From NCBI RefSeq assembly GCF_002837275.1, contig NZ_NXIF01000039.1:1-40011 (forward strand): a stretch of DNA of 40,011 bases, written 5' to 3'. Numbering within the stretch: position 1 is the stretch's first letter; each line of letters opens with the position of its first letter. This document shows positions 1-40,011 of the stretch, piece after piece. Made by a program: the position numbers and the translations under genes. This DNA comes from Malaciobacter halophilus. Its GTDB lineage: Bacteria; Campylobacterota; Campylobacteria; Campylobacterales; Arcobacteraceae. Below the pieces are notes generated by a model that made no database searches, was not told the DNA's origin, and was given only the letters and a program-made list of their open reading frames with translations.

Positions 1-1992
1 ACACTTCAAGTAGATACAAACTCAATGGAAACAAATATTTTTAAAGGTATTATTGATTTTGATAAAATTAATAAAAACAAAAATAACAATCTTTCAAAAA
101 AAGAGCAGGATTTTTTAGATAATGAAGTTGAAAAACTTTGCTCTTTTCAAAAAAGTTATGAAACTTTTAAAAATAATGATTTAAATACAAAAACTTGGCA
201 GTTTCTAAAAAATAATAAGTTTTTGGCTATATTAATCCCTAAAGAGTATGAAGGTTTAGGTTTTAGTTTAATAGCTTATTTTAAAATTATAGAAAAACTT
301 GCATCTTGCAATTTAGAACTTGCAACTTTGATAAGTAATCTTAACTGCTCTAAGTTAATTTTACTTCTTTTAAAATATGGAACAAATGAACAAAAAGATC
401 ACTACTTAAGAAAAATTGCAAAAGCTCAAGAAATCCCCTACTTTAATCTAAATGAACAAATTAATAAATATGATGAACAAACAATAAATTCAATTGGAAC
501 TATATTTAAAAATAGTGAAAATAAAATAAAAATTAAAGTAGATTTTGAAATAAATAGTATAAAAAAAACAGATACTCAAACACTAATGGAGCTTGCATTT
601 ATTTTAAAAGATCCAAATAATTTACTTTTTAAAAAAAAGAACCTAGGAGTATGTATTGCTTTAATCGATTTAAAAAAAGAAAACTTTGTAATAGATATTG
701 ATAATATAATAGGAGCAAAACAAGGTATAGGAAAAGGCTTACAAATGCTAAATGATACTTTTAATGTAAATGAGTTTATATCATTTCAAAGTATCATTCA
801 AGGAAGAAGTAAATTAATTCTTAAAACAATTACTTCTCAAATACAACTTAAAAATAAAGATAAAATAACAGATAATAATTTTGAAGCTGTTGAAAATGAG
901 ATTGTGAAAATTGCAGCTTTTACTTATCTTTTAAAGACATCAAATAATCACTTATTAAAACTATTAAAAAATGAAAATGGGTTATTTGTGACAAGTTTGA
1001 TTATGAAGAGTCAATCAAGTAAACTATTGAAAAAAATCATGGGTAATACCATAGATATTTCAAATAATATTAATGCTACTAAAACTAAAGATAGCTTATT
1101 TATTCCTTCTTATTTATTTGCTATATCTTTAGCAAACAATAAACCATCAGATATTTTTATAAAAAATTTTGAACTACACAAACAAGCTATGATACAATTA
1201 AATCCACAGCTATTTGAAATGGCAAATGCAATTTATAATAATGATATTGACTCTTTTGATAAAATTGTTCAAAAGAGTGTAGCACTAACACTAAACTTAA
1301 ATATAAAATCACTTATCTATTTTTTTACTAAAGGAAAATTTATAAAAGTTGATAAAGGATTAAAGGAGCATAAAAAAAGAGTAATTTGGGCTACTACACA
1401 CTTTGCTGCATTGATTAATTTAACACTTTTATCAAATACAAAACTTCAAAATAAAGAGTTTTTTAAAAGAGATTTCACTTCTATACTCTCTTGGTTATAC
1501 TTAATTGTTTTGCTTATTAATGAGTATGATAATACTCAAAATAGTAAATATCGAATCTTGATTGATTATATTTGTCAATATGGTTTTTATAAGATACAAA
1601 AAGCAAAAGAGCGACTTACTCAAAATAGCACTTACTTTAAATTTTTACTTCCTTTTATTAGGTTTAATCCATATGCATTAAAACCTAATGCTAAATTAAC
1701 TAAAAAAATTATAGATTTACTAAAAGATAAAAATAGTCTAGATAAACTTTGTCAAAATTTATATTTTCCAAAAGATAATAAAGAAACTCTTTATAAAATT
1801 GAAGAGGCTTTAAAATGTAAAAACAGTTGTGAAACTTTAATACAAAGAGTAAAATATGCAGTTACTCATAATACAATAGAAGATACAATTTTTTTAGATT
1901 TGATTAAAGCTGCACATGATAAAGGAGTAATTACAAATGATGAATATACACAATTAATAGATTTTCATAATAAAAGAAATGAAGTTTTTTAA
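1..1992 (+). CDS. FadE-like acyl-CoA dehydrogenase homologue, degenerate, 5' end outside window
   Basis: The protein follows the E. coli FadE layout from about FadE residue 90 to the C-terminus. The N-terminal part has KEQDFLDNEVEKLC, then IPKEYEGLGFS, then YGTNEQKDHYLRKIA-QEIP, and the tail resembles the FadE C-terminal domain (DUF1974). The reading frame is open from base 1, and the residues before the first ATG (base 25, no Shine-Dalgarno) still align with FadE, so the gene very likely starts upstream. FadE would carry out the first, FAD-dependent oxidation of acyl-CoA in beta-oxidation. Here the serine/aspartate-rich FAD segment after the QEIP motif is replaced, and the VEGAN segment with the catalytic glutamate reads SLANNKP. 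It is therefore probably a non-catalytic paralogue. A thioesterase gene follows 39 bp downstream. Confidence 0.75.
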   Translation, partial: TLQVDTNSMETNIFKGIIDFDKINKNKNNNLSKKEQDFLDNEVEKLCSFQKSYETFKNNDLNTKTWQFLKNNKFLAILIPKEYEGLGFSLIAYFKIIEKLASCNLELATLISNLNCSKLILLLLKYGTNEQKDHYLRKIAKAQEIPYFNLNEQINKYDEQTINSIGTIFKNSENKIKIKVDFEINSIKKTDTQTLMELAFILKDPNNLLFKKKNLGVCIALIDLKKENFVIDIDNIIGAKQGIGKGLQMLNDTFNVNEFISFQSIIQGRSKLILKTITSQIQLKNKDKITDNNFEAVENEIVKIAAFTYLLKTSNNHLLKLLKNENGLFVTSLIMKSQSSKLLKKIMGNTIDISNNINATKTKDSLFIPSYLFAISLANNKPSDIFIKNFELHKQAMIQLNPQLFEMANAIYNNDIDSFDKIVQKSVALTLNLNIKSLIYFFTKGKFIKVDKGLKEHKKRVIWATTHFAALINLTLLSNTKLQNKEFFKRDFTSILSWLYLIVLLINEYDNTQNSKYRILIDYICQYGFYKIQKAKERLTQNSTYFKFLLPFIRFNPYALKPNAKLTKKIIDLLKDKNSLDKLCQNLYFPKDNKETLYKIEEALKCKNSCETLIQRVKYAVTHNTIEDTIFLDLIKAAHDKGVITNDEYTQLIDFHNKRNEVF

Positions 1993-2031
1993 ACAGTTAG
2001 TTTATGGTAAAATCCTTTAAAAGGAGAAAGT

Positions 2032-2478
2032 TTGGATTTAAATGCATTAAAACATAAACTACATACACAAATACCACTTACAAAATTTATGCAAATAGAT
2101 GTAAAAAATATTGAAGACAATTGTTTAATCACTACTGCACCTTTAAAACCAAATATAAATGATAAACTTACAGGATTTGCTGGTAGCTTAAGTACTTTAG
2201 TAACTATATCTGCATGGAGTGCATGTTATTTAAATGTTATTAAGCTAGGTTTTAAAGAAGACTGTATGATTGCTGTAATAAAAAGCGATACTGCATATAG
2301 AGCTCCTGTAACAAAAGAACTTTACTGTAAAACTATTTTACCTTCAAAAGAGCAGTTACAAACATTAAAAAGAAAACTTCAAGAAAAGAAAAGTGCTTCT
2401 ATTAGAATAAAATCTCAATTATTACAAGATGATAAGGTTTGTGTAGATTTTGAAGGAATATATGTTATTAAGATTTAA
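2032..2478 (+). CDS. YiiD C-terminal-type thioesterase (hotdog fold)
   Basis: The 148-residue protein resembles the YiiD C-terminal putative thioesterase family: an N-terminal helix, a KLTGFAGSLSTLVTISAW segment typical of the central hotdog helix, then strands including YRAPVTKELYCK. Such proteins hydrolyse acyl thioesters; the substrate cannot be read from sequence. The start is a TTG with AAGGAG at 2021-2026 and suitable spacing; no better in-frame start exists. It lies 39 bp behind the FadE-like gene on the same strand, so the two are probably co-transcribed and may both act on acyl-CoA. Its 3' end overlaps the convergent transporter gene by 11 bp. Confidence 0.7.
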   Translation: MDLNALKHKLHTQIPLTKFMQIDVKNIEDNCLITTAPLKPNINDKLTGFAGSLSTLVTISAWSACYLNVIKLGFKEDCMIAVIKSDTAYRAPVTKELYCKTILPSKEQLQTLKRKLQEKKSASIRIKSQLLQDDKVCVDFEGIYVIKI

Positions 2479-3364
2479 AAAATAGGTTTTTAAATAGTTT
2501 TAAATACTGTTTTGAACTTATTAAGGAACCTAAAACAATTAGAATACAAGCAATTGTTATAGTAATTGTCATTTTTGAAATACCAACTAAAACTAAAATC
2601 AAAGTTGAAAGAAGTGGTGCTAAGTATGCAAGAGAACCCAATAGTTTTATATCTGCATTTTTTAAAGCAAAATCCCATAAATAAAATGCACCACCTACTG
2701 GACCAAGACCTAACATTATTGCTGCAAAAAACTCAAAAAATGTTGGTATATATATTTGTTCAAAAATCAAGTGTGCAATTGCAGAAAAAAAAGCTGTTAC
2801 TATACAAAAACCTGTAACTGCAAAAGTGGGAATATGAGTTAGAGTTTTTGAAATTACTGAATAACTTGACCATAAAAGTGCTGCAATTAAGGCAAAAGAG
2901 TAACCTAAAATATACTTCATATCAAATTGTAAACTACCATCTTTTAAAACCAATAAAAAAGCTCCACTTAAAGCTAAAAGTGTTCCTAAAATATGAAACC
3001 ATTTTAATCTTTCATTTGGTAAAAATGAAGAGAATATGACAATAAGAAGAGGCCATAAATAGTTTATTAAATTAGCTTCAACAGCAGGTGCATTTTTAAT
3101 AGCAAGAAAATAAAAAAAGTGGTATCCAAAAAGACCAATTACTCCAATAAAATAGGCTTGAAGTGGTATTTTAAAAAGCTCTTTAAAAACTCTTTTTTGT
3201 TTTTTTAACATTATAAGACCTATTAAAGAAGCTACACAAAAAGATATAGTTAATAACTCAAAAGGTGGAATTTTACCTGAATATACAGTAAAAAGTGCAA
3301 GACAAGACCATGAGAGTATAGTTAATAATCCTAATAAATTCCCTTTTGTTTGTTGTATATGCAA
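2468..3364 (-). CDS. DMT-family (EamA) exporter, ten TM segments
   Basis: A 298-residue, strongly hydrophobic protein with ten predicted transmembrane helices arranged as two EamA repeats, each about five helices. The opening GNLLGLLTILSWSCLALF and the mid-protein ILGYSFALIAALLWSSYSV are the paired EamA repeat starts. Family members export amino acids, nucleobases or other metabolites across the inner membrane; the sequence is closest in style to the YddG/aromatic amino acid exporters, but substrate is unproven. The start is TTG, supported by AGGAGAG six bases upstream. It diverges from the M48 protease gene across 85 bp and overlaps the thioesterase gene tail-to-tail. Confidence 0.8.
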   Translation of the reverse strand: MHIQQTKGNLLGLLTILSWSCLALFTVYSGKIPPFELLTISFCVASLIGLIMLKKQKRVFKELFKIPLQAYFIGVIGLFGYHFFYFLAIKNAPAVEANLINYLWPLLIVIFSSFLPNERLKWFHILGTLLALSGAFLLVLKDGSLQFDMKYILGYSFALIAALLWSSYSVISKTLTHIPTFAVTGFCIVTAFFSAIAHLIFEQIYIPTFFEFFAAIMLGLGPVGGAFYLWDFALKNADIKLLGSLAYLAPLLSTLILVLVGISKMTITITIACILIVLGSLISSKQYLKLFKNLFFKS

Positions 3365-3415
3365 TTTTCTCTCCTAATTTGAAAAATTTTACAATATTAT
3401 TCTTAAAACTATTTT

Positions 3416-3428
3416 TTTTTGCTAAAAT
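3416..3428 (+). promoter_or_regulatory. Promoter candidate for the M48 protease gene
   Basis: TTTTTGCTAAAAT: a T-tract followed by GC and a TAAAAT -10-like hexamer. The same block recurs at 24856 and three times in 36917-36995, each time before a plus-strand gene. It lies 21 bp before the ATG at 3450, which has AAAGGA as ribosome binding site. Confidence 0.5.
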
Positions 3429-3449
3429 TATATTAATAAAGGAAACACA

Positions 3450-4208
3450 ATGCATATAAAACACACATTTATACTAATACTATTATCTATATTTTTTATA
3501 GCTTGTACTCATAAAGCACCCTATACAAATAGAGCTCAAATGATATTAATCTCAAATCAACAAGAGTTAGCTTTAGGCGAACAAAGTTATGAAAAAACAT
3601 TAAAAAAATCAAAAGTTATAACTAATACTAAAGAATCAAAAAGAGTCAAAGATATTGGTAGAAAAATTGCACAAGTTACAAAAAAAGATTATAACTGGGA
3701 GTTTAATTTAATTGAAAATAGTGCAAAAAATGCATTTTGTCTTCCAGGTGGAAAAGTTGTAGTTTATACAGGAATTTTACAAATAGCAAAAAATGATTCA
3801 CAACTTGCAACAGTTATAAGTCATGAAATTGCACATGCTCTTGCAAGACATGGAGCAGAAAGAGTAAGTGCTGGTATGTTATCTCAAGGTATTCAAGCAA
3901 TTAGCAATATTGTTTTGGCAACTCAAGATTCTAAATATAATAAAATGTTTAATATTGCTTATGGTTTAGGAGCCCAATATGGTGTGCTTATGCCTTATGG
4001 AAGATTGCAAGAGAGTGAAGCAGATGAAATTGGTATTTACCTTATGCATAAAGCTGGTTATGATTTAAATGAAGCAGTAAAGTTTTGGGAGAATATGAGC
4101 AAAGGAGAAAAAGAGAATTTTGAGTTTTTATCAACTCATCCAAATTCAAAAACAAGAATAGAAAATATAAAAAAAATAATAAGTAAATTAAAACTGTCTA
4201 AAAAGTAA
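3450..4208 (+). CDS. M48-family metalloprotease lipoprotein (LoiP/YggG-like)
   Basis: A 252-residue zinc peptidase. Residues 1-19 are a lipoprotein signal peptide with lipobox FIAC. The catalytic HExxH is at H125-E126-IA-H129 (HEIAHALARHG), and the third ligand is probably E188 in the ESEAD (ExxxD) motif; both are intact. A conserved AFCLPGGKVVVYTGIL strand precedes the active site, as in periplasmic M48 proteases such as LoiP and BepA. The C-terminal STHPNSKTRIENI motif is also typical of the family. Length matches LoiP (about 250) and lacks the BepA TPR domain. It is expected to be anchored in the outer membrane and to degrade misfolded envelope proteins. A monocistronic unit is likely. Confidence 0.85.
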   Translation: MHIKHTFILILLSIFFIACTHKAPYTNRAQMILISNQQELALGEQSYEKTLKKSKVITNTKESKRVKDIGRKIAQVTKKDYNWEFNLIENSAKNAFCLPGGKVVVYTGILQIAKNDSQLATVISHEIAHALARHGAERVSAGMLSQGIQAISNIVLATQDSKYNKMFNIAYGLGAQYGVLMPYGRLQESEADEIGIYLMHKAGYDLNEAVKFWENMSKGEKENFEFLSTHPNSKTRIENIKKIISKLKLSKK

Positions 4209-4252
4209 TCAGTAATTAAAAAATAGCTCTTCACATTTATAAAAATAGTAGC

Positions 4253-4258
4253 TATAAT
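4253..4258 (+). promoter_or_regulatory. -10 box for the hybrid sensor kinase gene
   Basis: TATAAT in the context GTAGCTATAATTT, 26 bp before the ATG at 4285. A start of transcription near 4265 would leave a short leader carrying the AAAGGGG ribosome binding site at 4273-4280. Confidence 0.5.
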
Positions 4259-4284
4259 TTAAAAATGGCAATAAAGGGGTAGCT

Positions 4285-7200
4285 ATGTCTAATATAATAA
4301 AATTCCTTACTTTAATTGTTTTTACAAGTTTTGTATTTGCACAAAATATTGAATATAAACCTACTGTTAAACTAACAAAAGAAGAGATTCAATGGCTTAA
4401 AGAGCACCCCAAAATAAGAGTTCATGCGGAGATGCATTGGGAACCTTTTAATTATATTGAAAATGCTGAAGTTAAAGGCTATTCCAATGACCTCATTAGA
4501 CTATTAGCACAAAAAGTTGGTTTAAAAATAGAGTTTGTAAAAGCTAGCAATTGGAATAGTTTTTTAACTATGCTTAAAAATAAAAAGATTGATATAATTT
4601 CAAATCTAGTAGAAACTCCAAATAGAAAAGAGTTTGCAGTATTTACTAAAAAAAATGTTTTAAATATCTCTCCTGCTATCTACTCAAATCAAAAAGCAAA
4701 TATTTTTAAAACGCTTAAAGATTTAGAAAATAGAACCCTTGCTATTGTAAAAGGTTATTGGCAAGAAGAGTTTATAAAAAACAACTATCCCAAAATAAAA
4801 ATTATACTAGTAGATAATACAGTTGAAGCAATACAAGCAGTTTCAACAAATTTAGCTGATGCAACTATTGATTTAGGCCCTGTAATTAAAAATATTATAT
4901 CAAAATATGGTATTTCAAATATCTATTTTCAAGGTATTGCAAAAATAAATAACGAAGCAAAATATTTTGAAAAAATAGGAATTAGAAAAGACTGGCCGAT
5001 TTTAAGAGATATATTAGATAAAGCTTTAAACTCACTTTCATATCAAGAACGAGTTATGTTAAATCAAAAATGGTTTATTGATAGTTTTATTAGTAAAACT
5101 GATTATGACAAACAATCTATACAAAGTAAAATACACTCAAAGATTTTATCTTCAAGTGGTTACACAAAAATCAAATATGATGAACCTAAAAAAATACTTC
5201 TTTTACACTCTTACCATGCAGGTTACAAATGGACAGAGAATGTAACAAAAGGGATTAAATCTCTATTTCCTCCTGATTCAAATGTTACAATAAGTATTGA
5301 ATATATGGATACTAAAAGAAAGTTTGACAAAAAATATATTGAACTTTTAAAAGATAATTATGAGTATAGATATAAAAATTCAAATTTTGATTTGATTATA
5401 GTTTCAGACAACAATGCTTTAGATTTTATAGCAAAATATAAAGATAATATATTTAACCCTAAAATACCTATTGTTTTTACAGGTATAAATAACTTTAAAG
5501 CTTCAATGTTAAAAGGTATAGGAAATATTACAGGTGTTACAGAAGAACTTGCAATTAAACAGACATTTGATATTGCTTTAAAACTTCATCCAAATACTAA
5601 AGATATTTTTATTATAAATGACCAATTAACTACTGGAAAACTAATAGAAGAAAGATTAAAAAAACTTCAAGATGAGTATAAAAATAGAGTAAATATTATA
5701 ATTCCTAAACCACTTTCAAAAGATGAAGTTTTAAGAAGAATAGATTATTTATCTAAAGACTCACTAATTTTTTATAATCAATTTTTTAAAGATAAAAATA
5801 ATGAGTATTTTAATACAAATGAATCAATAAAAGATTTTTCTAAAAATTCAAAAGTACCAATTTATGGAGCATGGGATTTTTTATTGGGTGATGGTATTGT
5901 AGGAGGAAAACTATTAAGTGCATTCTCACAAGGATTAGAAGCCGCAAATATGGCACACTCAATTTTACTTGGTAAAAAAGCAGCTGATATTAAAATATTA
6001 ACTAAAAGTGCAACAAAATATATGTTTGATGAGAACTTTTTAGAACTATTTAATATAAATAGAAAGCTATTACCTGAAAATAGCTTTATAATAAGCTCAA
6101 ATGGAGTTGAATTAAAATCTAGTAGCTCTATTTTTTTATCAAAAGAAGAGAGAAATTATATTGATAAAAAAGGCCATATTAATATGTGTATTTTACCTGA
6201 TGCAATGCCATATGAAGGTATCAAAAATGGTAAACATGTAGGTATTACTGAAGATATTATGAAAATTATTGAAAAAAGAGTAAATCTAAAAGTAAAGCTA
6301 TATGAAACTAAAAGTTGGCAAGAGTCATTAGATGCAATAAAAGAAAAAAAATGTGATATTTTACCAGTTGTAGAAAATACTCAAGAAAGAAGAGAGTATT
6401 TAAACTTTACAAGACCATATATTCCTCAAACTATTGTTATTGCGACGAGAAACAATGAACTTTTTATAAATAGTTTAGATGAGTTATCAAATAAATCTCT
6501 TGCAATTATTGAGGGTTATTCATATGAAGAGATTTTAAGAAAAAAATATCCTAAAATAGATATAGTTTATGTTCAAAATATAAAAGAAGGAATAAATAAA
6601 GTAAGAAATAAAAAAGTTTTTGGATATATAGACTCTTTAGGAAGTATAAGTTATCAATTACAACAAGAAGGTGATTTTGAGATTAAAATAGCGGGGAAAT
6701 TAGAACAAGAATCAAACTTAGCAATTGGTACAAGAAAAGATGAACCTTTATTAAATACTATTTTTAATAAAGCAGTTGAGTCTTTTACACAAAAAGAACT
6801 AAAAGTTATTTATGATAAGTGGATTTCCGTAGAGTTTGAAGAAAAAGTTGATTATAGTTTAGTTTACAAGATTGCTTTTATATCTTTTTTGATTATAAGT
6901 TTTATTGTATTTTGGAATAGAAAATTAAAAAATGAAATACAAAAAAGAAAAATGATTGAAAAAGAGTTAATAAATGCAAAAAAACAAGCACAAAAAGCAA
7001 ATAAGGCAAAAAGTGAATTTCTTGCAAATATGAGTCATGAAATAAGAACGCCTATGAATGGAATAATTGGAATGACAACTCTTGCTTTGGAAAAAATAAA
7101 TAGTGATAAGCAAGTAGCTCAAGAGTTTTTAGTAAAAGCTAAAACTTCTGCAAATATGCTACTTAGAATTATAAATGATATTTTAGACTTTTCAAAAATT

Positions 7201-8529
7201 GAAGCAGGAAAACTTGATGTTTCTATCTCTTTAGTTAGTTTAAGAAAAACCATTAGTAATATTAATGATCTTTTTTCTCATATGGCAAAACAAAAAAATA
7301 TTGATTTAATAATAAAACAAGATGAAGAGATACCAGAGTTTATATTAAGTGATGAACTAAGATTATCTCAAATTCTTACAAATTTAATAAATAATGCTAT
7401 AAAATTCACTAAAGAAGGTTATGTAAAAGTAGAAATATTACTTGTAAAACAAGAAAAAAGAGATATAACACTAAAATTTTTAATTACTGATACGGGAAAA
7501 GGAATCTCTAAAAATAACCAAAGTAAACTTTTTAAATCATTTTCACAAGAAGACAACTCTATTTCAAAAGAGTTTGGAGGAACAGGATTAGGATTAGTTA
7601 TCTCTAAAAAATTAGTAGAGCTATTAGGTGGAGAGATTGGCTTTTTAAGTGAAGAGAACAAAGGAACAACTTTTTATTTTACCATTAAAACAAAACTACC
7701 AAAACAAGAAGATATTAAAACTTTAAATAAGAGTTTAGAAGAAGATAATAGCTATAACAATAGTATTGATGCTAGAGTTTTACTAGTTGAAGACAATGAA
7801 ATAAATCAAGAATTAGCAATAAACTTCTTAAAAGAGGATATAAGACATATTGAAGTAGCAAACAATGGATATGAAGCAGTTGAATTAATAGAAAAAAACT
7901 CTTGTTCATATTATGACTTAATTTTAATGGATATTCATATGCCAGTAATGGATGGATATAAAGCAACAAAAATAATAAAACAAAAAGATAAGTGCAAAGA
8001 GTTACCTATTATTGCAATGACTGCAAATGCTTTAGATAGTGATATTAAAAAGTGTTTAGAGCATGGAATGATTGACCATATAGGAAAACCTTTTGATGTA
8101 AAAGTATTAAAAGAAAAGATATTTAAAGTATTAAATAAAAATACAAAACAACATCAAGAAAAAATAGAAAACAACATCAAAAAAGAAGAGTATAAACTAC
8201 TTGATACAAAAACAGCTCTTGATAGAATGATGAACCAAAAAGAGTTTTATAAAGAGTTTATGCAAAGTTTTATGACAAAAAGAGAGAACTGTATTGATGA
8301 ATTAAATGAATTAATAAAAAAGAATGAAATAGAAAAACTATTAAATGAGATTCACACACTAAAAGGATTGCTAGGAACTTTAGGTGCATATAAAAATGCA
8401 AAAGATTTTGAAAACCTTGAACAAATGATAAAAGAGTCTAAAGAACTAAACAAAGAAGAGTTAAAACAAAGTTTTAATAACTTTAAAGATTTATTAAGTG
8501 AAATAAAACAGTGGTTAGATAAAAACTAA
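4285..8529 (+). CDS. Hybrid sensor histidine kinase with two SBP_bac_3 domains and one ABC-type sugar/aromatic-binding domain
   Basis: A 1414-residue BvgS-like sensor. Order: signal peptide (1-19); periplasmic SBP_bac_3 domain (about 30-270); an ABC_sub_bind-type domain (about 300-585, starting [15 protein letters not shown]); a second SBP_bac_3 domain (about 620-855); one membrane helix (about 861-880); coiled linker; HisKA with phosphoacceptor H918 in SHEIRTP; HATPase with N-box N1033/N1037 plus DTGKGIS and GGTGLGL; receiver with D1216 in LMDIHMP; HPt with H1357 in HTLKG. All phosphorelay residues are present, so phosphate can run His-Asp-His to an unlinked response regulator. No regulator gene is adjacent. 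Ligands are probably small amino acid-like solutes; unproven. It ends at a palindromic terminator shared with yebC. Confidence 0.9.
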
Positions 8530-8533
8530 GTAA

Positions 8534-8558
8534 CATAAAACAGAAATTCTGTTTTATG
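8534..8558. terminator. Bidirectional palindromic terminator between the sensor kinase and yebC
   Basis: Perfect inverted repeat: 11-bp arms starting CATAAAACAG (8534-8544) and ending CTGTTTTATG (8548-8558), with a 3-nt loop. The right arm contains the yebC stop codon. There is no long U-tract on either side. Confidence 0.55.
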
Positions 8559-9264
8559 CCATATTTGTAAATACTGCTTGAACATCATCATCATCTTCAA
8601 GCTTTTCAAGTAGTTTACCAATCTCTTCTTGTTGTTCTTCACTGAACTCTTGAGGATTATTTGTTATTCTTTTTAGCTCTGCTTTTTTAAGCTCAATTCC
8701 AAGCTCTTCAAATTTAGTATTCATATTACCAAAATCTGTATAATCAGCAAGAGCAATACATAAATTATCTTCCTCTTCAAGCTCTTCTAAGCCTGCATCA
8801 ATCAATTCTAATTCTAGCTCTTCAAGATCCATATCTTCTGTTTTTTCAAACTCAAAAATTGCTTTTCTATCAAACATAAACTCTAAAGAACCAGTAGGAA
8901 CTACTTGACCACCATTTTTATTAAAATGCATTTTTACATTTGCAACTGTTCTTGTATTATTATCTGTTGCACACTCAACAAATATTAAAACTCCATGTGG
9001 CCCTTTTCCTTCAAAGTTTACATCTGTATAGTTTTTTGCATCTTTTCCAGTGGCTCTTTTTATAGCTGCTTCAATATTTGCTTTTGGTAAATTTTGTGCT
9101 TTTGCATTAAGAATAGCCGTTCTTAAAGCTGGATTCATTTCAGGATCCCCGCCACCAGCTTTTGCTGCAATTTCAATTGCTTTAGCTAGTTTTGGGAAAA
9201 CTCTTGACATATTCCCCCATCTTTTCATTTTGGCTGCTTTTCTATATTCAAAGGCTCTACCCAT
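8554..9264 (-). CDS. yebC: YebC/PmpR-family (TACO1) regulator
   Basis: A 236-residue YebC/TACO1 protein recognised over its full length: [17 protein letters not shown] start, [15 protein letters not shown] in domain [16 protein letters not shown] and NKNGG central motifs, and an acidic C-terminal domain. Members are cytoplasmic. They were first described as transcriptional regulators (PmpR), and recent work on the family links them to translation of stall-prone proline stretches. Length is close to the usual 240-250. The ATG has GGAGT upstream. A TATAAT -10 lies about 30 bp upstream. It is transcribed alone, toward the sensor kinase gene, with a shared terminator at its 3' end. Confidence 0.95.
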
Positions 9265-9293
9265 AAATTACTCCAATATTTTATTTTTGGCAG

Positions 9294-9299
9294 ATTATA
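9294..9299 (-). promoter_or_regulatory. -10 box for yebC
   Basis: TATAAT on the minus strand (context GGTATAATCTG), giving a leader of roughly 25 nt with a GGAGTA ribosome binding site. Confidence 0.5.
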
Positions 9300-9329
9300 C
9301 CAAGATTGTAATAAAGATGTAATTATTAA

Positions 9330-10748
9330 CTATAACTTACAATCCTTAGAATAAGTAGGATGTGTCATATTTTCAGGCTTTAAATACTCATCTAACTGCT
9401 CTTTAGAAAGAAGTTTTTTCTCTAATACAATATCATAAACACTTCTATTTGTTTCTAAAGCTTCTTTGGCAACAAGTGTTGCATTTTGGTAACCAATATA
9501 TGGATTTAATGCAGTTACTAAACCTATTGAGTTTAATACTAACTCTTTACATCTTTGTTCATTTGCAGTAATTCCATCTACACATTTAAAAGCTAATGTT
9601 TCAGAAGCATTACACATCATTGTAATAGATTGGAAAAGATTATATGCAATTATTGGCTCAAAAACATTTAATTGTAACTGCCCTCCTTCACTAGCAAGTG
9701 AAATTGTTATATCATGTCCAATTACTTGAAAGGCTACTTGATTTACTACTTCTGGAATTACAGGATTTACTTTTCCTGGCATAATTGAACTTCCAGGTTG
9801 CATTTTTGGAAGATTGATTTCATTTATTCCTGTTCTTGGACCACTACTTAAAAGTCTTAAGTCATTGCAAATCTTAGATATTTTTGTTGCAATTGATTTC
9901 ATTACCCCTGAAACTTGAACAAAAGTCGAAGTGTCTTGTGTTGCTTTAACTAAATCGCATGCAGTAACAAAAGGTCTATTTGTAACCTCTTCAAGTTTCT
10001 CTTTTACTAAACCTGCATATTTTGAATCAGTATTAATACCTGTACCAATTGCCGTTGCACCTAAGTTCATTTGAGCAACAATTCTTTTAGTCATTTCAAT
10101 AGCACTAATATCATCTTCTATCATAAGTCCAAAAGAGTTAAACTCTTGACCTAAAGTCATTGGTACTGCATCTTGAAGTTGAGTTCTTCCCATTTTTATA
10201 ATGTCATTAAACTCTTTTGCTTTACTAAAAAATGAATCTTTCAAAATTTGCATTTTATTTTGTAATTTACAAAGATATTCATATAAAGCCAATCTTACTG
10301 CTGTTGGATAAACATCATTTGTAGATTGTGACATATTTACATGATTATTTGGATGTAAAATATCATATCTTCCTTTTTCATACCCCATAATTTCCAATGC
10401 AACATTTGTTATTACTTCATTTGCATTCATATTTGTTGAAGTCCCTGCCCCACCTTGGATAACATCAACAATAAACTGGTCATGATATTTCTTAGCAACT
10501 ATTTCATCACAAGCACTACAAATTGCATCACAAAGTTTATCATCAAGTAAACCTAATTCATTATTTGCCATTGCACAAGCTTTTTTAACTTGAGCTAACG
10601 CTCTAATAAGTTTAGGAAATTGTGATAAATTTACTTTTGAAATTGAGAAATTATCTTTAGCTCTTAAAGTTTGAATACCATAATAGCTATCCATACTAAT
10701 TCTTTTTTCCCCTAATAAGTCATGTTCAATTCTATACTCTTTTGCCAT
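9330..10748 (-). CDS. aspA: Aspartate ammonia-lyase
   Basis: A 472-residue class II fumarase/aspartase protein. The family signature GSSIMPGKVNP lies near residues 317-327, with the flexible catalytic loop serine in GSSIMPG. The opening RIEHDLLGEK and QDTSTFVQVSG motifs fit aspartase rather than fumarase or argininosuccinate lyase. The enzyme deaminates L-aspartate to fumarate and ammonia, feeding fumarate respiration and the TCA cycle, a main route of amino acid catabolism in Campylobacterota. The frame is open 20 codons further upstream, but I chose the ATG at 10748: it has AAGGA at proper spacing and MAKEYRIEHD matches the family start. The upstream part overlaps its likely promoter. Confidence 0.93.
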   Translation of the reverse strand: MAKEYRIEHDLLGEKRISMDSYYGIQTLRAKDNFSISKVNLSQFPKLIRALAQVKKACAMANNELGLLDDKLCDAICSACDEIVAKKYHDQFIVDVIQGGAGTSTNMNANEVITNVALEIMGYEKGRYDILHPNNHVNMSQSTNDVYPTAVRLALYEYLCKLQNKMQILKDSFFSKAKEFNDIIKMGRTQLQDAVPMTLGQEFNSFGLMIEDDISAIEMTKRIVAQMNLGATAIGTGINTDSKYAGLVKEKLEEVTNRPFVTACDLVKATQDTSTFVQVSGVMKSIATKISKICNDLRLLSSGPRTGINEINLPKMQPGSSIMPGKVNPVIPEVVNQVAFQVIGHDITISLASEGGQLQLNVFEPIIAYNLFQSITMMCNASETLAFKCVDGITANEQRCKELVLNSIGLVTALNPYIGYQNATLVAKEALETNRSVYDIVLEKKLLSKEQLDEYLKPENMTHPTYSKDCKL

Positions 10749-10779
10749 AAAAATATCCTTTTTATTCGTAATCAATAAC

Positions 10780-10785
10780 ATTATA
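10780..10785 (-). promoter_or_regulatory. -10 box for aspA
   Basis: TATAAT on the minus strand in context AATTATAATGTT, about 30 bp before the chosen aspA ATG. It supports the shorter start, because the longer open frame would begin upstream of this promoter. Confidence 0.5.
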
Positions 10786-10847
10786 ATTGTACAATACTTT
10801 AGAAACAATTTGTCAAACTAATTAAAACAATGTTTAAGAATTTTTGA

Positions 10848-10853
10848 TATAAT
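10848..10853 (+). promoter_or_regulatory. -10 box abutting the M23 peptidase start
   Basis: TATAAT ends six bases before the ATG at 10860 and there is no Shine-Dalgarno. Transcription would be expected to begin at or within a base or two of the A of the start codon, which suggests a leaderless mRNA. Confidence 0.45.
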
Positions 10854-10859
10854 CCTTTC

Positions 10860-11732
10860 ATGATGAAAAAAGTAGCAATATTATTAACCCTAATTATTAG
10901 TTTTTTAAGTTCAAATGAACTAAAACTAAATTTTGAACCTAAAACAATTACAAATGCTCAAACTGCACTTTTGCATCTAAATGCAAAAAATATTAAAGAG
11001 CCAAAATTAACTGTTTTAGATGAGAAAAAAACAAATATAGAGTTTTTTAAAAACCCCTTTAAAGAAGATAGTTTCTATGCTTTAATTCCTGTTTCTTATT
11101 ATAAAAAAATAGAAGATTATAAAGTTATAGTTTCATACTTAAAAGATGGCAAAAAAGTTTTTAATTCAACATATTTAAAATTAAAAAATGGAACTTATAA
11201 AAGTGAAGTCATAAATGTTAAAAGTTCAAAAGTTACTTTAAATAAAAAAGATAAACTAAGAACAAAAAAAGAGTATCAAGAGGCTATGAACATTTATAAT
11301 ACAACAACAAAAAAGCTTCTTTGGCACAAAGATTTCATATATCCGTTAAACAGTAAAATTACAAGTGAATTTGGAACAAAAAGAGTTTATAATAACAAAA
11401 TAAAAAGTTATCATAGTGGTACAGACTTTAGAGCTGCTGTTGGAACAAAAATCAAAGCAGCAAATGATGGTGTTGTAGTATTAGCAAAACATAGATTTTA
11501 TGCGGGTAATTCTATTATTATTGACCATGGCCATGGAGTTTATACTTGTTATTATCATTTAAGTAAGATGAATTTTAAAGAAAATGATAAAGTAAAAAGA
11601 GGTGATATTATTGGTCTTAGTGGAAATACAGGAAGAGTTACAGGACCGCACTTACACTTTAGTGCAAGAGTGAACTCAGTACAAGTTGATCCTATGCAAC
11701 TTATTACAATTTTAAACAAAATAAACAATTAA
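10860..11732 (+). CDS. M23-family zinc peptidase (LytM-like, periplasmic)
   Basis: A 290-residue protein with a signal peptide (about 1-19, MMKKVAILLTLIISFLSS), an N-terminal beta-rich region, and a C-terminal M23/LytM domain (about 155-285). Metal ligands are visible: H185 and D189 in HSGTD, and H264-L-H266 in GPHLHF; a further conserved His is in YYHLS. Such enzymes cut peptidoglycan cross-links; in Campylobacterota related Csd/Pgp proteins shape the cell. Which cross-link is cut is unknown. Two ATG codons lie in tandem; the first is taken. No ribosome binding site is visible, and TATAAT sits just upstream, so it may be translated from a leaderless message. It diverges from aspA. Confidence 0.85.
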   Translation: MMKKVAILLTLIISFLSSNELKLNFEPKTITNAQTALLHLNAKNIKEPKLTVLDEKKTNIEFFKNPFKEDSFYALIPVSYYKKIEDYKVIVSYLKDGKKVFNSTYLKLKNGTYKSEVINVKSSKVTLNKKDKLRTKKEYQEAMNIYNTTTKKLLWHKDFIYPLNSKITSEFGTKRVYNNKIKSYHSGTDFRAAVGTKIKAANDGVVVLAKHRFYAGNSIIIDHGHGVYTCYYHLSKMNFKENDKVKRGDIIGLSGNTGRVTGPHLHFSARVNSVQVDPMQLITILNKINN

Positions 11733-11812
11733 TAAGTTAAAAATAATGTTTTACCTAAGTTTTTACTAATTTTTTATATAATCACGTTCACACACAAAAC
11801 AAGGAAATAAAA

Positions 11813-12592
11813 TTGAAAAAGTATGCGCTGATTTTAACTCTATTTTCACTACTGTATTCCTGTAATGCAAAAGAGCTTAATAATGAAAATATTGTTAATA
11901 CTAATAGTTCTTATATGGCATTTGAGGACATTTCAAGTGAGTTTGATAAAAACACTCCTAAACAAAATGAATTTGATCCACTAAGTGGTTATAATAGAGC
12001 AATGACTTCTTTTAATGATGGCTTTTATTTACATGTTTCAAAGCCTGTTGTATCAACATATAAAGAAGTAGTTCATCCAAATATTAGAACAGGTATTTCT
12101 AATTTTTTTACAAACCTAGGTTTTCCAATTAGATTTCTAAATAATTTATTGCAGTTTAAGTTCCAAAACTCATGGGAAGAGTTACAATTATTTGTATTAA
12201 ATACTACTTTTGGAGTTGCTGGTTTAATTGATGTAGCAAAACAGAATAACTTTGATATAAAACATCATGATGAAGATTTTGGACAAACTCTTGCAACTTG
12301 GGGAGTAGGAGAAGGTTTTCACATAGTATTACCATTTTTAGGCCCTTCTAACTTAAGAGATACTTTTGCTTTTTTTGTTGATGATTATGTTAATCCTTTA
12401 AGAAAAGGTGATACGTCATACTATTTAGCTGATTCTCAAGAAGAGTCTTTAGGTTTAAGAACATTTAAGATTATGAATAACTCATCTTTTACTCTTGATG
12501 TATATGAAAAAGTTAGAAAAGATGCAATTGATTTATATCCATACTTAAAAGACTTACACAGACAACAAAGAGAAAGACAAATAAAGGAATAG
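11813..12592 (+). CDS. mlaA: MlaA/VacJ outer-membrane lipid-asymmetry lipoprotein
   Basis: A 259-residue MlaA (VacJ) protein: lipoprotein signal with Cys after LLYS (LYSC, residue 17), then the family block DPLSGYNRAMTSFND, the central NNLLQ-KFQNSWEELQLFVLNTTFGVAGLID, and DFGQTLATWGVGEGFHIVLPFLGPSNLRD. MlaA sits in the outer membrane and removes mislocalised phospholipid from the outer leaflet, passing it to MlaC. The start is TTG with AAGGA at 11801. It is the first gene of an operon with mlaC (1 bp gap) and an RND-family transporter, an order also known from Campylobacter jejuni (Cj1371-Cj1373). Confidence 0.92.
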   Translation: MKKYALILTLFSLLYSCNAKELNNENIVNTNSSYMAFEDISSEFDKNTPKQNEFDPLSGYNRAMTSFNDGFYLHVSKPVVSTYKEVVHPNIRTGISNFFTNLGFPIRFLNNLLQFKFQNSWEELQLFVLNTTFGVAGLIDVAKQNNFDIKHHDEDFGQTLATWGVGEGFHIVLPFLGPSNLRDTFAFFVDDYVNPLRKGDTSYYLADSQEESLGLRTFKIMNNSSFTLDVYEKVRKDAIDLYPYLKDLHRQQRERQIKE

Positions 12593-12593
12593 A

Positions 12594-13172
12594 ATGTTAA
12601 AAAAGTTACTATTAATTGTACTTTTAACTAGTTACACTTTTGCAATGCCAAAAGAACAGATTGTAGAAGAGATGACTAAAAGTATTCATAAAGTAATTGA
12701 TATACTTAAAAATAAACAGCTTCCAAAGAAGACTAAAGGTGAGCAAATAATTAAAGTAATGGATAGCTCATTTGATTATAAAATTATGGCTATGCTTTCT
12801 CTTGGGAAAGAGTGGAGAACTATTTCAAATGAACAAAAAATAAATTTTGCTAAAGCTTTTGAAAATAGACTAAAAGAGTCATATATTGATAAACTTGATT
12901 TATATAATAATCAAGAGATAAAAATTGATGAATTAGAGGAAGTAAAAGCAAGACTTATTTTAAAAACAACTTTAATTGGAGAAAAAGAGAATTTTGCTAT
13001 TGATTATAAATTTTATGAAAATAGAAAAAATAAACAGTGGTACATTTATGATGTAAGTATTGCTAAAGTAAGTATAATTCAAACATATAGAAATCAATTT
13101 ACTCAATACTTAAAAAATAAATCAATTGATGATTTAATAAACTACTTAAATACTAAAAATAATCAAGCATGA
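12594..13172 (+). CDS. mlaC: MlaC/Ttg2D-family periplasmic phospholipid-binding protein
   Basis: A 192-residue protein with a cleavable signal peptide (ending near TFAMPK) and an MlaC-type domain: MDSSFDYKIMAMLSLGKEWRTIS, then NEQKINFAKAFENRLKESY and the C-terminal WYIYDVSIAKVSIIQTYRNQF, all family hallmarks. MlaC ferries phospholipid through the periplasm between MlaA and an inner-membrane partner. It starts one base after the mlaA stop and overlaps the RND gene by four bases (ATGA), so the three are translationally coupled. No mlaFEDB ABC transporter genes are in the window, which makes the RND protein the likely inner-membrane partner. Confidence 0.88.
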   Translation: MLKKLLLIVLLTSYTFAMPKEQIVEEMTKSIHKVIDILKNKQLPKKTKGEQIIKVMDSSFDYKIMAMLSLGKEWRTISNEQKINFAKAFENRLKESYIDKLDLYNNQEIKIDELEEVKARLILKTTLIGEKENFAIDYKFYENRKNKQWYIYDVSIAKVSIIQTYRNQFTQYLKNKSIDDLINYLNTKNNQA

Positions 13173-15655
13173 TAAAAAGATTTTATACAAACTTTTTATT
13201 CGTACATCCTAAAAAAGTAATATTATCAGTATTTTTGATAATATGCTTTTTAGGATACTTTGCAACAAAACTTGAGATTGATGCTTCAGCAGAAACTCTT
13301 CTTTTAGAAAATGATAAAGATTTAGCTTTTTCAAGGGAAGTTTCAAAAAACTATGAAACACAAGATATTTTAGTAATTACTTTTACTCCAAATAGCTCTA
13401 TTCTTTCAAATGAAAGTTTAAATACTATAAAACAGTTAAGTGAGCAAATAAATAAATTAGATTTTACACAAAGTATTACATCTGTTTTAAATGTACCTTT
13501 ACTGCAATCTCCCACAAGACCTATTCAAGAGTTAGTTGATGAAGTAAAAACCATACAAAATAGTAAAACTTTTGATAAAAAGTTAGTAAAAAAAGAGTTT
13601 TTAAACTCTGCTTTATATAAAAATAGTTTAGTTAGTAGCGATTTTAAAACTACTGCTATTGTTGTAAATCTAAAAAGAGATGAAAAGTTTTTTGATTTAG
13701 TTGAGAAAAGAAATGCCCTATTAAAGTTAAAAAATAGTAATAAAGCTTCAAATGAAGATTTAGAAAAACTACAAAATGTATCTTTAGAGTTTAAATCTTA
13801 TAGAGATTCTCAAAGAGAAGCCAATGCTAAATATATTCAAAACATAAGAGATATACTAAAAGAGTATGAAAACAAAGGAACACTATTTTTAGGTGGCGTT
13901 AATATGATTGCCACAGATATAATCAGTTTTGTAAAAAATGACTTAGTAATTTATGGCTCAACATTGATAATACTTTTAATAGCAATTTTATGGATAATCT
14001 TTAGACAGTTTAGATGGGTTGCTTTATCTGTATTGATTTGTAGTTTATCAGTAGTAGCAACAAGCGGTATGTTAGGACTTTTTGGCTGGGAAGTTACTGT
14101 TATTTCATCTAATTTTATCTCTTTACAACTAATTATTACAATATCTATTGTTCTTCACTTAATTGTAAGATATAGAGAGCTTAGTTCTATTTATAAAAAC
14201 TCTTCACAAACTAAATTAGTTTTAAATACAATGCTTTCAAAATTAAGTCCATCTTTTTTTGCAATAATTACAACAATAGCTGGTTTTAGTTCATTACTTC
14301 TTTCAAATATTCAACCTGTAATGAATCTTGGTTGGATGATGAGTGCAGGTATTGCAATCTCTTTATTTATAGCATTTTTAGTTTTTCCTGCTGTATTAAT
14401 ACTTTTAAATAAAACAGTAGTAAATAAAAGCTTTGAAAACAACCTACATTTCATTGATTTATGTATAAAAATAGTTAAACATAAAGGTAATAAAGTTTTA
14501 ATAGCAAGTGTTGTATTAATCGCTTTTTCACTAACAGGAGCCTCTTTACTTTTAGTTGAAAATAGTTTTATCTCCTACTTTAAAAAAGATACTGAAATTT
14601 ATCAAAGTATGGAAGTAATTGATAAGAAACTTGGTGGTACAACGCCTTTAGATATTATAATTGATTTTAATTTAACAACAAAAGAAGAGAAAAAAACACC
14701 AAAAGATGAATCAAGTGAAGATATGTTCGCTTCATTTGAAGATGAATTCAATAGTTCAGCAAATGAGGCTCAATACTGGTTTACAAATCATAGAATGAAT
14801 ATTATTACAAAAGTTCATGACTATTTAAATAGTTTAGAACATGTGGGAAAAGTTCAATCTTTAGCTACAATGTTAAAAGTGGGTAAAGCCTTAAATGATA
14901 ATAAAGAGCTTGACTCTTTTAATTTAGCATTATTATATAACAATCTTCCAAAAGAGTATAAAGCTTTAATTTTAGATCCATATATAAATATAAAAAAAGA
15001 CCAAGCAAGAGTTACTTTAAGAATAATTGATTCTGATAAAGATTTAAGAAGAGATGAATTATTAAAAAAAATAAAAACAGATTTAAATACTATTATAAAA
15101 GATGATAGTGTAGAAATAAGACTTTCAAATCTTATGGTTTTATACAATAATATGCTTCAATCACTTTTTGACTCTCAAGTTAAAACTTTAGGTTTTGTAA
15201 TCTTAACTTTATTTATAATGTTTTTAATTCTATTTAGATCACTTAGTATTGCAACAATTGCAATATTAGCAAATATTGTTCCAATTTCAATTATTTTTGG
15301 AATTATGGGATGGTTAGAAATACCACTTGATATTATGACTATTACAATTGCAGCTATTTCAATAGGTATTGGAGTTGATGATACAATTCACTACATACAT
15401 AGATTTAAAGAAGAGTTTAAAAAAGACCATAATTATATAAATGCAATGCAAAGAGCTCATAAATCAATTGGTTTTGCCATGCTTTATACTTCAGTTGCTG
15501 TTATGGTAGGTTTTTCAATCTTAGTTTTATCAAACTTAATTCCAACTATATATTTTGGAATTTTAACTGTTATAGTTATGGCAACAATCTTATCATCTGC
15601 ACTACTTCTTCTTCCAAGATTACTTATACTATTTAGACCTTACTCTAAGGTTTAA
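13169..15655 (+). CDS. RND-superfamily (MMPL/HpnN-like) lipid transporter
   Basis: An 828-residue inner-membrane protein with the RND double layout: TM1, a large periplasmic loop (about 40-245), five helices (about 250-410), TM7 near 435, a second loop and five helices (about 670-820). The signature GIGVDDTIHYIHRF in the second half marks the sterol-sensing/MMPL-type family, close to HpnN and to C. jejuni Cj1373. Members move lipids or hopanoids using the proton gradient. The ATGA overlap with mlaC and the mlaA-mlaC-RND order argue that it energises MlaA/MlaC lipid traffic. Direction of transport is not known. The second loop carries an acidic stretch (KDESSEDMFASFEDEF) not typical of core RND loops. 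Confidence 0.85.
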   Translation: MIKRFYTNFLFVHPKKVILSVFLIICFLGYFATKLEIDASAETLLLENDKDLAFSREVSKNYETQDILVITFTPNSSILSNESLNTIKQLSEQINKLDFTQSITSVLNVPLLQSPTRPIQELVDEVKTIQNSKTFDKKLVKKEFLNSALYKNSLVSSDFKTTAIVVNLKRDEKFFDLVEKRNALLKLKNSNKASNEDLEKLQNVSLEFKSYRDSQREANAKYIQNIRDILKEYENKGTLFLGGVNMIATDIISFVKNDLVIYGSTLIILLIAILWIIFRQFRWVALSVLICSLSVVATSGMLGLFGWEVTVISSNFISLQLIITISIVLHLIVRYRELSSIYKNSSQTKLVLNTMLSKLSPSFFAIITTIAGFSSLLLSNIQPVMNLGWMMSAGIAISLFIAFLVFPAVLILLNKTVVNKSFENNLHFIDLCIKIVKHKGNKVLIASVVLIAFSLTGASLLLVENSFISYFKKDTEIYQSMEVIDKKLGGTTPLDIIIDFNLTTKEEKKTPKDESSEDMFASFEDEFNSSANEAQYWFTNHRMNIITKVHDYLNSLEHVGKVQSLATMLKVGKALNDNKELDSFNLALLYNNLPKEYKALILDPYINIKKDQARVTLRIIDSDKDLRRDELLKKIKTDLNTIIKDDSVEIRLSNLMVLYNNMLQSLFDSQVKTLGFVILTLFIMFLILFRSLSIATIAILANIVPISIIFGIMGWLEIPLDIMTITIAAISIGIGVDDTIHYIHRFKEEFKKDHNYINAMQRAHKSIGFAMLYTSVAVMVGFSILVLSNLIPTIYFGILTVIVMATILSSALLLLPRLLILFRPYSKV

Positions 15656-15679
15656 ATAGTATCTTATAAAAGGTTTTAT

Positions 15680-16243
15680 GTGAAAATAGCAATATATTGT
15701 GGTTCAAGTTTTGGAAATAATGAAATTTATTCAAAAAGAGCAATTGAAGTTGCAAAAGCACTAGCCAAACATAAACTAGATATGGTTTATGGAGGAAGTG
15801 TTTCTGGTCTTATGGGAATTATTTCAAATGAAGCTTTAAAAAATGGTGTGAAAGTAACAGGAGTTATAACACATACTTTAGAAAGTAAAGAGATTTCAAA
15901 TAAGAATTTAAAAGAGTTATACAAAGTTAATACGATAAGAGAAAGAAAAGCACTAATGGAGTCTTTAAGTGATTCTTTTATAGCAATGCCTGGAGGATAT
16001 GGTACTTTTGAGGAGATATTTGAAGTAATCTCAAATACTCAAATGGGAGAACATAAAAAACCTTGTGCCTTTTATAACATAAATGGATACTATGACAAAC
16101 TTTTGCAATTTTTGTACTCATGTAGTAAAGAAGGATTTTTTCATAAAAAATATGTTGATATGTTAATTGTTTCTAATAATATCGAAGAAATAATTGAAAA
16201 AATCAAGCAATATAAAGCTCCTAATGCAAAATGGGAATCATAA
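15680..16243 (+). CDS. LOG-family protein (TIGR00730, nucleotide 5'-monophosphate phosphoribohydrolase)
   Basis: A 187-residue Rossmann-type protein with the LOG signature PGGYGTFEE and the preceding YGGSVSGLMGIIS glycine-rich segment. Family enzymes cleave the N-glycosidic bond of cytokinin riboside 5'-monophosphate or of other nucleotide monophosphates, releasing the base and ribose-5-phosphate. In bacteria the natural substrate is often unknown. Start is GTG; the ATG two bases earlier is out of frame and meets a stop at once. An AAAGG motif precedes the GTG. It lies 24 bp behind the RND gene, probably the last gene of the mla operon by read-through, with the strong hairpin at 16366-16393 as the next terminator. 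Confidence 0.85.
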   Translation: MKIAIYCGSSFGNNEIYSKRAIEVAKALAKHKLDMVYGGSVSGLMGIISNEALKNGVKVTGVITHTLESKEISNKNLKELYKVNTIRERKALMESLSDSFIAMPGGYGTFEEIFEVISNTQMGEHKKPCAFYNINGYYDKLLQFLYSCSKEGFFHKKYVDMLIVSNNIEEIIEKIKQYKAPNAKWES

Positions 16244-16245
16244 TT

Positions 16246-16281
16246 AATATTTCATTAATGTTCTGTAAATATTTCATTAAT
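16246..16281 (+). repeat. Two 14-bp direct repeats, 22 bp apart
   Basis: AATATTTCATTAAT occurs exactly at 16246-16259 and again at 16268-16281. A start-to-start distance of 22 bp is two helical turns, as expected for a pair of protein sites on one DNA face. The second copy covers the -35 position of the TACAAT promoter at 16292-16297. Confidence 0.65.
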
Positions 16282-16291
16282 ATTGAATAGA

Positions 16292-16297
16292 TACAAT
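16292..16297 (+). promoter_or_regulatory. -10 box of the possible small RNA
   Basis: TACAAT in context GATACAATTC, just downstream of the two 14-bp direct repeats. A predicted start of transcription would be near 16304. Confidence 0.35.
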
Positions 16298-16303
16298 TCT
16301 TTT

Positions 16304-16393
16304 ACAAATATACTGACCAATCACAGTATATTCTCTCCTTGATAAATGATATTAATTTTTTATTCAAAAGAGGCTATTTGCCTCTTTTTTTCT
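16304..16393 (+). ncRNA. Possible small regulatory RNA
   Basis: The segment is flanked by a promoter-like TACAAT and a strong intrinsic terminator and codes for nothing convincing. It folds as: hairpin 1 with perfect arms ATATACTG (16308-16315) and CAGTATAT (16324-16331), loop ACCAATCA; an unpaired pyrimidine stretch TCTCTCCTTG (16332-16341); and the terminator hairpin at 16366. The pyrimidine stretch is complementary to Shine-Dalgarno sequences, as in several known bacterial small RNAs. No known RNA family was recognised. It could instead be only the 3' untranslated end of the upstream LOG gene. Confidence 0.4.
16366..16393 (+). terminator. Intrinsic terminator
   Basis: Perfect 9-bp stem, AAAAGAGGC (16366-16374) and GCCTCTTTT (16380-16388), loop TATTT, followed by a T-rich run. 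It is the best rho-independent terminator in the window and ends either the mla-LOG transcript or the possible small RNA. Confidence 0.8.
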
Positions 16394-16502
16394 TTTCACT
16401 AAAAATTTTCTTTTAATAACATATGTTAAGAAATTTCACATATTTTTTATTTAATTTACAAAATAAGTTAAAAAAGAAGAAAATAAATAAATAGTGTATA
16501 TA

Positions 16503-16970
16503 ATGAAAATGAACAAATATTCATTAAATTTATTTGATTGTCCTAGTATAGAGGAAATTATGAAAAAACTAGATAATATACAAACTCAATTATTACTAAC
16601 AAACCTTGATGAAGAAGGTAAACTATCTTGCTTAAAAGCTTTTAAAGTAGCTAGACTTATAGGAATGAAGCCAAGAGATATGGCTAAAATTGCAAAAAAT
16701 ATGAATATAGAAATAACTAATTGTGAATTAGGTGTATTTGGAAAACTAAAATTCTCTGATATGCATGATGATATATATAATTCATTGAAAAGAAATACAA
16801 AAGATAATAAAAAAGTTGAATGTGAGATAGCATGGAAAGAGGCACAAAATAAAGGTGCTACTTTAAAAAAAGTAGGTTCAACTATTAAAAATTCAGATAT
16901 AAAAGTAACACATTGTCAACTTGGATGTTTTTATGATGAAGAGTATGAATCTTTTGAGAATAAAACATAA
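16503..16970 (+). CDS. Unknown protein with a duplicated Cys-x30-Cys unit
   Basis: I do not recognise this 155-residue protein. It contains two diverged copies of one unit. Copy 1 runs from C43 to about residue 80 and copy 2 from C107 to about 144. Each starts with a Cys followed by an A-rich helix, has a basic/hydrophobic helix-turn-helix-like middle, and ends with I-x-T/V-x-C-x-LG-x-F. The Cys-to-Cys spacing is 31 residues in both (C43-C74, C107-C138). A GTG nine bases upstream is an alternative start, and a second ATG at 16509 is possible because TATAAT at 16499-16504 lies directly before it. The stop overlaps the HAD gene start by one base (TAATG), so the two are probably coupled. Confidence 0.65.
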   Translation: MKMNKYSLNLFDCPSIEEIMKKLDNIQTQLLLTNLDEEGKLSCLKAFKVARLIGMKPRDMAKIAKNMNIEITNCELGVFGKLKFSDMHDDIYNSLKRNTKDNKKVECEIAWKEAQNKGATLKKVGSTIKNSDIKVTHCQLGCFYDEEYESFENKT

Positions 16971-17608
16971 TGAAAGAGAAAAAAGAGTTTATTCTATTTG
17001 ATAATGATGGAGTTTTAGTTGAAACTGAGATGTGGTATTACCAAGCAAATTATGATATTTTAAAAACTATTGGAATAACTTTAGAGTTTGATACTTATCA
17101 AGAGATTATGATAAGAGGTGGAACTGCTTGGGAATTAGCTTTACATAAAGGTATAAAAAAGAGTCAAGTAGATAAGTTAAGAGAAAAAAGAGACAAACTG
17201 TATCAACACTTTATCCAAACAAAAGATATAACTATAAACGGCGTAATACAAACTCTTGAAGAGCTAAGTAAAAGATATAAAATGGCAATAATTACAACAG
17301 CAAGAAGAGTTGATTTTGAATTAATTCATAAAAATAGAAATATTGTTGATTTTATGGAGTTTACTTTATGTGTAGAAGAGTATGAAAAAGCAAAACCTCA
17401 CCCTGCTCCTTATCTAGCTGGATTAAAAAAATTTAATACTACTTCTAACAAAGCGATTATAGTTGAAGATAGCCAAAGAGGTTTAGATTCTGCATATGCT
17501 GCAAATATTGATTGTATAATTGTAAAAAATGAGTTTACCAAAAGTCACAACTTTGAAAAAGCTAAGCATTTTATAGATAAATTCGAAGATTTAAAAAAAC
17601 TTTTGTAG
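16970..17608 (+). CDS. HAD-superfamily hydrolase, subfamily IA (phosphatase/phosphoglucomutase-like)
   Basis: A 212-residue HAD protein with motif I FDNDGVLVETE (nucleophile D11, acid/base D13), a helical cap domain (about 17-85), motif II with IITTARR, motif III K near KAKPHPAPY, and motif IV IVEDSQRG. It is closest in layout to beta-phosphoglucomutase/GPH-type phosphatases, which remove phosphate from small sugars or phosphoglycolate in the cytoplasm. The substrate is not defined. It begins at the overlapping TAATG of the Cys-repeat gene, indicating an operon with it. Confidence 0.85.
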   Translation: MKEKKEFILFDNDGVLVETEMWYYQANYDILKTIGITLEFDTYQEIMIRGGTAWELALHKGIKKSQVDKLREKRDKLYQHFIQTKDITINGVIQTLEELSKRYKMAIITTARRVDFELIHKNRNIVDFMEFTLCVEEYEKAKPHPAPYLAGLKKFNTTSNKAIIVEDSQRGLDSAYAANIDCIIVKNEFTKSHNFEKAKHFIDKFEDLKKLL

Positions 17609-17650
17609 TTTTGTGATAAAATCTTAGAACTACAAAAAAAAGAGTTTAAG

Positions 17651-18913
17651 ATGATAAACAAAGAGTTTTTAAAAAAATTGACAATATTATATGTTGAAGA
17701 TGAGGATTTAGCAAGAGAGAAACTTGCTAAAACATTAAAAAGACTTTTTAAAACTGTATATTTAGCTCCAAATGGCATGGAAGGGTACTTACAGTTTCAA
17801 AAACTACATTTAGCAAAGACTCCTGTTGACCTTGTTCTTAGTGATATTAATATGCCTAAGATGAGTGGTATAGAGATGCTTGAACAAATAAGAGAACTTG
17901 ATGAAGAAGTTCCTTTTATATTTACTACTGCTAGGTCAGAATCTGAAAATTTATTAAGGGCAATTGAGCTAAAGGCAAATCACTATATTTTAAAACCTAT
18001 TGATACAGAAGATGTAATACTGAAATCTCAAGAGGTATGTCAAAAAAAGTATTATGAAAGAATGTTAACTTTAAAAAACCAAGAGTTAGAGCAATACTTA
18101 AATGCAATTGATAATATTGCAGTTGTTTTAAAGTTTGATGAAAATGACAATATTACTTTTATAAATAGTGCATTTTTAGAAGCTTTTGAAAAACAACAAG
18201 AAGATATTTTAGAAAGTGATTTTAAATCTTTAATTCATAAAGATATACCAAAAGATGTAATTGAATCAATCTTAGAACAGATTAAACAAAAAAATAAATG
18301 GGAAGGTGAGTTAAAATTTGCAGATGTAAAAGAGCAACCTTTTTATGTAACAACTAATATTTTTGAAATCATTGAACATGAAAAAAGAGTTTTTATAAGT
18401 ATTGGTTTTTTATCAACAAAAGAGAATCTTGAAAAAAGAGAGTTTAAAAAGAAAGTAATTAAAAATATTCAAGAACAAAAAGAGCAAGTATCAAAAGTAA
18501 AAAAAGAGTTAGAAGAGTTAAAAGTAAAACTCATAAAATACCAAAATATTGTACCTTTATTAAAAAGTGAACTTGAACTAGAGAAAAAAAAGAGTCATGC
18601 AAAACTACAACAAATAAAACACTATGAAAATGAAAGGTTATCTCTTGATGAGAAACAAGAAGGAATCCTTAAATTAAAAAATAAACAGATTGAAGAGTAT
18701 AAAGATAGTATGCTAAAAATTAAAAAAGAGAAAGATTTATTAGTAGAAAAAATGCACTCATTAGAAGAAGAAGTTTTAGCAAAAAAAGTAGATATAGAGA
18801 AGAAACAAGAAACAATAGATATAAAAAATAAAAGAATTGAAGACTTAAATGATGTAATTAAATTTAGAGAAGCTCAGTTAAGAGAGCTTGACCCTAATGC
18901 TTTACTTAGCTAA
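17651..18913 (+). CDS. Response regulator: REC-PAS-long coiled coil
   Basis: A 420-residue cytoplasmic protein. Receiver domain (about 8-125) has the acidic pocket in YVEDED, phospho-acceptor D65 in LSDINMP, T93/T94 and K115 in ILKPID, so it should be phosphorylated. A PAS-like domain (about 145-255; IDNIAVVLKFDENDNITFINSAF) follows, then about 160 residues of Lys/Glu-rich coiled coil to the C-terminus, ending DPNALLS. No DNA-binding, GGDEF or kinase domain is present, so output is probably by protein contact. It is convergent with the REC-kinase gene at 18919, separated by only 5 bp, and may be an output of that signalling cluster. The ATG has AAAGAG upstream. Confidence 0.8.
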   Translation: MINKEFLKKLTILYVEDEDLAREKLAKTLKRLFKTVYLAPNGMEGYLQFQKLHLAKTPVDLVLSDINMPKMSGIEMLEQIRELDEEVPFIFTTARSESENLLRAIELKANHYILKPIDTEDVILKSQEVCQKKYYERMLTLKNQELEQYLNAIDNIAVVLKFDENDNITFINSAFLEAFEKQQEDILESDFKSLIHKDIPKDVIESILEQIKQKNKWEGELKFADVKEQPFYVTTNIFEIIEHEKRVFISIGFLSTKENLEKREFKKKVIKNIQEQKEQVSKVKKELEELKVKLIKYQNIVPLLKSELELEKKKSHAKLQQIKHYENERLSLDEKQEGILKLKNKQIEEYKDSMLKIKKEKDLLVEKMHSLEEEVLAKKVDIEKKQETIDIKNKRIEDLNDVIKFREAQLRELDPNALLS

Positions 18914-18918
18914 GTTTT

Positions 18919-20031
18919 TTAATTACCATTTGGTAGTATCAAAATAAACTTTGCCCCTCTTTGACTATTTTCAAGCTTTAACTCTCCATTAAAGCTTGTT
19001 TTAACAACAAGTTTAACCATATATAATCCAGTACCAGTACCTTTCTCTTTTGTAGTAAAGTATGGATCAAAAATCTTTTCTATATTATCCTCTTTTATGC
19101 CTCCAGCTGTATCTTCAATAACTACAACTGTGTATTTTTTATTTGTTCCAGCAGTTACATAAATATCTCTATTTTCCACTTTTCTTTCTATAAAAGCATC
19201 TTGAGCATTTGTAAGAAGATTTAAAATAACTTGTTCTAATTCAGAATCAACACCATAAATTTCTTCTTCGGCAATATCCACATGAAGATTTACATTGTTT
19301 TTTTCAAGTTGTTTTAATAGAAGTTCAATTGAGTTATCAATAACTTTTTTAAGTAAAAACTTCTTTTTAGGTTTTTTAGGATTAAAAAAATCTCTAAACC
19401 CATCAATTGTTTGGCTCATAAATGCAATATTATCTTTAGTTTTTTTCGAAAAATCATCTATAAATTCATCATCAATTTCACCCAGTTTATAGGTATCTTT
19501 TACATCATTGCAATACAAAGACAAAATATTTAAAGGTTGTTTTAATTGATGTGCAATTACTCCAATCATTTCACCCATAGTTGCCATCTTTGCTTGATGA
19601 ATAAGAATTTCATTTTTCTCTTCTATTTCATCTTGACGTTTTTTACTTCTTTCAAAAATATCAATATAGACTTTAAGTTTTGCATCTAATAAAACATCAT
19701 CTATTGGTTTAGTAATATACTCAATTGCACCAATATCATAACCTCTTCTTTTATACTCATCTTTATCATAAATACCTGTAATAAAAATAAGAGGTATATC
19801 CTTGGTTTTTTCTATACTTTTTAAATATTCAGCAAATTCAAAACCATCAATCTCTGGCATTTGGATATCAGTAAGAATTAGATTAATATCCTCTTTCATT
19901 AAGATTTCCATACCTTCTTGTGCACTTAAAGCACTAAAAATCTCAACATCAAAGCTATCTTCAATCATCATCTTTAAAGAGTGAATGTTCTCGGCAACAT
20001 CATCTACTAATAAAATACTAAATTTTTCCAT
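18919..20031 (-). CDS. REC-histidine kinase (soluble)
   Basis: A 370-residue soluble protein with an N-terminal receiver (1-120; acidic pair DD at 10-11, phospho-acceptor D55 in LTDIQMP, K108 in ITKPID), a short coiled linker (125-150), and a kinase core. The phosphoacceptor is H161 in IAHQLKQPLN, a variant H-box seen in many Campylobacterota and delta-proteobacterial kinases. The HATPase has N-box NLLTNAQDAF, DTAGGI and GTGTGLYM. A receiver fused in front of a kinase usually makes an intermediate in a relay that is itself gated by phosphorylation. It is the last gene of the FIST-kinase-kinase operon, 73 bp behind the second kinase. The ATG has AAAGGG. Confidence 0.85.
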   Translation of the reverse strand: MEKFSILLVDDVAENIHSLKMMIEDSFDVEIFSALSAQEGMEILMKEDINLILTDIQMPEIDGFEFAEYLKSIEKTKDIPLIFITGIYDKDEYKRRGYDIGAIEYITKPIDDVLLDAKLKVYIDIFERSKKRQDEIEEKNEILIHQAKMATMGEMIGVIAHQLKQPLNILSLYCNDVKDTYKLGEIDDEFIDDFSKKTKDNIAFMSQTIDGFRDFFNPKKPKKKFLLKKVIDNSIELLLKQLEKNNVNLHVDIAEEEIYGVDSELEQVILNLLTNAQDAFIERKVENRDIYVTAGTNKKYTVVVIEDTAGGIKEDNIEKIFDPYFTTKEKGTGTGLYMVKLVVKTSFNGELKLENSQRGAKFILILPNGN

Positions 20032-20104
20032 TTTTAACCCTTTAAAAGATACTATATTAAATAATATCGCATTCTTATTTTGAAGTACTTAAAAAATATA
20101 TAAA

Positions 20105-21958
20105 CTACTTAGTGTTTTTTATATACTTTAGTAAATACTTATTATCAATCTGTTCTACAACTAAGTCAAATAAAGTATTTTCTTTGTCTTTACTTATTGA
20201 TATTATTTTTAAATTAGAACTATTTTTTATTTTCATAAGTTTAGCATTATTATCTAATTTTTCTACAATTAAATACTCTTTAATTGTGTCATCGTGTTTT
20301 TTAAAGAACTCATTAATATCTTTAATATTTACAAGTTTAATATACTTATCTTTATTTAATTCTACACCTAATTTAAAAAATAATAGGGGATTTGTATTTA
20401 AAATAAAGACTGTAATACAATTTTTCTCATTTTTTTCTTCTTCAATTTTTGGCTCAATATAGACACTTTCTTGTTTATCTGTTTTTACTTTTGAAACATG
20501 ACCTAAATCCGATTTTTTTACACTAAAAGTAAAACTACTCCCAAAATTTTCTTTACTATTTACAACTATTTCACCACCTTGCAAAGATACTAACTCTTTT
20601 GAAATTGCTAAACCTAATCCAGCTCCATTATATTTTCTAGTAGTAGTACCATCTAATTGTTTAAAACTAGTAAAAATCTCTTCTTGATTTTTCTTTGAAA
20701 TACCAATTCCAGTATCTTTAACCTCAACAAAAATATAATTCTTATTTTCATAAAAGTTAAACTCTATTTTTCCTTGAGAAGTAAACTTTACTGCATTACT
20801 TAAAAGATTTCGACAAACTTGTTTAAAACGCTGTACATCAACCACATAAAGCTCTTCACTTAAATTATAATTTGAATTAAACATCAAACCTTTTTTTCTA
20901 ATACTAGAATCATAAATAGATACCAAAGTATTAAATACCTCTTTTAAATTTGCTTCTTGTAAATTTAGTTTTATATCTTTTGATTCAATTTTTGTTAAAT
21001 CTAATATATCATCAATTAATATTTTTAATTCATTTGCTGATTTATTTATAATTTTAATATTTTTTAAATTTTCTTCATTTAAACTATTATCTTTATTTTT
21101 TAACATTACAGAACTTATTAAAGTTATTGGATTTAATGGAGTTTTCAATTCATGACTAATATTTGCTAAAAAGAAGTTTTTATACTTATCTGCTTGAATC
21201 AACTCTTTTTTTTGTTTATTTAACTTTACATTCAATTTTGTCATTTCTTCAAAATCTTCATTGATTCGTAAAGCCATGTAGTTAAAACTATCAGTTAATT
21301 CAGCTAACTCAGTTTTATTATTTTCATCTAATACATCATCTACAAATACTTTATTTCTACCATCTAAATGCTTAGTTGCATCTATTAAGTTATTTAGGGG
21401 TTTTACAATAAGTTTCTTAATAAAATATATTAAAAAAATAAATAGAAAAATAAACTTTAAAAAAGTAATTATTGCAATTAAAAAAATACTTTTTTCTATC
21501 ATTGTATAAGCTGTATCTTTGTCATAATATAAAAATACTGTTCCTACTTTTTTACTATTTTTATTAAAAATATCAAAACTATAGGTTTTTAAAACTTCCT
21601 TTGATGAAGTAGTAGTTTTTTCATCAAAACTTTTACTTATACTTTTTTCTAAAACTCTTCCTTTACTAACAAATATCTCTCCAGAAGTTAGTTTAATAAC
21701 TACTGCACTTACATGATTTGAGCTTAATATTTTATCTACTGTTAAAGATGCATTTTTTCTATCAAAATTCCAGACACTTCGCCCTAAACTCTCTTGATAT
21801 GAACTTTTTGTTATTTCAAACTCTTTTTGTAAGCTTTTATTTGCCAAATTAATTTGCATATAAATTTCATATGTAGTAAAAATTGAAACAACTAAAATAT
21901 ATATAAAAAATAGTTTTTTAAATAGTAAAAAACCTAAAGAGTTAGAGAAATTAAACAT
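20105..21958 (-). CDS. Membrane histidine kinase with pseudo-receiver domain
   Basis: A 617-residue kinase: TM1 (about 11-30), extracytoplasmic domain (about 31-155), TM2 (about 158-180), HAMP (about 180-240), coiled linker, HisKA with the phosphoacceptor His near residue 269 in ISHELKTPLN, HATPase with N-box NLLSNAVKFT, DTGIGIS and GAGLGLAIS. The C-terminal ~105 residues look like a receiver fold, but the phospho-acceptor position reads YLIVEKLD, with no obvious Asp and no acidic pair, so it is probably a non-phosphorylated pseudo-receiver. It starts 8 bp after the soluble kinase, with GGAAT upstream of ATG, so both are in one operon. Confidence 0.85.
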   Translation of the reverse strand: MFNFSNSLGFLLFKKLFFIYILVVSIFTTYEIYMQINLANKSLQKEFEITKSSYQESLGRSVWNFDRKNASLTVDKILSSNHVSAVVIKLTSGEIFVSKGRVLEKSISKSFDEKTTTSSKEVLKTYSFDIFNKNSKKVGTVFLYYDKDTAYTMIEKSIFLIAIITFLKFIFLFIFLIYFIKKLIVKPLNNLIDATKHLDGRNKVFVDDVLDENNKTELAELTDSFNYMALRINEDFEEMTKLNVKLNKQKKELIQADKYKNFFLANISHELKTPLNPITLISSVMLKNKDNSLNEENLKNIKIINKSANELKILIDDILDLTKIESKDIKLNLQEANLKEVFNTLVSIYDSSIRKKGLMFNSNYNLSEELYVVDVQRFKQVCRNLLSNAVKFTSQGKIEFNFYENKNYIFVEVKDTGIGISKKNQEEIFTSFKQLDGTTTRKYNGAGLGLAISKELVSLQGGEIVVNSKENFGSSFTFSVKKSDLGHVSKVKTDKQESVYIEPKIEEEKNEKNCITVFILNTNPLLFFKLGVELNKDKYIKLVNIKDINEFFKKHDDTIKEYLIVEKLDNNAKLMKIKNSSNLKIISISKDKENTLFDLVVEQIDNKYLLKYIKNTK

Positions 21959-21966
21959 GTTATTCC

Positions 21967-23613
21967 TTATTTTTTATCTCTTTTTTTTGTTTCAACTAAA
22001 TTTATAACTTTTTGAACCAAACTAATATTTACTTCGCTTCTTTTTATATTTATATCTGCTTGTTCGAACTTTTCATCACTGATTGCTACTAAAACTAAAT
22101 CATTATCTTTTGCAGTTTTTTGTAAAGATTTTATATCTTCACCTTGTGAATTTAAAACATCAAAAATAACTGCCTCAAAAGTTCTATTTTCCATAACTTT
22201 TCTTGCATTATCCACAGATTTAGTATGCTCTATATGCACTCCTTTTTTCTTAAATGCTACTAAGATAGGAAAAACTGTTGCATGATCAGCATTTATTATT
22301 AAAAGCTCTGTTAAACTTTTTGTTTCATCATTCATCTTATCTGAATCTTCTGTATCAAAAAATACTATTTCATCAGTTTTAATACTTTTTGTACCAGCTG
22401 AAATATCAACTTTATCATCTGATACATTTTTTATAACTACTTTTTTAGGTAAAACAACTTGAAAATCACTTCCTATACCAACTTCACTACTAACTTTTAT
22501 ATCTCCTCCTAAAAGTTGTGATAGTTCTTTTGAAATTGCAAGTCCAAGTCCTGTTCCTCCGTATTTTCTTGTAGTACTTCCATCTGCTTGTTTAAACCTA
22601 TCAAAAATATTTTTTAATTTATCTTTACTAATACCTATTCCTTCATCAAGAACAGAAATAAATATATACTCATCATTTTCATCAATTTTTATCTCTACAC
22701 TTCCTTCTTCTGTAAACTTTATAGCATTACTTAAAAGATTTTTAACAATCTGTTTTGCCCTTGATTCATCTGTTAAAATCTCCGTGTTTTTAATATTAAA
22801 TGATTTTATAAACTCTAAGTTTTTATCTTTTGCTAAAGGATACATCGAGTCATATAAAGAGTCTATCAACTCTTGAATATCTACTTTTTTCAGATTTAAA
22901 GCCACTTCTCCTGCTTCAATTTTTGAAATATCCAAAATATCATTTATCAAAACTAAAAGGTCATTTCCACAAGTATTTATAATATTCATATTTTTTACTT
23001 GCTCTTCGTCTAATTTACCTTTTTTGTTCTTTTTCATTACAGAAGAGATTACAATAATAGAATTTAATGGTGTTTTTAACTCATGACTCATATTTGCTAA
23101 AAAGTCATTTTTGTATTTATTTGCTTCAATTAGCTCTTTTCTTTGTCTTTCAAGTTCAATTGCAAGTGCTTTTAATTTTTCATTTCTTTTTTTCATGATT
23201 TTTACATTTAAACATGAGTCGATACTTATATTTAATTTATGTGCTAAACCTTGAAACATTGAACCTAAAAAACTCATATTCATATTTTTTTTACTGTAAA
23301 TAAAAAACATAATTCCTCTATCTAAAGGAAGAATTAAAACCCTTTGAGTTCTATCGTGTTTATTATCTAAGATATTAAAACTATCATATACATCTTTATA
23401 CTCTTCAATTTCAAAGTCTTCTTTTATTTTTCCTATGCTAATTACTTTATTTAAACTCTTTTTACCCTCATCATATAAATAAAATGTTCCATATAAAGCA
23501 AAAGTTTCATTAATAAAAGTTTTTAATACCTCTTTTAACATCTCTTTTAAATCTAAACTATTCCCTATTGCACTGTGACATTTGTATGTAAGTGCTAACT
23601 GTTCAACTAGCAT
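21967..23613 (-). CDS. GAF-like histidine kinase with degenerate C-terminal receiver
   Basis: A 548-residue soluble kinase. The N-terminal ~150 residues have the layout of a GAF domain (LDLKEMLKEVLKTFI start, several beta strands). A coiled linker leads to HisKA with H177 in SHELKTPLNS, HATPase with N-box NLLSNAIKFT, DEGIGIS and GGTGLGLAIS, and a C-terminal receiver-like domain in which an Asp is kept (VIFDVLNS) but the acidic pair and lysine are poor. The frame is open six codons upstream, but I chose the ATG at 23613: it follows AGGTG and overlaps the FIST gene stop by seven bases, giving tight coupling to the FIST sensor. Confidence 0.85.
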   Translation of the reverse strand: MLVEQLALTYKCHSAIGNSLDLKEMLKEVLKTFINETFALYGTFYLYDEGKKSLNKVISIGKIKEDFEIEEYKDVYDSFNILDNKHDRTQRVLILPLDRGIMFFIYSKKNMNMSFLGSMFQGLAHKLNISIDSCLNVKIMKKRNEKLKALAIELERQRKELIEANKYKNDFLANMSHELKTPLNSIIVISSVMKKNKKGKLDEEQVKNMNIINTCGNDLLVLINDILDISKIEAGEVALNLKKVDIQELIDSLYDSMYPLAKDKNLEFIKSFNIKNTEILTDESRAKQIVKNLLSNAIKFTEEGSVEIKIDENDEYIFISVLDEGIGISKDKLKNIFDRFKQADGSTTRKYGGTGLGLAISKELSQLLGGDIKVSSEVGIGSDFQVVLPKKVVIKNVSDDKVDISAGTKSIKTDEIVFFDTEDSDKMNDETKSLTELLIINADHATVFPILVAFKKKGVHIEHTKSVDNARKVMENRTFEAVIFDVLNSQGEDIKSLQKTAKDNDLVLVAISDEKFEQADINIKRSEVNISLVQKVINLVETKKRDKK

Positions 23614-24665
23614 AATGCACCTACGACACAAGTTTTATTAAATAGTTTTAAACTTACATCACCTTCATTTACAATCTCTCCTAAAGATAAAACTCCAATC
23701 ATTGGTCTATTGTTACTTGCTTGTTTAATTACTTCTAACTCTTCTTCAAAATCATCTTTTAAAAACTCTTTTCTAGTAATACATTCAAAAATCATAATTG
23801 AACTTTGTTCATTTTTACAACCTTGAACTGCTTTTAGTGTAGCCTCTTTTGAAGCTTTTAGGAGTTTATCTTTTTCACCTTTTAAGATTGTAATTACTGA
23901 GTTTTGAGAAATTGTATTTGAAAGCTCTAATGAATTATTTGAAATACCTAAAATCTCTTTTACTAAAACTTCATTGTCAAACTTTACTAAACCTATTGGA
24001 TAAGATTTTATATAATCATTTACATCTTGGATTGTTTCTTTTATATCTTCTTGTATTACACTTTTATACAACTGTATTGCATCACTGTAATCAATTTGTA
24101 TGATTTTATTATCTTCAGTCATTGTTGCAACTAGCTGGTCTTTTAAAATTGACCAACCATGTTCTATTCCTACTTTTATTTTATGTTTTTTTGATACAAC
24201 TAAGGATGCATCTTTATAAATCCCTTCTGAAGAGAAAATAACCTCTTTTCTAGCATAAGGAGTAACTCCTGCACCTGCTCCTAAAACATCTATTTCAGGA
24301 GGTAATAGTTCAAATAAAGAGTCTAAATACTCATCTACATGTTTACTTAAACCATCTGTAAATATAATTATTGATTTACTATTTTCAAAATCTTTTTGAG
24401 TAAATGTTATATTTGAAATATCTTTTTGGATTAATACATTATCTTCATCATCTAATTTACAAGCTAAAAGTCCATCTTTATAACTTTGTTTATCAAAAAT
24501 AATTTCTGGAAAGATAGCTCCATAAGCTTTTATTTTAGAGTTTCTTAATAAAGAGATATAAAACTTACACTCTTGAGCTACTAATAGTAAATATCTATTA
24601 TTATCATCTTTACAATCTCTTACAAAAGCATCTAAACTCTTATAGTATTTAACATTGATACTCAT
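23607..24665 (-). CDS. FIST-domain sensor protein
   Basis: A 352-residue protein with FIST_N (about 25-185; LLPPEIDVLGAGAGVTPY then GIEHGWSI) and FIST_C (about 200-345; IDYSDAIQLYKSVI ... SIMIFECITRKEFL ... RPMIGVLSLGEI). FIST domains sense small ligands and usually sit beside histidine kinases or chemoreceptors; NosP, a haem-binding nitric-oxide sensor, is one characterised example. Ligand here is unknown. It opens the operon and overlaps the GAF-like kinase gene by seven bases, which strongly suggests it controls that kinase. The ATG follows GGAGT with a 7-nt gap. Cytoplasmic, no signal peptide. Confidence 0.85.
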   Translation of the reverse strand: MSINVKYYKSLDAFVRDCKDDNNRYLLLVAQECKFYISLLRNSKIKAYGAIFPEIIFDKQSYKDGLLACKLDDEDNVLIQKDISNITFTQKDFENSKSIIIFTDGLSKHVDEYLDSLFELLPPEIDVLGAGAGVTPYARKEVIFSSEGIYKDASLVVSKKHKIKVGIEHGWSILKDQLVATMTEDNKIIQIDYSDAIQLYKSVIQEDIKETIQDVNDYIKSYPIGLVKFDNEVLVKEILGISNNSLELSNTISQNSVITILKGEKDKLLKASKEATLKAVQGCKNEQSSIMIFECITRKEFLKDDFEEELEVIKQASNNRPMIGVLSLGEIVNEGDVSLKLFNKTCVVGALC

Positions 24666-24738
24666 TGTAAACTCCTTACACTTTATACAGTAATAACTAA
24701 TTTATATTATTATTTTACATAGTAATAGTATTATAATA

Positions 24739-24836
24739 GTATCAAAAAGTAGCTCTATTTTAACAGCTAAATAATAATTTTTTAGAAAAAAACTATTTAT
24801 TGATACAAAATAAAGCACTTTTAGCAATTGATACAA
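24739..24836. promoter_or_regulatory. Divergent regulatory region with three TTGATAC copies
   Basis: The 231-bp gap between the FIST operon and the plus-strand unknown gene holds no gene. TTGATAC occurs at 24800-24806 and 24828-24834 on the plus strand (within the shared ATTGATACAA) and once inverted at 24739-24745. A minus-strand TATAAT-like sequence overlaps the inverted copy. These may be operator sites for one of the divergent units. Confidence 0.35.
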
Positions 24837-24855
24837 TAAGCTTTTTAACCATATT

Positions 24856-24871
24856 TTTTTGCTAATATTAT
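24856..24871 (+). promoter_or_regulatory. Promoter candidate for the unknown-helicase pair
   Basis: TTTTTGCTAATATTAT: T-tract, GCTA and a TATTAT -10-like hexamer, the same block as at 3416 and 36983. It is 25 bp before the ATG at 24897, which has AGAGGAAA as ribosome binding site. Confidence 0.45.
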
Positions 24872-24896
24872 AAGCAATTTAACAAAGAGGAAATGT

Positions 24897-25652
24897 ATGC
24901 AATATTTTGGTGTATTTCAGACTAAATATGAAGAGGTGTTTTTAACTGAAAGCTACTTATATATTAGTCATGATGAAGAGGATAGACTAACAATAAAAGA
25001 GTTAAAAGATAAAATCAAAACAAATAAACTTAGAAAAAAGAATATCATTGGTACGATATTTTTATATAATCCAATAGTTACTCCTTTAGGGTTTGATTCA
25101 AATAGTTTTTTATTAGAACAAGATTTTAAGCAGTATGATGAGATGGTTGAAATAAAAATAGAAACTTACATGACAATATTTAAAAATGCTATGGCTACTT
25201 GTGAAGAGTGCAAAGGAAAACTAATTCAAGTAAGAAATCTATTTAATCTAAATGAAAAAAATATTGATGCTTCAAAGCTTCTAATGAAATTTAATTCAGA
25301 TTTAGAAAAATATAATTCATCTCAAAATACAGAGTTTGATAGAGATATAATGTATCTTGATGCACAAAATCTAATTCCAAGTGGAAAGTTTGTATTTTTT
25401 TCATGGGGAGAAAAAATCAATGCAAAAGAGTTTGTTTATATAGATGATTATGCAAGATTGATTTATGAAAACTGTAAGCAACTAGGTAAAAAAATAGCTT
25501 TTGTTTACAAAGAAGAGAAGTCTTTAGAAGGTGCTGAACAACTACTTCAATTTGCCACACCAATGCAAAATATAAAAACAAAAAACTCAATTTCACAAGC
25601 AATAAATGAGAGTTTTAAAGAGTTTCCACCAAAAATCACATCTTATAAGTAG
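24897..25652 (+). CDS. Unknown protein upstream of a UvrD-like helicase
   Basis: I do not recognise this 251-residue protein. It has no signal peptide or membrane segment and looks like a soluble alpha/beta protein: a beta-rich N-terminus (QYFGVFQTKYEEVFL), a central helical, charged region with two close cysteines (CEECK, about residues 101-105), and a C-terminal part with FVFFSWGEKINAKEFVYIDDYARL. The AGAGG site precedes the ATG at good distance. It ends 12 bp before the helicase gene on the same strand, so the two form an operon. A role with the helicase in DNA or nucleotide metabolism is possible but unsupported by any motif. Confidence 0.6.
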   Translation: MQYFGVFQTKYEEVFLTESYLYISHDEEDRLTIKELKDKIKTNKLRKKNIIGTIFLYNPIVTPLGFDSNSFLLEQDFKQYDEMVEIKIETYMTIFKNAMATCEECKGKLIQVRNLFNLNEKNIDASKLLMKFNSDLEKYNSSQNTEFDRDIMYLDAQNLIPSGKFVFFSWGEKINAKEFVYIDDYARLIYENCKQLGKKIAFVYKEEKSLEGAEQLLQFATPMQNIKTKNSISQAINESFKEFPPKITSYK

Positions 25653-25664
25653 TTTTAAAAGTAG

Positions 25665-27290
25665 ATGACTTTTACAAAAGAACAACTTGATATTATAAAC
25701 TCAAAAGAGCACTCTTTTAAAATTAATGCTGTTGCAGGAAGTGGCAAAACAACTACACTTCTGCAATATGCTAAAAATTTTAAAGAGTTAAAAATCTTAT
25801 ACCTTGCATATAATAAATCCTTACAAACAAGTTTAGAACAAAAGCTTCATAAAATGCAACTTTTTAATATGGATGTTAAAACTATACACTCTTTAGCTTT
25901 TAATAAAATGCAAGCTTGGAAGTATAAGTTAAGCTATGATTTAAAAGTAGATACAATTTATAAATGTATAAAAGAGTTTGAAAAAGAGAAAATCACTTAT
26001 GAACCAACACCTAACTATTTGGCACTTATAAAAGATATTGTAAATTTTTATTGTAATAGTTCTCTTATACAAATAGATGAACAGCTTTTACAAAGTTATA
26101 AAAAATACTCAAACTTAGATGCTAAAGTTCTAAAACTTTTAAAAACAAAAGTAAGCAATATATTAAATCATACAAGATATATCTTAACAAGTATGAAAAC
26201 ACATAAGATTGAAGCAACACATGATTTTTATTTAAAGTTTTTTTATCTAAATAAAAAACTATCTTCAAATTTGGGATATGATTTAATCTTAGTAGATGAA
26301 GCACAAGATATTTCAGATGTGATGATTTCTATTGTAGAAGCACAAAACTGCAAAAGAGTCTATGTAGGAGATAGCTTTCAACAAATATACTCATTTAGAT
26401 TTGCAATAAATGCTTTAGATAAACTAAAACTACCGACATTTACTTTAAGCAAAAGTTTTAGATTTTCAAATGAACTAGCAAAAAGAGTTGAGAAAGATTT
26501 AAATAGACTTTATACAAAAGTGCAAACTAAACCATTGTCAATTTTTGGACTAGAAGATAAGATTTCAAAAGTAGGGAAAAAAGTTGTAGATGAAAATAAG
26601 CCTTTTTGTATCATAAGTAGAACTGGATTTGCTTTAGCAAAAGAGGTTATAAAATATATGAACAAAAATAAAGATTATAAAATATACTTTGAAGGTGGAT
26701 ATAATTCATACTCTTTTATGAATCAAACTGTTTATTCAATATACTATTTAAAACAAAAAAAGTATGAAAAAGTATCAATTGAAGAGTTAAAAGATTTTAG
26801 TAGTATAGAAGAACTAGAAGAGTATGCAAAAGATACAAAAAATCAAGACTATTTAAATGTAATTAGATTTATAAATACCTATAATGATTCAATATTTGAG
26901 ATAAATAAAAATATCAAAAGCAATCTTACTCAAGATAAATCAAAAGCTGATATAATTTTTACAACTGCTCATAAATCAAAGGGTATGCAATATAAACAAG
27001 TTATTATGTGTGAGGATGATTTTATAAACAAAAAAGATATTTTAAATCCTAAAAATAGTTTATCAAACTTTAGAATAAGTGAAGAATTAAATATCTATTA
27101 TGTTGCAGCAACAAGAGCAATTGATGCTTTAAATCTTGCAGATTTAGATTTAGATTATAGTTATGATGAACAAACAGCTTATGATAAACAAAAATATAAA
27201 GTAAAACAAGCAAAGAAAAAAGTGCCAATGAAAAAACTTAAAGAACTTCAAAATGAGTGGCTAAAATCAAATAAAATTAAACATTTTTAA
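25665..27290 (+). CDS. UvrD-superfamily (SF1A, FBH1-like) DNA helicase
   Basis: A 541-residue SF1 helicase with all main motifs: Walker A AVAGSGKTTTL (about 20-30), Ia LAYNKSL, II LVDEAQDIS (about 207-215), III VGDSFQQIYSFR (about 236-247), IV SRTGFAL, V TTAHKSKGMQYKQV (about 432-445), VI YYVAATRAID (about 476-485). The QQIYSFR motif III is like that of FBH1-type helicases rather than UvrD/PcrA, and the protein is much shorter than UvrD (about 720), with reduced 1B/2B insertions. No nuclease domain is attached. It is predicted to be an ATP-driven 3'-5' translocase acting in recombination control or repair. Only a short AT-rich gap separates its stop from the tRNA promoter. Confidence 0.85.
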   Translation: MTFTKEQLDIINSKEHSFKINAVAGSGKTTTLLQYAKNFKELKILYLAYNKSLQTSLEQKLHKMQLFNMDVKTIHSLAFNKMQAWKYKLSYDLKVDTIYKCIKEFEKEKITYEPTPNYLALIKDIVNFYCNSSLIQIDEQLLQSYKKYSNLDAKVLKLLKTKVSNILNHTRYILTSMKTHKIEATHDFYLKFFYLNKKLSSNLGYDLILVDEAQDISDVMISIVEAQNCKRVYVGDSFQQIYSFRFAINALDKLKLPTFTLSKSFRFSNELAKRVEKDLNRLYTKVQTKPLSIFGLEDKISKVGKKVVDENKPFCIISRTGFALAKEVIKYMNKNKDYKIYFEGGYNSYSFMNQTVYSIYYLKQKKYEKVSIEELKDFSSIEELEEYAKDTKNQDYLNVIRFINTYNDSIFEINKNIKSNLTQDKSKADIIFTTAHKSKGMQYKQVIMCEDDFINKKDILNPKNSLSNFRISEELNIYYVAATRAIDALNLADLDLDYSYDEQTAYDKQKYKVKQAKKKVPMKKLKELQNEWLKSNKIKHF

Positions 27291-27329
27291 AATTTATTAT
27301 TTTTTTTATAACTTTTAAAAAATTTCAGC

Positions 27330-27356
27330 TTGATTTAATCTAGTACCTATTATAAT
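27330..27356 (+). promoter_or_regulatory. Promoter of the tRNA cluster
   Basis: A -35-like TTGATT (27330-27335) and TATAAT (27351-27356) with a short 15-bp spacer, followed by a C/G-rich discriminator (CCACCCGC), unusual in this AT-rich window and typical of stringently controlled stable-RNA promoters. Confidence 0.6.
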
Positions 27357-27397
27357 TCCACCCGCTTAACAAAAAAGCGACACAAAACTTAACAATC

Positions 27398-27482
27398 GGT
27401 GAGGTTGGAGAGTGGTCAAATCCAGGAGACTGTAAATCTCCCGCCTATGGCTTCGAAGGTTCAAATCCTTCTCTCACCACCA
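27398..27482 (+). tRNA. tRNA-Tyr(GTA)
   Basis: An 85-nt class II tRNA: acceptor GGTGAGG pairs with TCTCACC, anticodon GTA at 27432-27434 in a GGAGA/TCTCC stem, long variable arm, T-loop GTTCAAATCC, and encoded CCA at 27480-27482. First of three tandem tRNA genes. Confidence 0.95.
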
Positions 27483-27497
27483 CTATTTAAGTTAGGT

Positions 27498-27573
27498 GGC
27501 TCGGTAGCTCAGTCGGTAGAGCAAAGGACTGAAAATCCTTGTGTCGGCAGTTCGATTCTGCCCCGCGCCACCA
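27498..27573 (+). tRNA. tRNA-Phe(GAA), with an acceptor-stem mismatch
   Basis: A 76-nt tRNA: D-stem GCTC/GAGC, anticodon GAA at 27531-27533 in AAGGA/TCCTT, T-arm GGCAG-TTCGATT-CTGCC, encoded CCA. The acceptor arm GGCTCGG faces CCGCGCC, so pair 4-69 is T-C, a mismatch; all other pairs are Watson-Crick. Confidence 0.93.
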
Positions 27574-27595
27574 TTTTTTATGCCTACAAAAAAGT

Positions 27596-27682
27596 GCGAG
27601 TGTGGCGGAATAGGTAGACGCGTGGGACTTAAAATCCCATTCCGGTTTCGGAGTGTGAGTTCGATTCTCACCATTCGCACCA
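27596..27682 (+). tRNA. tRNA-Leu(TAA)
   Basis: An 87-nt class II tRNA: acceptor GCGAGTG with CATTCGC, anticodon TAA at 27630-27632 within TGGGA/TCCCA, long variable arm, T-loop GTTCGATTC, encoded CCA at 27680-27682. It ends 9 bp before the convergent membrane-protein gene. Confidence 0.95.
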
Positions 27683-27691
27683 CTTTTTTAA

Positions 27692-28138
27692 TCATCTTGA
27701 AACATAACTTGAAAAACCCCATGGAATAGAAATACACAACAAACTTAATACAACAGCATTTGAAATAACTAGGATTTTATTTTTCTTATAGTTACATTTC
27801 TCTTTTTTTATTTTACTATTAAAAAAAGACAATAATAGTATTGCAAAAACTATTGTTAATGGATGTTCAACTGCAAAAAATCTTATTTCACTTAGTTTTA
27901 TCATCTCAAAAGGGTTTGTATAAAACTGTCTTACAATATCTGAAAATAGATATAATCCAAAGCCTAAACTTAACTGTATATGAGCAAAAAATGTAGTTAT
28001 ATAAGTGATTTGTTTATTATAAATATTATATTTTTTATAAAAAATAGTATTATATAAACAAAAACAAAATCCTAAGATTATAAATAGAAGCAAAAACCAT
28101 CTAATATAAGAGTGAAGAGTTAAAACTGTATAATACAA
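27692..28138 (-). CDS. Small four-TM membrane protein, possibly haem-binding
   Basis: A 148-residue protein with four predicted membrane helices (about 8-30, 45-68, 88-106, 118-140). Histidines sit near helix ends: H9 in LHSYIRW, one in FAHIQLSLG, and one in FFAVEHPLT. The pattern resembles small cytochrome-b-like proteins common in Bacteroidota (LHS-LRW, HLQL-G, VEH motifs), so inner-membrane haem ligation is possible, but there is no proof. It is a single gene, divergent from the AraC regulator at 28217 across 78 bp, and may be controlled by it. There is no obvious terminator between it and tRNA-Leu. Confidence 0.7.
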   Translation of the reverse strand: MYYTVLTLHSYIRWFLLLFIILGFCFCLYNTIFYKKYNIYNKQITYITTFFAHIQLSLGFGLYLFSDIVRQFYTNPFEMIKLSEIRFFAVEHPLTIVFAILLLSFFNSKIKKEKCNYKKNKILVISNAVVLSLLCISIPWGFSSYVSR

Positions 28139-28216
28139 ATTTATTCCTTTTTAACTAAAATTTTAACTTTTTTATAAACAAACAAAAAGGAAAAAGATAA
28201 GCCTAAGGTAATCAAA

Positions 28217-29176
28217 TTGCGAAATAATTCAAATTTAACAGTTGAAAAATTTATTGATGTTTTAAAACTACTTGAAAAAAGAATTGATACAAATGCTTTT
28301 TTTACTAAAAATACAAAAATAGAAGCTAATACAATCTTTACACTAATTAAACAAATATCACAAAAAGAGAAAAGTGATAAAATCTATTTTGATATATCAA
28401 ATATGGTTATTCCAAGTAGTATTGGTATTTTGGGTTATTTAATATCCCATTCAAATAATTTAAATGAAGCATTAGAAAAACTTAGTGTTTATTATAAAAT
28501 ATTAGGAGATAGTTTAGAAATTAGATATAAAAACAGGAGTTTAACTATTTATATAGATGAAAACATTAGTTATTTTGAACAGAAATTAAAACTACATACA
28601 ATTGCAATCATTACTCTTTTAAAAAATATTTTATACAAAGACATAGAGTTTGAATACTGCAATTTTAATTTTAAATCACCTATTTGCACAAAAGAGTATG
28701 AAAAACAGTTTGGTAAAAACCTCAATTTTAAAAAAGAGCATACTAATATTGTTTTTACAAAACAGTGTTTACAATATAAAACAAAATTTAATGATGAAAC
28801 ACTTTTAATGCTTTTTGAACAAGAAGCAAAAAAGATGTTAGATTTAGTAAGTAGCAATAATTTTAAAGAAGAAGTTAGTAAAGAGGTAATTAAACTTATT
28901 TCCTTAGATGAACTTAATTTACAAAATCTTTCAAAAAGATTAAATATTCATGAAAGAACATTACAAAAAAGATTAAAAGAAGAGAAAAGTTCTTATACAA
29001 AAATAGTAAAAGAAGTACGTATTAAATTAGTAAAATACTATTTAAGTAAGAACTTTACTGCAAATGAACTGAGTACACTTTTAGGCTTTAGCACTACAAA
29101 CTCATTTTTAAAAGCTTTTAAATCATGGTTTAATAAAAGTTTTGAAGAGTTTAAAAATAAATCTTTAAAGTTTTAA
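28217..29176 (+). CDS. AraC-family regulator with arabinose-binding-like (OruR/ArgR-type) N-terminal domain
   Basis: A 319-residue transcription factor. The N-terminal ~190 residues match the AraC sub-family with the long 'arabinose_bd' domain (SIGILGYLISHSNNLNEALEKLSVYYKIL is typical). The C-terminal ~95 residues hold two helix-turn-helix motifs: NLQNLSKRLNIHERTLQKRLKEE and the second, TANELSTLLGFSTTNSFLKAFKSW. Effector and targets are unknown; the divergent membrane protein and the convergent cupin are neighbours. The start is TTG with TAAGG upstream. The 3' end overlaps the cupin gene by 12 bp. Confidence 0.88.
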   Translation: MRNNSNLTVEKFIDVLKLLEKRIDTNAFFTKNTKIEANTIFTLIKQISQKEKSDKIYFDISNMVIPSSIGILGYLISHSNNLNEALEKLSVYYKILGDSLEIRYKNRSLTIYIDENISYFEQKLKLHTIAIITLLKNILYKDIEFEYCNFNFKSPICTKEYEKQFGKNLNFKKEHTNIVFTKQCLQYKTKFNDETLLMLFEQEAKKMLDLVSSNNFKEEVSKEVIKLISLDELNLQNLSKRLNIHERTLQKRLKEEKSSYTKIVKEVRIKLVKYYLSKNFTANELSTLLGFSTTNSFLKAFKSWFNKSFEEFKNKSLKF

Positions 29177-29503
29177 AACACCTTTAACTCTGTTTATACT
29201 ATCTTTTTTTGATAAACTAAGTCTTACAATAGAGTTTTTGTTTGCTTTTAAATCATGTGGAACATTTGCTTCTAAAGAGACTATGTCACCTCTTGTTAAA
29301 GTATGAATTTGTCCATTTACACCAAAAAGAATCTCACCTTCAAAAATCTCAACTGTAATTGGATATGAAGTTTTATGCTCTTTCATAACTTGGTCTTGCT
29401 TAAATACTATTCTTATCTCTTTTGAAAACTCACTTTCAAACATAACTGTAATAGCAACTTTATCTTTATACTCTAATTTTTCTAAGATATTATACTTGTT
29501 CAT
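29165..29503 (-). CDS. Small single-domain cupin protein
   Basis: A 112-residue single-domain cupin. The beta-barrel core includes KEHKTSYPITVEIFEGEILFGVNG, then TRGDIVSLEANVPHDLKA, which are cupin motifs 1 and 2. Metal ligands are partly kept: a His in KEHK, a Glu in VEIFEG, and a His in VPHDL. Such proteins are small metal-binding stress or regulatory proteins; no reaction can be assigned. The ATG follows AAAGGAGC. It is divergent from the FMN-reductase gene at 29617 and convergent with the AraC gene, which it overlaps at the 3' end. Confidence 0.8.
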   Translation of the reverse strand: MNKYNILEKLEYKDKVAITVMFESEFSKEIRIVFKQDQVMKEHKTSYPITVEIFEGEILFGVNGQIHTLTRGDIVSLEANVPHDLKANKNSIVRLSLSKKDSINRVKGVLKL

Positions 29504-29616
29504 ATTTGCTCCTTTTTTTTATTTATAACATTATTTTTGATATTAGTTATTGATTGCAATCAAGGTTTAATTTTCAAAGAGTATAATTTTGTCAATATAT
29601 TTTTAGGAGATTTATA

Positions 29617-30120
29617 ATGGCTAAAATAGGTATTTTAGTTGCTAGTGCAGTAAATAATGTAAAACTAGCAAAAAGATTAGAAGAATTAACTATTGAAGCT
29701 GGTCATGAAGCTGAATTAATAAACTTAGTAGATTTAAACTTACCTTTATACTCAACTGTAGAAGAAGAAAAAAATGGTCTTCCTTCTCAAGCTTTAGAAC
29801 TAGCAAATAAAATTTTAGATTTAAATTCATTTATTATTGTAGCACCAGAATACAATGGTGTAATGCCTCCTGTTTTAAACAATGCAATGGCATGGACATC
29901 AAGAAGTACAAAAGACTGGAGAGATGCTTTCAATGAAAAAGTAGTAGCACTTGCAACACACAGTGGTGGAGGTGGAGCTAAAGGACTTCAAGCTATGAGA
30001 ATAATGTTTCAACATTTAGGAGCAAATATTTTAGCAAGAGAGATTTTAACTTCATATGATAGACCACTAAACGAAGAGACTGCAAAAAATATTATTAAAC
30101 AATTAGCAAAATTATCTTAA
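29617..30120 (+). CDS. NAD(P)H-dependent FMN reductase family protein
   Basis: A 167-residue flavodoxin-fold reductase. It starts KIGILVASAVNNVKLAKRL, then has the flavin-binding APEYNGVMPPVLNNAMAWTSR, the family signature, and a GGGGAKGLQAMR loop. It reduces FMN or quinone-like acceptors with NAD(P)H in the cytoplasm. The ATG follows AGGAG. A 9-bp hairpin follows the stop, then the GNAT gene. It is divergent from the cupin gene with a shared 113-bp control region. Confidence 0.9.
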   Translation: MAKIGILVASAVNNVKLAKRLEELTIEAGHEAELINLVDLNLPLYSTVEEEKNGLPSQALELANKILDLNSFIIVAPEYNGVMPPVLNNAMAWTSRSTKDWRDAFNEKVVALATHSGGGGAKGLQAMRIMFQHLGANILAREILTSYDRPLNEETAKNIIKQLAKLS

Positions 30121-30145
30121 TATAAGGGGATAAATTCCCTTATAT
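30120..30145 (+). terminator. Hairpin after the FMN-reductase gene (attenuator or weak terminator)
   Basis: Arms TATAAGGG (30121-30128) and CCCTTATA (30137-30144), extended by one A-T pair, loop of 8 nt. No T-run follows, so termination is uncertain; it may protect the 3' end or limit read-through into the GNAT gene. Confidence 0.4.
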
Positions 30146-30155
30146 TGGATAAATT

Positions 30156-30674
30156 ATGAATATACTAACTACAAACAGACTATATTTAAGAACTTTAAAA
30201 CAAAATGATATAGAAGATATTTATAAAAAAATATTTTCTCAAAAAGAGGTTGTAGAACACACTTTTGGAAAAGAGTTACTCAATTTTGAACAAGCAAAAG
30301 AGTTTATAAAAAATAATTGTAATTTTAATAATCAACTAGGCCTTAGTGCAATTATACAGACAAAAACTCAAAAGCTTATTGGCTTAGGTGGTGTTTTAAA
30401 GTGCAACTACTTACAAGAAGAAGATTATGAGTTTGGCTTTATTCTTTGCAAAGAGTCTTGGGGCAAGGGTTACGCTACTGAAATTGGTCAAGCACAAATT
30501 GAATTTATTAAAGATATTATAAAAGCACCAAGAGTTCTTGCCTTAGCTTCACCACAAAATCAAGCTTCAATTCATACAATTAAAAAATTAGGATTAACAT
30601 ATTTAAAAGATATAAAAACAAAAGATGGAAGAGGAGTAAGAGAAGTTTATATAAATAACTTTTGTACCACATAA
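30156..30674 (+). CDS. GNAT-family N-acetyltransferase (RimJ/RimL-like)
   Basis: A 172-residue GNAT protein of the RimJ-like class: LTTNRLYLRTLKQNDIEDIY opening, strand YEFGFILCKESWGKGYATE with the acetyl-CoA-binding R/Q-x-x-G-x-G/A-type loop (WGKGYATE), and a SIHTIKKLGL helix. Substrates of such enzymes are amino-terminal or small amines; not identified here. The ribosome binding site is weak (TTGGATAAATT), and the ATG is 35 bp behind the FMN-reductase stop, so it is probably read through from that gene past the intervening hairpin. Confidence 0.85.
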   Translation: MNILTTNRLYLRTLKQNDIEDIYKKIFSQKEVVEHTFGKELLNFEQAKEFIKNNCNFNNQLGLSAIIQTKTQKLIGLGGVLKCNYLQEEDYEFGFILCKESWGKGYATEIGQAQIEFIKDIIKAPRVLALASPQNQASIHTIKKLGLTYLKDIKTKDGRGVREVYINNFCTT

Positions 30675-30786
30675 TATTGTTACAATTTTTATAATTGATT
30701 AAAATATAGCTGATATACTTAAGTAATTTACTTAAAAATTACATCAAATATGATATATTTTATCCATCTAAAAAAGGAATAATATT

Positions 30787-31560
30787 TTGAGAGCAAAAAT
30801 AATATTTTTACAACTTCTACTATTTAGTCTATTTTTCACAGGCTGTGACCTATTAGGACCATCTGAAGAAGAGATAAGATTAAAAGAAAAAGAGCTAAAT
30901 CAAACAAGACAAATGAAACAAAAAGAGATTGAGACTCAACTTGCAATAAAAGAGAAAGAAATAGCTTTAAAAGAGAAAGAATTAAACCAAAATCAGCAAC
31001 TAAAGCAAAAAGAAGTTGAAATTAAATTAGAAGAGAAAAAAGCTGAACTAAATAGTAAAAAAGATATTGAAATTGAAAAAATTAAATCAGAAATTGCAAA
31101 AGAAAAAATAAGAATAGAAAAAGAGAAAATAAAAGCTGCCAATAGAGAAAAAAGACTTCAGTATGAACTTGAAGCATTGCAAAAAGAGCAAGATAAACAA
31201 ATTAAGACTTATGCTATAATTTTATTAGCAGGAGTACTTTTACTATTAAGTCTTCTATTTTTTGTGTACTTAAATAATAGAAGAAAAGACAAACTAAAAG
31301 CATATGAAGATAATATGGAAAAATACTTTAGAGCAAAAGAGAATGAAGCTAAACTTCAAATTGCAAATAAAATCTTAGATACTATCTCCAAAGGGGATTT
31401 AAAGCCAGAAACAGAATCAAAATTAATTGCTTCTTTAAATGGAAGTTCACAAACAAAAAAACAGCCACAAAATCAAATAACAAAAGATTCAAATGGTAAA
31501 GTAATGGATTTAGAAGTTTTAGATGAAGAGATAAAACAAGAACAGTTAGATAAAAAATAG
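30787..31560 (+). CDS. Coiled-coil lipoprotein with an internal TM segment
   Basis: A 257-residue protein of unknown function. Residues 1-20 form a lipoprotein signal with lipobox FTGC (C20). Residues 28-140 are a Lys/Glu/Gln-rich coiled coil, including two 29-residue repeats (32-60 and 61-89, each starting LKEKELNQ). A hydrophobic helix follows at about 140-162 (IILLAGVLLLLSLLFFVYL), then a charged helical tail. If the Cys is lipidated, the coiled coil is outside the inner membrane and the tail is cytoplasmic. Start is TTG with AAGGAA upstream. The stop is inside the palindrome at 31558-31584. Confidence 0.75.
   Translation: MRAKIIFLQLLLFSLFFTGCDLLGPSEEEIRLKEKELNQTRQMKQKEIETQLAIKEKEIALKEKELNQNQQLKQKEVEIKLEEKKAELNSKKDIEIEKIKSEIAKEKIRIEKEKIKAANREKRLQYELEALQKEQDKQIKTYAIILLAGVLLLLSLLFFVYLNNRRKDKLKAYEDNMEKYFRAKENEAKLQIANKILDTISKGDLKPETESKLIASLNGSSQTKKQPQNQITKDSNGKVMDLEVLDEEIKQEQLDKK
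30880..31053 (+). repeat. Two diverged 87-bp units within the coiled-coil lipoprotein gene
   Basis: Units 30880-30966 and 30967-31053 encode two 29-residue repeats with the common pattern LKEKELNQ, Q-KQKE, E-K. They appear to be an in-frame duplication that has since diverged. Confidence 0.6.
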
Positions 31561-31584
31561 AATAGAATAATCTATTCTATTCTA
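31558..31584. terminator. Bidirectional palindromic terminator with both stop codons in its stem
   Basis: Perfect 12-bp arms TAGAATAGAATA (31558-31569) and TATTCTATTCTA (31573-31584) with a 3-nt loop. The left arm starts with the lipoprotein stop TAG and the right arm contains the minus-strand stop of the alpha-carbonic anhydrase. Confidence 0.7.
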
Positions 31585-32329
31585 AAATGTACCTTCCATT
31601 TCTATCTTGTAAAGGTCTATTATTCTTTTTCATAATTGTTCTAAAATCTTCAAGTTGATTTTTAGAAGCTTTTACTGGATTTTTAAATACTATCCATTTT
31701 ACACCCTCTGTACAAGGTGGAGTAGTTAAAGAACCATCAAATGTATAATACTCTTTATCTTCTGGTAATATATCATAACCATAAACATCTGCTCTTACAC
31801 TATTTGACTCACCTTTTTCTTCAGGAACATTTCTTAAAAGCTTGTTTAATACTATATTTGTATCTTCTGCTTCTTCAAACATCACTGCAATTACAGCAAA
31901 ATCTCCATCTTTATTTTTATGAACTAAATGTGCTTCCATTTCATAAGAAATCCCATCTATTCTATTTTCACTTGGAGTGTGAAAATGCATCTGTACTAAA
32001 GAGTAATCTTTTCCTTGAAAATCTATAATATTACCCCTTGCAAAGCTAACTTTTAATGTATGTCCATTATTTGAAAAAGTTGTAGCTCTTGCATCATCAT
32101 AAAAAGTAATATACTCTAAAGATGCTTCAGTTTTTTGTCCAGCTATATCAATGGGTGATTGATTTTTACCTTTTTCACACATCTCATACTCTTTATCTAG
32201 TTTTGCCCAATATTCAGGTGCTAAATCACCTTTATATCCCCATTGTGCATTATGTTTTTTTTGCTCACCTTCACTTAGCATTATTGCAATAGCCGCAACA
32301 ATTAAAATGTAAATCATTGTTTTTTGCAT
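31577..32329 (-). CDS. Alpha-carbonic anhydrase, periplasmic
   Basis: A 250-residue alpha-type carbonic anhydrase. A signal peptide covers about 1-19 (MIYILIVAAIAIML). The mature part starts near WGYKGDLAPEYWAKL, with QSPIDI. Zinc ligands are two His of MHFHTPSE and one in EAHLVH, all present, and the C-terminal YYTFDGSLTTPPCTEGVKW is the substrate-loop block with T in LTTPP. It hydrates CO2 in the periplasm. A beta-class enzyme is encoded 2.4 kb away. The gene is monocistronic and shares the palindromic terminator with the coiled-coil lipoprotein gene. Confidence 0.92.
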   Translation of the reverse strand: MQKTMIYILIVAAIAIMLSEGEQKKHNAQWGYKGDLAPEYWAKLDKEYEMCEKGKNQSPIDIAGQKTEASLEYITFYDDARATTFSNNGHTLKVSFARGNIIDFQGKDYSLVQMHFHTPSENRIDGISYEMEAHLVHKNKDGDFAVIAVMFEEAEDTNIVLNKLLRNVPEEKGESNSVRADVYGYDILPEDKEYYTFDGSLTTPPCTEGVKWIVFKNPVKASKNQLEDFRTIMKKNNRPLQDRNGRYILE

Positions 32330-32514
32330 ACTAAAAAGCCCTCTTCTTTTATTGATTTAATATCATTATATAATATTAAATTGATAATTTGCTTCTAATA
32401 AAAAGTTATGATTTTGGTTTGTAAATTAGTGTAACTATCTTACATACTATTTTATTATTTTAAGTTTTTATATAAAACAAACCTTAAAAGGTCTATTTTA
32501 TATTTTTTATGTAG

Positions 32515-32868
32515 CTATTTTGAAGGTGGAACAAAGTTTTCGTCTAAGTAATCGTACTGTAAGCATCTTTCGCATTTAGTAATATCTTCATACTCAATTT
32601 CTGATAAACTTAAATCACTAAATATATCTTTTATAATAGCAATTGCTTCTTCATTAGCTGAATATACTATTGCTTTTGAGCCTATATTACCACTTACGAT
32701 ATTTTTTGTTTTTGAAACAACTTTTTTTATATTATTTTCCCAATAATCAATAAGTTTTTGATTATCTTCAAGTTCATCATACTTTTCATCCCACTCTAAA
32801 CACAAATCAGGAAGTAATCCACATGTACGCCTATCATCAAAGTCTATTGTTATTCCTCTTAATTTCAT
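32515..32868 (-). CDS. Hypothetical protein with a C-terminal CxxC
   Basis: I do not recognise this 117-residue protein. It is acidic and soluble, with no signal peptide. The N-terminal part has TIDFDDRRTCGLLPDLCLEW; the C-terminal part has KCERCLQYDYLDENF, a CxxC that might bind a metal or be redox-active. The ATG follows AAGGAGAGG, a strong ribosome binding site, so it is probably a real gene. It stands alone: about 185 bp of AT-rich sequence separates it from the alpha-carbonic anhydrase, and 79 bp from the next minus-strand gene. Confidence 0.6.
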   Translation of the reverse strand: MKLRGITIDFDDRRTCGLLPDLCLEWDEKYDELEDNQKLIDYWENNIKKVVSKTKNIVSGNIGSKAIVYSANEEAIAIIKDIFSDLSLSEIEYEDITKCERCLQYDYLDENFVPPSK

Positions 32869-32947
32869 AGCCCTCTCCTTTTATGGATTTATACATAAAT
32901 TATAACACAGAAACTAAGTTTCAAACTAACTTTTATACATAGTTTTT

Positions 32948-33253
32948 TTAGTTAAGTTTCATATTTACCAGTTTTTGAATAATCTGCTGTGTTTCATTTT
33001 CATCAAAAAATATATTCATTGCTAACTCTTTATTAACCTTTAATAAAAACTGTTTTTTATTTTTTATTAACTGCTCTTCATCATCTTTATATTTATAAAG
33101 TATTCTAGTCATTTGATTCTCATACTCTTTTATAATATCTTCTTTTTTTGAAACCTCATCATTTATGATTTTTCTTTTTAAAACCGTTTTTCTTAATATT
33201 ATGTAAATAGCCAAAAGAATTAAAGATATTAAAACTAAATCAAGTACTTGCAT
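32948..33253 (-). CDS. Small single-TM protein with coiled-coil tail
   Basis: A 101-residue protein of unknown function, using the ATG at 33253 (AAAGGA six bases upstream) and not the earlier in-frame start at 33286, whose added residues are unlike a signal. One membrane helix (about 4-22, LDLVLISLILLAIYIIL) is followed by basic residues and a Lys/Glu-rich helical tail (about 30-100) expected in the cytoplasm. This layout resembles YneA/FtsL-like or structural anchor proteins only in topology. It is a plausible real gene, as the ribosome binding site is good, but no function can be given. Confidence 0.55.
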   Translation of the reverse strand: MQVLDLVLISLILLAIYIILRKTVLKRKIINDEVSKKEDIIKEYENQMTRILYKYKDDEEQLIKNKKQFLLKVNKELAMNIFFDENETQQIIQKLVNMKLN

Positions 33254-33390
33254 AAAAAATCCTTTATATTTATAAAATCTTAACACGATTTATATATTTT
33301 TTTTATAAACTTTATATTTTTATTCTACATTAAAAAATTATTATTAAGTTATTTTAGATATACTTCGCAAAAATAATCAAAAGAAGTAAA

Positions 33391-34127
33391 GTGAAAAAAA
33401 TTCTATTAATAACAATCTTAACATTTTTAACACTAAGTGCAAATAACAAAATAGACTCATTTAGCACTGCAAAAAGGTATATGAAAAAAGTATATAAAAG
33501 TCATCAAATTACTTTTTATGCAAAATGTAAATATAACTATAAAGACAAAAATAATATGATAAATAGAAACTCTTGTGGTTATAAACCAAGAAATGAATAT
33601 ACAAAAAGTGGAAAAATAAATAAAAGAGCAAGAAGAATTGAATGGGAGCATGTAATTCCTGCTGAGAACTTTGGAAGAGGATTTAAGTGTTGGTCTTTAG
33701 GAGATGAGCAATGTATCAAAAAAAACAACAAAAGCTACAAAGGAAGAAGATGTTGTAGTAAAGTAAATCAAAAATTTAAACTTATGCAAGCAGATATGCA
33801 TAACTTAGTACCTGCAATAGGAGAGTTAAATGCCATAGGTCAAACTTTAAATATATGCAAATTCCAGGAGAAAAAAGATATTATGGAAAAAATATTGATT
33901 TTGAAGTTGATTTTAAAAGAAGATGGGTAGAGCCAGCAGATGATATAAAAGGAGATATTGCAAGAACATACTTCTACTTTGAAAAAACATACGGTATGAA
34001 AATATCTAAACAACAAAAAAGATTATTAACAATATGGGATAAAAATGATCCTGTTGACAATTGGGAAAGAGAGAAAAATAACTTAATTTATAAATATCAA
34101 GGAAATAAAAACCCTTTTATAAAGTAA
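33391..34127 (+). pseudogene. Endonuclease I (EndA/Dns family), disrupted by a -1 frameshift
   Basis: The first part (33391-33840, about 150 residues) is a clear endonuclease I: signal peptide, then RRIEWEHVIPAENFGRG (His-Me finger) and MQADMHNLVPAIGELNAI. The rest is in another frame (33840-34127): RSNF, IPGEKRYYGKNIDFEVDFKRR, GDIARTYFYFEKTYGM, SKQQKRLLTIWDKNDPVDNWE, GNKNPF, matching the usual C-terminus. Joining them needs one extra base near 33837, between ATA and GG. In the natural frame the first part runs on for about 30 unrelated residues. There is no long homopolymer at the site. The start is GTG with AAGAAG upstream. EndA-type nucleases are secreted or periplasmic and cut DNA non-specifically. 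Confidence 0.8.
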
Positions 34128-34133
34128 CTTTAA

Positions 34134-34156
34134 TTAGTTTTAATAAATAAAACTAA
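34134..34156 (+). terminator. Weak hairpin after the endonuclease gene
   Basis: Arms TTAGTTTTA (34134-34142) and TAAAACTAA (34148-34156), loop ATAAA. Only A/T pairs apart from one G-C, and no strong T-run follows, so it is a weak candidate. Confidence 0.35.
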
Positions 34157-34214
34157 GCTTAAAATTTATCCTATATTTTACTAAATTCAACACTATATAT
34201 ACATACTATTATAT

Positions 34215-34220
34215 TATAAT
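34215..34220 (+). promoter_or_regulatory. -10 box for the RraA-family gene
   Basis: TATAAT in context ATTATAATCTTTAATG, 32 bp before the ATG at 34253. The leader carries AAAAAGGAG as ribosome binding site. Confidence 0.5.
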
Positions 34221-34252
34221 CTTTAATGCTAGACAATTAAAAAAGGAGTATT

Positions 34253-34738
34253 ATGTCTTTTAGTACTGCAGATATATGTGATGATTTTAAGGATAAACAC
34301 AAAATTCAAGTATTATCACCAAAATTTAAAAATTATGGAAAAAAAACTCTATTTGAAGGTGAAGTAATCACTGTCAAACTAGATAAAAGTAATTGGCTAC
34401 TACTTTCTATGTTAAGAGATGAAAGAGGAGATGGAAAAGTAGTTGTTGTAGATGTAAATCAAGAGTTTTACGGTATAGTTGGAGATAGATTAATGGCATT
34501 TGCTAAAAAAAACAACTATGAAGCTATTATTATTAATGGCTACGTAAGAGATACAAACGAAACAAAAAATATTGATGTTGGACTACTTGCAATAGGTACT
34601 TGTCCACAAAGAAACTTCGATAAAACTGAAGGTTCAAGAGATATTGAACTTAATTTTGAAGGGGTAAATATAAAAAGTGGTGATTATATTTATGCTGATT
34701 GTGATGGAGTAATTATCACTAAAAATAAACTTGTATAA
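34253..34738 (+). CDS. rraA: RraA-family protein (RNase E inhibitor fold / HMG aldolase-like)
   Basis: A 161-residue RraA-fold protein: MSFSTADICDDF start, GKVVVVDV then GIVGDRLMAFAKKNNYEAIIINGYVRDTNETKNIDVGLLAIGTCPQR, the family core. The NGYVRD segment is shared with 4-hydroxy-4-methyl-2-oxoglutarate/oxaloacetate aldolases of the fold. In E. coli RraA binds RNase E. Known Campylobacterota (C. jejuni, H. pylori) use RNase Y and RNase J and lack RNase E, so that role is doubtful here and a metabolic or other protein-binding function is more likely. The gene is monocistronic with its own promoter and ends at the palindromic terminator shared with the beta-carbonic anhydrase. Confidence 0.85.
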   Translation: MSFSTADICDDFKDKHKIQVLSPKFKNYGKKTLFEGEVITVKLDKSNWLLLSMLRDERGDGKVVVVDVNQEFYGIVGDRLMAFAKKNNYEAIIINGYVRDTNETKNIDVGLLAIGTCPQRNFDKTEGSRDIELNFEGVNIKSGDYIYADCDGVIITKNKLV

Positions 34739-34765
34739 AAGACTCTTATTTTAAAGAGTCTTTTA
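34736..34765. terminator. Bidirectional palindromic terminator between rraA and beta-carbonic anhydrase
   Basis: Arms TAAAAGACTCTT (34736-34747) and AAGAGTCTTTTA (34754-34765), loop of 6 nt, perfect. The left arm begins with the rraA stop TAA, and the beta-carbonic anhydrase stop (34746-34748) lies at the junction of arm and loop. The arms give A-run and T-run flanks on both strands, so termination in both directions is likely. Confidence 0.75.
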
Positions 34766-35393
34766 ATTGTTCAAACTTTTCAGTTTTGTTATTATAGTAT
34801 GAGATTGAACCATCTTCAATCTTATAATACCATCCATGAATTTGTAAACTTTTATCTTCTACTTTTCTTTTTATTTCTGGGTATGTTAATAGATTTTTCA
34901 ATTGATACACAATTGAGCTTTTTTCTGTTTTTTTATATATCTCTTCAGCAGGTAAATCTAAATAGTTATTTAATACATAATTTTTTGCTTTTTTACCTAA
35001 TTGTAACCATTTTTTTACATGAATTAATCCAATCTCTTCATCATCAATCTCTTTATATAAAGCTCTACAAGCTCCACAATGAGAATGACCACAAACAATT
35101 ATATGTTTTACATTTAATACACTAACAGCAAACTCAATTGCAGCAGAACTTCCATGAAACTCATTATCTGCTTCAAAAGGAGGAACAAAATTACCCACAT
35201 TTCTTAAAATAAACATATCACCAGGGTTTGAATCCATTATTAAATCAGGAACAACTCTACTATCACTACAACCAATAAATAAAACTTCAGGACTTTGTCC
35301 TTTTTCAACTAAAGAGTTAAAATCATCTTTATAATCATTAAACCTTGAACTTTTAAACGTTAAATTACCTTGTACTAACTGCTCATATCCCAT
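34746..35393 (-). CDS. Beta-carbonic anhydrase
   Basis: A 215-residue beta-class carbonic anhydrase. Zinc and catalytic residues are visible: C42, D44, R46 in IGCSDSRV, and H103, C106 in CGHSHCGAC. It interconverts CO2 and bicarbonate in the cytoplasm. I chose the ATG at 35393 (SD AAGGAG, six-base gap); a TTG six bases upstream is in frame but touches the ribosome binding site. It starts only 10 bp after the biotin carboxylase stop on the same strand. Such an arrangement would deliver bicarbonate for the carboxylation. The enzyme ends at the terminator shared with the rraA gene. Confidence 0.93.
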   Translation of the reverse strand: MGYEQLVQGNLTFKSSRFNDYKDDFNSLVEKGQSPEVLFIGCSDSRVVPDLIMDSNPGDMFILRNVGNFVPPFEADNEFHGSSAAIEFAVSVLNVKHIIVCGHSHCGACRALYKEIDDEEIGLIHVKKWLQLGKKAKNYVLNNYLDLPAEEIYKKTEKSSIVYQLKNLLTYPEIKRKVEDKSLQIHGWYYKIEDGSISYYNNKTEKFEQLKDSLK

Positions 35394-35403
35394 AATCAAC
35401 TCC

Positions 35404-36855
35404 TTAATGTTTTACTTTTAGATTTTTTTGTTTTATTTTTGCTATAAATGATATAATTTTAGCAACTTTTTCCTCTTCTTCTTTTATATGTTGTTCTCCA
35501 CTTAAAGTAAAAGTTTCTAATTTTTCATCTAAATAGTTTGTATTAAACTTTCCTTCTTTAAAATCATTATCTCTTACAATCTCTCTATGTAATGAGATAT
35601 TTGTTGGAAAACCTTCAATATAAAACTCATCTAAAGCTCTTTTTGCTTTTTTAACTGCTCCTTGCCAATCTAAAGACCAAACAATTAGTTTGCCTACCAT
35701 TGAGTCATAGTTTGCAAGAACTTTGTATCCTGAATAAATAGAAGTATCAAGTCTAACCCCTGGTCCTCCTGGTGTTAAGTATTTAGTTATTGTACCAACA
35801 GAAGGAATAAAGTTTTTTTGAGGATTTTCTGCATTTATTCTAAATTCAATAGCATAACCTCTAAACTTAACGTCTTCTTGAAGCATTTGTAACTTATCAC
35901 CTTCTGCTATTTGAATCATTCTTTGTATTATATCAACTCCTGAGATTATCTCTGTTACTGGATGTTCAACTTGAACTCTTGTATTCATCTCAATAAAGTA
36001 AATATTATCTTGACTATCTAATAAAAACTCAACTGTTCCTACACTTTCATAGCCAAGTTTAAACATAGCCTTTGTAGCTATTCTATAAAGCTCTTTTCTA
36101 GCTTCATTTGTAAGTCTTGGAGATGGTGCTATTTCAATAACTTTTTGATGCCTTCTTTGAATAGAACAATCCCTTTCACCTAAATGAAGTACATTTCCAT
36201 ATTTATCTGCAATAATTTGAACTTCTATATGTCTTGGATTTTCTACAAACTTCTCAATAAAAACTTCTCCTCTTCCAAAAAACTTTATTGCTTCACTTGT
36301 AGCACTTTCAAACATTTGTTTAAAATCTTTTTTATTTCTAACAATTCTCATTCCTCTTCCCCCACCACCAAAGGCAGCTTTTATTATCACAGGGAAACCT
36401 ATATTTTGTGCAATATTTTCTGCTTCTTTCACATCATTAATTGGTTCATCAGTTCCTTCTAAAACAGGAACTCCAACTTCTTTCATGGCTATTTTTGATG
36501 CCATTTTATCACCAAAAAGTGCAATATGTTCTGGTTTTGGCCCAATAAAAATTATTCCATTATCCTCACATGCTTGTGCAAACTGTGCATTTTCACTTAA
36601 AAATCCATACCCTGGATGAATTGCATCACAATTAGCTTTTTTTGCTAAAGATATGATTACCTCATAATCTAAATATGCTTTCATCGCATCACCCATAATT
36701 GGATAGCATTCATCTGCTTTTCTTACCCATACACCCTCTACATCTACTTCAGAAAATATAGCTACACTTGTAATATCTAACTCTTTACAAGCTCTAATTA
36801 TTCTTAGTGCTATTTCTCCTCTATTTGCTATTAAAACTTTTGATATTTTTTCCAC
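35404..36855 (-). CDS. Biotin carboxylase subunit (PycA/AccC family)
   Basis: A 483-residue biotin carboxylase: ATP-grasp protein with ANRGEIALRIIRAC start, HPGYGFLSENAQFAQ, the glycine-rich AAFGGGGRGMR, EVFIEKFVENPRHIEVQI, ERDCSIQRRHQKVIE, EMNTRVQVEHPVTE and the C-terminal GPGVRLDTSIYSGY-YDSM. It carboxylates biotin using ATP and bicarbonate. AccC proteins are about 445-450 residues; this one has about 35 more at the C-terminus (LETFTLSGEQHIKEEEEKV...), a length like the PycA subunit of two-subunit pyruvate carboxylases in Campylobacterota. I keep PycA versus AccC open. The start is GTG with AGGAAAA upstream. The beta-carbonic anhydrase gene follows in the same operon. Confidence 0.88.
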   Translation of the reverse strand: MEKISKVLIANRGEIALRIIRACKELDITSVAIFSEVDVEGVWVRKADECYPIMGDAMKAYLDYEVIISLAKKANCDAIHPGYGFLSENAQFAQACEDNGIIFIGPKPEHIALFGDKMASKIAMKEVGVPVLEGTDEPINDVKEAENIAQNIGFPVIIKAAFGGGGRGMRIVRNKKDFKQMFESATSEAIKFFGRGEVFIEKFVENPRHIEVQIIADKYGNVLHLGERDCSIQRRHQKVIEIAPSPRLTNEARKELYRIATKAMFKLGYESVGTVEFLLDSQDNIYFIEMNTRVQVEHPVTEIISGVDIIQRMIQIAEGDKLQMLQEDVKFRGYAIEFRINAENPQKNFIPSVGTITKYLTPGGPGVRLDTSIYSGYKVLANYDSMVGKLIVWSLDWQGAVKKAKRALDEFYIEGFPTNISLHREIVRDNDFKEGKFNTNYLDEKLETFTLSGEQHIKEEEEKVAKIISFIAKIKQKNLKVKH

Positions 36856-36912
36856 GATTTTTCCTATAAAAAATTTATTTTTATTTTAAAGTTATAAAAA
36901 ATTTTTTTCTTC

Positions 36913-37000
36913 CTCTTTTTTGCTAGTTTTATTGTCTATTTTTGCTAATTATAATGTTTATATGTGCTTAGAATATATTTTATTTTTGCTAAAATATATT
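36913..37000 (+). repeat. Four 22-bp direct repeat units before the AraC/GyrI-type gene
   Basis: Units begin at 36913, 36935, 36957 and 36979. Units 1, 2 and 4 share TTTTTGCTA exactly (36917, 36939, 36983); unit 3 is diverged (TATGTGCTT at 36961). The period of 22 bp is two helical turns, and the last unit holds the -10-like TAAAAT of the downstream gene. The same TTTTTGCTA block also occurs before other genes, so these may be tandem promoters as well as operators. Confidence 0.6.
36990..36995 (+). promoter_or_regulatory. -10 box of the AraC/GyrI-type regulator gene
   Basis: TAAAAT in context TTTTTGCTAAAATATATT, six bases before the ATG at 37002 and with no Shine-Dalgarno between. It suggests a leaderless transcript, as at 10848. 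Confidence 0.45.
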
Positions 37001-37001
37001 T

Positions 37002-37877
37002 ATGAAAAAAGATACTTTAAAAAAAAGAGTAAAAATAGCAAACAATATAATGTATTATATTTATACACATATTGATACGCATATTGATATTGAAGAGCTA
37101 AGTTATGATTTACAAATAAGTAAATTTCATATGCATAGAGTTTTTAAAGAAGCCTTTGGTAAAAACATATATGAAAGTATAAAATCAATAAGACTTCAAA
37201 AAGCTGCAAATCTTCTTCTTACTAATAAATACTCAACAATCTCAAATATTGCAAATTTGTGTGGATATAGTTCTCAATCATCTTTTATAAAAGCTTTTAA
37301 ACAAAGATTTGAAATGTCTCCTAAACAATGGAGAAACTATGGATATAAAGAGTACTCAAATAGAATATTACAGCAATCAAAAAGTGCCTTAAAATCAAAT
37401 GCTGACTTTAAAGAATTAACTTTTGAAATTGTAAAAATGCCAATTATGGAGAGTTTTTATATTAGAAATAAAGGGTATAACAAGAATGTAAAAGAGACAT
37501 GGCAAAAATTACAAACTCTTATTTTAAATAACAATTTAAAAAACTATAAACAAATTGCTCTACTTCATGATAATCCAACAATCACTCCTTTAAATGAATG
37601 CCAATATATTGCTTGCATAGTTCCTGAAAACAGAAGTGATGTAAATAGCGATAGATTACCAAAATTTAATATCTCAGATGGTGTTTATGCAAAATTTAAT
37701 CTTGAAGGTGAACATGGAGATATGTTAAAATTTATTCACTGGGTTTATCATGAGTGGCTTGTAAATAGTGAATATGAAACTACTACAAAACCATCTTATG
37801 CAATATATAATAAAAACAACTTTTTAAGTAAAGATAATAGATTTAATATTAGTTTTTATGTATCTATCAAATTTTAA
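37002..37877 (+). CDS. AraC-family regulator with GyrI-like effector domain
   Basis: A 291-residue regulator of the Rob/MarA-like type. The N-terminal ~115 residues hold two helix-turn-helix motifs: DIEELSYDLQISKFHMHRVFKEAFG and STISNIANLCGYSSQSSFIKAFKQRFEMSPKQWR. The C-terminal ~160 residues resemble GyrI-like small-molecule binding domains (EIVKMPIMESFYIRNKGYNKN ... HGDMLKFIHWVYHEWLVNSEYETTTKPSYAIY). Such proteins respond to xenobiotics or cellular metabolites. No Shine-Dalgarno is seen and TAAAAT lies six bases upstream, so it may be leaderless. The 22-bp repeat array directly upstream could be its own operators. Divergent from biotin carboxylase. Confidence 0.88.
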   Translation: MKKDTLKKRVKIANNIMYYIYTHIDTHIDIEELSYDLQISKFHMHRVFKEAFGKNIYESIKSIRLQKAANLLLTNKYSTISNIANLCGYSSQSSFIKAFKQRFEMSPKQWRNYGYKEYSNRILQQSKSALKSNADFKELTFEIVKMPIMESFYIRNKGYNKNVKETWQKLQTLILNNNLKNYKQIALLHDNPTITPLNECQYIACIVPENRSDVNSDRLPKFNISDGVYAKFNLEGEHGDMLKFIHWVYHEWLVNSEYETTTKPSYAIYNKNNFLSKDNRFNISFYVSIKF

Positions 37878-37902
37878 AATAGAACCTAAGTTCTATTTTA
37901 AA
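37873..37902. terminator. Bidirectional palindromic terminator after the AraC/GyrI-type gene
   Basis: Arms TTTAAAATAGAAC (37873-37885) and GTTCTATTTTAAA (37890-37902), loop CTAA, perfect 13 bp. The stop codons of the regulator gene (37875-37877) and of the TlpA gene (37893-37895) are both in the stem. Confidence 0.7.
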
Positions 37903-38462
37903 CTATCTTTTATATGAGTTATAAGACTTTGTTCATCAACTAAGCCAACATACTTTTCTAAAAACTTTCCATCTTTTCCATATAAAAATGATTCTGGAAC
38001 TCTTTTTACATCATCAAAGTTTTTTGCCATTCTAAAATTCTCTTGTTCATTAATAGTAACAGGAAATTTCATATTATATTGTCTAAGAAATTCAGCTAAA
38101 GCTTTCATATCTTTATTTTTTTCATATAAAACACCTATTATTATAAAGTCATCTTTATATTTTTCATATACTCTATTAAACATAGGAATCTCTTCTTTAC
38201 AAGGAGGACACCAAGTAGCCCAAAAATTAATTAATACAACTTTATTTTCTAAATCTTTTGATGTTAAAGTATCGTTTTCAACAGTTAATTTGATTGTTTC
38301 ACCTGTTGCTGTTTCTAAACTATATGTCTTATTACCCTGTTTTTTTAACTCTTTAAAGCTCTTTGAGTCTTTAATAACAACTGCTTGTGCCTCATCTTCT
38401 TCTTGGCAACCTGTGAAAATTAAAGCCAATACAATCATAAAAAATAGATAGATTTTTTTCAT
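37893..38462 (-). CDS. TlpA/ResA-family thiol-disulfide lipoprotein
   Basis: A 189-residue thioredoxin-fold lipoprotein: signal peptide with lipobox IFTGC, then an AhpC/TSA-like redoxin domain with the active site FWATWCPPCKEE and the cis-Pro block KRVPESFLYGKDGKF. TlpA/ResA proteins reduce disulfides in the periplasm, for example in cytochrome c or copper-protein maturation. The gene is last of a three-gene minus-strand set after dsbB-like and dsbA-like genes (9 bp gap), which places it with periplasmic thiol handling. The ATG has GGGAAAAAG upstream. It shares a palindromic terminator with the AraC gene. Confidence 0.9.
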   Translation of the reverse strand: MKKIYLFFMIVLALIFTGCQEEDEAQAVVIKDSKSFKELKKQGNKTYSLETATGETIKLTVENDTLTSKDLENKVVLINFWATWCPPCKEEIPMFNRVYEKYKDDFIIIGVLYEKNKDMKALAEFLRQYNMKFPVTINEQENFRMAKNFDDVKRVPESFLYGKDGKFLEKYVGLVDEQSLITHIKDSLK

Positions 38463-38471
38463 CTTTTTCCC

Positions 38472-39116
38472 TTATTCAAATATTTCTTTTTCTACTAAAT
38501 CAAAAAAAGCTTTATAGCTTAAAGTCTCTAACTCTTTACCATTTACAAAAAAGCTTGGTGTTCCTCTTACATTTAAAGTAGTTGCATCCTCGTAATCTTG
38601 CTTTAATATTTGACTAATATCAATAGCTAAAAAATCTTTTTTTAGTTTTTCCATATCAAGTCCTGCTTGAGGTAAATATTGCCAAACTAACTCTGGCTGA
38701 GGATCAGCTTGATTTGACCACTTTTCTTGATATTTAAATATTACGTCTAAAGTTTGTTTATATTTATCTTGTGCTCTTGAAGCTTCTAGTATCTTAATAA
38801 TATACTCTGAGTTATCATGACTTGCTAAATATCTTACAACTAATTTTACATCTTTGTAATACTGTTTTAAAATATCATTAACAACTGGATGAAATAGCTT
38901 GCAAGAGATACACTCAGGGTCCATAAACTCTACAATTACAACATTTGATTTATTTTCACCAAATGTTACAGAATTTTCCCTTACAAATGGTGCTTTATTC
39001 ATATTTTTAAAACTTTTTAAACTATTTTCTTGATTTGTTTTATAAAAATATGATGCTGTAAAAAAAGCAACTACAACTATTACAATAGAAAAGAGTACTA
39101 ATTTTTTATTTTTCAT
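38472..39116 (-). CDS. DsbA-family thioredoxin-fold protein
   Basis: A 214-residue protein anchored by one N-terminal helix (about 4-24, VLFSIVIVVVAFFTASYFY). The DsbA-like fold has active site CISC in FMDPECISCKLFHPVV and the cis-Pro block NVRGTPSFFVNG. It lacks a lipobox and probably stays membrane-tethered or is cleaved as a signal. It should oxidise substrate thiols in the periplasm and be re-oxidised by the DsbB/BdbC-like protein encoded immediately upstream, whose gene it overlaps by 11 bp. The CxxC sequence is unlike classical DsbA CPHC, and resembles BdbD/thioredoxin_4 types. Confidence 0.9.
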   Translation of the reverse strand: MKNKKLVLFSIVIVVVAFFTASYFYKTNQENSLKSFKNMNKAPFVRENSVTFGENKSNVVIVEFMDPECISCKLFHPVVNDILKQYYKDVKLVVRYLASHDNSEYIIKILEASRAQDKYKQTLDVIFKYQEKWSNQADPQPELVWQYLPQAGLDMEKLKKDFLAIDISQILKQDYEDATTLNVRGTPSFFVNGKELETLSYKAFFDLVEKEIFE

Positions 39117-39537
39117 CTTTACATAAACCTTTTTTGCCTAAGTATAACAAAATTAAGATTGTACTATAAGCAAATAGAGATAAAAGAGGTATTGTAATAA
39201 AACCAAACCAATTAATATACTCTGTACTACAAGGTACACCTTGAACACAAGGAACTACACTTTCTGGAATTATTCCAAACATCAATAGATTGTGATAAAA
39301 AGCTATTATCCAACCTACTATAACTAAACCAATTGAGTATTTAAATAGTTTATCATCTGGATATAGAAGTGCCACTAAAAATATAATTACTAAAGGATAC
39401 ATAAATATTCTTTGATACCAACACATTGAGCAAGGAATAAACTGCATAACTTCACTAAAAAAAAGACTTCCTAAAGTTGCTATTAAAGCCACTAGGAAAC
39501 ACAAGAAAACAATCGTAGAACTGATTTTACTATTCAC
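39106..39537 (-). CDS. DsbB/BdbC-family disulfide-bond formation membrane protein
   Basis: A 143-residue, four-TM protein of the DsbB/BdbC family. The first periplasmic loop has CSMCWYQRIFMYP (CxxC), and the second has CVQGVPC, the second Cys pair. These pass electrons from the DsbA-like partner to quinone. The start is GTG with AGGA seven bases upstream. It is the first gene of the dsbB-dsbA-tlpA set, overlapping the DsbA-like gene by 11 bp, so translation is coupled. Confidence 0.9.
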   Translation of the reverse strand: MNSKISSTIVFLCFLVALIATLGSLFFSEVMQFIPCSMCWYQRIFMYPLVIIFLVALLYPDDKLFKYSIGLVIVGWIIAFYHNLLMFGIIPESVVPCVQGVPCSTEYINWFGFITIPLLSLFAYSTILILLYLGKKGLCKDEK

Positions 39538-39671
39538 TTTAATATCCTAATTTTTTGTAAGATTTTAACTAAACTTCCGTGTAGTTTATGTGTATTATAT
39601 CTAAAAAATTATTTTTATAAATTATATAAAAAATAAACAGCTGTTATGTTTATATACTATTTATTCTTTGT

Positions 39672-39677
39672 TATAAT
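39672..39677 (+). promoter_or_regulatory. -10 box of the EAL-domain gene
   Basis: TATAAT in context GTTATAATATT, 25 bp before the ATG at 39703, with AAAAGGAAAA as ribosome binding site in the leader. Confidence 0.5.
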
Positions 39678-39702
39678 ATTTTTACATCTAAAAAGGAAAA
39701 AT

Positions 39703-40011
39703 ATGTTTTTAAACAAAAGAATTGAAGTCTATTTCCAACCTATAATTTCCATAAAAGATAAAAAAATTTTTGCTGTTGAAGCTTTGGTTAGAGGTTTTGA
39801 TAAAAACAACTCTGTTATAACTCCTAATATTTTATTTAGCGAAGCAAAAGAAAAAAATATTGTTGATAAATTAGACAATTATATTAGGACTAAGGCAATT
39901 GAAAAATTTAAAATCTATTATGAGCAAAACAATAATTTATTACTTTTTCTAAATTTTGAATCTTCAGTAATAGAAAAATCAAAAAATCAAGACTTTAACC
40001 TTCAGTTTTTA
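39703..40011 (+). CDS. EAL-domain protein, 3' end outside window
   Basis: The frame is open for 103 codons to the end of the window. The translation starts MFLNKRIEVYFQPIISIKDK, then FAVEALVRG, the EAL signature with E26-A27-L28 intact, and LLLFLNFESSV, which carries the metal-binding Asn strand of EAL phosphodiesterases. EAL domains hydrolyse cyclic di-GMP; inactive members exist, and the remaining catalytic residues lie beyond the window, so activity cannot be judged. No GGDEF or sensor domain precedes the EAL domain, so it starts near the protein N-terminus. The ATG has AAGG at suitable distance. Confidence 0.8.
   Translation, partial: MFLNKRIEVYFQPIISIKDKKIFAVEALVRGFDKNNSVITPNILFSEAKEKNIVDKLDNYIRTKAIEKFKIYYEQNNNLLLFLNFESSVIEKSKNQDFNLQFL

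Follow-up and report, generated by a model that had tools for sequence, protein, structure and literature searches.

A phased array of 22-bp repeats, putative operator units of an AraC/GyrI-type regulator, between two divergent promoters at a PycA-like carboxylase locus of Malaciobacter halophilus

Results

Genes and promoters at the locus

The window, that is, the whole 40,011-bp stretch of Malaciobacter halophilus DNA that we analyzed (contig NZ_NXIF01000039.1), contains an AraC-type regulator and a biotin carboxylase that diverge from a 146-bp intergenic stretch (Table 1). The regulator matches HTH_18 (PF12833, 3.5e-20), PF00165 (7.7e-17) and the GyrI-like family (PF06445, 4.7e-19) in Pfam, and its predicted fold (pLDDT 90) retrieves STM3175 (7r3w), Rob (1d5y) and SbmC (1jyh) in Foldseek. 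The tandem HTH of about 100 residues that marks the AraC/XylS family is found by both Pfam and the predicted fold, and the C-terminal domain is GyrI-like, as in Rob-type proteins, with a TM-score of 0.83 to SbmC by target length. Both domains are strongly conserved, including the cysteines of the GyrI domain. We do not class it as a Rob orthologue, as the regulator scores 63.2 bits against the NCBIfam RobA equivalog, far under its cut-off of 380. The closest named relative, at 86%, is from Arcobacter sp. CECT 8985.

Table 1. Positions of genes, putative operator units and predicted promoter elements in the window
Feature	Position	Strand	Basis or remark
Beta-carbonic anhydrase	34746..35399	-	Pfam Pro_CA 1.6e-48; directly behind carboxylase
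Biotin carboxylase, PycA-like, 483 aa	35404..36855	-	Pfam/NCBIfam; divergent, candidate target
-10 TAAAAT of divergent carboxylase promoter	36883..36888	-	Sequence; AATTNTAG block conserved
GAAGAA at -35 position of divergent carboxylase promoter	36907..36912	-	TTCTTC on +; conserved in orthologues
Putative operator unit 1 (distal)	36909..36925	+	Sequence; TGCTA core 36921-36925
Putative operator unit 2	36931..36947	+	TTGTCTATTTTTGCTA; nearest of the units to the family consensus
Putative operator unit 3 (diverged copy)	36953..36969	+	TGCT core 36965-36968 unbroken; conserved at -37 in orthologues
Putative operator unit 4 (proximal)	36975..36991	+	Merges with the regulator's extended -10
Extended -10 of regulator promoter	36987..36995	+	TGCTAAAAT; 6 nt before ATG at 37002
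Regulator, 291 aa	37002..37877	+	AraC-type HTH residues 37-112; GyrI-like small-molecule domain 141-274

The genome encodes two biotin carboxylase paralogues beside one PycB/OadA-like protein, and since the more distant of the two (49% identity) is taken as AccC, the divergent one is most plausibly a PycA-like second paralogue; it does not reach the NCBIfam cut-offs of the pyruvate carboxylase equivalogs. Because only a 4-bp gap separates them, the carbonic anhydrase probably forms one operon with the carboxylase, for which it would provide bicarbonate. An RraA-like/aldolase protein (34253-34738, plus strand, PF03737) adjoins these two genes and is a conserved neighbor in the genus. The RraA-like/aldolase family includes oxaloacetate decarboxylases, and a kinship with these would fit the metabolic theme of the locus.

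On the regulator side, the extended -10 recurs near the ATG in 61 of the 72 distinct upstream regions of the pycA clade (the clade of this regulator), mostly 5-7 nt from the ATG, and a leaderless or nearly leaderless regulator message is therefore likely. The element resembles the sigma-70 consensus described for Epsilonproteobacteria, TGxTATAAT with periodic A/T (PMC3656092). A further TATAAT at 36950-36955 (plus strand), directly after unit 2, may provide the regulator with a second start site. On the opposite strand, alignments anchored on TTCTTC place the AATTNTAG block 18 bases beyond it, a distance that is fixed across orthologues; we read this GAAGAA-18-TANAAT arrangement (GAAGAA-18-TAAAAT here) as a predicted divergent promoter. 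The pair is kept even where the divergent gene is a different one. Its -10 has no TG extension, while the regulator's own -10 has one.

Four units at a strict 22-bp period

The initial annotation had described three copies of TTTTTGCTA and one diverged copy at a strict 22-bp period, the last unit ending at the -10 of the regulator gene, and both statements hold in the sequence: the copies start at 36917, 36939 and 36983, the diverged copy at 36961 retains its TGCT core, and TGCTAAAAT occupies 36987-36995. The TGCT cores begin at 36921, 36943, 36965 and 36987, so that they lie exactly 22 bp apart, about two helical turns, on one face of the DNA. Self-match of the 146-bp intergenic stretch at lag 22 is 0.53, higher than in any of 1000 dinucleotide shuffles, while against the same shuffles no other lag between 8 and 44 stands out; three copies of TTTTTGCTA were likewise seen in 0 of 1000 dinucleotide shuffles. 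Tandem Repeats Finder calls a 22-bp array at 36917-36991. The four-unit pattern has a single perfect match in the window, and when three units are sought with as many as two mismatches allowed, this intergenic locus is the sole match in the 2.75-Mb genome.

On the strand of the carboxylase, the units approximate TAGCA(C/A)-WAAT-ARA-N-AA, in which an A-box and a B-box are separated by roughly one turn. Unit 1, TAGCA...GAGGAAGAA on the minus strand, points toward the carboxylase and spans its -35 position, with its center at -40 from the transcription start predicted from sequence. MarA-type proteins acting as class II activators occupy sites between -36 and -55 (PMC12052159), and unit 1 is a forward site overlapping the -35 within this range, as measured from the predicted start. 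At the other end, unit 4 is not distinguishable from a plain extended -10.

Conservation across relatives

Orthologues of the regulator were drawn from 60 related genomes and from a species-representative collection. Relative to the ATG, TG(C/T)T recurs in their upstream regions near -15, -37 and -59, with TTCTTC ahead of these. Absence of the period from orthologues would have counted against the reading of the initial annotation; in an anchor-free test of 65 non-redundant orthologue upstreams, 22 bp is the dominant period (z=20 at lag 22, z=12 at lag 44 and no value higher than about 4 elsewhere), and it is kept in Arcobacteraceae, Sulfurimonas and Sulfurovum. No 22-bp excess was present in 208 control upstream regions of other genes on the same contigs. 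At least two units were found in 59 of the 72 pycA-clade upstreams, against 5.8% of shuffles and 4 of the 208 controls, and three units in 40 of the 72, against 0.06% of shuffles and a single control. Most other genera have three units and the window's genus four; in the latter, TTCTTC is shifted by exactly 22 bp, so that the difference amounts to one whole extra unit. Arrays are degenerate at some Sulfurovum loci (L072, L082, L092).

Several AraC-GyrI paralogues (L102, at G000:C26:8947; L103, at G000:C75:6321; and L105-L109) have shorter versions of the array of their own and also start close behind a -10, and L102 appears to be divergent from an aminotransferase gene. Phased self-operators seem, from these sequences, to occur throughout the AraC-GyrI family.

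The gene divergent to the regulator is a biotin carboxylase at 36 loci from several families. Elsewhere it is oadG (oxaloacetate decarboxylase/PycB group), which can replace a carboxylase that is not adjacent, with the array, or a gene for a 228-aa protein; a divergent aminotransferase goes with a separate regulator clade. We rejected oadG/PycB as a general target, as the array is found there only when the gene is divergent to the regulator, and in the window's genus oadG has no array. Genomes such as G010, G007 and G027 keep the regulator and the array, with the 228-aa protein divergent, and have no such carboxylase, and the carboxylase is therefore not the sole target. The 228-aa proteins form an all-helical family (L115; G022:C1:378848-379626) encoded divergently to the regulator or with a copy of the array of their own, and no match was found for them in Pfam or NCBIfam, nor in the PDB by fold search.

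The array at carboxylase genes located elsewhere

In four genomes (G018, G025, G015 and G031), the PycA-like gene lies remote from the regulator, and its promoter bears the array in a like arrangement. We searched with a profile trained on regulator promoters alone, scored 150 candidates per genome, and assigned matches to genes by comparing coordinates; the profile targets arrays, and single isolated sites would escape it. It matched the remote carboxylase promoters at 8e-10 (G018), 1.4e-5 (G025), 0.0019 (G015) and 0.006 (G031). All other matches below 2e-3, across 14 genomes, fell in promoters of the regulator, of its paralogues, and of a lineage-specific neighbor gene in G022 encoding the 228-aa protein. 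Among the weaker matches listed for the window's genus, those examined lay within genes, except at promoters of paralogues, and the search of the window's genome found no array upstream of the AccC paralogue. A genome scan with the single site TTNTYTATTTKTGCT was set aside, as chance matches in AT-rich DNA were too many to name more targets.

Array and regulator travel together at the carboxylase: all 8 genomes with a regulator of this clade show the array at the carboxylase promoter, against 0 of the 9 genomes lacking one, in which the carboxylase is present at 67-81% identity. G016 was placed among the latter, its best relative being a member of the aminotransferase clade; in both G016 and G055, other AraC-GyrI relatives are present and the carboxylase has no array. 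For the four remote carboxylases alone, the comparison is 4/4 versus 0/9 (Fisher about 0.0014), a value that is indicative, since related genomes are not fully independent. Since these remote promoters retain two or three units although no regulator gene diverges from them, the inner units probably matter for the carboxylase as well.

Discussion

Comparison with known systems

The arrangement recalls several characterized systems. At araC/araBAD, a regulator is also divergent from a metabolic operon, with spaced direct repeats between them. AraC, whose direct-repeat half-sites lie about 21 bp apart, represses itself and activates the operon. Unlike AraC, the regulator studied here has its HTH at the N-terminus, the order of domains being reversed, and a GyrI-like effector domain, and its three to four units form one run, with no looping indicated. 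XylS at the Pm promoter binds tandem direct repeats with an A box (TGCA) and a B box and loads stepwise next to polymerase (PMC5481539). Tandem repeats with box A (TAGCA in the window) and box B are shared with our array, whereas XylS has two 15-bp repeats and a different effector domain, and here the promoter of the regulator itself shares the array.

E. coli Rob, MarA and SoxS are alike in having a GCA core and a forward site over the -35, and Rob has the same order of HTH followed by a GyrI-like domain. The units agree with the marbox (GCAnnWWnTGnnAAA) at 6-8 of 10 positions; we do not class them as marboxes, as only GCA is clearly common and the remaining positions agree at 4.0 of 7 versus 3.7 in shuffles. 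To our knowledge, marbox sites have not been described as phased arrays. STM3175 (7r3w), the Salmonella albicidin resistance protein, is the best fold match (E 3.6e-16) and likewise combines an HTH with GyrI; however, it has 19% identity to our regulator and is named for antibiotic resistance, and we know of no metabolic array for it.

A proposed mechanism and its alternatives

Considering the promoters, the relatives and the remote carboxylases together, we think it very probable that the four units form an array, placed between two divergent promoters, to which the neighboring AraC/Rob-type regulator binds, controlling both the carboxylase and itself. We infer binding of the regulator to the conserved 22-bp direct repeats, the sign of its effect on either promoter, cooperativity and the effector along the following lines. 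A protein bound at the regulator end would cover the extended -10 from which its own gene is transcribed and shut that promoter off, while one bound at the carboxylase end would cover the -35 in the class II position of AraC/MarA-type activators and activate transcription, with the inner units aiding the side-by-side loading of proteins. The array would be switched by the GyrI domain as it senses a small molecule linked to pyruvate or oxaloacetate supply. Activation of the carboxylase with repression of the regulator would be the simplest reading of this geometry. The opposite sign, with the regulator repressing the carboxylase, activating its own gene, or both, is a variant that overlaps with our preferred explanation and appears somewhat unlikely: position leaves the sign unproven, as sites over the -35 can also block polymerase, but the forward placement of the distal unit at -40 is the usual activating one in the MarA/Rob group, and the TG extension that the regulator's own -10 possesses is missing from the divergent -10.

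Could the array instead serve autoregulation only, as phased self-repression, with the divergent carboxylase a bystander? The initial annotation had proposed an operator array with probable autoregulation, and comparison across genomes bears this out, as the array tracks the regulator and its paralogues regardless of the divergent gene, several genomes having no such carboxylase. Restricting its role to autoregulation is nevertheless improbable in view of the four genomes with an array at a remote carboxylase promoter and the nine genomes without the clade regulator in which carboxylase promoters have none; control of the biotin carboxylase, earlier put forward with a "perhaps", is thereby strengthened. 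The same co-occurrence bears on whether the sites belong to another protein, e.g. a nucleoid protein or a paralogous regulator. Although cross-talk is conceivable, given the AraC-GyrI paralogues with similar arrays in the genome, the array at the carboxylase goes with this regulator clade and not with paralogues (G016, G055), and we regard such an assignment as quite improbable.

The initial annotation offered a ladder of T-tract promoters as an alternative; taken as a ladder of T-tract or extended -10 promoters with several start sites, this reading does not survive the comparison and is in our view very improbable. It draws on the phylum's sigma-70 consensus with its periodic A/T (PMC3656092), on unit 4 being an extended -10, and on the TATAAT that follows unit 2 (36950). 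Yet the 22-bp period is not a general promoter feature, because the 208 control upstreams show none; of the four units, just the proximal one falls on a promoter element, and at the remote carboxylase the units recur while the promoter -10 lies outside the array.

Implications

The locus looks like a metabolic switch for pyruvate carboxylation that is conserved in Campylobacterota; its parts are known and their layout is a variant. GyrI domains are known mainly as multidrug or antibiotic sensors. It is possible, and we suggest tentatively, that here the domain has turned into a central-metabolite sensor (for pyruvate, oxaloacetate, bicarbonate or the like), that a phased multi-protein array sets two promoters oppositely, and that one 22-bp unit was inserted in the window's genus with the phase unbroken. 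In the open-licence literature, we found no regulator of pyruvate carboxylation reported from Arcobacteraceae, Sulfurimonas or Sulfurovum, no paper tying AraC-family proteins to pyruvate carboxylase in Arcobacter or Sulfurimonas, and none on AraC with GyrI in Arcobacter; the locus points to a previously unreported candidate switch for an enzyme between pyruvate and oxaloacetate. Evolution has in effect run a natural test of trans-regulation, where the carboxylase moved and the sites moved along. With a regulator that comes with its putative sites and main candidate target, pyruvate-to-oxaloacetate control becomes testable in an environmentally important phylum, and a family usually annotated just as "AraC family, GyrI-like" gains a candidate function. 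The array is also a compact natural one in which the number of units varies by whole helical repeats.

Two further features of the window may be recorded. The endonuclease I gene (33391-34127, plus strand) is broken into two overlapping frames that match successive parts of the PF04231 profile; this would be a frameshift, real or an assembly error. Convergent with the regulator, genes for TlpA-like, DsbA-like and DsbB proteins follow in a row (37893-39537, minus strand) and form a disulfide/redox cluster.
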